Origin: Nibricoccus aquaticus
Lineage (GTDB): Bacteria > Verrucomicrobiota > Verrucomicrobiia > Opitutales > Opitutaceae
Assembly (NCBI RefSeq): GCF_002310495.1
Contig: NZ_CP023344.1
Span: forward strand, 2,993,501-3,057,500
DNA: 64,000 nucleotides
Direction of reading: 5' to 3'
In this document: piece by piece, positions 1 through 64,000 of the stretch
Position numbering within the stretch: position 1 is the first letter of the stretch
How the letters are laid out: each line of letters starts with the position of its first letter
Program-made: the position numbers and the translations under genes
Notes under the pieces: model-generated
Database searches by the model: none
Seen by the model: only the letters and a program-made list of their open reading frames with translations
Told to the model about the DNA's origin: nothing

Positions 1-1
1 G

Positions 2-1066
2 CTGTTTGGGCCGAACCTCTCCGACCCGGATCAAGTGTGGGGATTGCTCACGAGCGAACTGCTGCCGGTCGGTTTGATTGGCGTCATGATCATCGGCATT
101 CTCGGCGGAAAGCTGGCGCTACTGGGCGCGCAGTCGGTGGTGCTTTCAGGTCTCGTGGTGAAAAATCTCTACGGCCCGCTGTTCCCCGGAAAGAGCGAGC
201 GGCACTATATGTTCGTGGCGCGTGCGACGGTGCCGATCGTTTTGGCTCTCGGCGTAGCGGTGGGGCTGTACCTCAACAGCGTCGTCGCGATTTTGAAATT
301 CTCCATCGTGCTGCTGGTCGTGTGGGGCGTGCCGATCACGCTAATTTTCCTGTGGCGCCGGCTCACCGAAGTCGCGGTGCGCGTGCAGGTGCTGGCGACG
401 CTGTTTGTGATCGCGGTGGTACCGTGGAGCGTTCCGGCGATTCCGGCTCTCGCGCAATCATCCGCGCTGACGTTGATGACCCGGGAACGGACGACCTCGA
501 CGCAGATGAACGCCACGGCGGCCGATGTGACGGCGGGGCTGGCGGCGAAGGAAGGCGACTCGATCACGAAGGTGGTCCGCACAGAGCCTGTTTCGGTTTT
601 CTTTGAAGAAGGTGTGGTGCGCACGGATATCAAGAATCCGGATTCACCGCGCACAGGAAAAGGACTCTTCCGGAGCGAAGTGTATCTGGTGTCGTTGCTG
701 GGCGTCGATGTGGCGGGTTTCAGCCCGGCGCAATTGATGACGACGCGTTACGTGGTGGATGCTCTGTTTCCGATCTTCGTCCTGATCGTGGTGAGCTTGC
801 TCACGCAGCCTACTGATCCCACGCGGGTCGCGCGCTTCCATGTGCGCATGAAGACTCCCGTAGCGCTGACATTGGATCAGGACGCGAGGGACGTGGAGGC
901 GAGCTATGCGAATCCGACGCGTTACGATCACTTGAAGCTCTTCCCGAAATCGAACTGGGAATTCACCAAATGGAACAAGCAGGACACTCTGGGCTTTATC
1001 GGGTGCTGCGCGTTGGTTGGCGTGATTTTGATCTTCTTCAAAGGAGTGCTGCTGCTCGGCAGCTAG
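2..1066 (+). CDS. Sodium:solute symporter (SSS family), C-terminal part
   Basis: The reading frame is open from the first base, so the start lies outside the window. The visible 354 residues hold hydrophobic segments typical of the C-terminal half of SSS permeases: a helix after 'LLPVGLIGVMIIGIL', a helix 'ATVPIVLALGVAVGLYL', then 'FSIVLLVVWGVPITLIFLWRR'. A soluble loop of about 140 residues follows, with a helix 'YVVDALFPIFVLIVVSLLT' and a last helix 'LGFIGCCALVGVILIFFKG' near the end. The family imports sugars, amino acids or similar solutes with Na+. The long loop before the last helices is larger than in classical members and resembles the big SSS symporters of Verrucomicrobiota and Planctomycetota (from memory). 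Substrate cannot be told; the neighbouring catabolic genes suggest a sugar or sugar acid. Confidence 0.8.
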   Translation: MFGPNLSDPDQVWGLLTSELLPVGLIGVMIIGILGGKLALLGAQSVVLSGLVVKNLYGPLFPGKSERHYMFVARATVPIVLALGVAVGLYLNSVVAILKFSIVLLVVWGVPITLIFLWRRLTEVAVRVQVLATLFVIAVVPWSVPAIPALAQSSALTLMTRERTTSTQMNATAADVTAGLAAKEGDSITKVVRTEPVSVFFEEGVVRTDIKNPDSPRTGKGLFRSEVYLVSLLGVDVAGFSPAQLMTTRYVVDALFPIFVLIVVSLLTQPTDPTRVARFHVRMKTPVALTLDQDARDVEASYANPTRYDHLKLFPKSNWEFTKWNKQDTLGFIGCCALVGVILIFFKGVLLLGS

Positions 1067-1090
1067 CGCATCCACATCCGCCTTTTTGAT

Positions 1091-1888
1091 ATGAAACGTT
1101 TTCTCCTGCTTATCGTTTCTCTATTGAGCCTTGGTGTTTCGCGGGCGGAGCGCGTTGATCTACAAACATCCAAAGCGGCGTCCGTGCTGGTGTGCGGTGG
1201 CAGCATGATGAACGGCGATCAGTTTGCCGACTCCGTGCAGGCGGTGATGAAGACGCACTATGCGGGCTGTAAGAAAATCGCGTTGGTGCTGCACGCCACG
1301 CTGCCGGAGGATCGTGACCGGATGGAGGAACGGCTGCGCAAGGCGTTTCAGCATCTCGGAGGATTCGCCGTGGAGTCTTTGCATCGGCATGACAGATCCG
1401 GCCAGAGGGCGCTGCTGGAAAAGGCGGACGGCATTTTTGTCGGCGGAGGAGAGACGTTCGTTCTGCTTTCCGATCTCTACCGCTCAGGACAAATCGATAT
1501 TCTGCGCAGACGAGTTCTTGCGGGAATTCCTTTTGGCGGCACGAGTGCCGGAGCGAATGTCGCAGGACTATTGATCGGGACGACGAACGATTTTCCGGTG
1601 ACGTTTGTGCCGACGCGTCGTGCGCTCGCCGTGTTTCCCGCGGTGATCAATCCGCATCATCCGTTGCCTGCGAACAAAGCGGATTTCGACGGGCGTGTGG
1701 GGAAGATCAAAGCGTACCTGCGTTTCAACCCAGACGAGACGGTTTTTGCGTTGTCGAATGCGGCGATCGCCAGGCTCAACGGCGGGCGCGTCACGCTAGA
1801 GGCGGGCGCCGGTTGGGTTTATCACGGAGCGGGTGTGCGCGAGTTGAAGCTCGGCGAGGAAGTCCCGGAGCTCATGCCGAAGTCGTAG
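1091..1888 (+). CDS. pepE: Peptidase S51 (dipeptidase E / cyanophycinase-like), exported
   Basis: The 265-residue product starts with a clear signal peptide (MKRFLLLIVSLLSLGVSRA), unusual for cytoplasmic PepE. The S51 fold is marked by 'FVGGGETFVLL', the nucleophile elbow 'GGTSAGAN' with its catalytic Ser, the conserved 'INPHH' His, and the late 'ETVFAL' Glu region. Family members cleave alpha-aspartyl dipeptides (PepE) or the Asp-Arg polymer cyanophycin (cyanophycinase). Export would favour a periplasmic or extracellular role, closer to extracellular cyanophycinases; length fits PepE better. The gene starts 24 bp after the symporter and is probably cotranscribed. Its 3' end overlaps the convergent mutarotase-like gene by 67 bp. 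The S51 assignment is firm; the substrate is not. Confidence 0.82.
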   Translation: MKRFLLLIVSLLSLGVSRAERVDLQTSKAASVLVCGGSMMNGDQFADSVQAVMKTHYAGCKKIALVLHATLPEDRDRMEERLRKAFQHLGGFAVESLHRHDRSGQRALLEKADGIFVGGGETFVLLSDLYRSGQIDILRRRVLAGIPFGGTSAGANVAGLLIGTTNDFPVTFVPTRRALAVFPAVINPHHPLPANKADFDGRVGKIKAYLRFNPDETVFALSNAAIARLNGGRVTLEAGAGWVYHGAGVRELKLGEEVPELMPKS

Positions 1889-2712
1889 CGCAGCTGCCAC
1901 TGGCGGACTTCACCCGGAGCCAGTGTGATCGAGAGATACGGTTCGATGGAGAACGTGTTGGCGTTGCCCCAGATCACGCATTCGTCGGGCGGGAAGCTGG
2001 TTGAGAAGTCGATCTGGTTGAGCGCTGGATGACTCAGGCGGGCTTCCAGATTTTTCTCTGCGGGAAGTTTTAGCTGATCGAAGTGCCCGTCCTTCACGTC
2101 GTGGAAGCGGCGCTTCTGCGTGAGGCAGTTGTCGGAGAGAGCGAAGCCGGGATTTTCGGCGAGCGATGTGCCGTCGGGCAGGCCGGCTTTGATGAGGCCT
2201 TCGGTGAGTGTGAAAAACGGATGCGCGAACCACTGGAGCGTGATGGGCGAGTCACCTTGATTGGCCAGACTGGAGACCGAGATGAGGCTGGAGTGCTGCA
2301 GCTCGACGAGGCGCAATAATTCGTAGCGATGACCGAGTGCCTCGTGCGTGGTTTTGAACAGCGCGCGTTCGTGCAGCGGGATGATTTCCCATTCGCAGCG
2401 GCTGACGAGGGTCGTCTCGCCAGTTGAAGAACGTTTCAGCACGCCGGTGCCGACAGCGAGTCCCTCATCGCCTTTCCACGTGAGCGGAGAGCCTTCTCGC
2501 GTGCGATGCCGGAACGCCTCGGGCAGACCTTGTCCATTGAAGGGATCGGGCGTGGGATTTGGCCATTCGGGTCCGGCTAAGAGCGGACCGGCGGTGACGT
2601 GATGAACCTGCCAGATGAATCCTGCGGGGCAGAATCGTGGTACGCCGTTGAGGCCGGATTCTTGTGGGTCGAGGATGTCGACGCGGAGCCGGGCGTTGGC
2701 TAGGTGGAGCAC
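1822..2712 (-). CDS. Aldose 1-epimerase / galactose-mutarotase-like protein
   Basis: This 296-residue product has the beta-rich pattern of the galactose mutarotase superfamily: an early 'PRFCPAGFIWQV' region, a central 'QWFAHPFFTLTEG' strand carrying the usual His, and a C-terminal 'IEPYLSITLAPGEVRQWQLRYDF', typical of the final strands where the catalytic Glu often sits. The start is GTG at 2712; no ATG gives a complete N-terminus. The last 15 or so residues (Ser/Thr/Pro-rich) come from the overlap with the 3' end of the S51 peptidase gene and may be a run-on tail. Such proteins interconvert sugar anomers or serve as sugar-binding relatives. It lies 17 bp after the next upstream minus-strand gene. 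Confidence 0.7.
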   Translation of the reverse strand: MLHLANARLRVDILDPQESGLNGVPRFCPAGFIWQVHHVTAGPLLAGPEWPNPTPDPFNGQGLPEAFRHRTREGSPLTWKGDEGLAVGTGVLKRSSTGETTLVSRCEWEIIPLHERALFKTTHEALGHRYELLRLVELQHSSLISVSSLANQGDSPITLQWFAHPFFTLTEGLIKAGLPDGTSLAENPGFALSDNCLTQKRRFHDVKDGHFDQLKLPAEKNLEARLSHPALNQIDFSTSFPPDECVIWGNANTFSIEPYLSITLAPGEVRQWQLRYDFGMSSGTSSPSFNSRTPAP

Positions 2713-2729
2713 GAAAGAGAACGCTGAAA

Positions 2730-3362
2730 CTAGCGCACGCGAACGACGCGGACCTTGGTGTTCTTGCCGTCGAGAACGAGGGTGAATCTGTTGTTGGGGC
2801 GGGCGTGGATCTCGATGGCGCGTCCCACGAGTTCGTCGGGTATCGGTTCAGTGCCTTCCCACGTTTGGCCATTGTCCAAACGGAAACGGTTGGCCGATTC
2901 CCACGAGACGACCTTTGCCTGAAGCGGCGGCAGCTTGCGCCAGTCGGAATCGCTGATGTTGGGCAATCCAAAGCGGCTCAGCCAGCCGCGGGTATCTTCG
3001 GTGGAAGCGGCGGGAGTTGCGGATGGAGGAACGGGCGGTGTGACGGTGGGAGCTGCTGCTGCGGGAGTAGATGCGACGGAGACGGCGCGCGACTCTTGCA
3101 CAGCCACTGGCGCGACGGTTGTGGCCGAAGCAGTGGAGGCAGAGGGCAAGGCTGGCGGAGGTTGCGCGATCGCGCCGGGAGGCTGTGTCTGCCGGTGCAA
3201 TGCTGCCTCGAGTGCGGCGATTTCGGCGGGAGTCAGACGGTCCAGCCCTGAGGCTTTCCACTCCTCGGGCGTGAGTGACTTTTTAAGATTGGCTTGAGCG
3301 AGGGCCGAGAGAGAGGACGCTGCCAAAGTCAGAGCGAGGGCGATTTGTAGTGGAAGTTTCAT
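2730..3362 (-). CDS. Secreted protein of unknown function with C-terminal SH3-like segment
   Basis: The product has 210 residues. Residues 1-22 are a signal peptide (ALALTLAASSLSALAQA). Next comes 'SLTPEEWKASGLDRLTPAEIAALEAAL', a helical motif that recurs in verrucomicrobial secreted proteins (from memory). A Pro/Ala/Ser/Thr linker of about 70 residues follows. The C-terminal region (about residues 125-210, 'RGWLSRFGLP ... GQTWEGTEPIPDEL ... FTLVLDGKNTKVRVVRVR') is strand-rich, like small SH3-type barrels that bind peptides or cell-wall material. The protein probably acts in the periplasm or at the cell surface. No catalytic motif is visible and no function is assigned. Confidence 0.68.
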   Translation of the reverse strand: MKLPLQIALALTLAASSLSALAQANLKKSLTPEEWKASGLDRLTPAEIAALEAALHRQTQPPGAIAQPPPALPSASTASATTVAPVAVQESRAVSVASTPAAAAPTVTPPVPPSATPAASTEDTRGWLSRFGLPNISDSDWRKLPPLQAKVVSWESANRFRLDNGQTWEGTEPIPDELVGRAIEIHARPNNRFTLVLDGKNTKVRVVRVR

Positions 3363-3404
3363 GATGCCTCGCTGCTGACTCGTGGAATTTAGGACGGCCG
3401 TTGA

Positions 3405-4514
3405 TCAGCTGACAGACTTGGTGGTGACCCGGCGCGGCGAGCACTGGCCGTGCAAGGCCGTGTAGAAGGGGTCGCCCGGTTTGATGGAGCCGCGCGAGAC
3501 GATCTCGCCGGTGAACGCGGATTTGTAGATCGCGGTGAGCAGCTCGAGCGTCTTGCGGGATTCTTCGCCGGAAGTGAGGGGCTGGCGTTTCGCGTCCATA
3601 TCGGCGACGAGCGCGTTCAGCTGCGCGCCGTGGGTCGATCCGACATCGGGTGGGAACGATTGCCAGGCTTGCAGCAAGGAGTCGTCGTGCGCGGGCGGGA
3701 CGGGCGTGAATTTCCAGTTGTCGCGGGTGTAGCCGTAGAGGTGGGTGAGCTCGATGGTACCCTGTTGGTAATCGAGACGAAGGTAGGTTTCCTGACGCGG
3801 GCTTAGCGCGCTGTTGACGATCGAGCCGACTGCGCCGTTTGCGAACGTCACGAGGGCCATGGAAACGTCTTCGACTTCGATCGCGCGGTCGAGCGTGGCG
3901 GCGAGGGCGCGCACTTCGCGCCAGTCGCCCATCAAGTGGAGGAAGTGATCCATCGCATGGATACCCAGGCCCATGGTGGGCCCGCCGAGTTCAGTCGCCC
4001 AGCGGCCGCGCCAGGGCACGGAGTAATAGGCGGCGTCGCGGAACCAGAGCGTGTTGCACACGCCGACGAGCGGGCGGCCGAGGTGGCCTTCATCAGACAA
4101 ACGGCGAACGTGGGCGGTCGAAGAACCGAAGCGCATTTGAAGAATGCACGCAGTGTAGCAGCCCGTGCGTTTCTCGGCTTCGGAGATGCGATCAAGTTCG
4201 GCGAGAGAACCGCAGAGGGGTTTTTCGCAAAAAACCCAAGCACCGGCTTCCATCGCGGCGATGCTCATCGGTGCGTGTTGCGCGGGTGGAGTGGCGATGA
4301 AAACCAGGTCAGGTTTCACTTCGGCCAGCATGGTCGCGTAATCGGTGAAGTGGCGCGGAATCTTATTCCGCTTCACGAAGTCGGCGCCCCGCACGGGATC
4401 GATGTCCATCGCAGCCTCCATGGTAACCCGTCCATGGGTGGTCTCAATGGCGCGGAGGTGTGCGTCGCTGATGGAACCGGTGCCGACGATGACTGCGCGG
4501 TAGGTTTTGTTCAT
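3405..4514 (-). CDS. Gfo/Idh/MocA family oxidoreductase
   Basis: The 369-residue protein starts with a Rossmann strand 'YRAVIVGTGSISDAHLRA' (GxGxxxxxH pattern). It has 'FIATPPAQHAPMSIAAMEAG' and the family signature 'VFCEKPLCGSLAEL', whose Lys lies in the active site. The central 'GGPTMGLGIHAMDHFLHLMGDW' carries the GxH...D pair expected in this family. These NAD(P)-dependent dehydrogenases act on sugars, inositols or related polyols. It is downstream of the ferritin-like and PhyH genes on the same strand, with a 90-bp gap to the former, and may be the last gene of that operon. Confidence 0.9.
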   Translation of the reverse strand: MNKTYRAVIVGTGSISDAHLRAIETTHGRVTMEAAMDIDPVRGADFVKRNKIPRHFTDYATMLAEVKPDLVFIATPPAQHAPMSIAAMEAGAWVFCEKPLCGSLAELDRISEAEKRTGCYTACILQMRFGSSTAHVRRLSDEGHLGRPLVGVCNTLWFRDAAYYSVPWRGRWATELGGPTMGLGIHAMDHFLHLMGDWREVRALAATLDRAIEVEDVSMALVTFANGAVGSIVNSALSPRQETYLRLDYQQGTIELTHLYGYTRDNWKFTPVPPAHDDSLLQAWQSFPPDVGSTHGAQLNALVADMDAKRQPLTSGEESRKTLELLTAIYKSAFTGEIVSRGSIKPGDPFYTALHGQCSPRRVTTKSVS

Positions 4515-4604
4515 TCTTGGAGAGGGGATTTTCCCGCCGACCTAGCAACGACGTCGAGCATGGAGTGAGCGCGACGCGAATTTCCCGCAGGAGTTTCGCG
4601 GTGT

Positions 4605-5924
4605 TTAGCGACTGAGTGCGAGCTGGAGAACCTTATTGCCGGTGAGCCGGCGCTCGGGAGCGAGCGAATGGGGAGTGCGACCGCCGTGAACTTTGGCCAG
4701 TTCTGCAAAGCGCGCCTGAGTGGCCTTCACGAATTCATCGACGGGCCGGGTTTCACCACACAACGCCATGATCTGCGGCAGCCAATGATGGCCGTAGCGG
4801 ACGTGGTTTTGTTCGTCGTTGCGATCGAAGGCCAGAAGCGTGTCGGCCTCGAAGTCGTTTAACTCACGCACGCGATCCATCACGGTCGCCTTCGTGGGAA
4901 AACTGCCGGCTTCAAATTCCATCGTCATCATCGCGTAGCGTTCATGCGGCGGCATCTGGACGAGGATATTGTAGAGGTCGAGCGAGTGCTCGAGCGTCAT
5001 GAGATCGACGCCGAGTTTCGGCAGCTGGCGATAACCAAACTGGCTGTGGCGCGACTCGTCCCAGAGGTGACGGGCCATGTCGTGGTGCAGATCGAAAGAG
5101 GCTTCGGGCGTGTCGTAGAAAATGGTCGCGAGGTAATCGACGGCATCCAGCTCCATCATCAGCCAGACATACACCATCAGACGGATCACGCGTGCATCGG
5201 TCTTCGGATCGACCAGCCAGGAGCGAACGATGGGCGTTTCATCCGGGTCATAACTGAACGCACTTGAGCACGTCGGGTAGGGGCCGCGGTTGCAGGTAGG
5301 AGGGTGAGTATACGCGCGCTTTTCGTGTTCCCAAGCGGAGCCGGCCGCGAGTGGGATTGCGGGGCGTTCGCCTAGCAATCCTCCGAGGCTGTCCACAATC
5401 GCGGAGAGATGATCCGTCCAGTAGCTGGCGTGGATGGTCGCGAGGTACGGGGTGATCTCTTCGGTATGGCGGGTTTCGTCGTTGATGAATTCCTCGACCA
5501 GGCGACGCGACGGCCAGTCAGCGAGATGATGGGTCGCTTCGAGGTAATGCCGATAGGACGCGAGCAGCGCAGGTTTGATCACCCGATAGAATCCGGCGAG
5601 GGCCACCGAAACGTCGGAGGGCATGACCGCTTCGTTGAAAAGACGCCTGATGCTTTCACGGACGCTTTCCCCGGAGCCAAAGCCGCTCATCTCGCGACCG
5701 CGTTCCCGCAAGAAGCGGGCGTGTCCGGCCGACTCCCACACGTGCTGGCAAAGCAGATACTTCAACTCCGGTTCGCCGGCGCGGTAGATCAGCGTGGTGG
5801 CGGTGCGAACGAACTCACGCTCCACTTCAAACAGCAGGCGCTGCATGCGCGCCATGTGTTGAACAGCGGCCATGCGGCCGGACGTGGAGATGTGTACAGG
5901 AGCGGAGACGGAGGGGGCGGCCAT
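4605..5924 (-). CDS. Duplicated ferritin-like (putative di-iron) protein
   Basis: This is a 439-residue helical protein with two ferritin-like halves. The first half holds 'EVEREFVRTATT', 'HVWESAGHARF' and 'EFINDETRHTEE'. The second holds 'MMELDAVDYLATIF', 'LWDESRHSQFG' and 'RNDEQNHVRYGHHW'. Three of the four expected ExxH metal motifs are intact (ETRH, ESRH, EQNH); the fourth reads SAGH at the expected place. This suggests one full di-iron site and one altered site. Homologous folds include oxygenases, oxidases and iron-storage proteins. It lies 20 bp downstream of a PhyH-family dioxygenase gene and upstream of a Gfo/Idh oxidoreductase, which argues for an oxidative pathway rather than iron storage. 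The precise function is unknown to me. Confidence 0.72.
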   Translation of the reverse strand: MAAPSVSAPVHISTSGRMAAVQHMARMQRLLFEVEREFVRTATTLIYRAGEPELKYLLCQHVWESAGHARFLRERGREMSGFGSGESVRESIRRLFNEAVMPSDVSVALAGFYRVIKPALLASYRHYLEATHHLADWPSRRLVEEFINDETRHTEEITPYLATIHASYWTDHLSAIVDSLGGLLGERPAIPLAAGSAWEHEKRAYTHPPTCNRGPYPTCSSAFSYDPDETPIVRSWLVDPKTDARVIRLMVYVWLMMELDAVDYLATIFYDTPEASFDLHHDMARHLWDESRHSQFGYRQLPKLGVDLMTLEHSLDLYNILVQMPPHERYAMMTMEFEAGSFPTKATVMDRVRELNDFEADTLLAFDRNDEQNHVRYGHHWLPQIMALCGETRPVDEFVKATQARFAELAKVHGGRTPHSLAPERRLTGNKVLQLALSR

Positions 5925-5944
5925 CGGATAAATTCGATGCAGCG

Positions 5945-6871
5945 TTAGCAGATGCGGCCGCGTTTGCCTGCGGTGCTGTGGCCGGGAGGATTGATGCCTA
6001 CCCAGCGCTCGTCGATGGGCTCGCTCGCGCGTTGGTAGCGGGCATCGCTGGAAATGCGCAGACGATTTTCGGTGCGGTTATCGAGCGAGGCGTGAACCAG
6101 GAACATGCCGAAGGTGATGAAATCGCCGGCTTTGAATTCGGTGGTGAGCCAGCGACCGCCGAATTTTTCGCGCACGACTGGAGGGTTGTGCGAGAGGCTG
6201 CCGGAGAAGGACCATTTACCGGCCTTCGCGGTTTCCACTTCCTTGGGTTTGTTTTCGCAGAAGCCGTCGACGTCGCGGTAAACGTAGTTCTTCAGGAGAT
6301 CCATGCGCTTGTGCGAGCCCTCAAGAATCATCAGCCCGCCAAGAGTGAGGGAGATGTCTCCGTACGGAACCCAGCAGGTCATGTGTGAGTGTGTGCCGCG
6401 GCCCATGTAGGGAAGATCACAGTGCGGGTTGGTGCCTTTGCCGGGACCAATCGCGCGCAACCAGGTGAAATCGTAATGCCGGATAGGCTCGTTGAGGAAT
6501 TTCGAATAGAACTCTGGCAGACGTCCCGAATAGAGGAGGTTCTGGATGGCGGGATTGTTGGCAGTGATCTCCGGTTTGAAAACGTATCCAGAGCCTGGTT
6601 TGCACACGCCATCGATCGTAGGATAGGCAGGATCGAGAACGCCGGCTTCGGCTAGGCGGTCGGTCAGGCTGGCGCGGGCGGCGAGCACTTCGTCGCGGTC
6701 CAGATAGCCGGGCATGTAAAGGTAACCGTCTTCTTCGAAGCGGCGGTGAAGCTCCTCCATGTCGTCAGCGGCGTCATTGGATTCGCGCAGCCAGCCGACC
6801 TTGTCTTCGGCCATGTCGAGTTCGTGGCCGTAGGAATAAAGCTGGGGAAGGGTGTCTGTGGGGTGGCTCAT
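5945..6871 (-). CDS. Phytanoyl-CoA dioxygenase (PhyH) family protein
   Basis: The protein has 308 residues with the double-stranded beta-helix signatures of Fe(II)/2-oxoglutarate dioxygenases. 'NPHCDLPYMGRGTHSHMTCWVPYGD' contains the HxD iron ligands, 'GGLMILEGSHKR' is the usual PhyH loop, and 'KAGDFITFGMFLVHASLDNRTENRLRISSDARYQ' supplies the distal His and the Arg that binds 2-oxoglutarate. Family members hydroxylate or demethylate lipids, sugars, amino acids or osmolytes. It is the first gene of the minus-strand cluster with the ferritin-like and Gfo/Idh genes, and is divergent from an AraC regulator 72 bp away, which probably controls it. Confidence 0.9.
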   Translation of the reverse strand: MSHPTDTLPQLYSYGHELDMAEDKVGWLRESNDAADDMEELHRRFEEDGYLYMPGYLDRDEVLAARASLTDRLAEAGVLDPAYPTIDGVCKPGSGYVFKPEITANNPAIQNLLYSGRLPEFYSKFLNEPIRHYDFTWLRAIGPGKGTNPHCDLPYMGRGTHSHMTCWVPYGDISLTLGGLMILEGSHKRMDLLKNYVYRDVDGFCENKPKEVETAKAGKWSFSGSLSHNPPVVREKFGGRWLTTEFKAGDFITFGMFLVHASLDNRTENRLRISSDARYQRASEPIDERWVGINPPGHSTAGKRGRIC

Positions 6872-6943
6872 GAAAATAATCTACACCTCTTATGCGGACC
6901 ATTAAATGGTTGAACTGGGATTAGTGATGTAATTTTTGGGCCG
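6872..6943. promoter_or_regulatory. Divergent promoter region, phyH cluster / araC-type regulator
   Basis: The 72-bp gap between two divergent starts is clearly AT-richer than its surroundings. It contains a near-palindrome ACCATTAAATGGT at 6898-6910, a possible operator. Assignment to the neighbouring AraC regulator is inference from position only. Confidence 0.4.
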
Positions 6944-7792
6944 ATGCCGTCTGCATTAAAATACCGGGCCGAACCGTGGTTGCAGAGCCCGTTACGCACA
7001 GCGGTGGGGGAGATCGAGCTGGCGGGATTGCTGAGAAACGTGACTGGGCTGGATCCGGCAAATATGCGGATTTTGAGACGTTTCACTCTCGTGCTCATGG
7101 TGGAGGGCCGGGGCTACTACCAAGACGCGCGGGGGACCAAGCTCGAATGGGCGGCCGGCGATGTGGTGCTGGTTTTTCCCGAGATCGCGCACGCGTATGG
7201 CCCACTGCCCGGGACCGAGTGGGCGCAGATCTACTTTGTGTTTGATGGGCCTCAGTTTCAGCTTTGGCGGGCGCAGGGATTACTCGCTCCCGAGCGCCCG
7301 GTGCTGCGGCTCGGATCACCGGATTACTGGAGGCGCCGATTGCACGATGTGGTGAAAGGTGAGTCGCAACACAGCCCGGGAGCGTCGCTGCGATCGGTCG
7401 GGCGGTTCTTGCAGGTGCTCGCGCAAATGGTGGCTACGGACGCGGACAAGAGCAGCCAGTCGGGGCGTGAAGCCTGGCTCGAGCGAAGCTTACAGCTATT
7501 GGGCGATCGCACCTCGGAAGGCTGGCCATCGCCGCAAGCGGTGGCGCGTCAGGTGGGGTTTAATTACGAGAATTTCCGCAAGCGCTTCGTGCAGCAAACG
7601 GGCGAATCTCCGGGGCGCTATCAAAAACGGCGTCGCCTGGATTGGGCGTGCGCGGCGATTTATCACGGGGAGCATTCGTTCAAGCAGGTCGCGGAGGAAC
7701 TCGGGTTTTGCGACGTCTTTCATTTTTCGAAAGCTTTTAAGCAGCACATCGGTCAGACGCCGTCCGAATACCGGCGTCGCGCCCGCGGCTAG
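6944..7792 (+). CDS. AraC family transcriptional regulator
   Basis: The product has 282 residues. The N-terminal half is a cupin-type sensor: 'FTLVLMVEGRGYYQD ... LEWAAGDVVLVFPEIAHAYGP ... EWAQIYFVFDG'. The C-terminal hundred residues carry the double helix-turn-helix of AraC/XylS proteins, 'SPQAVARQVGFNYENFRKRF' and 'SFKQVAEELGFCDVFHFSKAF', followed by the signature 'IGQTPSEYRRR'. Cupin-type AraC regulators usually sense a sugar and activate adjacent catabolic genes. The divergent PhyH / ferritin-like / oxidoreductase cluster is the likely target. Confidence 0.92.
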   Translation: MPSALKYRAEPWLQSPLRTAVGEIELAGLLRNVTGLDPANMRILRRFTLVLMVEGRGYYQDARGTKLEWAAGDVVLVFPEIAHAYGPLPGTEWAQIYFVFDGPQFQLWRAQGLLAPERPVLRLGSPDYWRRRLHDVVKGESQHSPGASLRSVGRFLQVLAQMVATDADKSSQSGREAWLERSLQLLGDRTSEGWPSPQAVARQVGFNYENFRKRFVQQTGESPGRYQKRRRLDWACAAIYHGEHSFKQVAEELGFCDVFHFSKAFKQHIGQTPSEYRRRARG

Positions 7793-7823
7793 AGCGAAGC
7801 CGGGGCGCGGTGGATGGGAGAGG

Positions 7824-10160
7824 TCAGGCGTTTGCCGAGGCGGACCAGCCTTCCGGCCAAGTGGTGCCGGGAATCGGACGCCAGAACATGTCGGGATCGA
7901 TGCGGGGTTTGTGGTGCCGGTATTTCTCGGTGAGCCGGACTTTGGTCTTCAGATGTTCGACGAGGTTTTCACCGTAGAAGAATGTGTTCTCGGCGATGCC
8001 CGAAACGACGAGAACTTCGGAGGACGTTGTTTCCAGAAGCTCGATGAGGCCGCGAATGTTCGTGAGCTCCCCATCGATCGCCGACTGAAGATTTTTTTCG
8101 CACGTGGACCGGATGGTGTCGTCGGTTGCCTGAAGGTAGCCGTACACGTTTTCGCACCAGGCACATACGCTGCGCAGGCTCGTGACCCAGTGCAGATAGG
8201 CGCGGACGCGATCGCGGAGATCGGTGAAGACATTGCATGGCTCGCCAGCGAGGCCTGCGGCGATTTTTTCCAGTCGCGCAATCAGCGGGTGCAGCCGCGC
8301 GATGACTTCGCGATCCATGTCGGCGGCCATCTTTTTGCCGGAGTCGCGCGTGATGAGATCGAAGAGCACGTCTTTGCCCAGATCGATCAGGCCGGGGTTG
8401 TTGTGCTGGAAGCAGCCGTGACGCTCGTAGTACTCGCGCTCGGGGGCGGGAACGGCTTCGGCATCGGGGACAAACGGGCGATCCCATGTGCGCTGCCAGC
8501 AAAAGCCAAAGGCGCAATAGAGGCCGACGAGCGGCTGGCCGGTGAGCGCATCCTCGAAATCCTGCCAAGCGGTCGTGAGCGTTTTCGCGTTTTCTGCGCC
8601 GACGAGCTGGGTCGCGTATTCGGAGAGAACCTGGTCGATGGGTTTTCCGGGGAAGAATTGAGCGGCGCGGATGGCGACGGGATTGGGCCAATACGGCGCC
8701 TGGCTCGTGTTCGTGAGACCGCCGAGACAGCTGATGCGGCTGATGCCGGTTTCGCTGACGGCGGTGAGTTTGCTGTGCACCATGCGCGGGAAGGGCAGGC
8801 CGAGGAGTGGTTCGTGATTCATCACGCCCGAGGCAGAATAGTGGAGAACCGGCTCGACGCCTTGAGCGCGAGATTGCTCGAGTGTTTCGCGCTCGGCCTT
8901 GTCCATCGTCGTGTGGAAGATGCTGCCGGCTACGCCGAGATTTTCCGGATACTTCGGATGCGAGTAAGGAACGCTGTAGCCTCGAACGAGCAGCGAAGGC
9001 GCCTCCCAGGTGACGTGTTCACCCATGCCGGCCTTGATGTGCTCGTGCTCCACTTTGAAGGGCTCGATGCGGAGAATGACATCGAAGTCCGGGTTAACCT
9101 CAGCAGCCGCGCCTTGGAGATTTTTCAGGAAACGCACGATGCTCTGGCCGGCCGCCTGCGCGATCTTATCGTGATTGCGCCACTCACGGATCATGTACGG
9201 ACCGCCGTTGCGGCCCACGTAGAGCGAAGACGTGTGCTCGAAGCCTGCGCCGCTATCGTTGGTCCAGACGGACATGTAGCTCAGATCGGGAACGGCCTTC
9301 ACGATCTTCTTCAGAGCTTCGCGGTAATGGCGCTGCACGATCGGGTGATCCTGAGCCATCGTGTAGCGCGGGAGGCGCGAACGGAACGGGTGGTCCACGC
9401 GAGCGCCGCGAAGGGTCGGGTATTTGGCGAAGAAACGATCCGGCATCGTGCGCGGTTCAAACATGCACACGCCGGGTTTCAGGCCGTAGCGACGGCCGAG
9501 GTCGGCGAGTTTTTTGAGATGATTCAGGTTCGCGTCGAGGTACTGCGCCGGCCAGATGCCCTGGGTGAGTGGCGTATCGACAAAGTGGTTAAAGCCAGGC
9601 GCGTAGGTGTAGAACTGCGGATAATATTCGAACGCCACGGAGTCCTCGTAGGGCATATGCGCCTGCAGGCCGTTGACCTCGCAGTGAGTGAATCCTGCTT
9701 CAGCAAGCGTCGCGACATAGTGCTCGGGATCAAACTTCCGGGCGCTGCGCCAGTACTGCGTGTAGCAGGCGTCCCAATGGGGGCGGTGCCAGCCGAAGGT
9801 GGCCGGCAGCCACAGGCCTGCTGCGAGTTTCTCACGGGTCAGTTCGCTGATTCCAGATGAGAGCAAGCGCACTGCGGCAAAAAGAAACGAGCCGTGCGTG
9901 GCGATGATTTCTCCGGTGCCGTTCTCGGCTATCCGCAGCCACATCCAAGCCTTGGACTCCTTCGCTTTCAACGGGAGCTGCGTCGGCAAATTACGAGAAG
10001 CGAGGGCAACGATCACGCCGGTTGTCGCTGTGTTTGCGGGCCCCGCAGTCGCGTTGCTGATTCGTGCCAATTCTTGTGCGGAGGTGATCTCTGAGGGTTC
10101 CGCGGACGGGGGGTGAAAAACTGACTTGAGGGTGAGGGAGGGTAAGAGAGCAGAAGTCAT
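7824..10160 (-). CDS. Putative glycoside hydrolase, TIM-barrel with GH20-domain-2-like N-terminus
   Basis: I chose the ATG at 10160 (778 residues) over an in-frame TTG 18 bp upstream. Residues about 15-105 ('SAQELARIS ... GVIVALASRN ... NGTGEIIATHGSFLFAAVRLLSSG') resemble the small alpha/beta domain found before the catalytic barrel in GH20, GH67, GH84 and GH115 enzymes. A long barrel-like region follows: 'EHYVATLAEAGFTHCEVNG', 'RYGLKPGVCMFEPRTMPD', 'PDLSYMSVWTNDSGAGFEHT', 'DVILRIEPFK', 'VEPVLHYSASG'. The C-terminal 200 residues are helical. The protein lacks an obvious signal peptide. It is divergent from a six-hairpin glycosidase-like gene 139 bp away, so the two may act on the same oligosaccharide. 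I cannot assign a GH family. Confidence 0.62.
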   Translation of the reverse strand: MTSALLPSLTLKSVFHPPSAEPSEITSAQELARISNATAGPANTATTGVIVALASRNLPTQLPLKAKESKAWMWLRIAENGTGEIIATHGSFLFAAVRLLSSGISELTREKLAAGLWLPATFGWHRPHWDACYTQYWRSARKFDPEHYVATLAEAGFTHCEVNGLQAHMPYEDSVAFEYYPQFYTYAPGFNHFVDTPLTQGIWPAQYLDANLNHLKKLADLGRRYGLKPGVCMFEPRTMPDRFFAKYPTLRGARVDHPFRSRLPRYTMAQDHPIVQRHYREALKKIVKAVPDLSYMSVWTNDSGAGFEHTSSLYVGRNGGPYMIREWRNHDKIAQAAGQSIVRFLKNLQGAAAEVNPDFDVILRIEPFKVEHEHIKAGMGEHVTWEAPSLLVRGYSVPYSHPKYPENLGVAGSIFHTTMDKAERETLEQSRAQGVEPVLHYSASGVMNHEPLLGLPFPRMVHSKLTAVSETGISRISCLGGLTNTSQAPYWPNPVAIRAAQFFPGKPIDQVLSEYATQLVGAENAKTLTTAWQDFEDALTGQPLVGLYCAFGFCWQRTWDRPFVPDAEAVPAPEREYYERHGCFQHNNPGLIDLGKDVLFDLITRDSGKKMAADMDREVIARLHPLIARLEKIAAGLAGEPCNVFTDLRDRVRAYLHWVTSLRSVCAWCENVYGYLQATDDTIRSTCEKNLQSAIDGELTNIRGLIELLETTSSEVLVVSGIAENTFFYGENLVEHLKTKVRLTEKYRHHKPRIDPDMFWRPIPGTTWPEGWSASANA

Positions 10161-10299
10161 TTCGAGCCGCAGAAGCAAACGGAGCCGCTAGAGTGGCAAT
10201 CTCAAAGCCGGGCAAAAACCAAGGGACACCCAATTTATCCCAAGCCGTACATTCGTGGCCGCTGGCTTTGACCGCTCAGGCTCTTTCTCGTGATGGCGT
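10161..10299. promoter_or_regulatory. Divergent intergenic region between two glycoside-hydrolase-like genes
   Basis: This 139-bp stretch separates the two divergent starts and must carry both promoters. I see no strong palindrome or Shine-Dalgarno site for either gene. The nearest regulator is the TetR gene at 12695-13336. Confidence 0.3.
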
Positions 10300-12714
10300 A
10301 TGCCGCAAGACCTGCTCGCTATCGCCGACTATGAACCGCCCATGGGGGATCTTTTCACGCATCGACGTCTGGATATTGGACGCGCGATATGGACCGAGCC
10401 ACTTGCGGCAGAAAAAGGGATGCCCAAAAAGCGCATCATCCATCAGCGCGTGGTGCGTTTGCAGGCTCCGGCGAAACTGCTTCGTCTCGGCGTGCGGCGA
10501 GGGCAGGGTTATCACAAATGCGGGAGCCGGCAGGATCTGGACTGGGTGGTGGGAGTGCGTGTGCTGGCGTGGGAGGGAAATCGTTGGAAGGAAATTTACC
10601 GGCGCGACACACTGAAGGCACCCGAGCTGGATGTGACGCAGTGGATCAAGCTGCCGAAAATCGAGACGACCGGTGTGATCATCGAGTTGAGGCGATCAGG
10701 CATCGATGGCGGATGGACTCCTTGGAATCTGGTGATGTCCGCGTTCGTGCTCGAGGGCGAGTTGAGTGATCCGGTCTCGCCGCGAAACGAGCGGCTGCTG
10801 CGCACGACGAAACTCGATCTCCAGGGGTTGCCTCCCGGCGTGAAGGCCGAAGCGAAGAACGGTGCGGTGGTCTATCGCAGTGCAGATTTTGAAGTGGGAT
10901 TCACGTTGGGGCGGCCAGGTTTTTCTCATCTGGGATTGCTCATCGAGGATGCGGCGAAAGCGGGTGTGAATGTTTTGGCGACCCGCCCCCCGCTTGTTCA
11001 CCAAGGGCCGCAACTGAGTGTTGTCGGAAAGGCTCCGCTGATCGCACCCGCTGTTCGCTGTGATATCGATGGCGTGACGGAGGTTGAAGGAAGCGTCGTG
11101 CGCTATGCGTTTACCTCGGGCGGGCAGGCTTACCGGCTGACGTGGCGAATCACTGCGCAAGGGCTGGTTCTAGAAGCAGAGAGATCGGCGAAGAAAGCGG
11201 TCACCGCCTGGCACAGCACCGTCTGGATGATCGGCGTACGCAATAGCGCCACGCCCTCGCATGTGCTGGGCCGACTGATCGAAGAAGGCGAGGTAGGCGC
11301 AGTGGCGCTGCCCGCCTTGCTGACGCTCCCGGGATTTGGAAGCTGGGAGATTTCATCGAACACGCCTGACGCCTCGCTGAGGAGCGACTGTCGCCGGAGT
11401 TTGGATTTGAATACGCTCGAGCTAAAGCTCGGTGAGGATCGCACCCGCGAAGGGCTTTATCGACTTCGTGCGGGGACTCATCGGGCGGTTTTTATTTTCA
11501 CGCCAAAAACTCCGCGGCCTTTGCTCCGGGACGACGCCCCCGCCGTGGCGAAGCGTGCACTCATGAGGACACAGTGGACGGCGCTGACCTTTCGCGCCGA
11601 TACGGCCACGCTGAGCAATAACGGCGCGTCGATGCATTGCCCTATCTGCATGGACACATGGTCTTCCGTGGCGATTCCCTCGGGAGATGTATTCCCTGGA
11701 TTGCCCGCAGTGGAATTCTTGCGGCACTCGTTGGAGCGGTGGCTCACGGGCGGGCCTGGTTACGCTGCCGGTCGTCTGTTGCAGGATGGCAGCTCTCACG
11801 ATGCGGATGACGAATATCTCATGACAGGCGCTTCGGCCTTACGCGGGCTCGGTGACTACCTGAATCATTGCGCGTCGCTGGCGTGGTTTCGCGAATTCAG
11901 GCCGTACATTGTTAAGAAACTTTCAGCGGCGCTGGAGCGAGACCTGGATGGCGACGGACTCATTGAAAGCCCCTATCGCACGGGAGTCAGTGGCACGAAC
12001 CAGTGGAGCACCTGTTGGTTCGATGTGATTTCGTTTGGGTGGAAAGACGCTTTCGCCAACGCGATTCTCTATGGGGCACTCGGGGAGCTGGCGGAGGGGG
12101 TTTCTCGATTCGGAGAAGTGTCGATCGCGGCCGATCTTCGCGGGTGGGCCGAGCAATTGCGTGGAGCCTACCGAAAGGCGTTTTGGAATGATGCGACTGG
12201 TTGGATCGCCGGCTGGCGCTGCCAAGAGGACAAGCTGCACGACTACGGATTTCTCGCAGTCAATGGTGCGGCGATCGCGGCGGGATTACTGGGGCCGGAA
12301 GATGCGCGAGGCGCGTTGAAGCGGTTGCTAGCCGAGGCGAAGCGGGTGGGGTTGCCGGATGCGTCGCTCGGGTTGCCGGGAAATCTGCATCACATACCGG
12401 ACTTTGATCTGGCGGACATCGCCCAGGGATATCCGCTCGGTTATTATCAGAACGGCGGGCGGACGCATTCGCAGACGCGGCATTTCGTGATGGCGCTTTA
12501 CCGTTACGGTTTTGAGCGCGAAGCCGACCGCTTGCTCAACCGGCTCTGTGTGGGCTTTGCCGAGGCGAAGGTTTTTGGCGGAAACCAGAGCGGCGTGGAC
12601 TGGCGCTACTGGGATGATCGTCCGTGCGGTTACGAAGGGCTTTTGACCGATCAGTTCGGAGTTCTCGAAGCCGTTTTCTGGCGCTGGGGACGCTCTAAGA
12701 TGCCGCAGCCTTGA
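10300..12714 (+). CDS. Six-hairpin glycosidase-like protein
   Basis: This is an 804-residue protein. The N-terminal half is beta-rich, with a jelly-roll-like opening ('QRVVRLQAPAKLLRLGVRR') and a supersandwich-like region. The C-terminal half (about 450-800) is an (alpha/alpha) barrel: 'EFLRHSLERWLTGGPGYAAGRLLQDGSSHDADDEYLMTGA', 'LERDLDGDGLIESPYRTG', 'STCWFDVISFGWKDAFANAILYGAL', 'AFWNDATGWIAGWR', 'GYPLGYYQNGGRTHSQTRHFVMALYRYGFEREADRLL'. The DGDGLI and the trailing tracts match amylo-glucosidase / GH63- or GH116-type barrels in style. No signal peptide is visible. Its last 20 bp overlap the 3' end of the convergent TetR gene. Family number and substrate are not recognised. Confidence 0.65.
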   Translation: MPQDLLAIADYEPPMGDLFTHRRLDIGRAIWTEPLAAEKGMPKKRIIHQRVVRLQAPAKLLRLGVRRGQGYHKCGSRQDLDWVVGVRVLAWEGNRWKEIYRRDTLKAPELDVTQWIKLPKIETTGVIIELRRSGIDGGWTPWNLVMSAFVLEGELSDPVSPRNERLLRTTKLDLQGLPPGVKAEAKNGAVVYRSADFEVGFTLGRPGFSHLGLLIEDAAKAGVNVLATRPPLVHQGPQLSVVGKAPLIAPAVRCDIDGVTEVEGSVVRYAFTSGGQAYRLTWRITAQGLVLEAERSAKKAVTAWHSTVWMIGVRNSATPSHVLGRLIEEGEVGAVALPALLTLPGFGSWEISSNTPDASLRSDCRRSLDLNTLELKLGEDRTREGLYRLRAGTHRAVFIFTPKTPRPLLRDDAPAVAKRALMRTQWTALTFRADTATLSNNGASMHCPICMDTWSSVAIPSGDVFPGLPAVEFLRHSLERWLTGGPGYAAGRLLQDGSSHDADDEYLMTGASALRGLGDYLNHCASLAWFREFRPYIVKKLSAALERDLDGDGLIESPYRTGVSGTNQWSTCWFDVISFGWKDAFANAILYGALGELAEGVSRFGEVSIAADLRGWAEQLRGAYRKAFWNDATGWIAGWRCQEDKLHDYGFLAVNGAAIAAGLLGPEDARGALKRLLAEAKRVGLPDASLGLPGNLHHIPDFDLADIAQGYPLGYYQNGGRTHSQTRHFVMALYRYGFEREADRLLNRLCVGFAEAKVFGGNQSGVDWRYWDDRPCGYEGLLTDQFGVLEAVFWRWGRSKMPQP

Positions 12715-13336
12715 TGCCTTCGAGGAGAAGACGGGTGACGTGACGAATCCCGTCTTCTCTCACCTTGGGCGAAGCCAGATCGAGGCTCAGCGCTTTCGAG
12801 AGTGTGTACCGGTTGGAGCTGTAGATGAGGCACAGGCCGATGAGGCTGATCAGCAGGTGACGCGCGTCCATGTCGTTGCGGATCTTGCCCGCGGCGATAC
12901 CGCTTTGAAGAAAAGTATTCAGTGCTCCGAGCATGGGGTCTTTGCTCAGTTTGAAGCCCGCCCCGGCCAGACCGCGCCCGTCGTTGAGGTTTTCCCACAG
13001 GAGCAGCCGCACGAATTCGGGGTGATCGCGCAGGAAGTTGAAATACATCCGGACGATCTCGGCAGTCATGGCCTCGATGTCCTGGTTGTGGGAAAGCGTG
13101 TTGATCTCGAGGACTTCCAGACCCCGGTAGGCTTCGGTCAGCACTTCCTGATAGAGCTGCTCTTTGTTGCCAAAATAGTGATACACCATGCGCTTGTTGA
13201 CCTCGGCGGTCTCCACGATCTCGTCGACGGTGGTCCCATCGAGACCGGCGCGCGCGAAAAGGGTGGTGGCGGCGCGCAGCAAGCGATCGCGCACGGGAAC
13301 TTCCTCGGTGGGTTTGGCTGCGAGTTTTCGTGGCAT
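12695..13336 (-). CDS. TetR/AcrR family transcriptional regulator
   Basis: The ATG at 13336 (213 residues) is preferred over an upstream TTG. Residues 20-65 carry the TetR helix-turn-helix: 'LLRAATTLFARAGLDGTTVDEIVETAEVNKRMVYHYFGNKEQLYQEV'. The remaining helical domain binds the ligand and includes 'EFVRLLLWENLNDGRGLAGAGF', a pattern common in TetR proteins with the tetracyclin_R_C-type fold. It ends in a 20-bp convergent overlap with the six-hairpin glycosidase gene. Its target could be that pair or the M20 operon upstream; the sequence does not decide. Confidence 0.92.
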   Translation of the reverse strand: MPRKLAAKPTEEVPVRDRLLRAATTLFARAGLDGTTVDEIVETAEVNKRMVYHYFGNKEQLYQEVLTEAYRGLEVLEINTLSHNQDIEAMTAEIVRMYFNFLRDHPEFVRLLLWENLNDGRGLAGAGFKLSKDPMLGALNTFLQSGIAAGKIRNDMDARHLLISLIGLCLIYSSNRYTLSKALSLDLASPKVREDGIRHVTRLLLEGIKAAAS

Positions 13337-13449
13337 GGGTGACAGGAGTTGGCAGCGACTGGGGGGTGTGCGCAACCAAACTGGATCACAATATTCCTGG
13401 AAGCACGGTGCAATTTACGCCGCGTTTTCCAGCCAAACGAACGAGTTCT

Positions 13450-14607
13450 TCAGCTCTCCATGATGCCGGTGTAAACCTTGACGGCTTGAATGAGTTGGTC
13501 GCGCGCAAGCCACTCGTCGGCGGTGTGCGCTTGGGCGATGTTGCCGGGACCGAGGACGATCGTCGGAATTCCCGCTGCGGCGTAGTGGCTCGCGTTGGTT
13601 ACATAGCGGGCTCCTCGCTCTACCGGTTCAATCCCATGCCGCGTTAGGACTGGGGTGATATTTTGAAGGAATGCGCGGTTGGGCTCAGGTGAAAGCGGCG
13701 GAACGATATAGGGCGGCAAATGCTCGAAGCGGATGGGGGCATCTTGCTGTTGCAACACCAACAGTGCGGCGTCGCGGCCGGCCAGAGCACCTTCAGCCGT
13801 TTCGCCGGGGATGATGCGACGATCGACTTCAATTTCGCAACGATCCGGGATCACGTTCACCTGAGTTCCACCACGGATCACGTTGATGCTGCATGCAGCG
13901 TTGCCGGTCAGTGGATGATTTTTGAGGCGCGCCGCTGGGAGGTAGTTCTCATCGAGCGCCCCGATGATTTTGACCATGTCGCTGATGGCAGAGCGGCCCT
14001 TGGATGGATCTGAAGAATGGGCGGCTAGGCCGTGCGTCACGGTGGTCCACCTGACTACGCCGTTGTGGGCAATGACGGGATGAAGTTCGGTGGGCTCGCC
14101 GACGACAATGCCGCGCAACGGTCCAGGCCAGCGCGGCAGTTCAGTCCGTGAAAACGTGGAAGCGCCCGTCATGCCTGCTTCTTCATCGACAGTGAAAAGG
14201 ACGCCCACATTGCACGGAGCGCTCCGGGACTTTTGAACCGCGCGCAAAGCCCACAACATGGCAGCTCCGGAGCCTTTGGTGTCACAGGCTCCGCGAGCGT
14301 AGAGGCGATCCTCTTTCGCGGTGAGCTCGAACGGCTGAATGGTCATTCCGGATACGCCGACGGTGTCGAGGTGGCTCTCCAGCAAGATCCATGCGCCCGA
14401 GCTGTGCGGAGCGAAAGCGATCAACAGGTTGAAGGCGGGCTCGCTCACCGGGTAGCGACGGCAGTTCAGGCCCCACTCCCGGGCAAGAGACTCCAACCAG
14501 CAGGCCAGGTCCGTTTCACCGCCAGGGCGGCCCCCGTAACGCTCATTGACGGTATCGAAGGCTACCATCTGGCGCAGGAGATCTTCGCAAGAATCAGGCG
14601 GATTCAT
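13450..14607 (-). CDS. M20 family metallo-hydrolase (ArgE/DapE-like)
   Basis: The ATG at 14607 (385 residues) is preferred: it lies 7 nt past the upstream stop and has an AGGT element before it. Metal and catalytic residues of M20 enzymes are all present: 'LLESHLDTV' (His, Asp), 'GACDTKGSG' (bridging Asp), 'TVDEEAGMTG' (Glu base plus ligand), 'VVGEPTELHPV' (ligand), and 'GPGNIAQAHTADEW' (final His). 'HGLAAHSSDPSKGRSAI' is the lid/dimerisation-domain signature. The family deacylates N-acyl amino acids or cleaves peptides. As the last gene of a four-gene operon with sugar-type oxidoreductase and aldolase genes, it probably removes an acyl or amide group from the operon's substrate. Confidence 0.88.
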   Translation of the reverse strand: MNPPDSCEDLLRQMVAFDTVNERYGGRPGGETDLACWLESLAREWGLNCRRYPVSEPAFNLLIAFAPHSSGAWILLESHLDTVGVSGMTIQPFELTAKEDRLYARGACDTKGSGAAMLWALRAVQKSRSAPCNVGVLFTVDEEAGMTGASTFSRTELPRWPGPLRGIVVGEPTELHPVIAHNGVVRWTTVTHGLAAHSSDPSKGRSAISDMVKIIGALDENYLPAARLKNHPLTGNAACSINVIRGGTQVNVIPDRCEIEVDRRIIPGETAEGALAGRDAALLVLQQQDAPIRFEHLPPYIVPPLSPEPNRAFLQNITPVLTRHGIEPVERGARYVTNASHYAAAGIPTIVLGPGNIAQAHTADEWLARDQLIQAVKVYTGIMES

Positions 14608-14614
14608 CGATGAC

Positions 14615-15484
14615 CTAGAGTGAAATTTTGCTGCCACCGCAAACCCGGCTGTGGTTGGCCGCTTCGATGCACTGAATGACTTCGAGTGTATCTTCGGGAT
14701 TTACCGGAGGCGGGGCACCTTGGAAAAAGGTGAGCATGGATTTTTCGAGCGAACTGACCGCTTGAGCGAGATCGATGCAGGGCTGCGGAACACCGTCGAG
14801 ACTCAGCGAATAGGGAGCTTCACGTGTCAGCAGCCCGGTCACACGGCCACGACGGCCATTTTTCCAGTCGAGGTGGAGGATCTCGCGGTCGGGGAGAACT
14901 TTTACGCGAACACTTCTCACGCCTGGCCCCATCACCTTAAGCAGAAGCTCCACACCATGTATCCCATACCAGAACCAGCCCGCGTTACCCGGTTCGAACC
15001 ATAGTGGGCATTCGACTTCAGCATTTTGGACTTTGGGCTCATAGTGAGCGGCGAATCTCAGAGCGGAAGCGGAGAACCAGCGCACGTTGTGTTTTTGGGC
15101 GAGGTCTTCGACGGCGGCAGCTTCGCGTCGGGTGATCGCGAGTGGCTTGTTGATAAATATGGGGCGCTGGAGTGAAGCGATCCGTGCGAATTGTGAAGGA
15201 TGGGCGCGCCCGTCCATCGAGAGAATCGCCACTGCGTCCGAGCGCTCGGCCACAGCCTCGGGTGTATCGAGAATCTCGACTCCGAAAATTTCACGGACTT
15301 CTTGGGTGAACCCGTCGATGCGAGTGGCACTTAGCGGAAGGTCCAGCGAACCGCCGGCCCAAGCGGCCACGACGCGCGCGTTAAGAAGGCTGGAGGTGCC
15401 ATTGCACAGGCGGGCGAGTGAGACGGCATGGGAAGAATCCAGCCCCACGATGCCAAGCCGCAGGGGGACGGGCGCCTGATTCAT
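14615..15484 (-). CDS. Gfo/Idh/MocA-like oxidoreductase, short divergent form
   Basis: The protein has 289 residues, shorter than the usual 330-400. The N-terminal Rossmann segment is 'LRLGIVGLDSSHAVSLARLCN', with a DSSH loop in place of GxGxxA. The normal E-K-P signature is altered to 'IFINKPLAI'. 'WYGIHGVELLLKVMGPGV' supplies the G(I/x)H motif of the second domain. It may be an NAD(P)-dependent dehydrogenase with a changed active site. Its start overlaps the stop of the DHDPS-like gene by 4 bp (ATGA), so translation is probably coupled. Confidence 0.8.
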   Translation of the reverse strand: MNQAPVPLRLGIVGLDSSHAVSLARLCNGTSSLLNARVVAAWAGGSLDLPLSATRIDGFTQEVREIFGVEILDTPEAVAERSDAVAILSMDGRAHPSQFARIASLQRPIFINKPLAITRREAAAVEDLAQKHNVRWFSASALRFAAHYEPKVQNAEVECPLWFEPGNAGWFWYGIHGVELLLKVMGPGVRSVRVKVLPDREILHLDWKNGRRGRVTGLLTREAPYSLSLDGVPQPCIDLAQAVSSLEKSMLTFFQGAPPPVNPEDTLEVIQCIEAANHSRVCGGSKISL

Positions 15485-16527
15485 TTCAGCCAGGCGTCCA
15501 GATTTTCTGCGATGAAGTCATCGTCAGTGAGTTGAGGATAGGCGGTGGTAACGCGGGTCAGCTCTTCGGCTTGGCCCGGCGAAAGTTTCTCGTGTGGATT
15601 CAGACACAGATTTGTTTCTACCAAGCGCTGTCTGCGCAGTATTTCGAGAATACCTGGAATGCATCCAGCGAATCGATTCGCCGCATCAAACAAGGCGGCA
15701 TTCATGTCCGTGACAGCGGCCGCGCAGGCGAACCAGTCGCTGCTAATCATCGGTTGAGATGCGACGATTTTTGCTTTGTTGAAAGTGTCGACGGCGGCGC
15801 GGGTCCAGGCGCCCCAGTGGCCGAGCAGGCCGCCGACGATGCGCCGCGTGACGGGCTGTCCGGCGTGCGAAAAACTAAATGGAGTGAGCAGGTCGCTGAT
15901 GATGGTGTCGTCGTTGCCGGTGTAGAGCGCGACGTCTTCGCGCCCGACCTCGACCGCGGCGCGCACGACATCGATGGTCTGGTAGCGGTTGAACGGGGCG
16001 ATTTTGACGGCGACGACATTTTCGATTTCGAAAAAGCCTCGCCAAAAATCGACGCTGAATGTGCGACCGCCGACGGCGGGTTGCAGATAGAAACCGATCA
16101 CCGGCAGGATTTCCGCGACGACGCTGAGGTGCGCGAGGATGGTTTCTTCCGGCTCGTCGCGAAAGGCGGCCATGCTGACGAGAGCGGCGTGATAGCCTAA
16201 CGCCCGTGCCAGCTGCGCCTCGTCGAGGGCTTGCGAGGTGCGGCCGCAAACGCCTGCGATGAGGGCAACGTCGCGAGGTTGTTTGCCGAGGAAATCTCGC
16301 GCGGTTTCAGCGGCGAGTTCCAGCACCGGGCGAAATAGATTGTGGCTGGGATCGCGTATTTCGAACTGCGTGGAGTGGACTGCGACGGCGAGTCCGCCCA
16401 CGCCGGAGGCGAGGTGGTAGCGCGTGAGGGCGCGTTGATGACGCTCCGAAAAACGGCGGCGATGGTCCAAGGCGAGCGGATGCGCCGGAATGGCCTGGCC
16501 CGCTAGAAGATGTTTACGCAGATCCAT
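15481..16527 (-). CDS. Dihydrodipicolinate synthase (DapA/NanA)-family aldolase
   Basis: The ATG at 16527 (348 residues) is chosen because the longer form from 16596 would overlap the upstream gene by 56 bp and has an atypical N-terminus. It is a class I aldolase barrel: the Schiff-base Lys is in 'ENVVAVKIAPFN' and the Tyr region in 'PVIGFYLQPAVGG'. The standard GTTGE loop is replaced by 'AVAVHSTQFEIRD', so it is not a true DapA. I recall this variant in a group found with sugar-acid catabolic genes. It sits between an SDR-like gene and a Gfo/Idh gene in one operon and probably cleaves a keto sugar acid to pyruvate or a similar unit. Confidence 0.82.
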   Translation of the reverse strand: MDLRKHLLAGQAIPAHPLALDHRRRFSERHQRALTRYHLASGVGGLAVAVHSTQFEIRDPSHNLFRPVLELAAETARDFLGKQPRDVALIAGVCGRTSQALDEAQLARALGYHAALVSMAAFRDEPEETILAHLSVVAEILPVIGFYLQPAVGGRTFSVDFWRGFFEIENVVAVKIAPFNRYQTIDVVRAAVEVGREDVALYTGNDDTIISDLLTPFSFSHAGQPVTRRIVGGLLGHWGAWTRAAVDTFNKAKIVASQPMISSDWFACAAAVTDMNAALFDAANRFAGCIPGILEILRRQRLVETNLCLNPHEKLSPGQAEELTRVTTAYPQLTDDDFIAENLDAWLK

Positions 16528-16540
16528 GATCGAAAGGGCG

Positions 16541-17572
16541 TCAGAATTGACCGCTGCGGGTTTCGAAGTGCGTGGGCTTTTCCAATGTCGGGCCATGACC
16601 GCGCACGTAGGCGGCGACCATCGTTATCAATGTCTCCACGGAGAGTGAAGGAGGACCGAAAAGCGTCATCGATTCCGACGCATCGGCGAGCCAGGCGGTG
16701 GGTTCCTCCTGTCCTCGAATGATCGGAGTCCGCTGGAGACGCCGGCCAAACTCCTCTGCAAGTTGACGAACGGACAGTTTTTCAGCGCCGGTGATATTGA
16801 GTATGCGGGGCGGATTGCTCGTCAGTTCCAGGCAGGCGATCGCGCGCGCGCACGCATCCGATTGGTAAATGCAATTCAACCATCCGGTGCTGACGTCGAT
16901 GGGTTCTTCGCGGTTCACTTTCATCGCGATGTCGACCAGCACGCCGTAGCGAAGCTCTACGGCGTAGTTCAGTCTAAACAGGAGCACCCGGGTTCCAAAC
17001 GTCCGGGCATAGTGGGAGAAGATACGTTCCCTGCCGACGCAGGAGCTCGCGTAATCTCCGATGAAAGCGACGGGCGTCTGCTCGTTGCAGCCGTTGCCCG
17101 CCGTATCCGCGAAAGGATAGACGCAACCGGTCGAGAAAACGACTATGCGGGAGGAGCGGAAATGCCTCGCGACGAGCGCGGGCACGACCGTGTTTTGCAC
17201 CCACGTCGCATCGGGTGAGTCCGCGGTACCGAATTTTTGACCCGCGAGGTAGAGAACGTTTTCAGCTCGTGGGAGTAGGGCGACCTGATCGGGCTCCGCG
17301 AGGTCGCACGAAATGGTTTGGACTCCCTGCGATTCGAGTGTGGCGCGCGTTTCTACGTGGCTGAATCGGGAAACTCCCATGACCTTCGCATGGGAGCGGC
17401 CGGTCTGATCGAGTGCTCGCCGCAGCATGAGGGCGAGCGTCGTGCCCATTTTCCCGCCAACACCTAGAATGATGTAGTCACCGTGGAGTTCTTTGACGGC
17501 GTTTAGCGCGAGGGGAGGCGGGTTGGCGAGGAATTGGTCGATGCCTTCGGCCGCGGGATTTGAATCGCTCAT
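16541..17572 (-). CDS. NAD-dependent epimerase/dehydratase-like (extended SDR) protein
   Basis: The ATG at 17572 gives 343 residues. 'DYIILGVGGKMGTTLALML' is the NAD-binding GxxGxxG region and 'VVFSTGCVYPF' the SDR strand with the S/T-x-x-V-Y motif. The catalytic YxxxK is damaged: the Tyr is present (residue about 174, 'DYASSC') but the Lys position is Cys (codon 17039-17041). 'NYAVELRYGVLVDIA' and 'LNITGAEKLSVRQLAEEFGRRL' match the C-terminal half of sugar epimerases. It is the first gene of the operon running to 13450. Without the Lys it may be a binding protein, may use another base, or may act as a lyase-like variant. Confidence 0.78.
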   Translation of the reverse strand: MSDSNPAAEGIDQFLANPPPLALNAVKELHGDYIILGVGGKMGTTLALMLRRALDQTGRSHAKVMGVSRFSHVETRATLESQGVQTISCDLAEPDQVALLPRAENVLYLAGQKFGTADSPDATWVQNTVVPALVARHFRSSRIVVFSTGCVYPFADTAGNGCNEQTPVAFIGDYASSCVGRERIFSHYARTFGTRVLLFRLNYAVELRYGVLVDIAMKVNREEPIDVSTGWLNCIYQSDACARAIACLELTSNPPRILNITGAEKLSVRQLAEEFGRRLQRTPIIRGQEEPTAWLADASESMTLFGPPSLSVETLITMVAAYVRGHGPTLEKPTHFETRSGQF

Positions 17573-17953
17573 TGGTTGGGTTGAACGGGGAAATCCAGGT
17601 TCGTGACTGCGCAATTTCGGGCCTGTCTCATATCGATGCTTGCAGCATGAAATGCGGGAAGAGCGTGGGTCAAGAGAATGTAACTCTTTAGTTACTTCTG
17701 GCCATTATTGCGATGCTTCGGGTGAGAAAATTCCGTTTGCTGGCGTTCCGTTCAGCGACGGCTACGATTCAGCCTTACGTTCTGCGGTTGGTTTCGGCGC
17801 CAGCCCGGGAGCGTTCAATTCTCTGCGGGTGTTTCTCGCTTCGGGTAAGTTCACCCGAGGCGCTTCGTCCAAGGCAAGATGGGTGGACCGAGGAATCCGA
17901 TGCGACCAAGGCCAGCCGCCACAGTCCGCATCGGAACTAACGATTGGGGAGAC
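17573..17953. promoter_or_regulatory. 381-bp intergenic region upstream of the SDR-aldolase operon
   Basis: No convincing gene is present. Three short inverted repeats can be seen: ATGCT/AGCAT with a 3-nt spacer (17636-17648), GTAACT/AGTTAC with a 4-nt spacer (17680-17695), and TCGGGT/ACCCGA with a 6-nt spacer (17841-17857). The first two lie 60-125 bp upstream of the operon start and are operator candidates. TATCGATGC at 17631 also occurs at 19291 upstream of the next minus-strand gene, suggesting a shared site. Confidence 0.4.
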
Positions 17954-19267
17954 TCACGGCTGTGTCGGCACGGGGGGCGGTGCGAAATACGATTCCCAGA
18001 GATTAAAAACGTAGCTGGCACCCACTGGTTCCAGATCTTTTTCCCACCAAATGAAGTTCTCTTTTCCACCTGACCACCCGCGGTAGCCTTCGGATGCCTT
18101 GAAGCGCAGATCGGCCATTCCGACGCCCATCCGGCGCTCGATCATATCGCCACCTTCTGCGCTCTTCCACTCGCCGAGAATTTTCAAAGTGCTCGCGGTA
18201 CCGATGTCGATCATGACGCCTTCGTAGGCGTAGATCGCGCTCGTGCGAAGGCCGTCCCAGTCTGTAGTTTCAAACTCGTGACACATTCCCATTTGTCCTT
18301 CCCAGGGCGAGACGGTCGCTTTCGATTTTCGTTCGAGAAGCCGGGAGGTGTCTTTCCCGTGAATCGTCACCTGAGTGCGGACTGCTTTCGAATAGAGCCT
18401 GACTGCCTCCGCGCGATGCATCGCCCAAGGCTGGCTCAAGGGAATGCCGTCGTAGGTGAAACGATTGCGCACTCCAGCGCCCCGCGTGGGCACGCCCCGG
18501 GCGAGCACCGATTTTTCTCCGAGAGCGATCGTGCCGCCTTCCATCAAGAGCTTCGGGATCGCAGGATTGTACGTCCAGCAGCGGCGGATGTTTTGGAAGT
18601 TAACCGCGTCGAGACGTTTTTCGAATTGGTCGAAGTCGAAGGTCTCGAAGAATTCGTCCAATGGCTCAGGCCCGAAATAGAGCGACGCTGCTATGATCAC
18701 GCCGACATACCCGGCTACGTGATTGGGATTCCAGCTGCGGTGGTAATGTGAGGCACCATCGAGCAGGACGTAGAAATTGTTGTCATCATCGAGCGAGAAA
18801 TGGGCGGCAACGGCCAGTGCCTGCATCAGCAAATCGGCGCGTTGCTTCTCATCGGAGGAGAGCAGGGCCCAGACTTGTGGCGTTCTGCGCGCGAGGAGCA
18901 GCGACTGTGCGGCTGCATTGTGAGTCCATCCACCAATCCCGCCCAGCGCCTCGGGCTCGCGGGTGGTGCCGTCTTCATATGGGTGGGGCGTTACGAGGAA
19001 GTAGCGAAGTTTCTCAGCGAGATGTTGGGCCAGGGATTTGTCAGCTATGGAGTAATCCGGCGCTTCGTGGGTGGCGACGGCGAGAAATTGCAGGGCAAAC
19101 GTGGGGGCCATTTCCCGATAGTGCCGATGATCGATAAACTTCCAGCGGGGTGCATCGGTTGAAACGGCTTTTTCGAGGAGGTTTCGGGAAACCCTCGGTT
19201 GTGGGGCAGCGACAGCAGCGGTCGTTAATAAACACGCGAGTATCCAAAAAATGAAAGAGGGCTTCAT
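17954..19267 (-). CDS. Secreted helical-toroid-like protein, function unknown
   Basis: The ATG at 19267 (437 residues) is chosen because it starts a good signal peptide (MKPSFIFWILACLLTTAAVA). The mature part is helix-rich and full of aromatic residues: 'HYREMAPTFALQFLAVATHE', 'EALGGIGGWTHNAAAQSLLLARR', 'DDDNNFYVLLDGASHYHRSWNPNH', 'VSPWEGQMGMCHEFETTDWDGLRTSAIYAYEGV'. This arrangement resembles (alpha/alpha) toroid polysaccharide-degrading enzymes, but I recognise no catalytic signature and assign no family. It probably acts in the periplasm. It lies upstream of the SDR-aldolase operon, separated by 381 bp. Confidence 0.6.
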   Translation of the reverse strand: MKPSFIFWILACLLTTAAVAAPQPRVSRNLLEKAVSTDAPRWKFIDHRHYREMAPTFALQFLAVATHEAPDYSIADKSLAQHLAEKLRYFLVTPHPYEDGTTREPEALGGIGGWTHNAAAQSLLLARRTPQVWALLSSDEKQRADLLMQALAVAAHFSLDDDNNFYVLLDGASHYHRSWNPNHVAGYVGVIIAASLYFGPEPLDEFFETFDFDQFEKRLDAVNFQNIRRCWTYNPAIPKLLMEGGTIALGEKSVLARGVPTRGAGVRNRFTYDGIPLSQPWAMHRAEAVRLYSKAVRTQVTIHGKDTSRLLERKSKATVSPWEGQMGMCHEFETTDWDGLRTSAIYAYEGVMIDIGTASTLKILGEWKSAEGGDMIERRMGVGMADLRFKASEGYRGWSGGKENFIWWEKDLEPVGASYVFNLWESYFAPPPVPTQP

Positions 19268-19275
19268 GCGCCCAC

Positions 19276-19300
19276 CGCATCGACAGTTTTTATCGATGCG
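19276..19300. promoter_or_regulatory. Inverted repeat just upstream of the secreted toroid-like gene
   Basis: CGCATCGA at 19276-19283 and TCGATGCG at 19293-19300 form a perfect 8-bp repeat with a 9-nt AT-rich spacer. It ends 9 nt before the start codon at 19267 and could be an operator or an mRNA hairpin covering the ribosome site. Confidence 0.4.
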
Positions 19301-19411
19301 AGTTATTTGTGCATGAAAGCGCTCATGCCGCGTGCGCGCCGCAAGCCTAGAATTGGGACTTGGCGGAGGCGCGGTCACTCGCAACCTCGGAACAACTTTT
19401 TTCCCCGCCCC

Positions 19412-20005
19412 ATGCCTTCTTCTATCGCACTTTTGAGTGGTGTCGTTCTCGCCGGTGGTCTGTCGACGCGGATGGGGAGCGACAAGGCGCTGGTGGAGTT
19501 CGAGGGCGTGCCGTTGTGGCGGCGGCAGTATAATCTGATCGCGCAGGCGGGAGCGGCGGACCGGATGCTGTCGGTGCGGGCGGAGCAGAAGTGGCCGCCG
19601 CTGGATGTGACACGGGTCGTCGATGCGACGCCGGAATCGCTAGGGCCGATCGCGGGGATTGCGGCGGGGCTGGCTAAGTCACGCGGATCGCATCTGCTGG
19701 TGCTGGCGGTGGATATGCCGCGGGTGCCGCTGGCGTGGTTCGCGCGGTTGCGCGAGCGGTGTTCGGACCGGATCGGCGTGATCGGTGCGCGGGCAGATGG
19801 AAATTTCGAACCGCTGGCGGCGATTTATCCGCAGGCGATGCTGCCGATGGTGCGGGCGGCGGTGTCGGACCGGGAGCTGTCGCTGCAAAAGCTGATCGCG
19901 CGGGCGGTGGACGAGGGATTTTTGCGCGTGCAGGAAATCCCGGATGCCGAGGCGGTGTGGTTTGAAAACTGGAACGATCCAGCGGATGTCAGCGGCCAGC
20001 GGTGA
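19412..20005 (+). CDS. mobA: Molybdenum cofactor guanylyltransferase
   Basis: The ATG at 19412 gives 197 residues, the usual MobA length. Residues 12-26 carry the nucleotide-binding signature 'LAGGLSTRMGSDKAL'. 'VVDATPESLGPIAGIAAGL' is the typical GP-x-x-G segment, and 'LLVLAVDMPRVP' gives the metal-binding D-M-P motif. MobA attaches GMP to molybdopterin to make the bis-MGD cofactor for oxidoreductases. No other molybdenum gene is in the window. Its 3' end overlaps the convergent LysR-HTH gene by 17 bp. Confidence 0.9.
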   Translation: MPSSIALLSGVVLAGGLSTRMGSDKALVEFEGVPLWRRQYNLIAQAGAADRMLSVRAEQKWPPLDVTRVVDATPESLGPIAGIAAGLAKSRGSHLLVLAVDMPRVPLAWFARLRERCSDRIGVIGARADGNFEPLAAIYPQAMLPMVRAAVSDRELSLQKLIARAVDEGFLRVQEIPDAEAVWFENWNDPADVSGQR

Positions 20006-20282
20006 GGCCTTTAGTGAGGGCCATGAGGTCTTCGCGGGCGGTGCGCATCTCGGTGAGAATTTTATCGGCGTGATTGAGCAGCTGACGGCCGGCGGCGGTG
20101 AGGTTGACGTGGCGGCCGAGGCGGTCGAAGAGGCGGCACTCGAGGTCTTGTTCGAGTGATTTGATGGCGTGGCTGACGGCGGACTGTGTGAGGTGGAGTT
20201 CGCGGGCGGCGTGCGTGAAGCTGCCAACGCGCGCGAGAGTTGTGAAGGCGAGGAGTTTACGGCTGTCGAGAATGGGCGTCAT
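19989..20282 (-). CDS. Stand-alone LysR-type helix-turn-helix protein
   Basis: From the ATG at 20282 the product is 97 residues and is only the DNA-binding domain of a LysR-type regulator: 'RKLLAFTTLARVGSFTHAARELHLTQSAVSHAIKSLEQDLECRLFDRLGR', then the linker helix '(A)AGRQLLNHADKILTEMRTAREDL'. It stops where the effector domain would begin. Longer starts (ATG 20399) add residues without similarity to the family. It could be a remnant of a full regulator or a working monodomain protein comparable to the HTH of ModE. The position next to mobA makes a molybdate link tempting, but this is inference. Confidence 0.75.
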   Translation of the reverse strand: MTPILDSRKLLAFTTLARVGSFTHAARELHLTQSAVSHAIKSLEQDLECRLFDRLGRHVNLTAAGRQLLNHADKILTEMRTAREDLMALTKGLTAGR

Positions 20283-20440
20283 ACGGTGGTCCCACAGGCG
20301 GTGGTTGCGGGCACAGGTGAGCAGGTGCCAAGCCAGCGGCAGAAGGCGCCCGGGGAACTCGTAGGAAAGTTTTTCATGAAACGCCGGTCGTGGGCTCATG
20401 ATGACGAAGGCATACGTGGTGCGTGCGACGTGAGGAGGCG

Positions 20441-20454
20441 CACGACCGGTCGTG
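20441..20454. promoter_or_regulatory. Perfect 14-bp palindrome between LysR-HTH and membrane protein genes
   Basis: CACGACCGGTCGTG is its own reverse complement. A half copy (CCGGTCGTGGG) recurs at about 20383. It lies upstream of the LysR-type HTH gene and just past the end of the membrane-protein gene, so it is a candidate autoregulatory operator. Confidence 0.4.
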
Positions 20455-20489
20455 GGTCCGGCGGATAAGGCGCCGGGCAATAAGCAGGC

Positions 20490-21026
20490 TCAGTCGCGGT
20501 CGTCGAGGGCGTCGAAGAGTTCTTCGTCGAGCGCGGTCGCGACGGCGGAGCGGCGGCGGTGATAGTAGAGGGCCATGAGGCCCTGGTAGATCAGGGTGAC
20601 GAGGCCGACGGTGGTGTAGGAGATTATGTGCGCGTAGTACACGGCGGTCTCCTTCGAGAGACGGTAGACTTTGAATGCTTCGAGTTGCTCCGGGGTGAAG
20701 GGAATTTGTTCAACGGTGGCTGGGTCGAAGTGGGTGAGCTGGTACGCGGAGTAGAGGAGCATCGTGGCGAGGAGCAGGAGCTGGCTGCGGACGAGCCAGT
20801 CCATGCCGCGTGGATCGCCGGAGCGGAGCTGGCTGGCGCCGTGAAGTTCGATCGCGCCGGTACCGGCGACGAGAACGCCGACGATCGCGCCGGTGGACTG
20901 ATGGGCGGCGGCGTGGAGGATGGCCATCGTGCCGGCGACAATCATGAGGAGGCGACCGTCCATGGAGGCGACTCTCAGGACGCGGCTGAGAATTTCTGAC
21001 GGGAGCGGTGGCGGGTTGTTGGCCAT
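20490..21026 (-). CDS. Small integral membrane protein of unknown function
   Basis: The ATG at 21026 gives 178 residues. Hydrophobic segments include 'LLMIVAGTMAILHAAAHQSTGAIVGVLVAGTGAIEL', 'LLLLATMLLYSAYQLTHF' and 'IISYTTVGLVTLIYQGLMALYYHRRR', consistent with four membrane helices, followed by an acidic tail 'ALDEELFDALDDRD'. I recall such proteins as uncharacterised conserved membrane proteins. Nothing in the context gives a function. The segment upstream of the start (about 21060-21120) looks like a dispersed repeat translating as 'GFRASPGMT', so longer starts were not used. Confidence 0.62.
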   Translation of the reverse strand: MANNPPPLPSEILSRVLRVASMDGRLLMIVAGTMAILHAAAHQSTGAIVGVLVAGTGAIELHGASQLRSGDPRGMDWLVRSQLLLLATMLLYSAYQLTHFDPATVEQIPFTPEQLEAFKVYRLSKETAVYYAHIISYTTVGLVTLIYQGLMALYYHRRRSAVATALDEELFDALDDRD

Positions 21027-21159
21027 AAAGGATCTTGGAGGGGGCGCGAATCCGGCTGGATTGCACGCGGGAAACCGCTCTGGATTCCGCGCTTCGCCCG
21101 GAATGACAATCTGAAATCCTTTCGGGCCCACACTCACGCACACACCTTACACTCTCTCA

Positions 21160-24100
21160 GTGCCAGACGATCAGTCCCAGTCTTTCTCCTTCCGCATCGA
21201 TTTCCCGCCCGAGCTGCCGATCAGCGCGCGTGCGGAGGAGATCGTCGCGACCATCCAGGCGCATCAGGTCGTGATTCTCGCGGGTGAAACCGGCTCGGGA
21301 AAGACGACGCAGATTCCGAAGATGTGTCTGGCGGCGGGGCGTGGCGTGAAGGGCAAGATCGCCTGTACGCAGCCGCGACGGATGGCGGCGCTCTCGATTT
21401 CGAAACGCGTGGCAGACGAACTCGGCGTGGACTGGGGGCGCGAGGTGGGCTGCAAAATCCGGTTCAACGACCAGACGTCGAATGCGACGGTGATCAAGTT
21501 TCTCACGGACGGCATGCTGCTCGCGGAAGTGCAGGGCGATCCGATGCTGCGCGGGTACGACACGGTGATTCTGGATGAGGCGCACGAGCGGTCGCTGAAC
21601 ATTGATTTTCTGCTCGGGCATTTGCGTCAGCTGCGGTTCAAGCGGCCGGAGCTCAAAATTATCATCACCTCAGCGACGATCGACACGGAGGCCTTTTCCA
21701 AGGCGTTCGATGATGCGCCGATCATTCAGGTTTCCGGACGGATGTTTCCGGTGGAGACGATCTATGCGCCGCTGGATGAATTCGGCAGCGATGCGGCGGA
21801 GGGCGATGAGCGCGAGTCGAGGTCGGAGGCGTTGCACTACGTCGATGGGGCGGTGGAGGCGGTGGAGCGGATCGTGCGTGAAAGCGATAAAGGCGACGTG
21901 CTGGTGTTCATGCCGTCGGAGCGGGATATTCGCGAGACGTGTGAGATGCTGGAAGGACGGAGGCTGAGGAATTGCGAGCTGGTGCCGTTGTTTGGACGGC
22001 TTTCGAATGCGGAGCAGCAGCGGGTGTTCAGTGGTGGGCAGCGGAGGAAGATCGTCGTGGCGACGAATATCGCGGAGACGTCGCTGACGATTCCGGGGAT
22101 ACGGTTCGTCGTCGATACGGGGCTGTCGCGCATGAGCCGTTACTCGCCGCAGTCGAGGACACGGCGGCTGCCGATCGAGGAGATTTCTCAGTCGAGCGCG
22201 GATCAGCGCAAGGGACGCAGCGGTCGTGTGGCGGAGGGCGTGTGCATTCGGCTTTATTCGGAGAAGAATTTTCTGGAGCGGCCGAGGTTCACGCAGCCGG
22301 AGATTCAGCGCGCGAATCTGGCGGACGTGATTTTGCGCATGAAGGCGTTTGGGCTGGGCGATATTGAGCGGTTTCCGTTCATCAACATGCCGGCGGCGAA
22401 GTCGATTCGGGCGGGATATGCGTTGCTGGAGGAGTTGGGGGCAATTGAGGAAGGTGAGGGAGATAATCGCGCGCTGACGCCGATCGGGCGGGAGCTGGCG
22501 CGGTTGCCGGTGGATCCGACGGTGGGGCGGATGATTTTGCAGGCGCGGACGGAGAAGTGCGTGCGCGAAGTGCTCGTCATTGCGTCGGGACTTTCGATTC
22601 AGGATCCGCGGGAGCGTCCGCTGGATGCGCGGGAGAAAGCGGATGCGGCGCATCGGCGGTTCACGCATCCGGATTCAGATTTCCTCGCGCTGCTGAATAT
22701 CTGGGAGGCATTTCACGACGAGTTCGAGCGGCTGTCGCAGGCGAAGCTGCGGAAGTTTTGTCGCGATCATTTTTTGAGCTACACGCGGCTGCGGGAGTGG
22801 CGGGATATTCACGGGCAGTTGCTGGATGTGCTCGAAGGGCGGGATGATTTTCGGATGACGTCGGCGTTCCACGGGATGCAGGCGCATGAGATCACTCCGG
22901 AGAAAGAGGCGTTTGGGACACCGGCCTTTCGCGCGATTCATCGGTCGATTCTGGCGGGGTTGTTGGGAAATATCGCGACGCGCGATGACGAGAACGGCGG
23001 GTACAAAGCGACGCATGACCGGAAGGTGGCGTTGTTTCCGGGGTCGGTGTTGTTCGCGAAGGAGGAGCCGAAAAAGTTTTCGACGAAAGGCGGCGGCGAG
23101 CAGCGCGCGCCGAAGAAAGATAACAAGTCGCCACGCTGGATCATGGCGGCGGAGATCATGGAGACGTCGCGGCTGTATGCGCGGACGGGGGCGAGGCTGG
23201 ATCCGTTGTGGGCGCTCGATCTGGGCGCGCATGTGGCGCGGGTGTCGCACAGCGAACCGTTTTGGAATGAAGAAGGCGGTCGCGTGCTCGTGAAACAGAA
23301 GACGCGGCTGTACGGGCTGGAGATCGAGTCGCGCTCGGTGAGTTACGGGCGGATCGCTCCGGTGGAGGCGACGGAGATTTTTATCCGTGAGGCGCTCGTG
23401 AATGACACGGTGACGTGGCCGCTGGATTTTTTGGGGCACAACCGCGAGGTGCGGCAGGATGTGGAGAGTCTGCTGACGCGGGCGCGGGACAGCAGCTACA
23501 TGAATCTGGATGAAGGCGTGTATCGGTTTTATGCGGCGACGTTGATGCCGGAGGCCAAGGCGACGGAACCGCGGCCGATTTCGTGTGTGGCGGAGTTGGT
23601 GGATTTGGTGCGCGAGCGGAAGGGGGCGGAGCCGCGGTTTTTGATGATGGAGCCGGATGATTTGCGCGATCCGGAGCAGGTGGCGGTGGATGCGGAGGCG
23701 TTTCCCGAATCGTTGCCGCTGAAGCAGACTGCGCTGCCGATTTCCTATTCGTACAAACCAGGGCAGACGGATGATGGCGTGACGATCGACGTGCATGTGC
23801 GTGAAGCGGAGACGCTGACGCAGCGCGATCTCGACTGGGCGGTGCCGGGGCATCTGGAGGCGAAGGTGGAGCATTATCTGCGAGCGACGCCGAAGGAGCT
23901 GCGCAAGGAGTTCATGCCGCTCGCGGAGACGGCGAAGAGTCTGACGAAGCAATTGATCAGCCGAGACAAACTCACGGCGCGGCGGGAGACGCTGGTCGAG
24001 GCGCTGGCGGCGCAGATCGGTGAGCGGTTTCAGCTGCGGGTCGATCCGGCGATTTGGGCGGACAAGGCACCGCCGGATCATTTGCGGGTGCGAGTGCGCG

Positions 24101-25308
24101 TGCTCGATGACGAGGAGCGTGAAGTTTGTGCGTCGCGCGAGCTGGCGGAGATCTATGCATCGCTGGCGGCGCGTCAGCGCGAGGTGAGCGTGAATGTGGC
24201 GAAGGAAGATCCGGAGGCGTGGCGTCGTGCGCGGGCCAAATGGGAGAAGGCGGAACAGACGGCGTGGACTTTTGGTGACATCCCGGTGCGCGTGCAGATC
24301 AGCGATCTGGCGGGCGTGCCGGTGTGGGCGTTTCCTGCACTGAAGCGCGAAGGGCCGGGCGTAGCGCTGAGACTTTTTAAGACGGAGGAAGAAGCGGCGA
24401 AGGTGACGCGGGACGGTTTTGAGCGGCTCATCGAGTTGCAGCTGCGCTACGAGCTGGCGTGGGTGGAGAAGGATTTGAAGGCAATGCGCGAGCTGGGGAC
24501 GTTGCTCACGATGGTGGGGACGGCTGATGCGTTGCAGAAGGATGCGATGGACTCGATCCGGCGGTGGTTGTGTGCGCGGCCGGTGGGGGCGCTGACGGCG
24601 GCGGCGTTTGGAAAAGCGGTCGATGCGGCGAAGGATGCGACGCGGGGACTGGTGCCGAAGTTTATCGATTTGATGCGGGAGATTTTGACGGCGCGACATG
24701 CGGCGCTGGTGCATCCGACGCCGTACGGCGGACTCGGGCCGGAGGTGCGGGCGCTGGTGCCGGCGGAGTTTTTGCGGGTGACGCCGTATGAGCGGCTGGC
24801 GCATCTGACGCGGTATTTGAAAGCGGCGAAGTTGCGCGCGGATCGGTGGCAGCAGAATCGGGCGAAGGATGCCGAGCGCGTGAAGCAACTGGCGCCGTAT
24901 GTGGCGGCGGTGGGGAAGTTTTGTGATGTGAATGCGAAATCGACGTTCTCGCGCGGTGGGGGCACCGCGCCTCCATCGGAGGCGGTGGAGGCGTTTCGGT
25001 GGTTGGTGGAGGAGTTTCGCGTGAGTCTTTTCGCGCAGGAGCTGGGGACGGCGGAGCCGGTTTCGCCGGTGAAGCTGGATCGGGCGCTGGCGGAGTTGAA
25101 GAGCGGGCGGAGTGTCGTGGCGGCTTCGGGGGCGGGCGCGGGTGGAGGGAAAGTCGTGCGCGACGAGGGCGTCGCGCCTCCACTGGCAAGCGGAGGCGCG
25201 AAGGCGGCTCCGGCTCAGCCGGTGGCAGCGCCGTTGCAGGTGGCGCCGGTGAAGCGGGCTACGCCGCTGAAGAATTTGGGCGGGCTGGACTCGTTGTTTA
25301 AGCGGTGA
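21160..25308 (+). CDS. hrpA: ATP-dependent RNA helicase HrpA
   Basis: This 1382-residue DEAH-box helicase matches the long bacterial HrpA. The GTG at 21160 is the only start upstream of the conserved region. Walker A is 'GETGSGKTTQ' (residues 42-51), the DEAH box 'DEAHERS' (139-145), motif III 'TSATID', motif VI 'QRKGRSGRVAEG'. OB/HA2 regions follow, with the HrpA-specific C-terminal domain of about 600 residues ('YGRIAPVEATEIFIREALV', 'LPLKQTALPISYSYKPGQTDDGVTI'). HrpA unwinds structured RNA and, in Escherichia coli, helps mRNA processing and collided-ribosome rescue. The C-terminal 120 residues are low in conservation and include two in-frame hairpin repeats (24952-24981 and 25158-25200). 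Confidence 0.95.
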   Translation: MPDDQSQSFSFRIDFPPELPISARAEEIVATIQAHQVVILAGETGSGKTTQIPKMCLAAGRGVKGKIACTQPRRMAALSISKRVADELGVDWGREVGCKIRFNDQTSNATVIKFLTDGMLLAEVQGDPMLRGYDTVILDEAHERSLNIDFLLGHLRQLRFKRPELKIIITSATIDTEAFSKAFDDAPIIQVSGRMFPVETIYAPLDEFGSDAAEGDERESRSEALHYVDGAVEAVERIVRESDKGDVLVFMPSERDIRETCEMLEGRRLRNCELVPLFGRLSNAEQQRVFSGGQRRKIVVATNIAETSLTIPGIRFVVDTGLSRMSRYSPQSRTRRLPIEEISQSSADQRKGRSGRVAEGVCIRLYSEKNFLERPRFTQPEIQRANLADVILRMKAFGLGDIERFPFINMPAAKSIRAGYALLEELGAIEEGEGDNRALTPIGRELARLPVDPTVGRMILQARTEKCVREVLVIASGLSIQDPRERPLDAREKADAAHRRFTHPDSDFLALLNIWEAFHDEFERLSQAKLRKFCRDHFLSYTRLREWRDIHGQLLDVLEGRDDFRMTSAFHGMQAHEITPEKEAFGTPAFRAIHRSILAGLLGNIATRDDENGGYKATHDRKVALFPGSVLFAKEEPKKFSTKGGGEQRAPKKDNKSPRWIMAAEIMETSRLYARTGARLDPLWALDLGAHVARVSHSEPFWNEEGGRVLVKQKTRLYGLEIESRSVSYGRIAPVEATEIFIREALVNDTVTWPLDFLGHNREVRQDVESLLTRARDSSYMNLDEGVYRFYAATLMPEAKATEPRPISCVAELVDLVRERKGAEPRFLMMEPDDLRDPEQVAVDAEAFPESLPLKQTALPISYSYKPGQTDDGVTIDVHVREAETLTQRDLDWAVPGHLEAKVEHYLRATPKELRKEFMPLAETAKSLTKQLISRDKLTARRETLVEALAAQIGERFQLRVDPAIWADKAPPDHLRVRVRVLDDEEREVCASRELAEIYASLAARQREVSVNVAKEDPEAWRRARAKWEKAEQTAWTFGDIPVRVQISDLAGVPVWAFPALKREGPGVALRLFKTEEEAAKVTRDGFERLIELQLRYELAWVEKDLKAMRELGTLLTMVGTADALQKDAMDSIRRWLCARPVGALTAAAFGKAVDAAKDATRGLVPKFIDLMREILTARHAALVHPTPYGGLGPEVRALVPAEFLRVTPYERLAHLTRYLKAAKLRADRWQQNRAKDAERVKQLAPYVAAVGKFCDVNAKSTFSRGGGTAPPSEAVEAFRWLVEEFRVSLFAQELGTAEPVSPVKLDRALAELKSGRSVVAASGAGAGGGKVVRDEGVAPPLASGGAKAAPAQPVAAPLQVAPVKRATPLKNLGGLDSLFKR
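24952..24981. repeat. REP-C hairpin copy 1 inside hrpA
   Basis: CGCGGTG-gggg-CACCGCG is followed by CCTCCATCGGAGG. The GCGCCTCCATCGGAG core is shared with the copy at 52385-52428. It is translated in frame as 'RGGGTAPPSEA'. Confidence 0.5.
25158..25200. repeat. REP-C hairpin copy 2 inside hrpA
   Basis: GCGCGACG-aggg-CGTCGCGC is followed by CTCCA and a GGAGGCGCG arm. The first 20 or so bases match the intergenic copy at 52385 almost exactly. It encodes 'VRDEGVAPPLASGGAKA' in a poorly conserved HrpA tail. Confidence 0.55.
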
Positions 25309-25332
25309 AGAGGCGAGCGAGAGATGGCGAGG

Positions 25333-25374
25333 GGCGGAGTCGAACCGGCGGGGTTACGGCGAACCCGCCCTACC
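25333..25374. repeat. REP-A copy 1 (42 bp) downstream of hrpA
   Basis: It is identical over 42 bp to 26564-26605. It contains an imperfect hairpin GGCGGGGTT / AACCCGCC. It begins 24 bp after the hrpA stop and may act as a 3' processing or termination hairpin. Confidence 0.75.
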
Positions 25375-25494
25375 CCGTAGTGAGTTAAGGCCGGTCTTTT
25401 GCGAGTGCCGGGGGCGCGTTCGTAAAACTGGCGGGGTGGGTTGCGCGGAGGGTTTTTGTGAAGACGGTCGGCGTGCTTTCTTACCCTAAAACCC

Positions 25495-25938
25495 ATGAAT
25501 ACTCCGATCGCAGTTTTACTGAGCCGGAAGAGTTCCGGCGTGTTTTCCGTGGCGGTGACGGCCTCTGTGGCCGATGCCGTGCGCGTGATGAATCTGCACA
25601 AGGTAGGTTCGGTTGTTGTGATGCAGAGTGGACGGCTGGCGGGAATTTTCACCGAGCGCGATGTGTTGACGCGGGTGGTGGCTTCGGGGCGCGCGCCGGA
25701 GTTCACGAGTATGGTGAATGTGATGACGCGCGATCCGCTGACGGTGACGCCGCAGACGTCGGTCGAGGTGGTGATGCGGTTGTTCACCGATCATCGGTGC
25801 CGTCATCTGCCGGTGGTCGATGACGAGGATGGCGGGCTGAAGGGGATTATTTCGATCGGTGACGTGACACGCTGGATGGTGGACGAGAACCGGGCTGAGG
25901 CTGAACACCTCAAGCAGTATATTGCCGGAGGTTTCTGA
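25495..25938 (+). CDS. Paired CBS-domain protein
   Basis: The 147-residue product consists almost only of two CBS repeats: 'VADAVRVMNLHKVGSVVVMQSGRLAGIFTERDVLTRVV' and 'VTPQTSVEVVMRLFTDHRCRHLPVVDDEDGGLKGIISIGDVTRWMV'. CBS pairs bind adenine nucleotides and act as energy or ligand sensors. The protein is cytoplasmic, with no fused catalytic domain. It is followed by a strong terminator and preceded by a REP-like repeat, so it is probably monocistronic. The partner it regulates is unknown. Confidence 0.92.
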   Translation: MNTPIAVLLSRKSSGVFSVAVTASVADAVRVMNLHKVGSVVVMQSGRLAGIFTERDVLTRVVASGRAPEFTSMVNVMTRDPLTVTPQTSVEVVMRLFTDHRCRHLPVVDDEDGGLKGIISIGDVTRWMVDENRAEAEHLKQYIAGGF

Positions 25939-25988
25939 GCGGGCGTTTTCCGGCGGAGTGATTCCCCGGGAGAGGCTCGTCGGAGTTG

Positions 25989-26036
25989 GGGCCGTGGGAC
26001 GCGCTACAGGCGCGGGCCACGGCCCTTTCTGTTTTT
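25989..26036 (+). terminator. Rho-independent terminator after the CBS gene
   Basis: GGGCCGTGG (25989-25997) pairs with CCACGGCCC (26017-26025) around a 19-nt loop that itself can pair. It is followed by TTTCTGTTTTT. It lies 50 bp past the CBS-protein stop. Confidence 0.8.
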
Positions 26037-26103
26037 GGCGATTTCTTAACGATTAAAAACTGGCGCGGATGTCGTGGATGACCCGGAGTTTGCGGCAACC
26101 CGC

Positions 26104-26520
26104 ATGAACGTAGAAACCGCCGTCACTCATCTGAAAAACTGCCGCGAGCGCATGGATGCGCTTTATCACAAGCCGGTGTTCGATGAGTGGGTGTTGATCT
26201 CGCTGGTGGAGGGCAAAGCGGCGGTGCTGGCGTATGTCGGGCCGCGCGCGGAGTCGTTTGCGCAGAAGATCCATGCGGACTCGGGGCCGATGTATGCGGC
26301 GATGCAGGGGAAGAAATACAGCGTAGGGGATTTTGAATTTGTGCAGGAGGCGCGGGGGTCGCGTTTCGATGCGTGCATCAAGGCGGGCGAGAGCGTCTAT
26401 CTGCTGGCGAACAACACGTTTGGCTCGATGGCGGAGTTGCGGGCGGATGCGCGGTGGCGCGAGGCGCAGAAGCCGTTTGTGGGGCTGACGGAGAAGTTTC
26501 GGGCGGATCCGGTGGTGTGA
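26104..26520 (+). CDS. Conserved hypothetical cytoplasmic protein, possible profilin/roadblock-like fold
   Basis: The ATG at 26104 (138 residues) is preferred to a GTG 30 bp upstream. The pattern is helix ('VETAVTHLKNCRERMDALY'), then strands 'FDEWVLISLVEGKAAVLAYVG', helix 'AESFAQKIHADSGPMYAAM', strands 'VGDFEFVQEARGSRFDACIKAGESVYLLANN', and a final helix. This alpha/beta order is compatible with roadblock/LC7 or profilin-like folds, but that is only a guess from pattern. There is no signal peptide or catalytic motif. It stands alone between a terminator and a REP-A repeat. Confidence 0.6.
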   Translation: MNVETAVTHLKNCRERMDALYHKPVFDEWVLISLVEGKAAVLAYVGPRAESFAQKIHADSGPMYAAMQGKKYSVGDFEFVQEARGSRFDACIKAGESVYLLANNTFGSMAELRADARWREAQKPFVGLTEKFRADPVV

Positions 26521-26563
26521 TCGTTGCGGGATGACGCGTGGGGTTTGAAACGATTGAGTGGGA

Positions 26564-26605
26564 GGCGGAGTCGAACCGGCGGGGTTACGGCGAACCCGCC
26601 CTACC
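26564..26605. repeat. REP-A copy 2 (42 bp)
   Basis: An exact 42-bp copy of 25333-25374 in the same orientation, again downstream of a plus-strand gene end (44 bp) and here just before the 3' end of a convergent gene. Confidence 0.75.
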
Positions 26606-26616
26606 TCGGAGGTATT

Positions 26617-27645
26617 CTACGCGGTGAGGCCGGTGTGGAGAAACCAGGCGTAGACGCCGATCAGGGCGGCGCCGGCCCAGCGGGGGAGGCGGCCGAAGGC
26701 GCTGACGAAGAAGAAGTGCACGGCGGTGACTCCCAGGAGGAGCATCATGCTGAGCTCGAAAAAGGCGGGGACGGGCAGGGGTTTGATGAGTGCGAAGAGG
26801 CCGAGGCAGAGGGGAATGCAGATGTGGCCGTCGCCGATCTGCGAGGTGTACACGACGTCGGCGCGGCGTTTGTAGCCGTACCAGAGGGCGAGCAGCGCGT
26901 TGGGGAGGACCATGAGCCAGCCGCTGAGCCAGCCGAGGTTTTCGGCGCTGATGAATCCAGTTTTCTGTGACGCGAGCCAGGTGACGAGCCAGTCGAGGCT
27001 GACGTAGAGCAGGGCGGCGCCGGCGAGGAGGATGAGGAGGTCGAGGTAGAAGAGCGGGCCGAAGGAGGTGCGCTGGCGGACGTTGTGTTTGAGGACGTCG
27101 AAGACCTGGAAGCACTGCCAGAAGATGAAGAGGCCGGTGAGGACGAGGCCGTCGTTGAAATCGAGCATGCCGTCGCGGCCGAGGGCCCAGACGGCGCCGG
27201 TGAAGAAGGCGACGGCGGCCATGGTGAGCAGGAGCGAGAGGCGGCCGATGCGGCGCTCGGTGTCGGCCTTGTTGTTTTTGGCGGGTTTGGCGGCGGAGCG
27301 TTTGCCGGAGGATTTTCCGGCGGCGGGCGCGAGGACTTGAAGTCCCCAGAAGAGGGCGGGGAGGCCGAGGACGAAGGTGAGATTGGTGACGTTGTTGACG
27401 AGGCAGTTGGTCATCACCTCGCCGGGGGCGCCGGTGCCGCGGGCGACGATGAAAACGAAGATGAGGTTGCCGAGGCCCGAGCAGTAAGGTGTGACGAGTG
27501 TGCCGAGGGCGGTGCCTTCGAGGCCGTGATTGGCCATGGCTTCGAGCCGCCAGATCATCAGCAGCGAAGCGGCTAGGAAGAGAGCGAGATACGTCGCCGG
27601 GTGGGTGAGGCCGAGCGAGGCGATGAAGTCGGTGACGACGTTCAT
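26617..27645 (-). CDS. Divergent CaCA-type (sodium/calcium exchanger-like) membrane protein
   Basis: The protein has 342 residues and about ten hydrophobic segments in two halves. The halves hold related acidic/small-residue motifs: 'NHGLEGTALGTLVTPYCSGLGNLIFVFIVARG' in the first and 'GFISAENLGWLSGWLMVLPNALLALWYGYKRR ... SQIGDGHICIPLCLGLFALI' in the second. These positions resemble the alpha-repeats of Ca2+:cation antiporters. The halves are separated by a basic loop 'GKSSGKRSAAKPAKNNKADTERR', as in the family. Ion and direction are unknown. Its start overlaps the stop of the ABC ATPase gene by 4 bp, implying translational coupling. Confidence 0.6.
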   Translation of the reverse strand: MNVVTDFIASLGLTHPATYLALFLAASLLMIWRLEAMANHGLEGTALGTLVTPYCSGLGNLIFVFIVARGTGAPGEVMTNCLVNNVTNLTFVLGLPALFWGLQVLAPAAGKSSGKRSAAKPAKNNKADTERRIGRLSLLLTMAAVAFFTGAVWALGRDGMLDFNDGLVLTGLFIFWQCFQVFDVLKHNVRQRTSFGPLFYLDLLILLAGAALLYVSLDWLVTWLASQKTGFISAENLGWLSGWLMVLPNALLALWYGYKRRADVVYTSQIGDGHICIPLCLGLFALIKPLPVPAFFELSMMLLLGVTAVHFFFVSAFGRLPRWAGAALIGVYAWFLHTGLTA

Positions 27646-28472
27646 ATTTTCGGAGCGTGGCGGGCGGCCTGTGAGAACAGCAGGCGCCAGATGCCGTGGT
27701 CTTTGGCGATTTTCACGGGTTCGCCGAAAGCGGTGGAGAGGTTTTCGTTGGTGAGGGTCGAGGTGATCGGGCCGTCATCGACGACGCGGCCTGCGCGGAG
27801 GATGAGCGCGTGGGTGAAGGCAGGCGTGATTTCTTCGACGTGGTGGGTGACAAGGACGAAGGTGGGGGCGTTTTTTTGCTGCGCGAGGCGTTCCATGAAG
27901 CCGAGGAAGTGTTCGCGGGCGACGGGGTCGAGGCCGGCGCAGGGCTCGTCGAGGATGAGGAGGCGGGGTTTGGCCATGAGGGCGCGGGCGATGAGGATGC
28001 GCTGGCGTTCGCCTTGGGAGAGGAAGATCCATTCGCGGTCGGCGAGGTGGGAGGCGCCGGCGGTTTCGAGGAGTTTGCGGGCGGCTTTTTCGTCGGCCTT
28101 GGTGGTGGGAGCCCAGAGATCGAGCTGGGCGTATTTGCCGCTGATGACGGTTTCGAGCGCGGGCTCGGCGGGCGGAATCGACGGGTGAAATGCGGAGGTA
28201 ACGATGCCGATGTGGAAGCGGAGGTCGCGCCAGTCGGCTTCGCCGTAGCGGGCACCGAGGAGTTCGATGTCGCCGGAGGTGGCGGAGAGGTAGCCGGTGA
28301 GGGTTTTGAGGAGGGAGGTTTTGCCGCAGCCGTTGGCGCCGAGGATGACCCAGTGCTGGCCCTTTTCGACGCGCCAGGAGATGTCGTGCAGCAGAGTGGC
28401 GTTGCCGCGCTGGACGCGGAGGCCAGTGACGGAAAGGAGCGGTTGGGAGCGGCGGGCGGAGGCGGGCGGCAT
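27642..28472 (-). CDS. ABC transporter ATP-binding protein
   Basis: The ATG at 28472 (276 residues) is preferred over an upstream TTG. Walker A is 'LGANGCGKTSLLKTL', the ABC signature 'FLSQGERQRILIARAL', Walker B 'LLILDEPCAGLD', and the switch 'LVTHHVEEI'. The style resembles single ATPases such as those for metal or molybdate uptake. No ABC permease or binding protein lies nearby; instead it overlaps a CaCA-like exchanger gene by 4 bp. It may energise an unlinked permease or have a non-transport role. Confidence 0.88.
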   Translation of the reverse strand: MPPASARRSQPLLSVTGLRVQRGNATLLHDISWRVEKGQHWVILGANGCGKTSLLKTLTGYLSATSGDIELLGARYGEADWRDLRFHIGIVTSAFHPSIPPAEPALETVISGKYAQLDLWAPTTKADEKAARKLLETAGASHLADREWIFLSQGERQRILIARALMAKPRLLILDEPCAGLDPVAREHFLGFMERLAQQKNAPTFVLVTHHVEEITPAFTHALILRAGRVVDDGPITSTLTNENLSTAFGEPVKIAKDHGIWRLLFSQAARHAPKI

Positions 28473-28549
28473 TTTTAGGAAGGGTTTAACGCTCTCGGGC
28501 GTGGTTGCTCTGGTCAACTGCGCGGACGGCGGGCAAAAAAATCCACCCC

Positions 28550-29722
28550 ATGCGATTGTTCTTCGCGCTTTGCCTGAGCTGGCTGTCGTTCGCGACGGCG
28601 GGGCTGGCGCGTGAATTCACGGTGATGGTGTACAACGTGGAGAATCTGGCGGGGGCGGATGGGCGGACGCTGTCGGACGATTACCGGCCGCAGCTTTATT
28701 CGCGGACGCATCTGCTGACGAAGCTGAACAATATCGCGAAGATCTGTGCGATGTTCGAGGAAGGGCGCGGGCCGGACATCATTCTGTTTCAGGAGATCGA
28801 GCGGGACATCAACTCGGACCAGTACACGTTCGATCACCAAGGGATGCTGCGGGCGTATGAGAACATGCACATCGAGGAGATGCTGGGGCAGCACTATAAC
28901 CGGGAGATCGCGCGGATGCCGGTGGAGGCGCTGTTGTTGAAGATGCTTTCGGATCGCGGGATGAAGGACTACCGGGTGGCGGCGGCGGACGATGCGATGG
29001 TGCCCGGGCCGCGGCGCGGGGTGGCGCACATCAATGTGGTTTTCTCGCGCTTCGTGATCGGCTCGGTGCAGACTTATCTGATGGAAGACGCGCCGGCGAT
29101 CCTGGAGGTGCAGGTGGAGGTGGAGGGCAAGCCGCTGTATTTGTTTAACAATCACTGGAAGTTTGGCGTGGACAACCAGCAGGCCGAGCGCAGCCGGATC
29201 ACGGCGGCGGAGCTGGTACGGGAGCGGGTGGATGAGATTTTTTCGATCAACCCGGCGGCGGACATCATCATCGGGGGGGATCTGAATTGTTTCCATGACC
29301 AGAAGCTCCGCTACGGCTGGCGGAAGACGGCGGTGAACGATGTGCTCAAGGCGGTGGCGGATGAGCGGCTGCTGCGGGGGCCGCACGGAGATTTGTACAA
29401 TCTTTGGTACGAACTGCCGGTGAGCCAGCGGGGGAGCGGGCTGGTGGATGACAAGTGGACGACGTTCATGCAGATGATCGTCTCGCGGGGGCTGTATGAC
29501 TACAGCGGGGTGCAGTACATCGATGACTCGTTCGAGGTGGCGGCGTACGCGGGCGTGAATGTGAACGCGGAGGGGAAGCCTTACCGCTGGTCGTTTCGCG
29601 GGTCGGGCCAGGGGTTCTCGAAAAACTTCCCGCTCGTGGCGCGGTTCCGGACGGTGAAGACGAACCGGACGCAGCAATTCATCGAGCTGAAGCTCAAGGA
29701 AACGGACGCGGCGAAAAAGTGA
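28550..29722 (+). CDS. Secreted endonuclease/exonuclease/phosphatase-family protein
   Basis: The ATG at 28550 (390 residues) begins a signal peptide 'MRLFFALCLSWLSFATAGLA'. The EEP fold is shown by 'FTVMVYNVENLAG' (Asn), 'DIILFQEIERD' (metal-binding Glu), 'PLYLFNNHWKFG' (catalytic His region) and 'ADIIIGGDLNCF' (GDxN). The terminal SDH motif is not clear; 'VQYIDDSF' may replace it. Such enzymes hydrolyse DNA, RNA, sugar phosphates or lipid phosphates. Export suggests periplasmic phosphate or nucleic-acid scavenging, which would fit the phosphate genes elsewhere in the window. Confidence 0.85.
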   Translation: MRLFFALCLSWLSFATAGLAREFTVMVYNVENLAGADGRTLSDDYRPQLYSRTHLLTKLNNIAKICAMFEEGRGPDIILFQEIERDINSDQYTFDHQGMLRAYENMHIEEMLGQHYNREIARMPVEALLLKMLSDRGMKDYRVAAADDAMVPGPRRGVAHINVVFSRFVIGSVQTYLMEDAPAILEVQVEVEGKPLYLFNNHWKFGVDNQQAERSRITAAELVRERVDEIFSINPAADIIIGGDLNCFHDQKLRYGWRKTAVNDVLKAVADERLLRGPHGDLYNLWYELPVSQRGSGLVDDKWTTFMQMIVSRGLYDYSGVQYIDDSFEVAAYAGVNVNAEGKPYRWSFRGSGQGFSKNFPLVARFRTVKTNRTQQFIELKLKETDAAKK

Positions 29723-29765
29723 CGGCGGGATTGCGTGACGAGTCCGGATGCCGGATACGTGGCGG

Positions 29766-30134
29766 ATGATCACGGTTTACACGTATGCGGGGTGCGACAG
29801 CTGTCGAAAAGCGGTGAAGTGGCTGAAGGCGGAAGGGGTGGCGTTTGAGGAGAAGCCGATCCGGGAGACGCCGCCGACGGTGGGGGAGTTGCGGGCGATG
29901 TTAAAGCAACTGGGCGGGAGCGGGGAGTTGCGGCGGTTGTTCAATACGGCGGGGCAGGATTATCGCGCGCTGGGGTTGAAGGACACGCTGCCGGCGATGA
30001 GCGAAGCGGAGGCGCTGGGGTTGCTGGCGAAGAATGGGAATCTGGTGAAGCGGCCGTTTTTGCTGGGGAAGAGCGTGGGGTTGGTCGGGTTTGATGCGGG
30101 GGTGTGGGCGGGGAAAATTAAGAATGAAGAATGA
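29766..30134 (+). CDS. ArsC/Spx-like thioredoxin-fold protein
   Basis: The ATG at 29766 gives 122 residues, the usual length. The N-terminus 'MITVYTYAGCDSCRKAVKWLKAEGV' has the ArsC-family CxxC (CDSC) redox motif. 'GLKDTLPAMSEAEALGLLAKNGNLVKRPFLLG' matches the conserved K-RP segment of the YffB/Spx group. It may be a glutathione- or thioredoxin-linked reductase, or Spx-like. The last residues 'KNEE' and the stop are encoded by a tandem heptamer repeat (30120-30147), so the native C-terminus was probably altered. Confidence 0.88.
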   Translation: MITVYTYAGCDSCRKAVKWLKAEGVAFEEKPIRETPPTVGELRAMLKQLGGSGELRRLFNTAGQDYRALGLKDTLPAMSEAEALGLLAKNGNLVKRPFLLGKSVGLVGFDAGVWAGKIKNEE

Positions 30135-30147
30135 GGAATTATGAATG
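30120..30147. repeat. Heptamer tandem repeat (four units) at the ArsC-like 3' end
   Basis: Units are AAGAATG, AAGAATG, AGGAATT, ATGAATG. They begin inside the last codons of the ArsC-like gene and run into the spacer, directly followed by REP-B copy 1. Confidence 0.75.
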
Positions 30148-30151
30148 AGGC

Positions 30152-30176
30152 GGACGACACGGAGGTCGTCCCTCCA
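30152..30176. repeat. REP-B copy 1
   Basis: GGACGAC-acggag-GTCGTCC hairpin plus CTCCA. Copies occur at 33717, 58732 and 62523. Confidence 0.75.
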
Positions 30177-30217
30177 GGGGAGGCGTCGTGCGAGCCCTGC
30201 GGCGGACGCAAGCGACG

Positions 30218-32719
30218 TTACCTGCCGTTGAGGCATTCGCTGACGGTGCGGCCGAGGGCGGAGAGGGTGAGAGGTTTGTCGAGGACGCGGTTAACGCCGA
30301 GGTCGCGGGCGCGGGCGAGGTCAGTGTCGTTCATGAAGCCGCTGATGAGGACGACGGGGAGCTCGGGGCGGAGGGCGAGGGCGCGCTGGATGAATTCCAG
30401 GCCGGTCATTTTCGGCATGGTGAGATCGGTGACGATGAGAGCGAAGGCGGATGGGGTTTTTTCGAACTCGGCGAGCGCCGCAGTGACTTCGTGGTGGGCG
30501 GAGATCTCGTAGCCGAGGCGGGTGAGGAGCTGGGATGCGGCGCGGACGATGGGCTGCTCGTCATCGACAAAGAGGATACGCTGGCCGCGGCCTCGGGGCG
30601 CGCCGCTGGCGAAGACGGGTGGTTGGGAGGAGCTGGTGCGCGTTTTGAGGGGGAAGTAGAGGTGGAAGAGGGTGCCCTGGCCGGGCTTGCTGTACACGGT
30701 GATGGCACCGCGGTGGTTTTGCATGATGCCGTGGACGACGGAGAGTCCGAGGCCGGTGCCCTGGCCGGGGGCTTTGGTGGTGAAGAAGGGCTCGAACATG
30801 CGCTGGACGACTTCGGGAGTCATGCCGCAGCCGGTGTCTCGGATGGCGATGCGGACGAATTCGCCGGGGGCGAGCTGGGGATGTTGGGCGATAATTTCCT
30901 GGGTTACGGTGAGGATGTCTTCGGTGACTTCGAGGGAGCCGGTGGTGTCGCCCATGGCGTGGACGGCGTTGGTGCAGAGATTCATGATGACCTGATGAAT
31001 CTGGGTGGCGTCGGCCTCGATCTGCGGGGCGCCGGGGGCGGGGTGGTGGCGGATGGTGATGGAGCTGCGGACGCTGGCGCGGAGGAAGCGGAGGCACTCC
31101 TCGATGAGCGGGGTGAGGCAGAGGGTTTCGCAGCGGGCCTCGGCGTGGCGGGTGAAGGTGAGGATCTGGCGGACGAGCTGGCGGGCGCGTTCGGAGGCGG
31201 CGCGGATTTCGTCGAGCTGGGCGTGGACGGAGCTGCCGGGGGGGAGGTCGAGGCCGGCGATGTCGGCGTTGCCGAGAATGCTCGTGAGGATGTTGTTGAA
31301 GTCGTGGGCGACGCCGCCGGCGAGGGTGCCGAGGGCTTCTAGTTTTTGATTCTGGCGGAGCTGTTGTTCGCGGGTGCGGAGGCGTTCCTCGGCGCGGCGG
31401 GTCTCGGTAAGGTCGGAGAGGACGACGAGAACGCGGGGGCCGATCCGGGTGACGGATACACGCAGGGCGGTGTGGGTGGAGCGGCCGGGGGGCGTGGTGT
31501 GTTCGAAGACGGAGGCGCCGTCGCGGGCGAGGGCCTGGCCAAGGAGGTCGCAGCAATCGGTGCAGCAGGGGGTGAGGCCGCGCAGGGAGGTGCCGGGGAG
31601 GGGCGGGGAGCGGTCGAGGCCGAGCATGTTTGCGGCGGCCTGGTTGATCTCTTCGAGGGCGAAGTCGGGGGGCGTTTTGCCAGCGGGGTGGAGCAGGAGG
31701 AGGCCTTCCTGGGAGGTTTCGAAGACGCCGCGGTAGCGCTCCTCGCTGGCGCGGAGGGCCTCGGCCTGGGCGGCGATGTTTTCGTGGAGGCGACGCTGGC
31801 GCAGGAAGGACCAGATGGCGATGGCGAGGGCGAGGGCGAGGCCGGCGGCGATGGCGAGGGCGATGTGGAGGGCGGAGTATCCGGGGAGTGGATCGACGTG
31901 GCCGAACCAGCGGCGGTAGATGCGCTCGAATTCGCCGGTGCGCTGAAGGATGGCGAGGCCCTCGTTGAGCTGAGCGAGGAGTTCGCGGTCGCCGTCCTGC
32001 ACGCCGAAGCAGTAACGGACGGCGTAGCCGGGGACGGGTTCGCCGACGGGGGCGATGTTTTCGAGGCCGAGTTGGTGCGCGGTGGCGAGGCCGGTGAGGC
32101 GGGAGACGAGGGTGGCGTCGTTTTCACCCGCATCGAGTTTGCGGAGGGCCTGCTCGACGGACTCGACGTGGACAATGGAGGTCTCGAGGCCGGAGGCGCG
32201 GAGGAGTTGTTCGCCGAGGCTGCCGGCGTGGACCATGACGCGGCGACCGCGGAGGTCGGCGAAATTGCGGATGGGCGGGGTGTTTTTGCGGGCGAAGATG
32301 GAGCCCGCCATCGAGAGGTAGGGGACGGTGAAATCGGCGCGGAGTTCGCGGGCGGGGGTTTGGGCGAAGGACTGGAGGGCTTCGAGGCGGTAGTCGTGAA
32401 AGGCGGCGGTGATGACATCGGTGGGGCCGGTGACGCGTTCGAGGCGGAGGCCCATGGTGCGCTCGATGGCGGCGAGCAGGTCCACGGCGAAACCTTCGGG
32501 CTGGCCGGAGGGGCCGGTGAAGGAGAAGGGGTAGTTATCGGTGAAGACGCCGATGCGGGTGAGAGGCGTGGAGTTTTTTTCCGGAGCGGGAGCGGTCTGC
32601 GCGAGCGAGGTCGCGGCGAACATGGCGACGAGTTGCCAGAGGAAAAACCGGCGGAGGATGCGGCGGTGGAAGCGCCGGAAAAATTGCGAGCCGGAGGCCA
32701 TGCGAAGAGGACGTGGCAT
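30218..32719 (-). CDS. Hybrid sensor histidine kinase with periplasmic solute-binding sensor, PAS and receiver
   Basis: The ATG at 32719 (833 residues) is chosen; longer forms would cross the divergent phosphatase promoter. Order: signal/TM segment ('FFLWQLVAMFAATSLAQ'), family-3 solute-binding domain about 55-280 ('IGVFTDNYPFSFTGPSGQPEGFAVDLLAAI'), TM helix ('ALHIALAIAAGLALALAIAIWSFL'), PAS domain ('SEERYRGVFETSQEGLLLLH'), HisKA ('LGTLAGGVAHDFNNILTSILGNA', His), HATPase ('NLCTNAVHAMGD', 'DTGCGM', 'GTGLGLSVVHGI') and a C-terminal receiver (phospho-Asp in 'LIVTDLTMPKMTG'). It probably senses an amino acid or similar small ligand. A Cys-rich 'TPCCTDCCD' in the PAS region could bind metal or redox signals. 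No partner regulator is adjacent. Confidence 0.93.
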   Translation of the reverse strand: MPRPLRMASGSQFFRRFHRRILRRFFLWQLVAMFAATSLAQTAPAPEKNSTPLTRIGVFTDNYPFSFTGPSGQPEGFAVDLLAAIERTMGLRLERVTGPTDVITAAFHDYRLEALQSFAQTPARELRADFTVPYLSMAGSIFARKNTPPIRNFADLRGRRVMVHAGSLGEQLLRASGLETSIVHVESVEQALRKLDAGENDATLVSRLTGLATAHQLGLENIAPVGEPVPGYAVRYCFGVQDGDRELLAQLNEGLAILQRTGEFERIYRRWFGHVDPLPGYSALHIALAIAAGLALALAIAIWSFLRQRRLHENIAAQAEALRASEERYRGVFETSQEGLLLLHPAGKTPPDFALEEINQAAANMLGLDRSPPLPGTSLRGLTPCCTDCCDLLGQALARDGASVFEHTTPPGRSTHTALRVSVTRIGPRVLVVLSDLTETRRAEERLRTREQQLRQNQKLEALGTLAGGVAHDFNNILTSILGNADIAGLDLPPGSSVHAQLDEIRAASERARQLVRQILTFTRHAEARCETLCLTPLIEECLRFLRASVRSSITIRHHPAPGAPQIEADATQIHQVIMNLCTNAVHAMGDTTGSLEVTEDILTVTQEIIAQHPQLAPGEFVRIAIRDTGCGMTPEVVQRMFEPFFTTKAPGQGTGLGLSVVHGIMQNHRGAITVYSKPGQGTLFHLYFPLKTRTSSSQPPVFASGAPRGRGQRILFVDDEQPIVRAASQLLTRLGYEISAHHEVTAALAEFEKTPSAFALIVTDLTMPKMTGLEFIQRALALRPELPVVLISGFMNDTDLARARDLGVNRVLDKPLTLSALGRTVSECLNGR

Positions 32720-32866
32720 GGTGTGTCTTGATCGGCTGTGTGCGGCAAGGCTGGTGACTATGGGGGGAAGTCCCGGGGGGATGCGGGCCGGGCGTGCCAG
32801 GGCGGAGATGGCTGCGTCGGGCAGACGAGCGAGGCTGGATGGGGGATGGGGTGTTTGCGAAGGGGC

Positions 32867-32891
32867 ACGGACAATGCGGGACATTGTCCGT
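32867..32891. repeat. Perfect 10-bp hairpin between hybrid kinase and acid phosphatase
   Basis: ACGGACAATG (32867-32876), 5-nt loop, CATTGTCCGT (32882-32891), followed by ACTACGGAGG. It resembles the REP-B layout (hairpin plus GGAGG/CCTCC) and lies about 58 bp upstream of the phosphatase start. Confidence 0.6.
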
Positions 32892-32948
32892 ACTACGGAG
32901 GAGGGGCGGGAGTTGACAGGAGCGGGGCGTGTGGCGCGTATGCGGCGC

Positions 32949-33644
32949 ATGAAATTTCGAGCATGGGCCGCCGTGATGGCGGTGGTGTTAGTGGCGTGCG
33001 GCGGTTGCGCGGGCGGGGTGGGGCGCGAGCCGGTGAATCTGACGACGCGCAAGGCGGAGATCGTGCGGTATCAGGAGTCTGGCGACTATGCGCGCGGGAT
33101 GGCGGCGGTGGCGGCGGAGGCGTCGCGGTGGATCGAGGCGCGGGCGGCGAAGCGGGTGGAGGGCGAGCGGCTGGCGGTGGTTTTCGATATCGATGAGACG
33201 GTGCTCTCGAACTGGGAGAATATGAAGAGGGATGATTTTAGCTACATCTCGGAGCGGTGGCACGCGTGGGTGGACCGGGCGGAGGGCACGGCGATCGAGC
33301 CGGTGCGGGAGACGTTCCAGGTGGCGCGGCGAGCGGGGGTGGCGGTGATTTTTCTCACGGGCCGCAAGGAGCGTGATCGCGCGGGGACGGAGCGGAATCT
33401 GCGGGCGGAGGGGCTGGGCGATTATGCGGAGTTGATCGTGCGGGCGGAGAGTGGCGCGGCTGAGGCCGGGGCGGAGTCGGAGAGAGGGCGCAGTGCGGTG
33501 GTGTTTAAGACGGCGGTGCGGAAGCGACTGACGGAGGCGGGATGGAAGATCATCGCGAATGTCGGCGATCAGGAGAGCGATCTGGCGGGCGGGTATGCGG
33601 AGAAGGTGTTCAAGCTGCCGAATCCATTTTATCTCACGGAATGA
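32949..33644 (+). CDS. HAD-superfamily acid phosphatase (class B-like), lipoprotein
   Basis: The start is ATG at 32949 (231 residues); ATG 32940 would add three. The N-terminus 'MKFRAWAAVMAVVLVACGGCAG' is a lipoprotein signal with the lipidated Cys at residue 17 or 20. HAD motif I is 'VVFDIDETVLSN' (nucleophile Asp about residue 79), motif II 'VIFLTGRKE', and 'NVGDQESDLAGG' is motif IV. This is the acid phosphatase / 5'-nucleotidase (lipoprotein e(P4)) type of HAD enzyme, which hydrolyses organic phosphates in the periplasm. It is followed by a strong terminator and is likely a single-gene unit. Confidence 0.9.
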   Translation: MKFRAWAAVMAVVLVACGGCAGGVGREPVNLTTRKAEIVRYQESGDYARGMAAVAAEASRWIEARAAKRVEGERLAVVFDIDETVLSNWENMKRDDFSYISERWHAWVDRAEGTAIEPVRETFQVARRAGVAVIFLTGRKERDRAGTERNLRAEGLGDYAELIVRAESGAAEAGAESERGRSAVVFKTAVRKRLTEAGWKIIANVGDQESDLAGGYAEKVFKLPNPFYLTE

Positions 33645-33673
33645 AAAACCCGCGCCGGACAGGCGCGGGTTTT
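33645..33673 (+). terminator. Terminator after the acid phosphatase gene
   Basis: A perfect 12-bp stem AAAACCCGCGCC / GGCGCGGGTTTT with a 5-nt loop starts right after the stop codon. The A and T tracts make it usable in both directions. Confidence 0.9.
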
Positions 33674-33716
33674 ATGGAGTCGCAGCCGACGAGAAAGTCA
33701 GCGCGCCCGGGGATGT

Positions 33717-33736
33717 GGACGACACGGAGGTCGTCC
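33717..33736. repeat. REP-B copy 2
   Basis: GGACGAC-acggag-GTCGTCC, between the phosphatase terminator and the 3' end of the convergent M16 peptidase gene. Confidence 0.75.
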
Positions 33737-33755
33737 CTACATCGGACGGGAAGGG

Positions 33756-36608
33756 TTAGGGTTTTACGGGGAGGGAGGTGACGCGGAAGGCACGGGCGGC
33801 GGGGAGGTATTGTTTCGCGAGGGCATCGATCTCGGTCTTGGTGATGGCGGCGAAATCGGTGTCGATGCTGCGGCGCCAGTCGAGGCGCTGCGGTTGCTCT
33901 TGAGCGCTGCCGAGGACGGAGAAGAGCCAGTACTGGTTGTTGCGACCGGCTTCGCGGAGGCTGGTGAGGATGGGCTTTTTGGCGCGCTCGAGTTCGTCTT
34001 CGTTGACGCCGTTGGTGGCGAGGTCGGTGGCGATTTCGAGCGTGGCGTCGGTGACGATTTTGGCTTTCGCGGGATCGACGGCGATGAGGGCGGTCATGAG
34101 ACCGTAGTTGCGGTAGGTGTCGCTGGGGCCGCTGCTGGTCTGCGGGCTGTAGGCGTCGCCGAGTTCTTCGCGGATTTTCACGCGGAGGCGGTCGCTGAAG
34201 ACCTCGCTAAGAACGCTGAGTCGGCGGACAGTGCGGATGTCACGGCTGTCAGTGGTTGGCCAATACAGGGCGACGTAGCCTTTCGGAATCTCGGAGGTGA
34301 CGGTGAAGTCTTTGGCAAAGGGTTCAGGGAAGGCGGCCTGACGCTCGGCTTCGTAGGCGGGCTTGGGCTGGCGGGCGGGCAAGGCACCGAAGGTTTGAGC
34401 GACAGCGGCGAGGGTGGCGTCGGGGTCGAGGTCGCCGACGATGGCGATTTCGATGGGGCCGGTGGTGAGCTGGGGCGTGGCCCAGGCGCGGGCTTCGTCG
34501 AGCGTGCGGGCGAGGAGTTGTTCTTTGGACGGGAGGCCGAAGCGTGGGTCGCCGCTGGCGAGGAGGCGGGGGACTTCGAGCTGGAGCGGGCCGTCGGGGA
34601 TGTGAGCGAGACGGGTGTAGAGTTGTTCGAAATTTTTATGCGCGACGCGGATCGACTCGGGACGCCAGCCGGCGTCGGTGAGGTACGCGGCGAGGAGCTG
34701 GAGCTGGAGGAGAAGGTCGTCGCGGTTGGTGAGGGTGGTGAACTGGAAGGCGTCGCCGGCGATGCGGAAATCGAGGCCGACGGTTTTGCCGGCGAGGATG
34801 CGCTCGAGGTCGTCAACGCTGTGTTTGCCGAGTCCGCCAGCGGTGAATACTTTGTCGGTGAAGTAGGCGAGGCCGGGCTGGGTTTTGGGTTCGGTGAGGC
34901 GGCCGGCGCCGATGCGGACGCTGACGCGGATTTTGCCAGCTTCGAACGCGGTCTTCTTAAGATTCAGGCGGACGTCGTTGGCGAAGGTGACGAGATCGAC
35001 GTCGAGGTCGTCGACGTGTTGGCGCGAGGTGACTTTTCCGGCGGGACCGAAGTCGGTGTAGGCGAAGGCGGCGTCGGCGATGGTCGTGGGTGCGGTGACG
35101 GGCTTGGCGCGGGAACTTTCGTAAGCGGCGAGAATTTGGGCGTCGGGTGAGGTGGAAGACGCAGCGGTGGCGGCGGGCTCGATCTTGGCGTTGCCCATCA
35201 CGCTGACGAAGCGACCGGGGGCGGAGAAGGCCGCGCGGAGGGCGGCGGCGCATTGCTCGACGGTGATTTTTTCCAGCGCGGGTTTGAGGAGGGCGAGGTC
35301 GTCGGCCGGGGTGGTGAAGACTTCGTCCTGGGTGAGGGCGGAGATGAGTTCGCTGGCGAGCTGGTCGGAACGGCGGGTGGAGGCGGTGAGGGCGGCTTGT
35401 TCGAGGCCGTTGAGAAAATTGGCGCGGGCCTCGGCGAGTTCGGCGGGCTGGAAACCGTGTTCGAGGGCGCGGCGTAGTTCCTGATCGGCGACGGCGAGGG
35501 CGTCGGACCATTGGGCGGGTTTGCAGGTGAGCTCGATCAGGGCGTTGCGGAAGAGATCGAAGGCGTCGTTGACGGCGGCCTGGCCGCGGGTGAAGGGGGC
35601 GCCTTCTTCCTTGACGAGGATGTCGAGGCGGCGATTGAGAATCGCGACGGCGAGATCGCGGGGGAGACGGGCGATGCGAGTGGCGGCGGTGTCGGCTTCG
35701 GGCGGGATTGGCGAGGCGGTCTGGATGGCGACGGTGGTGGCGCCGGCTTCGGGCTCGTGGTGGTAGAGTGTGCGAACGCCGTTGAAGGCGTAGGTATTTC
35801 CAATCTCAGGCGAAGGACGGGCGGGGCCGCGGGCGGTGAAAGAAGAGAAGTTATCGGTGATTTGTTTCCCGATGGCGGCGGGGTCGAAGTCGCCGACGGC
35901 GACGATGGCCATGCGGGACGGGCGGTACCAGGTGTCGTAGAAGTCGACGAAGCGGTCGCGGGCGGCCTTTTCGATGACGGACTCGATGCCGATGGGCATG
36001 CGTTTGGGGAGGAGAGTGTCGCCGATGACGAATTTGAGTTCGGCGACGAGCTGGCGGAATTCCACGGAGTCGCGCGCACGTTTTTCGGAGAGGATGATGC
36101 CGCGCTCCTTGTTGAGTTCGGGTTCGAGGAGAAGGAGGCCGCTGGCGTAGTCGGAGAAGACCTTGATGCCCTCGGCGAGGGTTTCGGTTTTCGTATCCGG
36201 AAGTTCGAGCATGTAAGCGGTGTGGTCGAAAGAGGTGTAGGCGTTGGTGTCGCCGCCGAAGCTCATGCCCATGCGCTGGAAATATTCGACGATGGTGCCG
36301 GGCGGGTAGTGGATGGAGCCGTTGAAGGCCATGTGCTCGAGGAAGTGGGCGAGGCCCTGCTGGTCGTCGGTCTCGTGGAAGGAACCGGCGAGGACGACGA
36401 GGCGGAGGCTGGCGCGTTCCTTGGGCTCGTGGTTGGCGAGGACGACGTAGTGGAGGCCGTTGGGGAGTTTGCCGAAGCGGGCGGCGGGGTCGGCTTTCAG
36501 GTCGCTGTGCTCGTGGGCGAAGCGGGGAGTCTCGGGCGGGGTTTTGGCGAAAAGAGCCGAGGCGAGCGAGACGGTTGCGAGAAATCCGAGGGTGAGGAGG
36601 CGACGCAT
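33756..36608 (-). CDS. M16 family zinc peptidase (pitrilysin-like), exported
   Basis: The ATG at 36608 (950 residues) starts a signal peptide 'MRRLLTLGFLATVSLASALFA'. The inverted zinc motif HFLEH is at about residues 88-92 ('QQGLAHFLEHMAFNGS'), with the downstream Glu in 'ELNKERGIILSEKRARDS'. Length and domain order fit full-length two-half M16 peptidases of the PqqL/YhjJ group: an active N-terminal half, and a second half with 'FTDKVFTAGGLGKHSVDDLERILAG' that has lost zinc ligands. It probably degrades peptides in the periplasm. It is divergent from the Kdo transferase gene, with a tandem repeat just upstream of its start. Confidence 0.92.
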   Translation of the reverse strand: MRRLLTLGFLATVSLASALFAKTPPETPRFAHEHSDLKADPAARFGKLPNGLHYVVLANHEPKERASLRLVVLAGSFHETDDQQGLAHFLEHMAFNGSIHYPPGTIVEYFQRMGMSFGGDTNAYTSFDHTAYMLELPDTKTETLAEGIKVFSDYASGLLLLEPELNKERGIILSEKRARDSVEFRQLVAELKFVIGDTLLPKRMPIGIESVIEKAARDRFVDFYDTWYRPSRMAIVAVGDFDPAAIGKQITDNFSSFTARGPARPSPEIGNTYAFNGVRTLYHHEPEAGATTVAIQTASPIPPEADTAATRIARLPRDLAVAILNRRLDILVKEEGAPFTRGQAAVNDAFDLFRNALIELTCKPAQWSDALAVADQELRRALEHGFQPAELAEARANFLNGLEQAALTASTRRSDQLASELISALTQDEVFTTPADDLALLKPALEKITVEQCAAALRAAFSAPGRFVSVMGNAKIEPAATAASSTSPDAQILAAYESSRAKPVTAPTTIADAAFAYTDFGPAGKVTSRQHVDDLDVDLVTFANDVRLNLKKTAFEAGKIRVSVRIGAGRLTEPKTQPGLAYFTDKVFTAGGLGKHSVDDLERILAGKTVGLDFRIAGDAFQFTTLTNRDDLLLQLQLLAAYLTDAGWRPESIRVAHKNFEQLYTRLAHIPDGPLQLEVPRLLASGDPRFGLPSKEQLLARTLDEARAWATPQLTTGPIEIAIVGDLDPDATLAAVAQTFGALPARQPKPAYEAERQAAFPEPFAKDFTVTSEIPKGYVALYWPTTDSRDIRTVRRLSVLSEVFSDRLRVKIREELGDAYSPQTSSGPSDTYRNYGLMTALIAVDPAKAKIVTDATLEIATDLATNGVNEDELERAKKPILTSLREAGRNNQYWLFSVLGSAQEQPQRLDWRRSIDTDFAAITKTEIDALAKQYLPAARAFRVTSLPVKP

Positions 36609-36615
36609 AAAGAAG

Positions 36616-36650
36616 AGTGACCAATGAGCGGTGACTAATGACCAGTGAAA
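36616..36650. repeat. Heptamer tandem repeat (five units) upstream of M16 gene
   Basis: Units AGTGACC, AATGAGC, GGTGACT, AATGACC, AGTGAAA. The same alternating unit type recurs at 61318-61338. It begins 8 bp upstream of the M16 start codon, where its ribosome site should be. Confidence 0.75.
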
Positions 36651-36770
36651 AATCGGGAGGAGGCCGGAGCGGTGAACGATAGCGAGTGAGGGAGAAGGGG
36701 GCGGAAGCGGCGCGAGGATTCGCGATGCTTGCACTCGGGCTCTGACTCGGGGCGAATAGCGAAGTTTCCC

Positions 36771-38087
36771 ATGCTGTGGTTTTATCGAGTGATGTTTGTC
36801 CCCGCGCTGCTGGTTGCAGCGCCGTATTATCTTTGGCGGATGCGGAAGCGTGGCGGGTATCGCGACGGGTTCGCGCAGCGTTTTGGCGCGGTGGATGCGC
36901 TGCCGGCGAAACGGGCGGGCGTGAAACGCATCTGGCTGCAGGCGGTGAGCGTGGGGGAAATGCTCGCGATCGGGCCGGTGATCGACGGGCTCATGAAGAG
37001 AGGTGACGTGGAAATTTATCTGACGACGACGACGAGCACTGGGCACAAGCTGGCGGTGGAGCGGTATGCGGCGAAGGTGATGGCGATCGGGTATTTTCCG
37101 ACGGACTGGTGTTTTTTCTCGGCGCGCGCGTGGAAGCGGATCGCGCCGGATCTGGCGATTCTGACGGAGGGGGAGCGGTGGCCGGAATTTATCGCGCAGG
37201 CGCGCAAGCGGAGTGTGCCGCTGATCGCGTTGAACGGGCGGTTGTCGGACCGGAGTTTTTCGCGGATGCGGGCGTGGCTTTGGGCGGTGAGGCCGCTGAT
37301 GAGCGGGATCACGCGGGTGCTAGCGTGTTCGGAACATGATGCGGCGCGGTTTCGTGAGCTGGGGTTTTCGGCGGACAGCGTTTCTTCGACGGGGAACATC
37401 AAGTTGGATGTGACGATTCCGGTGTTAACGGAGGCGGAGCGGGCGAAGTTGCGCGGGGAGCTCGGGCTGAGTTTTGCGGGAGCAGGAGCAAGCGGAGTCG
37501 GAGCTGTGCCGGTGTTACTGGGGTCTTCGACGTGGCCGGGGGAGGAAGTGGCGCTGGTCGGAGCGCTGAAGGCATTGCGCGAGGCGGGGATTGCGGCGCG
37601 ATTGTTGATTGTGCCGCGACATGCGGAGCGTCGCGGGGACGTGGAGACGGCGCTGAAGGAGACGGGGTTTTCGTTTCATTTCAGATCGCGCGGCGCGGCG
37701 GCGGGAGAGGTGGATATTGCGGTGGGCGACACGACGGGGGAGCTGAGGAAGTTCACGCAGCTGGCGGATGTGGTGTTTGTAGGGAAGAGCCTGCCGCCGC
37801 ATGGCGAAGGGCAGACGCCGGTTGAGGCGGCGGCGTTGGGGCGGGCGATTTTGTTTGGGCCGGGGATGTCGAATTTCCGGCCGATTTCGCGTGAGCTGAT
37901 AGAAAGCGGCGCGGCGCGTGTGGTGCATGACGCGGAGGAGCTGGCGGTGGTATCGACGTTGTTGTTTCGCGAAGCGGGAGTGCGCGCGGCGATGGCGACT
38001 GCGGCGCAGGGTTGGCACCGGGCGAATCAGGGCGCGGTGGCGCGCTCGCTGGCGGCGCTGGATGAAGAGCTGCGCAAGTTGGGCTGA
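36771..38087 (+). CDS. waaA: 3-deoxy-D-manno-octulosonic acid (Kdo) transferase
   Basis: The ATG at 36771 gives 438 residues, close to the family norm of about 425. An N-terminal anchor helix ('FYRVMFVPALLVAAPYYLW') precedes 'GYRDGFAQRFG', typical of KdtA/WaaA. 'WLQAVSVGEMLA' has the catalytic-base Glu, 'YLTTTTSTG' is conserved, and 'ILTEGERWPEFI' corresponds to the E-x-E-L-W-P region. The C-terminal GT-B half has 'STWPGEEVALVGAL' and 'VGKSLPPHGEGQTPVEAAALGRAIL'. The enzyme adds Kdo to lipid A precursor on the inner membrane, which shows that this organism makes LPS. Confidence 0.93.
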   Translation: MLWFYRVMFVPALLVAAPYYLWRMRKRGGYRDGFAQRFGAVDALPAKRAGVKRIWLQAVSVGEMLAIGPVIDGLMKRGDVEIYLTTTTSTGHKLAVERYAAKVMAIGYFPTDWCFFSARAWKRIAPDLAILTEGERWPEFIAQARKRSVPLIALNGRLSDRSFSRMRAWLWAVRPLMSGITRVLACSEHDAARFRELGFSADSVSSTGNIKLDVTIPVLTEAERAKLRGELGLSFAGAGASGVGAVPVLLGSSTWPGEEVALVGALKALREAGIAARLLIVPRHAERRGDVETALKETGFSFHFRSRGAAAGEVDIAVGDTTGELRKFTQLADVVFVGKSLPPHGEGQTPVEAAALGRAILFGPGMSNFRPISRELIESGAARVVHDAEELAVVSTLLFREAGVRAAMATAAQGWHRANQGAVARSLAALDEELRKLG

Positions 38088-38234
38088 ATGAAAGCCCGCG
38101 TGAACGTGAGGACGGAGGCGAAGGATGTGGAAGCGGCGGGTGTTTCGAGGATTGCCGGTTAAAACGCGGTCGAAGTATGCGAGAGCCGGGGCGCGGGACG
38201 ATTGAGCATACGAACTGCTAGGGTGTGTCCGCAT

Positions 38235-41009
38235 ATGCGCATGGCTTTGGAAAAAGAGATTGCGGCACCCCGGGTGGATTCTACGGTTTCCACTTTTCGT
38301 TTGATGCAATCGCACGGCCCGAAGCGCGTCTATACTCCCCACTCTCTCGAATTCTGGTTTGGTAAATTGGAAATCGACTGGGCGGGACGCTTTAGCGAAT
38401 CCCAGCTCGATGAGGGGCGGCGCATCTATCGCGACGGTGAGGTGCGCGAGCTGGAATTAACAGTGAAGGATGCGATCATCCACCGGCGCATAGACAAGAA
38501 GGACGAGTACGCGGTGATCGAGTGGGATTCACGTGGGTTTTCGGTGCGTTCGTCTTCGACGGATCGCGAGCTGGCTCATGCGCTGGCGGTCGCCGGGCTT
38601 CACGAGATCGAGGAGCTGGTGTGCGACGAGATTTCGCCGTTGCCGGTAGCACTTCCGCCTGAAGGCGAGAAGACCGCGGGCAGTCACGACAAAGGTTCAT
38701 CGAATAATGGGCACGGCACGAATGGCGGCGGTAATGGACATGTCGCCAACGGTAACGGGCACGCTGCCAGTGGAAACGCGCACAAGCCTGCGGGGCTGGC
38801 GGCTTCGGCGGCGGGCGCTGCGGGTGCGACTTCTTTATCGCGCGGCAGTCGGGCGACGGCGGCAGGAGCGGCACTGGCTTCGGCGTCGCGCACACTCTTG
38901 CTGGTTTTCAAGACGCTCGCGGATGGGCTTTCTTTTCAGGCGAACTGGCAGAATCCCAATAAGAGCCGCGTGCCGGCGCTCGGTGCGGCCGCGCAGGCGG
39001 CGAAGGCGGCGGTCAGCTCCAGCGAGCGCGCGAAGTTGATCGGCCTGGCGGCGTATGCGCGCAAGGCGCACTTCAGCTACGATCAGAAGAGCGGCGAGTA
39101 TTTGCTGGGGTCGGTCGCGGAGATCCCGAATTTCCTGAAGGTGACGCTACCGGCGTGGAAGCGGCTTTTCTCCATCGAGCTCGATGCACTTGCGGCGAAT
39201 TTGTTGAAGGGTCCGCGCACGATCGAGATCGAGGCGGTGGCGCAGAAACGTGGTGGGAACGATCAGGCGCTGGACCTGCGCTGGATTTTCAAAGCGGGTG
39301 AACGCCTGCTGACTGACGATGAAGTCGCGCTCATCACGAAGCGTGGCGTGAGTCCGTTGATCATCCCGGAGATCGGCATCGTGGCGTTGCCGGCGGACCG
39401 TCTCGAATCGATCAAGGCGTGGCAGAAAAACGTGAGCGAGACTCACGCGGACGGCGCGATTTCGCCGTACCTGATTTTTTCTCTCTATAGCGACGCGCGG
39501 TTCAAACTCACGCTCTCGCCCGAGCTCGAAACCTGGCGCCAGACTGTGCTGGCGCCGACGCCCGCTCCGCAGGCGTTGCCCGAGCTGCTGCGTCCGTATC
39601 AGCGGCGGGGTGTCGAGTGGATGCACCATCTGTGCGATGTCGGCTGCCATGGCTTGCTCGCGGATGAGATGGGCTTGGGCAAGACGCTTCAGGTGATCAC
39701 GCTGCTGGCGACGCGCGCGGTGAAAAAACGTCCGAGCCTCATCGTGTGCCCCGCGAGTGTCGTGCCGGTGTGGCGCGAGGAGATAGCGAAGTTTTATCCG
39801 CAGCTCGTCGTCGATGTGCTCAAGAGCGGGCACGATTTTACGACGCGCAAAGACAACGACGGCGTTGTGTGGCTCGCGAGCTACACGCAGCTCCGCAAGC
39901 ATCGCACGTTGCTGGACAAAGTGGAGTTTGGCTACGCGGTGCTCGATGAAGGGCAGTTCATCAAAAACCCCGACGCGAAGGTGACGCAGACGTGTTTCGC
40001 GGTGCGCTCGGCGCATCGTATCGTCCTTTCGGGCACGCCGCTGGAAAATCGTCAGCTCGATCTGTGGTCGATCTTCCGGTTCCTGCTTCCGGGGCTGCTG
40101 GGGTCGCGCACGAGCTTCGAGTCGTCGCTAAATGTTGACCGCTCCGCCACGCTGGCGCGGCTGCGCGCGCAGCTCGCGCCGTTCATCCTGCGCCGCACCA
40201 AGACCGAGGTCGCCACGGAGCTGCCGCCGAAGGTCGAGATGGACCTGCTCTGCCCGCTCACCGATGTGCAACGTGCCGAGTATGCGCGCATCTGCTCCGA
40301 AGGCCTTACGAGGCTCGGTGACGACGTGGGCGCGGCAATGCGGGAAAAGTCTTTTGGCTTCCTCGCGTTGCTCACGCGGCTACGGCAGACGTGCTGCGAT
40401 CCGGATATGCTGCCGTGGCTCAAAGCGCCGCTATCGGACTCGGGCAAGATTTCGCTGCTCGTGGAGAAACTGGCCGAGATCGTCAGCAGCGGGCACAAGG
40501 TCGTGATCTTCTCGCAGTTCGTGATGCTGCTCGACCGCGTGCGCGAGGCGCTGGCGACGAACTTCCCCGATCTGCCGCGCTATGAGCTCACCGGCATGAC
40601 GCTCGACCGGCAGAAACCGGTGCAGTCGTTTCAGACTGCGCAAGGAGCTGCGGCGATGCTGGTTTCGCTGAAGGCAGCGGGCACGGGCATCACGTTGCAC
40701 GCGGCGGATTACGTTTTCCTGCTCGATCCTTGGTGGAATCCGGCGGTCGAGGCGCAGGCAGTTGATCGTGTTCACCGCATCGGCCAGAAGAGCACGGTGT
40801 TTGTGTATCGCATGATCACGGCGGGCACGATCGAGGAGCGCATCCAGGCATTGCAGGCGTCGAAGAAAGATCTGTTCGACAAGCTCATCGGTGGGCTTGG
40901 CGGCGATTTCGACCTGAGCCAGCATTTCAGTTCGTTGCGCGATCTCGTGCAGCTCACGACCGCGCAGGTCGCGGACGAGTCGGAGCCGGAGCATCTGGGC
41001 GGGGCGTGA
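38235..41009 (+). CDS. SNF2/Rad54-family helicase
   Basis: The ATG at 38235 (924 residues; 38241 also possible). An N-terminal region of about 400 residues contains a Gly/Asn/His-rich linker ('GHGTNGGGNGHVANGNGH') and a domain seen before bacterial SNF2 ATPases. The motor has motif I 'LADEMGLGKTLQ' (about 477-488), motif II 'VLDEGQFIKNP' (DEGQ instead of the usual DEAQ/DEAH), motif III 'LSGTPLENR', and in the second lobe 'VIFSQFVMLLDRV', 'KAAGTGITLHAADYVFLLDPWWNPAVEAQAVDRVHRIGQ'. It is a DNA-dependent translocase that probably remodels protein-DNA complexes. No nuclease domain is fused. Confidence 0.93.
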   Translation: MRMALEKEIAAPRVDSTVSTFRLMQSHGPKRVYTPHSLEFWFGKLEIDWAGRFSESQLDEGRRIYRDGEVRELELTVKDAIIHRRIDKKDEYAVIEWDSRGFSVRSSSTDRELAHALAVAGLHEIEELVCDEISPLPVALPPEGEKTAGSHDKGSSNNGHGTNGGGNGHVANGNGHAASGNAHKPAGLAASAAGAAGATSLSRGSRATAAGAALASASRTLLLVFKTLADGLSFQANWQNPNKSRVPALGAAAQAAKAAVSSSERAKLIGLAAYARKAHFSYDQKSGEYLLGSVAEIPNFLKVTLPAWKRLFSIELDALAANLLKGPRTIEIEAVAQKRGGNDQALDLRWIFKAGERLLTDDEVALITKRGVSPLIIPEIGIVALPADRLESIKAWQKNVSETHADGAISPYLIFSLYSDARFKLTLSPELETWRQTVLAPTPAPQALPELLRPYQRRGVEWMHHLCDVGCHGLLADEMGLGKTLQVITLLATRAVKKRPSLIVCPASVVPVWREEIAKFYPQLVVDVLKSGHDFTTRKDNDGVVWLASYTQLRKHRTLLDKVEFGYAVLDEGQFIKNPDAKVTQTCFAVRSAHRIVLSGTPLENRQLDLWSIFRFLLPGLLGSRTSFESSLNVDRSATLARLRAQLAPFILRRTKTEVATELPPKVEMDLLCPLTDVQRAEYARICSEGLTRLGDDVGAAMREKSFGFLALLTRLRQTCCDPDMLPWLKAPLSDSGKISLLVEKLAEIVSSGHKVVIFSQFVMLLDRVREALATNFPDLPRYELTGMTLDRQKPVQSFQTAQGAAAMLVSLKAAGTGITLHAADYVFLLDPWWNPAVEAQAVDRVHRIGQKSTVFVYRMITAGTIEERIQALQASKKDLFDKLIGGLGGDFDLSQHFSSLRDLVQLTTAQVADESEPEHLGGA

Positions 41010-41037
41010 GGCGTTTGGAAGCGATTTGACGGCTAAG

Positions 41038-41173
41038 TTGAATCGCAAAGGCGCGAAGCGGCTAAGAGGCTGACGCGTTTTGACGATGTCCGCCATTCAG
41101 ACCCAGTGAATGGCTCTGAAGCGGGTAGATTATCGGGACTCTGACTTAGCACCTTTGCGTCTTTGCGATTCAA
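41038..41173. repeat. 136-bp inverted-repeat element with internal hairpin
   Basis: 29-bp arms (41038-41066 and 41145-41173) are inverted copies with about five mismatches. Each shows 9-bp units of the ATCGCAAAG / CGCAAAGG / GCTAAG type. Between them, GCCATTCA (41092-41099) and TGAATGGC (41107-41114) form a perfect 8-bp hairpin. It looks like a small non-autonomous mobile or folded RNA element. Confidence 0.65.
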
Positions 41174-41218
41174 AATCCAGGCGGCTGCGCTCACGGGTTT
41201 TTCCCAAATAAGGCGGAG

Positions 41219-41256
41219 TTCACACGTTCGTAACCATTCCGCCACAATCCTGTCGC
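41219..41256 (+). promoter_or_regulatory. Candidate Pho box upstream of porin-pstS
   Basis: Four 5-mers repeat at exact 11-bp spacing: TTCAC (41219), GTAAC (41230), GCCAC (41241), GTCGC (41252). PhoB sites in other bacteria are direct repeats with 11-bp period and GTCAC-like cores. Similar cores precede pstC and the DUF47-pit operon. Confidence 0.55.
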
Positions 41257-41340
41257 GCGGGGAGGGCAAGGTCTTGGTGCGTTGGCGTCCAGCCGGCGTG
41301 TTCATCCAAGAAGACAATACAACCAAGACCTAAGAATCGT

Positions 41341-42675
41341 ATGGCTAAGAACTCACTCAAATGGCTCGCCCTCGCTGGCGTCGTCGCGCTCGGCGCCACG
41401 ACCGTCTCGTTCGCCCAGGACAGCGGCGCGCTCCTCAACCTTCTCGCTAAAAAAGGCATCATCACCGATCAGGAGGCCGAAGATCTTCGCGCCGAGCTGA
41501 CCAGCGAGTTCGCCGCCAATACCTCGGCCGGCAAGCTGGACATGTCGCCCTCGCTCACGAAGTTCAAAATCGCGGGCGATCTCCGCGTGCGTTATCAGTA
41601 CGATAACGAGCAGGCCAATCCCGCCGGTGCCGCCAATAACATGGATCGCAGCCGCTATCGCTATCGCTTCCGTCTCGCGACCACCGCGAGTCTCGGCGCC
41701 AAGTGGACCGCCGGCCTGCGTCTCGAATCGAACACCGGTGCGACCTCGACCAACAACGACTTCGCCAGCGGCACGGATAATTTCTCCAAGGCTACCGATG
41801 CCGTTCAGGTCGGTCAGGTGTTCATCCAGTACAATGATACCAACGTCATCGGCGCTGATGCCTTCGACTTTCGCCTCGGTAAGTTTGGCCACAAGTTCTT
41901 TAACCCAGGCGTCAACGGCTTCTGGATCGACAGCGACATCAACTTCGAAGGCGCCGCGCAGGAGCTCGTGTACAACAACCTGATCGCTAACAGCTGGGGT
42001 CTGAGCCTCCGCGCTGGCGAGTTTATGCTGAACTCGAACTCCACAGCAGGAGCCGTCGCCAACGATCCGTCGTTCCTCTTCATCGCCCAGGCCGAGCTCG
42101 CGAACAAGCAGTGGAAGATCGCTCCGACCTTTGCCGCTTTCGCTGCGCCGTCCGCTCACGACGCGGGGCTCAACGCCGCCGCACTGGCTAACGACACGGC
42201 GGTTTACACCGACCTCGCCACCTTCCTCGTGCCGGTTGAGTTCTCCACGACGCTCGGCTCCAAGCCATTCGCGGTTTACGCCACCTACGGCATCAATCTC
42301 GAAGGCGAAGACCGCGCCCGCCGTCTCGCCCAGACGAACACGGTCGATGACGACGCCACCCTCGGTAACTTCGGTGTCCGCTACGGCGCGACCAAGCTCG
42401 CCAAGGAATACCAGCTCACCGCCGAGTATCGCTACGTTGGCAACGGCGCTTACTCGTCGCTGCTCCTGGATTCCGATTTCAACGGCGGCTATCTCAATGG
42501 CGAAGGCCTGATCGTCTCCGGCAGCTACAACATCACCGACTCGATCAACGCGACGGTCACTTACTTCAACTCGTTCAACATCGAGGCCACCCGCGCCGCT
42601 GGCGGCTCGACTAACCGTGGCAATGGCTTTGGCCAGGCCCAGGTCCTCCAGGTCGATCTCTCGGCCAAGTTCTAA
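41341..42675 (+). CDS. Outer-membrane porin, probably phosphate-related
   Basis: The protein has 444 residues with a signal peptide ending '...GATTVSFAQ'. A short coiled segment 'LLNLLAKKGIITDQEAEDLRAEL' follows, a usual periplasmic start of this putative-porin family. The rest alternates hydrophobic and polar residues in strands ('FKIAGDLRVRYQYDNEQ', 'RYRYRFRLATTASLGAKWTAGLRLES', 'DFRLGKFGHKFF') and ends in Phe ('VLQVDLSAKF'), the outer-membrane barrel signature. It lies 33 bp upstream of pstS and shares its promoter, so it is probably the outer-membrane entry for phosphate, by analogy with OprP/OprO of Pseudomonas. Codons are mostly C-ending, unlike plus-strand genes upstream. Confidence 0.85.
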   Translation: MAKNSLKWLALAGVVALGATTVSFAQDSGALLNLLAKKGIITDQEAEDLRAELTSEFAANTSAGKLDMSPSLTKFKIAGDLRVRYQYDNEQANPAGAANNMDRSRYRYRFRLATTASLGAKWTAGLRLESNTGATSTNNDFASGTDNFSKATDAVQVGQVFIQYNDTNVIGADAFDFRLGKFGHKFFNPGVNGFWIDSDINFEGAAQELVYNNLIANSWGLSLRAGEFMLNSNSTAGAVANDPSFLFIAQAELANKQWKIAPTFAAFAAPSAHDAGLNAAALANDTAVYTDLATFLVPVEFSTTLGSKPFAVYATYGINLEGEDRARRLAQTNTVDDDATLGNFGVRYGATKLAKEYQLTAEYRYVGNGAYSSLLLDSDFNGGYLNGEGLIVSGSYNITDSINATVTYFNSFNIEATRAAGGSTNRGNGFGQAQVLQVDLSAKF

Positions 42676-42708
42676 CCCGATTAGCGTCACCTTTAATCCG
42701 ATACTCAC

Positions 42709-43518
42709 ATGAAAAAATCCCTCCTCCTCCTTGCCTCGCTCCTCGCGGTCACCGGTCTGGTGCGCGCCGAGAAGCTCGTTATCAAGGGCTCCGACACGCT
42801 TGGCGCCAAACTCGTCCCGATGCTCTCCGAAGAGTACAAGGCGAAGAACCCCGGCACCTCCTTCGAGATCGCCGCAGAGGGCTCCACCACTGGCATCACC
42901 GCCATCACCGACGGCACCGCCCAGATCGGCATGTCCTCCCGCCGCGCCAAGCCCACCGAGATGTCGGCCGCCAGCGCGAAGGGCGTCACCATGAAGCCGA
43001 TCATCGTTTGCTACGACGGCATGGCCGTGATCGTGAACGAGAACAACCCGCTCGCCGCGCTCACCACCCGTCAGGTCGAGCAGATCTTCACCGGCGATGT
43101 CACCGACTGGTCCGCCGTCGGCGGCACGCCTGGCAAATTCTCGATCTACACGCGCAACACTTCCTCGGGCACCTACTCCGACTGGAAGGAGCTCGCGATG
43201 AAGCGCCGTGATTACGCCACTTCATCGCAGAAAATGGCGGGCAACGAGCAGATCGTTTCCGAAGTGGCCAAGAACCCGAACGGCATCGGCTACGTCGGCC
43301 TCGCCTACATTCACGCTCCTGGAATCAAGGTCATCTCCATCGGTGGCGCCACGCCCGACAAGGAGTCCGTGATTTCCAAGAAATACCCTTACGCCCGTCC
43401 GACGTTCTACTACACGAACGGCGAGCCGAGCGGTGAAGCGGCCAAGTTCGTTGAGTTCACGCTCAGCGACGAAGGCCAGAAGATCGTCGAGAAAGTCGGC
43501 TTCGTGCCGGTCCGCTAA
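42709..43518 (+). CDS. pstS: Phosphate ABC transporter substrate-binding protein PstS
   Basis: 269 residues with a signal peptide (MKKSLLLLASLLAVTGLVRA). The binding-site segments are 'LVIKGSDTLGAKLVPMLSEEY', 'AEGSTTGITAITDGTAQIGMSSR' and 'IYTRNTSSGTYSDWKELAM', as in the shorter PstS type. It captures periplasmic phosphate for PstCAB. It follows the porin gene by 33 bp and is followed by a strong terminator, so it is transcribed with the porin and apart from pstCAB. Confidence 0.95.
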   Translation: MKKSLLLLASLLAVTGLVRAEKLVIKGSDTLGAKLVPMLSEEYKAKNPGTSFEIAAEGSTTGITAITDGTAQIGMSSRRAKPTEMSAASAKGVTMKPIIVCYDGMAVIVNENNPLAALTTRQVEQIFTGDVTDWSAVGGTPGKFSIYTRNTSSGTYSDWKELAMKRRDYATSSQKMAGNEQIVSEVAKNPNGIGYVGLAYIHAPGIKVISIGGATPDKESVISKKYPYARPTFYYTNGEPSGEAAKFVEFTLSDEGQKIVEKVGFVPVR

Positions 43519-43583
43519 GCGGACTTCGCGAGTCCCTGCATCATCACAGATCTTTCCCGTTAGTGTTGTTGTTTAAGTAGTCG

Positions 43584-43626
43584 CGGGCGCGCCGGTGTTT
43601 TTGTCGGCGCGCCCGTTTTGTTTTTA
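43584..43626 (+). terminator. Strong terminator between pstS and pstC
   Basis: A perfect 11-bp GC stem (CGGGCGCGCCG / CGGCGCGCCCG) with a 10-nt loop is followed by TTTTGTTTTT. It separates the binding-protein transcript from the permease genes. Confidence 0.92.
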
Positions 43627-43663
43627 GGATTTCCCGCGCTCCCGACGCCTCCCGTCCGGCTTT

Positions 43664-43679
43664 GTTACGAGAACGTAAC
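43664..43679 (+). promoter_or_regulatory. Candidate Pho box upstream of pstC
   Basis: GTTAC (43664) and GTAAC (43675) sit 11 bp apart and also form an inverted repeat with a 6-nt spacer. The site is 47-62 bp before the pstC ATG, directly after the terminator, as expected for an internal promoter. Confidence 0.55.
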
Positions 43680-43725
43680 CGAGCCCCCGTTGACCGATTT
43701 TCACCGTCCTTTGTCCTCTCCCGTC

Positions 43726-45330
43726 ATGGCCACCAGCATCACCGCCGACACCCGCCCGCCCTTCGTCATTGCGAAGGCGCGCACGCGTTTTTTCGGCCTC
43801 TCGCTTGATGAGTGCATCCAGTCTTTCTTCGGCGGCAGTGCGGCGGTCGCAGTCATCGTGCTCGGCCTGATCACGCTTTTTCTGTTTCGCGAAGGCTCGG
43901 CCTTTTTCACGCAGAACCAAAAAAACCTGACCGTGTACCGGCAGGCAGGCCTCGAGTATGTCGACTTCATCCGCCAGCAGGAACGCGATCACACCGCGCT
44001 CACCCGTTACCTCTCCGATCTGCGTCTGCGCACGCTGACGCATTTCACGCAGGTCGAAAAACTTTCCCTGGCCGACGCTAACGCGAGGCTGGCGGACTTC
44101 GACGATTACGCAGGCCGTTACAGCGATGCGGTCGGGCCGATCCGCGGCTTCGTCTCTGATCTCGGGGATGTCGCCACGGGCATCAAAACGAAATTCGCGG
44201 TCAACGAAGACCGCTTGATCGAGCGCAGCCAGCTGCTCGCCGCAGGCAAGACGGCCGAGGCCGCTGCGCTGGTGATTGCTCCCATTGATTTCAAAACCGA
44301 ACTTCAACCCATCCTCGGCGCGCTGCCCGCCTACAAGGAGGCCAGCGAGGCGTTTGCCGCCGAGCTGACCGCACTGGGCGCATCGGCTCCTGCGCTGCCC
44401 GCGCCGGAGCTGCAGGCCCGGATGGAAAAATTCAAGAGCCTCAACAGCGCGTACATCGCCGGATTCCCGGCCGTGGTGAAACAACTGGAGACGTGGGATT
44501 ACACGCTCGCCGTTCCCTTCTGGCAGTCGTTCACCGCGTTTGTTTTTGGTCGTGAGTGGCTGACGGCGAGCTTCTGGCAGGATTGGTACGGCATCCTCCC
44601 ACTGCTCACGGGCTCGCTCATGGTTTCGCTTGTCGCACTCGTCATCGCGGTGCCGCTCGGTGTCGGCGCGGCGATCTACGTGAACCAGATTGCCCGGCCC
44701 ACTGAGCAAAAGCTGATCAAGCCATCCATCGAGTTTATCTCGGCGATTCCGTCCGTCGTGCTGGGCTTTTTCGGTATCGCGATTCTGGGCACGTTCCTGC
44801 GCGACATCTCCCAAGTCGAGTGGCTGCAATGGCTGCCGGGTTTCCCGATCGCCGAGAGACTGAACGTGCTCACGGCGGGCGCTCTGCTCGCGTTGATCTC
44901 CGTGCCGACGATTTTCACGCTCGCTGAAGACGCCATCAACAACGTGCCGCGCGCTTTCAAGGAGGCCTCCTTCGCGCTCGGTGCGAGCAAGCTGCAAACC
45001 ACGGTGAAGATCATCGTGCCTGCCGCCCTCTCGGGAATCATCTCGGCGGTGCTGCTGGGTTTCGGGCGCGTGATCGGTGAGACGATGGTTGTGCTGCTCT
45101 GCGCGGGTAACCGCATCGCGATCCCGGATTTTTCCGCCGGTCTCGGTGCGTTTACTCAGCCGGTCCACACGATGACGGGCATCATCGCGCAGGAGATGGG
45201 CGAGGTCGCCAATGGCAGCATCCACTACCGCGCGCTCTTCGTGGTCGGCATCGGCCTTTTCTTCCTCTCTCTGCTGATCAACTACGTGGCGCAGGTCATC
45301 GTCCGCCGCTACCGCATCTCGATCGGATAA
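43726..45330 (+). CDS. pstC: Phosphate ABC transporter permease PstC with large periplasmic insertion
   Basis: The ATG at 43726 gives 534 residues; normal PstC has about 310-330. TM1 is about residues 36-54. Residues about 62-262 form a mostly helical, soluble insertion ('FIRQQERDHTALTRYLSDLRLRTLTHF ... LAAGKTAEAAALV ... LQARMEKFKSLNSAY') before the normal permease core ('GILPLLTGSLMVSLVALVIAVPLGVGAAIYV'). The EAA loop is 'EASFALGASKLQTTVKIIVPAALSGIISAVLLGFGRVIGETM'. It forms the inner-membrane channel with PstA. The insertion should face the periplasm, near PstS, and may affect docking or regulation. Confidence 0.94.
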   Translation: MATSITADTRPPFVIAKARTRFFGLSLDECIQSFFGGSAAVAVIVLGLITLFLFREGSAFFTQNQKNLTVYRQAGLEYVDFIRQQERDHTALTRYLSDLRLRTLTHFTQVEKLSLADANARLADFDDYAGRYSDAVGPIRGFVSDLGDVATGIKTKFAVNEDRLIERSQLLAAGKTAEAAALVIAPIDFKTELQPILGALPAYKEASEAFAAELTALGASAPALPAPELQARMEKFKSLNSAYIAGFPAVVKQLETWDYTLAVPFWQSFTAFVFGREWLTASFWQDWYGILPLLTGSLMVSLVALVIAVPLGVGAAIYVNQIARPTEQKLIKPSIEFISAIPSVVLGFFGIAILGTFLRDISQVEWLQWLPGFPIAERLNVLTAGALLALISVPTIFTLAEDAINNVPRAFKEASFALGASKLQTTVKIIVPAALSGIISAVLLGFGRVIGETMVVLLCAGNRIAIPDFSAGLGAFTQPVHTMTGIIAQEMGEVANGSIHYRALFVVGIGLFFLSLLINYVAQVIVRRYRISIG

Positions 45331-45336
45331 CCCGCC

Positions 45337-46407
45337 ATGAGCAACGCCATCGCCAATCCTTTTGCCCCCAAGCCCAGCGCAGGCCGTAGCGCAGAGAAAA
45401 CGCTCTTCTGGGCCTTCCGTCTCGCGACGTACTTCGTGCTGCTGTGCGGCGCGTTTGTTTTCGGCAGCATTTTTTTCAAAGGCTCGCAGACCGTTTTCCG
45501 CAGCGAGTTCCCGTTCATCAACGTGCCATTCCTCACGCAGGCACCGGAGACGCTCAACGTCTTCGAGTACAAAGGCGAAAAGCGCGAAATGGGCGCTACC
45601 GAGTTTCGCGCATTCCGTGAGAAGGAAGAGACTGCCGCGAAAGCCGCAGGGCAGCCTGCACCGCAGATCAAGATTCTGGAGAGCATCGCTTATTCGGCGG
45701 GCGGTATTTTCCCATGCATCGTCGGCACGGTGCTGCTGGTGATCGGTTCGATGAGCATCGCGCTCGTGCTGGGCGTTTCCAGTGCGATCTACCTGAGCGA
45801 GTATGCGAAGGACGGACCGGTCGTGCGCGCGATCCGGCTCTCGATCATCAATCTCGCCGGTGTGCCCTCGATTGTATTCGGCCTTTTTGGCTTCGGCATG
45901 TTCGTGAATTTCTTCGGCTGGAACACCTCGCTCATGGCGGGCTGGTTCACGCTGGCGTTTATGGTGCTGCCAGTGGTGATCACCGCGTCGGAAGAGTCGC
46001 TGAAAGCTGTGCCGAAGGGTTTCCGCGAAGGCTCGCTCGCTCTCGGTGCGACTAAGTGGCAGACGATCCGCAAGGCGGTGCTGCCATACGCACTCCCGGG
46101 AATTTTGACCTCGTCGATCCTCGGCATCGCGCGTGTCGCGGGCGAGACCGCGCCGATTATGTTCACCGCCGCCTATGTGATGAGCGACAAGCTCCCGTGG
46201 GATGTGGCGAAGGTGAGCGATTTCTTTTTCCAGGGTGTCATGGCGCTGCCGTATCACATCTACGTCGTCAGCTCCAAGATCCCGCAGAATGAGTACACCG
46301 AGCGCGTCCAGTACGGCACGGCTTTCGTTTTCCTGATGATCGTCGCGAGCATCGCGATGGCTTCGATCATGCTCCGCAACAACCTCCGCCGCCGCTACAA
46401 ATGGTGA
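45337..46407 (+). CDS. pstA: Phosphate ABC transporter permease PstA
   Basis: 356 residues, some 60 more than usual. TM1 ('[21 protein letters not shown]') is followed by an inserted periplasmic stretch (about 70-112, '[31 protein letters not shown]'). The permease core then has '[30 protein letters not shown]' and the EAA loop '[46 protein letters not shown]'. It starts 6 bp after pstC, and its last 7 bp overlap pstB. Confidence 0.95.
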
Positions 46408-47273
46408 ACGCCACGTCCAACTTTTCTACGCCTTCCATGGAACCGACTTCCGCCGCCACGCCCGCCCGACGCACGATCAACGTGCCCTCCGAGCGTTCCG
46501 CCAATCTGCCTCCCGCGAATACGCTCATCGATATCGAGCAGCTCGATTTCTATTACGGTGCGAAGCAGGCTCTCTTCGACATCAACTTGAAGCTCGACGA
46601 GAAACGCGTCACCGCGTTCATCGGGCCGTCGGGTTGCGGCAAGTCCACACTGCTGCGCTGCATCAATCGCATGAACGATCTGATCGACGGCACTGCGGTG
46701 AAGCGCGGTTCGATCAAGATCCGCGACATCAACATCCACCGCTCCGACATCGACCCCATCGAACTGCGCAAACGCGTCGGCATGGTCTTCCAGAAATCGA
46801 ATCCCTTTCCGAAATCCATCTACGAAAACATCACCTACGGTCTGCGCATCCAGGGCATCAGCAACAAGGCAAAGCTCGATGAGGTCGTAGAAAAATCCCT
46901 GCGCGGTGCCGCGCTCTGGGATGAAGTGAAGGACCGGTTGCACGAAAGCGGTCTCGGCCTTTCCGGCGGACAACAGCAGCGTCTGTGCATCGCACGCGCC
47001 ATCGCGGTCGATCCCGAAGTGCTCTTGATGGATGAACCGTGCTCGGCACTCGATCCCATCGCGACCGCCAAAGTGGAAGAGCTGATTCACGAACTGAAGA
47101 AACAGTTCACGATCATCATCGTGACGCACTCCATGCAACAGGCCGCGCGTTGCTCGGACAAGACGGCGTTTTTCTACATGGGGAAACTCATCGAGTACGC
47201 CGACACGCGCACGATCTTCATGAACCCCGCCAATGCGCAGACCGAGGCGTATGTCTCGGGACGCTTTGGCTAA
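46401..47273 (+). CDS. pstB: Phosphate ABC transporter ATP-binding protein PstB
   Basis: 290 residues. A 40-residue non-conserved N-terminal tail (Ser/Thr/Pro-rich) precedes the ATPase; ATG 46437 is an alternative start. Walker A is '[14 protein letters not shown]' (about 73-86), the signature '[15 protein letters not shown]', Walker B '[12 protein letters not shown]', and the switch '[12 protein letters not shown]'. The '[10 protein letters not shown]' after Walker A is typical of PstB. It drives phosphate import and overlaps pstA by 7 bp. Confidence 0.96.
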
Positions 47274-47320
47274 GCCGATAGTTTGGATTCTTCACCCACA
47301 CCCGCCGCCGCCCTTAGACA

Positions 47321-48007
47321 ATGAAACGCTTCTTCGATTCTGAACTCGAAACCTTCCGCTCACATCTGCTCCTCATGGGCGAAAAATCCATGGAGCAAGT
47401 CCGCCAGGCGCTGAAAGCCCTCGTCGAGGGCAACATCGCTCTCGCCGATCAAGTTATCGCCGCGGACGACGAGATCGACCAGCTCGAGATGAGCATCGAT
47501 GACGAAGCGATCCGCTACATGAACTTGCGCGCGCCGATCGCGACAGAGCTCCGTCTCGTGATCGTGGGCATGAAGGCGTCGCACGATCTGGAACGCGTGG
47601 GCGACGAAGCCACCAGCATCGCGAAGCGTGCGGTAAAGCTCGCCGCCGAGCCGCCGCTCAAGCCGTACGTGGACATCCCGCGCATGGCCAACATCGCGCT
47701 CGAGATGCTGCGCGATGCACTCGATTGCTTCCTCCACGGCGATGAAGCGAAGGCGATGGCGGTGGTCCGTCGCGATTCGGAAGTCGATTCGATCAACAAG
47801 CAGCTCTACCGCGAACTCACGAGCTACATGATCGAGCGTCCGCAATCGATCAGCCGCGCGCTTGAGCTGATGTTCATTTCAAAATCCATCGAGCGTATTG
47901 CCGATCACGCGACGAATATCGCGGAGGAGATGGTGTTTCTCGCGCACGCGAAAGACATCCGGCATAATGACGAGCTCAAGAAGAGCGGTGGCTCTGGGTC
48001 GATCTGA
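47321..48007 (+). CDS. phoU: Phosphate transport system regulator PhoU
   Basis: 228 residues made of two three-helix PhoU repeats. Motifs are 'FDSELETFRSHLLLMGEKSMEQVRQALKAL' at the N-terminus and the metal-binding E/D-x-x-x-D patterns 'KASHDLERVGDEATSIAKRA' and 'ISKSIERIADHATNIAEEMVFL'. PhoU links the Pst transporter to PhoR and represses the Pho regulon when phosphate is ample. It is the last gene of the pstCAB-phoU unit, 47 bp after pstB. No phoB/phoR pair is in the window. Confidence 0.95.
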   Translation: MKRFFDSELETFRSHLLLMGEKSMEQVRQALKALVEGNIALADQVIAADDEIDQLEMSIDDEAIRYMNLRAPIATELRLVIVGMKASHDLERVGDEATSIAKRAVKLAAEPPLKPYVDIPRMANIALEMLRDALDCFLHGDEAKAMAVVRRDSEVDSINKQLYRELTSYMIERPQSISRALELMFISKSIERIADHATNIAEEMVFLAHAKDIRHNDELKKSGGSGSI

Positions 48008-48067
48008 GCGGGCTAGTGAACGGTCTAGGGAGCCGATTGGGGGCGGCACGGAGCGCGGTGACTCGTC

Positions 48068-50647
48068 TCAATCCGCCACTTCGAGGCGGGCGAAGAAGCG
48101 TGGGGCGTTGAGGGGAACGGTGAGCGTGACATTAGTCGTGAGATCGGTCGGCTCCGACAATGTTTGAACCGTCGTCCACGTGATCAGGTCGGTCGAGGTT
48201 TGCACGCGATAGGTCACGCCGGTCGCCGGTGTTGGGAAGCGAAAGACGCGCGTGGTCGCTGAGGCCGGCAGGAGCTCGGGATGTTGCGCGGGCGCGAGTG
48301 GTGTCGCGGGGCTTTGGTGACCGAGAGCGTATTTCAGCAGATTATTTTCGGTGCCTCCGCCGAGGACGGAGGATTTTTCAGCGAGGCCGGAGACGATCTC
48401 CGCCGGGTGGAACAAGCGGCCTCGCCATTGCGCGTAGGTTTCGCGTGAGGCGGTCGGGCGGAGTTTCAACGCGAGATCTTTGGTGAAGGCGGGCAGGGAA
48501 ATCGTCAGCTCAGTTCCTGTCGTGGCTGTGAGCAACGGGCCGGTTTGTTGCGCGCCGGTTTGCGGATTGAAGAAATAAATCTGCCAGTTGCCCGCGGTGA
48601 GTCCGTTGAGCGTGAGCGTGGCACCGGTCACGGCTGGTGGACTCGCAGCCCATTCGCCGAAGCTGCGGTCGAGGACGTAGGCGTAGGCGCTGGTGGGATT
48701 TTGCAGAGCGTAGCCGCGTAGTGTGGTGGTAGTAACGCCATTGATGGCGAGCGCGGGCGTGGAGTTCGTGAGGTGGCGTGGGTCTTCGCCGGACCAGAAG
48801 CGGGCGAGCGGCTGATAAGCGGAGAATAGATCGTAGCGTTGGAGGTAGTCGTCCCAGAACCAAAACATGTTGGGCACGCGTTTCAGACTGCCGATCCAGC
48901 TGCACTGGCGGATGTGGTCGCCCCATGTATCGGGGTGCGGCCCAGCATAGGGCGCGTTTGGCCAGGTGCCGGAACCGTACTCGCCGATGGCGACGGGCTT
49001 CGCGTAGTGCGCGAGGAGATCGTCGTCGAGTGTGGCGACGGCCTGGGCGATGGGATCGGCGTAGGTGTGTTCCTGGAGCACGTCGATGGCGGGGTGCGTG
49101 TCGAGTAGGTCGAGTTGTGCGCGCGAGGTGCTGGTCGTGACGAGGTGTCCGTACGGGTCGATAGACTTGAGATAGGTGGACATCGTGCGATGCCAGCTAG
49201 CGACGTCGGCGTTGGTGCCGTTGGTGAAGTTGGCTTCGTTGAAGAGCTCCCACGCGAGCACATGCGGCGAGTAGCTCCAGCGGGCGACGATGTAGCGGTA
49301 TTTTTTCTTCGCCTGGGCGATGGCGCCGGTATCGGTGAAAAACTGCGCGGGCGAGGCGAGCGTGCCGCCTTTGGCGGTGTTGTAGGGATTCTCGCTCCAC
49401 ATGGGGTTTGTGGTCGTCGAGTAGAGTCCGTGGTGTTCCAGAACCATCTGGAGGTACACGCCGGAGGTGGTGGCTTGGTCGATAACGAAGTCCATGAGCG
49501 CGGCCGGTTCCTGCGCGTAGCGGCCGAGGCCTGCATAGGGACCGAACCAGTGATCGGCGCTCCACTCGATAGACTGGCGGGCAAAGGGCGTCATCCAGAC
49601 GCGGGTCCAGTTGCAGCCGTTGGCGGCCATCTTGCCGAAGTAGTGGGAGAAAAACGTACCGAGGGAGCCGTCATTCCAGCAGAGGTTGAAGCCGAGCGGT
49701 ATGAACGGATCGCCGTTGTCGAAGCGAAAACCCTGCCGATCGGTCGCGTCGAGAGCGACGAAACCGGTCGCGGTCGCCGCGGTGACTTGAAGCGGCTGCG
49801 CGGCAGACGTGGTCTGGCCGAGTGTATCGGTTATCCGGATAGCGACGGACCAGGCACCGGCGGCTTCGGGAGTGAGGCGGATGCGCCACGAGCCGGCGCT
49901 GGGAGCGGTGAAATTGGCGTAGGTGCCGAGCGTGCGCGTCTCCCAAGTGACCGGTTCGTACCAGAAGGCCGGCAGTGTGTAGGTGATGCCGCCCGGGCCG
50001 GTGACGAGGGCGTCGACGGACACGATGTCGGGATCGTAGGGATTGGTGTAGGTGCGCGAGAGCGTGATCGCTGCTTCGGCCTTGGCGTAGGCGGGCACGG
50101 AAGAGGTGAGCCAGGAAAAGGCAGTGACGGTTGCGGTGACCGAGCCGGGCGGCTGCACGCCGCCGGAGTCGCGCAGGTAGTAGGTGGAGATATCGACCCA
50201 GTCTTCGCCGACGTTTTCGAACGTGAACGTGTGGGTTCCGGCGGTGACGAGCACCTCCCAGGTTTCCGCGACGGTGAACGTATGGCGGGCAAGTTCGACA
50301 CCGGCTTCCTTGAGCACGACGGTTTTTGTCCCGGAGGAAGACACCCCGCGCGCTATCAGGCCGATCTTGGCGGCGCTCGGAAGTGTGGCGGTAAACGTCA
50401 CAGTACGGCCATAAGCGGTGTGCCAGCTGCCGTGGAGATAGGACGAGACGGTGGACATCGCCGGCGAAGGCGCGCCGTTGGAGTCGAGTGTGATGACTGG
50501 ATTGGGCATGCCGGCGGCCCAGTTGGCGCCGGGGTTGAGCTCGTGGTTAAACGTCTGCGCGAAACTTGTCAGGAGCAGCGCGAAGAAAACGAAAGGAACG
50601 CGGGTGTGGCAAAGCGCCGTGAGGAAACGTGACGAGACGGGAAGCAT
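48068..50647 (-). CDS. Secreted multidomain glycoside hydrolase (GH5-like) with C-terminal module
   Basis: 859 residues. A signal peptide ends near 'LLLTSFAQ'. An N-terminal jelly-roll region (about 33-165) looks like a carbohydrate-binding module, followed by an Ig/DUF5060-like domain (about 170-300). The catalytic barrel (about 305-690) has the clan A pattern: 'GFNLCWNDG', acid/base Glu in 'WELFNEANF' (about residue 471), nucleophile Glu in 'AIGEYGSGTW' (about 556), 'MFWFWDDYL'. The last 95 residues ('LLKYALGHQSP ... YRVQTSTDLITWTT ... RFFARLEVAD') match the end of the partial gene at 63382. It probably degrades extracellular beta-glucans or mannans; the exact substrate is unknown. Confidence 0.82.
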   Translation of the reverse strand: MLPVSSRFLTALCHTRVPFVFFALLLTSFAQTFNHELNPGANWAAGMPNPVITLDSNGAPSPAMSTVSSYLHGSWHTAYGRTVTFTATLPSAAKIGLIARGVSSSGTKTVVLKEAGVELARHTFTVAETWEVLVTAGTHTFTFENVGEDWVDISTYYLRDSGGVQPPGSVTATVTAFSWLTSSVPAYAKAEAAITLSRTYTNPYDPDIVSVDALVTGPGGITYTLPAFWYEPVTWETRTLGTYANFTAPSAGSWRIRLTPEAAGAWSVAIRITDTLGQTTSAAQPLQVTAATATGFVALDATDRQGFRFDNGDPFIPLGFNLCWNDGSLGTFFSHYFGKMAANGCNWTRVWMTPFARQSIEWSADHWFGPYAGLGRYAQEPAALMDFVIDQATTSGVYLQMVLEHHGLYSTTTNPMWSENPYNTAKGGTLASPAQFFTDTGAIAQAKKKYRYIVARWSYSPHVLAWELFNEANFTNGTNADVASWHRTMSTYLKSIDPYGHLVTTSTSRAQLDLLDTHPAIDVLQEHTYADPIAQAVATLDDDLLAHYAKPVAIGEYGSGTWPNAPYAGPHPDTWGDHIRQCSWIGSLKRVPNMFWFWDDYLQRYDLFSAYQPLARFWSGEDPRHLTNSTPALAINGVTTTTLRGYALQNPTSAYAYVLDRSFGEWAASPPAVTGATLTLNGLTAGNWQIYFFNPQTGAQQTGPLLTATTGTELTISLPAFTKDLALKLRPTASRETYAQWRGRLFHPAEIVSGLAEKSSVLGGGTENNLLKYALGHQSPATPLAPAQHPELLPASATTRVFRFPTPATGVTYRVQTSTDLITWTTVQTLSEPTDLTTNVTLTVPLNAPRFFARLEVAD

Positions 50648-50657
50648 GTGGGGTAGC

Positions 50658-50703
50658 CGGCCGGGCGGTGCGGCGAGGTTGATTCTATCGCGCCGCCCGG
50701 CCG
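50658..50703. repeat. GC-rich 15-bp hairpin upstream of the GH5-like gene
   Basis: CGGCCGGGCGGTGCG (50658-50672) pairs with CGCGCCGCCCGGCCG (50689-50703) with one mismatch and a 16-nt loop. It lies 11-56 bp upstream of the minus-strand start at 50647. It may be a transcription or translation control element or a REP-type repeat; no T-run follows on either strand. Confidence 0.5.
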
Positions 50704-50902
50704 AGGACTATGAGTTCCCTTGCCCGTGAGTTGAGGAAATCAGGCGAAGAGCTGGCGGGGGATTTTTATGAAAGATCCATCGATGCGAGTGAGGCGTTCG
50801 AGGCGACGGATTTCGTTCGGGCGCGCTGAGTGGCATCGCAAGAGGGTCGGGCGCAAATAGGTGCAGTGCTGATCAACGCCCCGAGAGGGCGTCACCACTC
50901 GA

Positions 50903-52336
50903 TCAAGCCAGTGGCAGACGCAGCTGGAAGGTCGCGCCGTTGGGGCTGCTGTGCGCGAGGGCGAGTTCGCCGCCGAGCTGGCGGGCGAGGAGGTGGGAAA
51001 TGGCGAGGCCGAGTCCGGTGCCGCCGGGGCGGGTCGAGCGGCCGGGTTCGAAGAGACGCGTCTGAATTTCTGGCGGAATGCCGGGGCCTTGATCGGCGAC
51101 GGCGAGAGTGAGAAGGCCTTCGCCCTTGATGAGGGAGACATCGATGCGGCGGCCGCGCGGAGTAGCGGCGATGGCGTTTTGGATGAGGTTGGCGGCGATG
51201 AGGCAGAGGAGACTGCTGCGGTGGTTGTCGAGCGCGTGGGAGAATTTTTCGCTGACGGCGAGTTCGACGCCTTTTTCGAGAGCGGCGGCGCGGTTGCGCC
51301 GCTGGATCGTATCGGCGATCTCGCGACCGGTGAGTTCGTACACGGCCTGGGAGCGTTCCTCGCCGAGGAGTTCGACAGCTTCCTGGATGAGCGCCTGGAG
51401 CTGCGTGGTGTAGGCGGCGGCGTGTTTCCAGGCTTCGCCTTCGCGGTCGGCGACGACGGCGCGCAGGCCGGCGACGGGGCCCTGGAGGCCGTGGATGAGG
51501 TGGCTGGTGATCTGGCCGAGGGCGGAGGCTTTGGCGGAGAGGGTGAGCTCGAAGTTGGTCCGCATGAGGCGCTCGTTGCGCTCGGCGATGGTGCGCTGGG
51601 CGCGGCGCAGGCCGAGGTGGGCGCCGGTGAGGACGAGGATGATGAGGCCGCTGCCGATGGAGAGGGTGGCGGCGGCCTGGCGGTTGACGCGCTGGTCGAT
51701 GATGGCGAGCTCGGCGGTGAGCGGGCGGGCGTCGATGTAGTAACGGGCGAAGCCGGCGAGCAGACCGATGCCGCCGCCGTTGAGCGGTAACAGGACTTCA
51801 AGTACGGGGGCGCGTGTGCCGGGGGCGAGGCCGGTGAAGTGTTCGTCGAGGGGGAAAGCCGGGTGGTAGCGGCTGATGGTATCGCCGCTGAGGAGCACCG
51901 AGAAATCCTCCCACGGGAGTTCGACGAAAGGCATCGAGGACGGGACGGTTTGCAGGGTGCGGCCCTCTTCGTCGAAGACGGCGACGGCCAACATGCCGGG
52001 CTGGCGGGCGCTTTTGAGGACGGCGGTGAGGGCGGCGACGGAGCCGGGGAGCAGGGTGGAGTTGGCGGCTTCGCTTTCGAGGAGTTGCTGGGCGGCGAAC
52101 GGGTGGAGGACGGTGGCGTCGCGCTCGATGAGTTTCTGGCGGATCTCGCCGCGCAGGTCGCCGGCGAAGCGCAGGACCATGAAGGTCAATATGGCGATGA
52201 GGAGCGCGCCGGTGGCGGCCGTGAGCAGCAGGAGACGCGCGCGGGGGAGGGCGGTAGCGGGGCGTGATGTAAGTGGGGCGGAGGCCACGGGGTGGGTGGG
52301 AGACAAAAACGATTCGCCGATGACGGGTGAGATCAT
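50903..52336 (-). CDS. Membrane sensor histidine kinase
   Basis: The ATG at 52336 gives 477 residues. TM1 ('RLLLLTAATGALLIAILTFMVL') and TM2 ('LSIGSGLIILVLTGAHLGL') flank a periplasmic sensor of about 170 residues ('LLPGSVAALTAVLKSARQPGMLAVAVFDEEGRTLQTVP'). The dimerisation/phosphorylation helix is atypical: 'ALGQITSHLIHGLQGPVAGLRAVV'. The ATPase domain has 'LIANLIQNAIAATPRG' (N box), 'VADQGPGIPPE' (G1) and 'GGTGLGLAISHLLARQLGG' (G2). The NtrC-type regulator at 55337 on the same strand, two genes upstream, is the likely partner. Confidence 0.88.
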   Translation of the reverse strand: MISPVIGESFLSPTHPVASAPLTSRPATALPRARLLLLTAATGALLIAILTFMVLRFAGDLRGEIRQKLIERDATVLHPFAAQQLLESEAANSTLLPGSVAALTAVLKSARQPGMLAVAVFDEEGRTLQTVPSSMPFVELPWEDFSVLLSGDTISRYHPAFPLDEHFTGLAPGTRAPVLEVLLPLNGGGIGLLAGFARYYIDARPLTAELAIIDQRVNRQAAATLSIGSGLIILVLTGAHLGLRRAQRTIAERNERLMRTNFELTLSAKASALGQITSHLIHGLQGPVAGLRAVVADREGEAWKHAAAYTTQLQALIQEAVELLGEERSQAVYELTGREIADTIQRRNRAAALEKGVELAVSEKFSHALDNHRSSLLCLIAANLIQNAIAATPRGRRIDVSLIKGEGLLTLAVADQGPGIPPEIQTRLFEPGRSTRPGGTGLGLAISHLLARQLGGELALAHSSPNGATFQLRLPLA

Positions 52337-52384
52337 CGGCGAAGGAAGGGGAAGATGCCAGACTGGAGCTGTGAAGGTAGGGAA

Positions 52385-52428
52385 CGCGCGACGAGGGCGG
52401 CGCGCCTCCATCGGAGCGGAGGCGCGGC
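52385..52428. repeat. REP-C copy 3
   Basis: GCGCGACGAGGGCGGCGCGC followed by CTCCATCGGAG and CGGAGGCGCGG. It nearly equals the hrpA-internal copy at 25158 and lies between the kinase and the Gly/Ser/Tyr-rich protein gene. Confidence 0.55.
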
Positions 52429-52431
52429 GGA

Positions 52432-54393
52432 TTAGGGAGGGTATTCGCCGGCGGGGAGGGAGAGGTTGAGGCGTTCGAGGGCGACTTCGAAGAGGAGGCG
52501 ACGTTGTTGCGGGGAGAGTCCCTGCTGGAGCGTGGCGATCTGGTAGTAGCGGTAGTGCTGCCAGCGTTCGCCCTGCTGGAGGTGGGCGTAGAAATCGGCG
52601 AGGAGGGTTTCGACGGATTTGCCGGAGGCGGCTTTGGAGTCGGTGGCGAAGCGGGCGACCTCGACGCGGATGGCTTCGCGTTCTTTGCCGAGATCGGCGA
52701 GGCGTTTTTCGTGGTCGCGGTTGAAGGTCTCGATGGCTTTGCGGGCGGCGGCGATCACGGCATCGGAGTTTTCGGATTTTGGGACTTCGAAGCGGAAGGT
52801 GGCGGGGCCGACGGACGGGGCGTCTTTTTTGACGAGTTTGAAGGAGTCCACGCCGTTGGCTTTGCGGACCTCATCGAGGCTGGCCTGAAGGATTTTCTGG
52901 AGGGCGGTCTTTTCCGTCTGGTAGGCGGTGATCCGCGTGCTGAGGGCGGCGGGAAACGCGGGCGGGGTGGGCGGGCCGGGGGGATTGGGGAGGAGGGCGA
53001 AGCCGGCGCGGATTTCGTCGGCGAGGGCTTCGAGGGTGTCGAAGCGGGGGGACTGTTCGCTGGCGAGGGTGCGGAGGGCGTCGGCGCGTTTCGAGGCGTG
53101 AACGCGGTCGAGCGTGTAGATGGCGTCGCGGAGTTCGGATTTGAGGGCGGATTTGTCCTTCTCGTAGGTTTCGATTTTCAAGGACAGGTCAGGCGGGAGA
53201 TCGGGCGGGAGGACGAGGCGGGAAGTCTCGGGGGAGAAGAAGAGGAGGGTTTCGTCGGGGTTGGCGGGGGCGGCGTCCTTGGGTTTGAAAGCGGCGACTT
53301 GTAGTTCCATTTCCACTTCGCGGAGGAGGCGGCGCTGTTGAGGGGAAAGGCCTTCCTGGTAAAACGCGGCGGCGCGGATGACGCGGAATTCGATGGAGAC
53401 GAGCTGTTCGCGCGGGAGGGCGAGAGTGCCCTCGCCGAGACGCCAGCGGCGGCGCTCGTTCCAGTCGCCGCTGCCGGAGAAAAGGCCGACGAGGCCACCG
53501 TGGAGGAGGTCGCCGCGGAGGTCATCGGCCTCGGCTTCGAGGCGGGAGAGGTCGCCGGCCTGGCGGGAGGCGAGGAGGTTGAGTTCGCTGGTGCGAGTCG
53601 CGGGATCGACGTCTTTGAGTTCGTCGAGGCGGGCGAGGAGTTCGGTTTGGAGACGGCTGCGCGTGGTGCGGAAAGCGTCGAGGCGCTGGAGGAGTTTTTT
53701 GGTGAGATCGGCCTGGGTGATGCGCGTGCTCAGGGGTGCGTAGAAAGGTTCGTAGAGGTAGGAGGCGAGATCCTTGGGCGCGGTGATGGACGTCTGCGCG
53801 GGAGGCCGTGGGGGGACGGGAGCGCCGAGCGGTGGTGGCGAGGGCGGGAAGAAGATGGGCGACTGGGTGTTCGCGGAAGGAACGGAGCGGTAGTCGTAGT
53901 AGGACGGATCGCGGTAGATCGAGTAGCGGTTGTGGAAGGAGGAGTAGAAGTGGCCGCCCCAGTAGTAGTAATTGCCGCCCCAGTAATAGCAGCCGCCCCA
54001 GAAAGGGTCGTAATAATAACCGCCGCGGTGGCCGCCGTAGTAGCCGCCGCTGCCGCCTCCGGTGAAACCGCCGCCACCACTATTGCCGCCGGGTGAGCTG
54101 TAGGAGCCGCCCGGGATGGGCGTGATGAAGCGACCGCCACCGCCGGAGTCGTAGTTGCCGGATGAGGACGAGCCGCCGGAATAAGAGCCACCGCCGGAAG
54201 AGGAGCTGCCGGATGAGCCAGAGGATGGCGAGGAGGGGGCGGGAGACGGGGAGCTGGAGGATGAGCTATCGGTGGGGACGATGAAGCGGTCGGCGCGGGC
54301 GAGGGTCGCGCTGGCGAGTGCGGCGAGGGTGAGCGCGACGAGAGCGAGGCGGGGCCGGGAGGAGCGGGCGGCGGGGAGAGGCGTGGCATTCAT
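52432..54393 (-). CDS. Large secreted protein, Gly/Ser/Tyr-rich N-terminus and duplicated 'GLSPQQRRLL' motif
   Basis: 653 residues, not recognised as a known family. A signal peptide ends near 'ATLARA' (residue 34). 'RFIVP' (36-40) and 'RFITP' (88-92) frame a Ser-rich stretch. Residues 95-165 are Gly/Tyr/Trp-rich ('GGYYYDPFWGGCYYWGGN'), and a Pro-rich spacer ends near 200. The rest is helical, coiled-coil-like, with two copies of a module ending 'GLSPQQRRLL-EV--E': one at residues 348-365, one at the very C-terminus (about 625-642). The Gly/Tyr/Trp part could self-assemble or bind surfaces. It lies between a histidine kinase and an outer-membrane protein on the same strand, so a cell-envelope role is likely. 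Confidence 0.7.
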   Translation of the reverse strand: MNATPLPAARSSRPRLALVALTLAALASATLARADRFIVPTDSSSSSSPSPAPSSPSSGSSGSSSSGGGSYSGGSSSSGNYDSGGGGRFITPIPGGSYSSPGGNSGGGGFTGGGSGGYYGGHRGGYYYDPFWGGCYYWGGNYYYWGGHFYSSFHNRYSIYRDPSYYDYRSVPSANTQSPIFFPPSPPPLGAPVPPRPPAQTSITAPKDLASYLYEPFYAPLSTRITQADLTKKLLQRLDAFRTTRSRLQTELLARLDELKDVDPATRTSELNLLASRQAGDLSRLEAEADDLRGDLLHGGLVGLFSGSGDWNERRRWRLGEGTLALPREQLVSIEFRVIRAAAFYQEGLSPQQRRLLREVEMELQVAAFKPKDAAPANPDETLLFFSPETSRLVLPPDLPPDLSLKIETYEKDKSALKSELRDAIYTLDRVHASKRADALRTLASEQSPRFDTLEALADEIRAGFALLPNPPGPPTPPAFPAALSTRITAYQTEKTALQKILQASLDEVRKANGVDSFKLVKKDAPSVGPATFRFEVPKSENSDAVIAAARKAIETFNRDHEKRLADLGKEREAIRVEVARFATDSKAASGKSVETLLADFYAHLQQGERWQHYRYYQIATLQQGLSPQQRRLLFEVALERLNLSLPAGEYPP

Positions 54394-54517
54394 GGGACTA
54401 AGGGGCGGCTGGAAGACGGTGGCGTCGTGGAGGGCTTGATATGCGGGCGCGGAGAGGCTGGCCGGAGAGGGGCTCCGGGCGGCCAGGCGGGGCGGGCGGA
54501 AAACGAAGACGGGGAGC

Positions 54518-55132
54518 TTAGTAGCGATAGACGGCGCCGAAGGTGTACACGGTGGTTTCGCTTTCGTTGAAGGCGACGGAGATGTAGCCGCCGATCTTCT
54601 CGTTGAACCAGGTGTTGAGGCCGGCGGTGTAGGTCCAGTAATGGCCGTTATCGCTGTCGAAGTATTTGTTGTAGTCGGCCTTGAGGACGAGGGCGGTCAT
54701 GCGGCCGACGGCTGCCTCGACGCCGAGTCCGGCGATGTAGAGGCCGTCATGGCTCTTGTAGGTGCGACCGCCGAAGGTGGATTCCTGCCAGGTGCCGGCG
54801 ACGCCGGCTTCGATGAAGGGCTTGAAGTATTCGAGCTCCTTGTATGCGACGAGAGTGGCGCCGAGGCGCTGGTCGCGGATGCTGAAATCGCTGAAGCGCT
54901 CGTAAGAGGCGAAGCCGTTGACGTCGAGGTTGGCGGAGATGGGGAGATTGGCGGTGCCGATAAAGCCGGTGCCGGAGCCGATGTCGGCATCATGGACGTT
55001 TTCGAGGAAGAGGCCGGCGCCGACATGGCGTTTGCCGAGGAAGCCGGGGTCCATCTGCGCGGACAAAGAGCCGGCGAGCAGGAGCGAACCAGCGGCGATG
55101 AGGAGGCGGAGCGAACGGTGGGTGGTGATCAT
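54518..55132 (-). CDS. Small outer-membrane beta-barrel protein
   Basis: The ATG at 55132 gives 204 residues with a signal peptide ending 'LLLAGSLSAQ'. The mature part is made of about eight amphipathic strands ('HVGAGLFLENVHDADIGSGTGFIGTANLPI', 'LDVNGFASYERF', 'YIAGLGVEAAVGRMTALVLKADYNKYF', 'GGYISVAFNESETTVYTFGAVYRY') and ends in aromatic Tyr, the barrel-assembly signal. It resembles OmpA/OmpW-size barrels without a peptidoglycan-binding domain. Function is unknown; it may be a structural or sensing partner of the neighbouring two-component genes. Confidence 0.8.
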   Translation of the reverse strand: MITTHRSLRLLIAAGSLLLAGSLSAQMDPGFLGKRHVGAGLFLENVHDADIGSGTGFIGTANLPISANLDVNGFASYERFSDFSIRDQRLGATLVAYKELEYFKPFIEAGVAGTWQESTFGGRTYKSHDGLYIAGLGVEAAVGRMTALVLKADYNKYFDSDNGHYWTYTAGLNTWFNEKIGGYISVAFNESETTVYTFGAVYRY

Positions 55133-55336
55133 GGGGAAAGGGGGTGCGGGGTGTTGACTGACGGGGTGTAGTGCCGAAGCGGGCACGGGGAGTATTGCGC
55201 GGATTGTGCCAGCGGGAGCGCGAATTAGTTAACGTGCTGGGGAGCGGCTGGATAAAATTGTGGGGTGTTTTATCGGGCGACGAGACACCGGGAAGAGTTG
55301 GTTGGCTGCAACCACGGGGGACGGGGAGCGGGTGCG

Positions 55337-56779
55337 TCAGGCTGGGGGCTGGTCACCAGCGGGAGGCGTGGCGGCGCTGGCGGGTTTTTCGCCGGCGAGG
55401 CGATAGCGGAGGAATTCGCGGGTGACGCCGAGGCGGCGGGCGGCGGCGGAGACGTTGCCGTTGGTTTCTCGGAGGGACTCGGCGATGAGGGCATCGGTCA
55501 CGGCGTCGAGGGTGAAGCCGGATTCGGGGAGGCGCCAGGCGGGGTTGCGCCAGCTCGTGGCGGTGGATGAAGAGGAGGACGCGGCGGCGAGGTGGGAGAA
55601 GTCGAGGGTGTCAGACGGGGTGAAGATGACGGCGCGTTCGAGTTCGTGGGCGAGTTCGCGGATGTTGCCGCGCCACGGTTGGGCGAGGAGGCGGGCTTCG
55701 GCGTCGGGCGTGAGGGTGAGCGCGGGACGGCGGTGGCGGGTGGCGAGGCGCTTGAGGAGATGGCGGGCGAGCGCGAGGAGATCCGAACCGCGTTCGCGGA
55801 GAGGGGGGAGCGCGAGGTGGAGGAGGTTGAGGCGGTGGTAGAGATCTTCGCGGAAGAGTTTCGCTTCGACCAAGTCAGCGAGCGGGCGGTTGCTGGCGGC
55901 GAGGAGGCGGGTATCGATCGCGGTTTCTTTGTTGGAACCGAGGCGGCGTATCCGGCCTTCTTCGACAGCGGTGAGAACTTTGGCCTGCGTGGCGGGAGTG
56001 AGGGCGCTGATTTCGTCGAGGAAGAGGGTGCCGCCGTCGGCGGCTTCGAAGAGGCCGAGGCGGGCGGTCTTGGCGTCGGTGAAGGCGCCGCGTTCGTGGC
56101 CGAAGAGTTCGGATTCGACGAGAGTATCGGGAAGCGCAGCGCAGTTGATGGCTATGAACGGCCGCGCGGCGCGGGGGCCGCGTTGATGAATCCAGCGGGC
56201 GAGGGCGCTTTTGCCGGTGCCGGTTTCGCCCTCGATGAGGATGGGCGGGAGATTTTTTTCGAGGCGGCGTTCGGTGGCGAGGATCCGGTCGAGCTGGGCG
56301 GTGATGGGCGCGAGGCTGTGGCCGAAAAAAAGTTCGCTCGTGTCGCCGCTGGCGGTGGTGGGGCCAGCGCGGTACTGGTCGCGGCGTTCGGACTGACGGA
56401 GGGCGCGGCAGCGGAGGAAGGCGAGGGGGAGTTCTTCGGCTTCGAAGGGTTTGGCGAGGTAGGCGCCTGCGCCGAGGCGCATGGCTTCGACGGCTTTTTT
56501 GACGCCGCCGAAGGCGGTCATGACGACGACGCCGGTGTTTTCGGAGAAGGCTTTTTCGCGGAGGAGTTCGATGCTTTCGCCGTCGGGGAGGTGGAGGTCG
56601 AGGAGTGCGAAGTCGAAGCGGAGGTCGGCGAGGAGGCGGCGGGCTTCGGCGAGGGAGGAGGCGGTGGAGATCTCGGCGCCGAGGGTGGCGAGATGGGCGG
56701 CGAGGCGTTTGCGGAGGACGGGGTCGTCTTCGAGGAGGAGGATTTCGCAGCCGGGGGGGAGGGCGGGGGCGTCGGGCAT
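55337..56779 (-). CDS. NtrC-family response regulator (receiver, AAA+, Fis-type HTH)
   Basis: 480 residues. The receiver (about 10-125) has the phospho-Asp in 'FALLDLHLPDGES' and the Lys in 'AYLAKPFEAEE'. AAA+ (about 150-380): Walker A 'IEGETGTGKSALARWIH', the sigma-54 contact loop 'ELFGHERGAFTDAKTARLGLFEAA', Walker B 'GGTLFLDEIS', and 'FREDLYHRLNLLHLALPPLRER'. The canonical GAFTGA loop reads GAFTDA. The C-terminal Fis-type HTH is 'VTDALIAESLRETNGNVSAAARRLGVTREFLRYRLAG'. It activates sigma-54 promoters after phosphorylation, probably by the histidine kinase at 50903. Confidence 0.94.
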   Translation of the reverse strand: MPDAPALPPGCEILLLEDDPVLRKRLAAHLATLGAEISTASSLAEARRLLADLRFDFALLDLHLPDGESIELLREKAFSENTGVVVMTAFGGVKKAVEAMRLGAGAYLAKPFEAEELPLAFLRCRALRQSERRDQYRAGPTTASGDTSELFFGHSLAPITAQLDRILATERRLEKNLPPILIEGETGTGKSALARWIHQRGPRAARPFIAINCAALPDTLVESELFGHERGAFTDAKTARLGLFEAADGGTLFLDEISALTPATQAKVLTAVEEGRIRRLGSNKETAIDTRLLAASNRPLADLVEAKLFREDLYHRLNLLHLALPPLRERGSDLLALARHLLKRLATRHRRPALTLTPDAEARLLAQPWRGNIRELAHELERAVIFTPSDTLDFSHLAAASSSSSTATSWRNPAWRLPESGFTLDAVTDALIAESLRETNGNVSAAARRLGVTREFLRYRLAGEKPASAATPPAGDQPPA

Positions 56780-56847
56780 CGCGAGCGTTTTCTGGCAGAT
56801 GGAGGCGAGCGCGGTCGAAGCAAATGCGAGGCTGGGGGTGAAAAGAA

Positions 56848-56885
56848 ATAGGTCCGATAGGTCTTATGGGATCGATAGGACCTAT
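56848..56885. repeat. Nonamer tandem / inverted repeat between the NtrC-type and Pit genes
   Basis: 9-bp units ATAGGTCCG, ATAGGTCTT, ATGGGATCG, ATAGGACCT. The ends ATAGGTCC and GGACCTAT are also a perfect inverted repeat. AT content is well above the neighbours. Confidence 0.7.
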
Positions 56886-56938
56886 GTCGGAAAAGGAGGG
56901 CGAGGCGGTGCAGGACCACTCGCTGGCGCTCGTGGCTA

Positions 56939-58000
56939 CTAGTCGGCGAAGTGGGCGAGACGCATCAGGCTATAGCCGATGAAGCCGCAGATGGGGATGG
57001 TGAGAATCCAGGCCCAGACCATGCGGCCGACGATGCCCCATTTAACGGCGCTGAAGCGTTTGGTGGCACCTACGCCCATGATGGAGGTGGAGATGACGTG
57101 CGTCGTGGAAAGAGGGATACCGATGTGGGAGGCGACGCCGATGATGGCGGCGGCGGTGGTCTCGGCGGCGAAGCCGTGGACGGGCTGAAGTTTCACCATT
57201 TTATGGCCCATCGTCTTGATGATGCGCCAGCCGCCGGCGGCGGTGCCGGCGGCCATGGTGAGGGCGCAGAGGATCACGACCCAGAGGTGAATATCGAAGG
57301 TGGGTGTGCGCAGGAAGGAGAGCCACTCGGGGAGGTTGTCGAGTGTGCCTGCTTTGGTACCGGTGAAGAGGGCGAGGGCGATGATGCCCATGGTTTTTTG
57401 CGCGTCGTTGCTGCCGTGGCTGAAACCCATCCAGGCGGCGGAGACGAGCTGGAGTTTGCCGAAGGTTTTGTTGACGAAGCGCGGGGTGGCTTTGCGCAGG
57501 GCGGCGTAGAGGATGTACATGATCAGCGCGCCGATGATGAAGCCGGCGAGCGGTGACAGGATCATGGGCATGACGACTTTGGGCCAGAGGCCGGCGGAAG
57601 CGCCTTTGGCGTCGATGTACGACCATTTGAGCACACCCCAGTTGCCGTGAGCGGCGGCGAGAGCGGAGCCGCAGAGGCCGCCGATGAGGGCGTGGCTTGA
57701 GCTGGAGGGAAGGCCGAGCCACCAGGTGAAAATATTCCAGACGATGGCTCCCGAGAGAGCGCAAAGGACGGCGGGGATGGTGACGAAGCTGGTGTCGATC
57801 AGGCCGCCGCCGATGGTTTTGGCGACGGCGGTGCCGGCGAGGGCGCCGATCAAGTTGAAGAAGGTGGCCAGCATGATCGCCTGGCGGGGCGTCAGGACTT
57901 TGGTCGAGACGACGGTGGCGATGGAGTTGGCGGTGTCGTGGAAGCCGTTGATGTATTCAAACACCAAGGCGGCGAAGAGGACGAGCAGGAGGAGCGTCAT
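56939..58000 (-). CDS. pit: Low-affinity inorganic phosphate transporter (Pit family)
   Basis: 353 residues, two halves each with a Pit signature: 'FEYINGFHDTANSIATVVSTKVLTPRQAI' (N-terminal) and 'LVSAAWMGFSHGSNDAQKTMGIIALALF' (C-terminal GxxDxxK type). About ten hydrophobic helices are visible ('GLPSSSSHALIGGLCGSALA', 'GIPLSTTHVISTSIMGVG'). It imports metal-phosphate with H+ or Na+. It is 27 bp downstream of a DUF47 PhoU-like gene, a pairing common in bacteria, and shares a promoter with a Pho-box candidate. Confidence 0.95.
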   Translation of the reverse strand: MTLLLLVLFAALVFEYINGFHDTANSIATVVSTKVLTPRQAIMLATFFNLIGALAGTAVAKTIGGGLIDTSFVTIPAVLCALSGAIVWNIFTWWLGLPSSSSHALIGGLCGSALAAAHGNWGVLKWSYIDAKGASAGLWPKVVMPMILSPLAGFIIGALIMYILYAALRKATPRFVNKTFGKLQLVSAAWMGFSHGSNDAQKTMGIIALALFTGTKAGTLDNLPEWLSFLRTPTFDIHLWVVILCALTMAAGTAAGGWRIIKTMGHKMVKLQPVHGFAAETTAAAIIGVASHIGIPLSTTHVISTSIMGVGATKRFSAVKWGIVGRMVWAWILTIPICGFIGYSLMRLAHFAD

Positions 58001-58027
58001 CGGGGAAGGCGGACAGGGACGGCTCTC

Positions 58028-58666
58028 TTACGAGTATTTGAGGACGATCTGGAAGACGACGTTACCGGCGTCGCGGCAGCGGTCGATGGACTTCTCCATC
58101 ATTTCGAGGAGGTCCTGGAGGATGACGGTTTCCTTGGCGTCGTAGGGGCCGTTGTAGAGATCCTTGATGGCGAGGAGGAGTTGTTTGTCGGCCTCGCCCT
58201 CGGCGAACTGGAGACGGGTGTTGGCTTCGCCGATCTGCTCCATCTGGGCGCCCTTGCGGAGTTGTTTGACCATGAAGACGACGGCTTCGGCGGCTTTGCC
58301 GAGGAGTTCGGCCTGGCGGACGAAGGCTTCGCGGGGGAGTTTGCCGGGATAGATGGAGATGCGTTCGACGAGTTTCTCGACGGTCTTGGGGATGCGGTAG
58401 AGAGTGTTGGAGAGGGCCTCGATGTCCTCGCGTTCGAGGGGGGTGACGAAGGTTTTGCAGAGTTCCTCGGTGATGAGGCTGGTGATTTTTTTGTCTTTGC
58501 GACGGCTTTGGATGAAGTCGTCGAGGTCGCCGGCGCTGCGGTAGGACTCGATCCGCTGGAGGTAGTTGGCGAGGAGCTTGGTGCTGGTGAGTGCTTCCTC
58601 GGCGCTGGCTTCGAGGAGGTCGTAGAACTTCTGGTCTTTGCCGAAGAGTTTCTGGAGCGAGATCAT
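58028..58666 (-). CDS. DUF47 PhoU-like phosphate transport regulator
   Basis: 212 residues, all helical, of the DUF47/YkaA type: 'KFYDLLEASAEEALTSTKLLANYL', 'KKITSLITEELCKTFVTPLEREDIEALSNTLYRIPKTVEKLVERI', 'GEADKQLLLAIKDLYNG', 'VILQDLLEMMEKSIDRCRDAGNVVFQIVLKY'. The T-P-(L/F)-(E/D)-R-E-D-I motif is diagnostic. Members accompany and regulate Pit transporters. It precedes pit by 27 bp on the same strand. Confidence 0.93.
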   Translation of the reverse strand: MISLQKLFGKDQKFYDLLEASAEEALTSTKLLANYLQRIESYRSAGDLDDFIQSRRKDKKITSLITEELCKTFVTPLEREDIEALSNTLYRIPKTVEKLVERISIYPGKLPREAFVRQAELLGKAAEAVVFMVKQLRKGAQMEQIGEANTRLQFAEGEADKQLLLAIKDLYNGPYDAKETVILQDLLEMMEKSIDRCRDAGNVVFQIVLKYS

Positions 58667-58691
58667 GAAGCCGGTGTGGCTAACGGGCTTC

Positions 58692-58707
58692 GTAACGTTT
58701 GTGAAAC
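58692..58707 (-). promoter_or_regulatory. Candidate Pho box upstream of the DUF47-pit operon
   Basis: On the minus strand GTTTC and GTTAC occur 11 bp apart (complements GAAAC 58703-58707 and GTAAC 58692-58696). The site is 26-41 bp upstream of the DUF47 start and matches the 11-bp GTNAC pattern before porin-pstS and pstC. Confidence 0.5.
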
Positions 58708-58731
58708 GAAAATTCCGGGAAGAGTCGGAAT

Positions 58732-58751
58732 GGACGACACGGAGGTCGTCG
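58732..58751. repeat. REP-B copy 3
   Basis: GGACGAC-acggag-GTCGTCG followed by CTCCA; last arm base differs from the other copies. It lies between the DUF47 promoter and the end of the YdcF-like gene. Confidence 0.72.
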
Positions 58752-58791
58752 CTCCATTCGGAGGGGGGCGAGCGAGGTGGGTGTCGGGGCG

Positions 58792-59604
58792 TCAGGTCTG
58801 GCCGCGGAGGGTGGACCAGAGGAGGCCGAGGTATTCGTGGATGGCTTTGGTGCTGCGTTCGAGGGAGCCGATCTCGAAGTTGAAAAATTCCCAGCCGGTG
58901 CGCGGTTCAGGTTTGAGCATGAAGTCGGCGGGGCAGGCGATGGGGCGCAAGCCGGTGGCTTGGCAGAGTTTCATGGCGCGGGGCATGTGCCAGGCGGAGG
59001 TGACGAGGGCGGAGGGCGCGTCGCCGGCGAGGGCGCGGAGGGCGAGGGCTTCGTCGTGGGTGTCGCGGGTTTGGTCGAAGCGGACAATGCGGTCGGCGGG
59101 GACGCCGAGGGAGATGGCGGCTTCGGCGATGACCTGGGCGTGGGAGATGTTTTCGTCGCCGTCGTGGCCGGAGACGACGAGGCGGGAATCGGGCGGGAGG
59201 TGGCGGAGGATGCGGATGGCCTCGGTGAGGCGGGAGAGAGAGGCGGTGCTGAGCTGGTTGATGCGGGAGAGGGTGGGGCTGCGAGCGTGGCCACCGCCGA
59301 GGACGAGGATGTAGCGGCAGGCGGCGAGGTCGGGGGGGAGCGCGGAGGATTCGGAAGCGGATGGAGAGGCGGCGTTGAGCTCGGGGATGGCGGGGTAGTG
59401 GGATTCGAGAGGGGCGAGGAGGAGCTGGGAGACGCCTTTATTGGAGAAGAGGGCGAGGGCGAGGATGGCGGCGGTGAGGAGGAGGCGGGCGAGTTTTTCG
59501 CGGCGGCGGAGGTGGAGGAAAATGAGGCCGAGGGTGCCCGCCATGAGGGCGAAGTGGAGGGGGAGAAAAAAGAGGGTGAGGATTTTTTTCGGCCAGAAGA
59601 ACAT
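58792..59604 (-). CDS. YdcF/SanA-like DUF218 membrane protein
   Basis: The ATG at 59604 gives 270 residues. Two N-terminal TM helices ('LTLFFLPLHFALMAGTLGLIFLHL', 'KLARLLLTAAILALALFSN') precede the DUF218 domain, which starts 'CRYILVLGGGHARSP' and has 'SRLTEAIRILRHLPPDSRLVVSGHDGDE', 'TRDTHDEALALRALAGDAPSALVTSAWHMPRAM'. The topology and motif order match the ElyC/SanA/YdcF family, involved in cell-envelope and peptidoglycan precursor homeostasis. The domain should face the periplasm. A heptamer repeat lies just upstream of the start. Confidence 0.88.
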   Translation of the reverse strand: MFFWPKKILTLFFLPLHFALMAGTLGLIFLHLRRREKLARLLLTAAILALALFSNKGVSQLLLAPLESHYPAIPELNAASPSASESSALPPDLAACRYILVLGGGHARSPTLSRINQLSTASLSRLTEAIRILRHLPPDSRLVVSGHDGDENISHAQVIAEAAISLGVPADRIVRFDQTRDTHDEALALRALAGDAPSALVTSAWHMPRAMKLCQATGLRPIACPADFMLKPEPRTGWEFFNFEIGSLERSTKAIHEYLGLLWSTLRGQT

Positions 59605-59624
59605 GGGCCGAACGGTGGGGGGCC

Positions 59625-59666
59625 GAACGCTCAACGCTCAATGTTTAACGCTGAACGCTCAATGAA
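59625..59666. repeat. Heptamer tandem repeat (six units) upstream of the YdcF-like gene
   Basis: Units GAACGCT, CAACGCT, CAATGTT, TAACGCT, GAACGCT, CAATGAA. The array starts 21 bp upstream of the YdcF-like start codon at 59604. Confidence 0.78.
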
Positions 59667-59746
59667 ACCGAGTAGGGCCGACCAGCGGCCGGCGGGCGCT
59701 CCCGGCGCGAAGGCGGAGGCGCTGAGCAGGCTCAGATACTACAGGG

Positions 59747-60868
59747 TTATTCCTGGCCTTCGGCGCGGGCGGTGGGGTCGCGTTGGGTGGTGCGGAGGGC
59801 GGCGGCGAGGGAGGCGAGGTGGATGTCGGCCGTGTAGTTTTCCAGGAAGAAGCGGCGGGAGGCTCCGGCGGGGCGGGGAGAGGAGCGGGCTTCGAGCAAG
59901 GCGGCGGCGAGGAGGGCGGGGCGGCCGGGTTCGACGATCCAGGTGTGGGCGGCGGGGAGCATCGAGGGGATGGCGCGCCAGCGGGTCGTCACGATGGGGA
60001 GGTCGTGGGCGAGGGCTTCCATGAGGACGAGGGGCTGGCCTTCGTGCGGGTAGTGTGTGGGGAAACAGAATACATCGGCTTCGCGGAGGAGAACATTTTT
60101 GGCGTGTTCGCCGTTGAAGCCGACGTAGCGGACGGCGGTGCCGAGGGGGGCGGAGAGCTGGCGGAATTTTATTTCCTCCGCTTCGGAGGGGAAGCTGCCG
60201 GCGATGGTGAGGTGGAAGCTGCCGGGCTGGCGGGCGTGGGCGTGGAGGACGGCGTCGATGAGTTCGAAGAGGCCTTTTTCTTCGGAGCAGAGGCCGAGGT
60301 AGAGGATTTTGCAGGGCTCAGCGGGGTTGCGGCGTTCGCGCGGGGGCGGCTCGCCGGGGTCGGGGATGCCGTTGGGGAGGATGAGGGTATTTTTCGCGTC
60401 GAGGTTGATGGGGTCGGTGGCGAGGGAGTCGGCGAGGACGAGGGAGAGGTCGGCGCGGCCGAGGAGCAGGCGGGTGATGGCGCGTTCGAGGAAGTTGGCG
60501 TGGACATCGAGCCAGCGGCCGAGGCCGACGGCGTGCCAGTGGAGGACGAGGGCGCCTTCGAGGGGGCGGCAGAGGATCATGGCGATCCAGTCGCGGTAGA
60601 GGGCGCCGCGTTTGGCGGGGGCGGGGACGTAGTAGAAGGCGGTGCGGCCGAGTTTGCGGCGGATGCGGTAGACGCGGAAGCAGGCGGCGAGGAGGGCGAA
60701 GAGTTTTCCCCAGCGGAAGCGGCCTATGTCGGCGGCGTCGGTGGAGAGGGCGAGGTTCACGTGGTGGACCTCAATGCCGTAGGCGGGCAGGCCGTCCACG
60801 AGGGTTTGCACCATGAGGCTCTGGCCATGCACGGGCGGCGGGGTCTGGGCTAGGACGACAAGTTTCAT
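59747..60868 (-). CDS. GT4-type glycosyltransferase
   Basis: 373 residues. The N-terminal GT-B half starts 'KLVVLAQTPPPVHGQSLMVQTLVDGLPAYGIEVHHVNL', with a conserved 'HWHAVGLGRWLD'. The C-terminal half has 'ILYLGLCSEEKGLFELIDAV' and the donor-binding EX7E-like segment 'PTHYPHEGQPLVLMEALAHDLPIVTTRW'. It transfers a sugar from a nucleotide donor in surface polysaccharide or LPS assembly on the cytoplasmic side. It stands in a surface-oriented neighbourhood (YdcF-like, exosortase) but in no clear operon. Confidence 0.9.
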   Translation of the reverse strand: MKLVVLAQTPPPVHGQSLMVQTLVDGLPAYGIEVHHVNLALSTDAADIGRFRWGKLFALLAACFRVYRIRRKLGRTAFYYVPAPAKRGALYRDWIAMILCRPLEGALVLHWHAVGLGRWLDVHANFLERAITRLLLGRADLSLVLADSLATDPINLDAKNTLILPNGIPDPGEPPPRERRNPAEPCKILYLGLCSEEKGLFELIDAVLHAHARQPGSFHLTIAGSFPSEAEEIKFRQLSAPLGTAVRYVGFNGEHAKNVLLREADVFCFPTHYPHEGQPLVLMEALAHDLPIVTTRWRAIPSMLPAAHTWIVEPGRPALLAAALLEARSSPRPAGASRRFFLENYTADIHLASLAAALRTTQRDPTARAEGQE

Positions 60869-61004
60869 TCGACGCGCGGCGTGACAGCGAGAATGGGGAG
60901 AGGGTCGGTGGACGCCACGGGAGATGTCTTAAAAAAGAATGAAATTTGCACGGAACTGTCGGGGTGAAGCGCGCACAGTGCAGTACTTAATGGTGTTTCA
61001 ATCG

Positions 61005-61286
61005 ATGATGACTGTGGAGGAATTCAAAGCGTTGCCGTCGCCCGAGAAGCTGGGCGGGGCGTTGCAGGCGCTCTGGCATGATGCGCGCGGGGACTGGGCG
61101 AAGGCGCATGAGATTGCGCAGCAGACGGCGGGGCGGGCGGGGGACCGGGTGCATGCGTATCTGCACCGGAAGGAGGGCGACGAGGGGAATGCGCGGTATT
61201 GGTATCACCAGTTGGGGATGAATAAGCCGGAGGTGACGGTGGAGGAGGAGTGGCTGGGGCTGGTGCGGGAGTTTTTGAATGCGTGA
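61005..61286 (+). CDS. Small conserved protein of unknown function
   Basis: From ATG 61005 (93 residues; ATG 60990 and 61008 also possible). The core 'ALPSPEKLGGALQALWHDARGDWAKAHEIAQQTAGRAGDRVHAYLHRKEGDEGNARYWYHQLG' is a pattern I recall from many uncharacterised bacterial proteins of about 90-100 residues, with invariant W-x-D-x-(K/R)-G-D-W-x-x-A-H and H-A-Y-L-H-R-x-E-G-D. It is helical and resembles a pair of TPR-like hairpins. No function is known to me. Its stop codon is followed at once by a perfect 14-bp hairpin. Confidence 0.78.
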   Translation: MMTVEEFKALPSPEKLGGALQALWHDARGDWAKAHEIAQQTAGRAGDRVHAYLHRKEGDEGNARYWYHQLGMNKPEVTVEEEWLGLVREFLNA

Positions 61287-61317
61287 CCGCTCATCGCTGC
61301 GGAGCAGCGATGAGCGG
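61287..61317. repeat. Perfect 14-bp hairpin directly after the small conserved gene
   Basis: CCGCTCATCGCTGC (61287-61300), loop GGA, GCAGCGATGAGCGG (61304-61317). There is no T-run, so it is more REP-like than a classic terminator, but it may stabilise the mRNA end. Confidence 0.8.
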
Positions 61318-61338
61318 AGTGACCAATGACCAGTGACC
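61318..61338. repeat. Heptamer tandem repeat (three units)
   Basis: AGTGACC, AATGACC, AGTGACC. Same unit type as 36616-36650. Confidence 0.72.
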
Positions 61339-61343
61339 GGAGA

Positions 61344-61371
61344 AATGCGAAGGTCGAAGGTCGAATGACGA
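61344..61371. repeat. Heptamer tandem repeat (four units)
   Basis: AATGCGA, AGGTCGA, AGGTCGA, ATGACGA. Follows the previous array after 5 bp. Confidence 0.68.
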
Positions 61372-61426
61372 AGGGAGGAGGCGGAGGGCTCTGTGGTGTG
61401 CGGAGGTTTTTTCGCGTCCTAAATGA

Positions 61427-63280
<1,854 letters not shown>

Positions 63281-63313
63281 GAGAGGGTTGGGAGTCGAGG
63301 AGTCGGAATTTGG

Positions 63314-63340
63314 ACAGGATTAAGAGGATTTACAGGATTG
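63314..63340. repeat. Nonamer tandem repeat (three units) after the exosortase gene
   Basis: ACAGGATTA, AGAGGATTT, ACAGGATTG. Located between the exosortase stop and the end of the convergent partial gene; strikingly AT-rich for this region. Confidence 0.75.
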
Positions 63341-63381
63341 CCGGAGAGGGAGGTGGGGAGACGGGAGACTGTGGAGAAGAC

Positions 63382-63999
63382 TCACGGGCCTGTAGCCTCG
63401 AGGCGGAGGAAGTGACGAGGCTGACCCGAGGGAAGAGTGACGGTGCAGGTTTCGGTGGAGGCGGTGGTGCTTTCGACGACGGGAGAAGGGCCGGGGGACC
63501 AAGTTAGGAGGTCGGGCGAGACGAGGGTTTGGAGGGTGACGCCGGTGGCGGTGCGAGAGCGGGTGAAGCGGAAGAGGACCTGGCCGTTTTCGTTTTGGGC
63601 AGTGGGAAGTGTCGAGGCGGAGGGCGCGGTGGGATTCTGGCCGAGGGCGTATTCGAGGAGGTTGGACGCGCCGTCGTGGTCAGGGTCGTCGGTGGAGGAA
63701 TTGTGAGTGGGCGGGAGCGCGGTGGAGGTTGCCCAGGAGGAGAATGATTGGGTGACGGTGAGCGTGGCGGCGGCGCTGGTGATGGGCCCGGAGGTGGTGG
63801 TGAGGATGACGTCGTAGGTGGCGGTGTCGGTGGGCGTGGCGGGGGAGAAGGCGAGCGTGGTGGCGGTGGCGCCGGGGATGGGCTGGGCGTTTTTGCGCCA
63901 TTGGTAGGTGATCGCGAGCGGGGCGGTGGCGGAGACGGTGAGAGTTGCGGGCGTGTTTTCGGCGACGGTCTGGCTGGCGGGTGGGGTGTTGATGGTGGC
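63382..63999 (-). CDS. Large secreted protein, C-terminal part (Ig-like domain plus C-terminal module)
   Basis: An open frame runs on the minus strand from the window edge to a TGA at 63382-63384 (205 residues seen); the start is outside. The first part is an Ig-like domain: 'PPASQTVAENTPATLTVSA', 'ITYQWRKNAQPIPGATATTLAF', 'DTATYDVILTTTSGPI', 'SAAATLTV'. A Ca-binding-like 'TDDPDHDGASNLLEYALGQNPTAPS' follows, then a strand-rich end 'VLFRFTRSRTATGVTLQTLVSPDLLTWS ... RHFLRLEATGP'. The last 90 residues match the end of the GH5-like protein (48068-50647). Such tails are common on secreted verrucomicrobial proteins (from memory). It is probably extracellular; the catalytic or binding part lies outside. 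Confidence 0.85.
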   Translation of the reverse strand, partial: ATINTPPASQTVAENTPATLTVSATAPLAITYQWRKNAQPIPGATATTLAFSPATPTDTATYDVILTTTSGPITSAAATLTVTQSFSSWATSTALPPTHNSSTDDPDHDGASNLLEYALGQNPTAPSASTLPTAQNENGQVLFRFTRSRTATGVTLQTLVSPDLLTWSPGPSPVVESTTASTETCTVTLPSGQPRHFLRLEATGP

Positions 64000-64000
64000 G

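Follow-up and report, generated by a model that had tools for sequence, protein, structure and literature searches.

A conserved family of large secreted helical proteins in the Opitutaceae, some of them encoded with a two-component system and a predicted sigma-54 promoter

What might a large secreted protein that carries the same 10-residue motif twice do in a locus that also encodes a two-component system and an outer-membrane protein? This question is raised by P0001, encoded in a 64,000-nucleotide stretch of the Nibricoccus aquaticus genome (the window), whose relevant features are collected in Table 1. Nibricoccus belongs to the Opitutaceae, a family of soil and freshwater bacteria. An initial annotation had described P0001 as a secreted protein with a duplicated GLSPQQRRLL, and this was confirmed: the motif occurs exactly twice, in a protein whose signal peptide, by eye, ends at ...LALVALTLAALASATLARA/DRF. 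In 2,000 shuffles of residues 175 to 653, exact repeats reached at most 7 residues, compared with the 10 observed. The two copies are identical in every residue and differ at five synonymous bases, so a recent DNA duplication is excluded.

Table 1. Positions in the window of P0001, its parts, neighboring genes, and predicted regulatory elements
Feature	Position	Strand	Remarks
P0001 gene	52432..54393	-	653 aa, secreted, helical; ORF plus homologs
P0001 signal peptide, ~residues 1-35	54289..54393	-	Judged by eye
P0001 Ser/Gly/Tyr/Trp-rich linker, ~residues 36-175	53869..54288	-	Not family-conserved
P0001 module 1, residues 205-375	53269..53781	-	Helical, ends in motif copy 1; profile comparison, model
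P0001 module 2, residues 395-475	52969..53211	-	Helical hairpin without motif; profile comparison, model
P0001 module 3, residues 482-645	52459..52950	-	Ends in motif copy 2; profile comparison, model
Motif copy 1, GLSPQQRRLL, residues 348-357	53323..53352	-	Caps last helix of module 1
Motif copy 2, GLSPQQRRLL, residues 625-634	52492..52521	-	In module 3
Membrane histidine kinase with periplasmic part	50903..52411	-	20 bp downstream of P0001 gene; conserved neighbor
Small outer-membrane beta-barrel protein	54518..55132	-	Likely start MITTHRSL; weak OMP_b-brl match; first gene of putative operon
Sigma-54-type -24/-12 promoter, CTGGCACAATCCGCGCAA	55195..55212	-	Precedes outer-membrane barrel gene
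Palindrome, TGGTTGCAGCCAACCA	55299..55314	-	Putative enhancer site of response regulator; 103 bp upstream of -24 element
NtrC-type sigma-54-dependent response regulator	55337..56779	-	
PiT phosphate transporter (PHO4)	56939..58000	-	Sole PiT gene of genome
DUF47 (PhoU-like) partner of PiT	58028..58666	-	
PhoU	47321..48007	+	Beside PstB (46401-47273)

A match to P0001 was present in 51 of 150 Opitutaceae genomes. A scan of genome contigs with the single sequence gave zero matches and required an alignment, and the profile search yielded 72 named loci from sequences titled Opitutaceae, Opitutia, or, more broadly, Verrucomicrobia. In order- and phylum-wide searches, full-length matches came from Opitutaceae only, and the weak matches outside this family spanned only part of the profile; as far as we searched, the protein family thus appears restricted to Opitutaceae. 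Nearly all relatives keep both copies of the motif, as GLSPAQRRLL and GLSPEQRRLL; the suggested check for the motif in other Opitutaceae was positive. P0001 itself has no match in Pfam or NCBIfam (none to PF07813 at an E value of ≤10 and none to PF13801). Nothing convincing was among the Pfam families listed for 60 members, where PF07813 (LTXXQ) and PF13801 (Metal_resist) were absent at an E value of ≤1, and profile searches of the PDB with the family found no sequence relative. The protein therefore remains unrecognized, as first annotated, in that no characterized family matches it strongly over its full length in these three databases. The literature that we searched held no account of the family or of its regulon. 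P0001 represents a real and conserved family with a well-defined regulatory setting, one that is apparently undescribed. Three of the loci (L082, L072, and L048) each contain two family genes close together.

The conservation is uneven along the protein. Residues 1 to 175 vary across the family and the helical core is well conserved. The initial annotation had taken a Gly/Tyr/Trp-rich segment in the variable part for a self-assembling or adhesive domain. From this one could argue that P0001 acts at the surface or in a matrix, self-assembling or adhering by way of its aromatic part, with the helical part as a spacer, and the signal peptide together with the aromatic, Gly-rich stretch fits this view. 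The stretch does exist, and related segments occur in L004 and L053, with shorter ones in L017 and L029. In most relatives, however, it is missing or replaced by a shorter Ser/Asn/Tyr/Pro-rich linker while the core and the regulatory context are kept, and we saw no surface-anchoring or sorting motif in P0001. A conserved domain of this kind is thus not supported, a surface role is improbable, and we rejected the adhesin reading because the aromatic part is not conserved.

We then turn to the helical core, for which two modules had been proposed. In profile-profile comparisons of the two halves of P0001, the N-terminal module had two matching regions within the C-terminal half (E values of ~1e-13 each), and the C-terminal half also matched itself. 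These matches imply three related modules instead of two, with the motif in modules 1 and 3 only, so that the claim of two motif-bearing modules holds and the module count does not. The structure prediction suggested for the repeat gave a confident AlphaFold2 model of residues 172 to 653 (pLDDT of 90.9, pTM of 0.89) that is nearly all helical and in which GLSP directly precedes the last helix of both motif modules. Searched with the full 482-residue model, fold databases returned only ordinary helical arrangements (E values of ≥0.34, Z scores of ≤6.5). Module 1 had no Foldseek match at an E value of ≤0.001. When module 1 was aligned with VIA-align, several two-helix hairpins ranked first, and CnrX was the only match judged to cover a whole domain (99 to 102 of 109 residues, rmsd of 4.0), with a Z score of 5.5 that is low for helical proteins. 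The fold characteristic of the Metal_resist family, to which CnrX belongs, is a hooked hairpin of four helices.

Searching with the halves separately, as had been proposed, linked them to each other and gave one weak external link, for module 3 and not for module 1. Module 3 (approximately residues 550 to 642) aligned to a profile built from PF13801 proteins of Opitutaceae over 89 columns, with GLSPEQ placed on LTPEQ, at a score of 32 and a probability of 58 to 62%. The match was reproducible in half-alignments, and the controls scored lower (≤13 in 30 column shuffles and ≤22.5 among 58 decoy families). Module 1 showed no link to this profile and reached 30.8 with a porin coiled-coil decoy, about the score of module 3 with PF13801; the fold evidence is therefore suggestive only. 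Given these caveats, one structural and one profile link, both weak, are suggestive of modules that are remotely of the CnrX/ZraP/CpxP/Spy type. Because the profile matches that membership would require were looked for and not obtained, assigning P0001 to PF07813 or PF13801 is unjustified.

In the CpxP/Spy proteins (PF07813, LTXXQ), which are helical and periplasmic, LTxxQ-type motifs occur twice. P0001 resembles them in being helical with two motifs, but these read LSPxQ at the helix starts and not LTxxQ, and such helix caps are common. P0001 is also much larger than CpxP/Spy proteins, lacks a PF07813 match, and is encoded with a sigma-54-dependent regulator rather than one of the OmpR type. 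Its likeness to CnrX and Metal_resist proteins consists of the whole-domain structural match of module 1 and the in-register profile match of module 3, and these two matches would also favor a metal sensor like CnrX. The conserved metal ligands of Metal_resist proteins are His, Met, and Glu. The family alignment argues against such a sensor, as no His, Cys, or Met occurs in columns that are invariant or at least 90% conserved. P0001 also stays below the thresholds of the Metal_resist family, and unlike CnrX, it has a signal peptide that looks cleavable and no membrane anchor. In the neighborhoods examined, we recognized no metal transport genes. With the ligands missing, we disfavor the metal sensor and consider it very improbable.

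The gene context is the strongest evidence for the role of P0001. As annotated, the locus is of a two-component/outer-membrane kind, with regulator, barrel, and kinase genes as neighbors. The order regulator, P0001 homolog, kinase is found in 16 named loci, and the kinase alone accompanies the homolog in 3 more. In Pfam, the kinase matches HATPase_c and none of the HisKA families. Its H-box is unusual (GQITSHLIHGLQ) and conserved in 18 homologs, and its ATPase boxes are normal. In L067 and L074, the gene between the regulator and the P0001 homolog encodes a BamE-domain/SHOCT lipoprotein in place of the outer-membrane barrel.

The genome has a sigma-54 gene, and a predicted -24/-12 element (a consensus match of at least 8 of 10 bases, including GG and GC) is present in the window and in 13 of the 16 gaps between regulator and P0001 homolog. 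In fixed upstream windows, such elements preceded 10 of 17 regulator-linked family genes; the counts were 3 of 42 for family genes elsewhere and 1 of 17 when the reverse strand was scanned. Upstream of the promoter lies a palindrome near TGGTTGC-N2-GCAACCA, which beat shuffles at a P value of ≤0.02 in 11 of 14 cases, 5 of them placed at -102/-103 from the -24 element. These P values are optimistic because the consensus was derived from the same sequences, and the loci used to discover the palindrome and the promoter overlap in part with those used to test them. Both elements are also present at a P0001 homolog in L212 (G005:C20), with no regulator or kinase match nearby.

The combination of a regulator and a membrane kinase encoded with a predicted periplasmic protein, whose gene has a predicted sigma-54 promoter, is a layout like that of ZraPSR. 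In that system, zraP and zraSR have divergent sigma-54 promoters driven by ZraR, and ZraP acts as a chaperone in the periplasm (PMC4987338); the title of a paper cited there also calls ZraP a repressor. In the Cpx system, CpxP inhibits the kinase CpxA (PMC6737893). Like ZraP with ZraS and ZraR in Enterobacteria, P0001 is a helical, secreted partner whose gene accompanies those of a kinase and an NtrC-type sigma-54 regulator. At 653 residues, it is about four times larger than E. coli ZraP and CpxP, and unlike ZraP, it has three modules, a variable linker, and no conserved metal ligand. Its gene lies between those of the regulator and the kinase on one strand, and no direct sequence similarity to ZraP is detectable.

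Because the layout resembles ZraPSR and CpxP acting on CpxA, we propose, with about even confidence, that P0001 serves an autoregulated sigma-54 envelope system as a large periplasmic accessory resembling ZraP and CpxP. On this view, three related modules of a remote CnrX/ZraP/CpxP/Spy type would form an elongated helical protein that is exported. With the kinase active, the response regulator would bind TGGTTGC-N2-GCAACCA ~103 bp upstream of the sigma-54 promoter and turn on the operon of outer-membrane protein, P0001, and kinase, as well as a small number of distant envelope genes. Periplasmic P0001 would then accumulate, and its helical modules may bind unfolded or misassembled envelope proteins, the periplasmic part of the kinase, or both. 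This binding would adjust the kinase signal as negative feedback, as with ZraP and CpxP. The family, its conserved motif, the modules, the gene order, the promoter, and the palindrome were all read from sequence; from these we infer the binding by the regulator, the periplasmic location, the chaperone or feedback action, and the signal.

Against this proposal, at least one-third of the family, including one whole clade, has no adjacent kinase or regulator, and many of these members lie in phosphate loci. This raises the alternative that P0001 is a periplasmic helper of phosphate acquisition, whose family arose in phosphate-uptake loci and whose variant with a two-component system controls or aids that uptake as well. 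In the family tree, a clade of 24 has only phosphate-type, YdcF-type, or unassigned contexts; it mostly adjoins DUF47-PiT or pst/pho genes and never a kinase, all kinase-linked members being on the other side. Context labels change far fewer times on the tree than in shuffles. Members of the other clade, among them those of the window and L056, also lie in phosphate loci, and PiT, DUF47, PstS, PhoU, or a close PstB is found near 25 of the 72 named loci. In relatives, the family gene often lies directly downstream of PiT. In this genome, which has one stand-alone PhoU gene and one longer open reading frame with PhoU domains, the single PiT gene and the stand-alone PhoU gene both lie within ~6 kb of P0001. 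A weak PHO box was seen upstream of 4 of 11 pst-linked family genes (1.0 expected), but no PHO-box-like enrichment was found upstream of the PiT-linked ones. None of the regulon sites found lies ahead of phosphate genes; they are followed by peptidases, TonB2-type operons, and secreted propeller proteins. Taking both sides together, we consider the phosphate helper possible but somewhat unlikely.

The candidate regulon of the envelope system is small, and independent support for its sites was obtained from whole genomes. Perfect GGTTGCNNNCAACC sites occur only twice in the genome (4.73 Mb); the second, at G000:C1:1152800, is followed 103 bp downstream by a sigma-54 element and then by two secreted S9 peptidases. 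The palindrome-plus-TGGCAY pattern occurred 28 times across the 150 genomes and its reversed control 18 times, so many of the single sites are due to chance. In the regions fetched, sites with a spacing of 101 to 103 bp also have the -12 GC. The apparent targets at these sites are P0001-family genes, TonB2-type operons, a secreted protein of no recognized type, and two secreted propeller proteins. In the relatives, the TonB2-type operons contain DUF3450, ExbB-like, ExbB, ExbD, TonB-like, and TPR-like genes (named by eye), and Vibrio TonB2 has the same layout as these DUF3450/ExbB/ExbD/TonB-like operons (PMC6957404).

A sigma-54 regulator and kinase paired with an upstream motif and a -24/-12 site are also known from the PrsK/PrsR PEP-CTERM system, which involves exported proteins (Haft et al. 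2006, PMC1569441). The spacing of motif and promoter differs, with a mean spacer of ~63 nt there (PMC1569441) compared with ~87 in the P0001 system. Membership in a PEP-CTERM Prs regulon was rejected, as the regulator scored 278.3 bits against the PrsR cutoff of 502.6 and the target in L207 has no PEP-CTERM tail.

On a wider reading, these elements would form an Opitutaceae-specific circuit of envelope homeostasis, in which the state of the envelope is linked to TonB energization, secreted proteolysis, and phosphate uptake through a sigma-54 two-component system that includes a Spy-like periplasmic cosensor of three modules; we regard this as unlikely. If the modules are Spy-like, a small chaperone or feedback fold would have expanded into a large multimodule protein. 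The P0001 family brings with it a candidate binding site, a promoter, and a short target list, which allow direct tests of the signal that a conserved verrucomicrobial regulator responds to and of the role it has.

Two further kinds of protein were observed near the target regions. The same promoter type appears also to serve the genes of related secreted proteins of ~370 to 418 residues, one in L206 (1560-2813; no Pfam match) and one that closes the TonB2-type operon in L211. Just upstream of the second sigma-54 target region, L177:4070-5359 (G000:C1, ~1150069-1151358) encodes a helical-looking protein of 429 residues that has no Pfam match; it contains LTPEQYSEYL-like motifs and may represent another Spy-like family.
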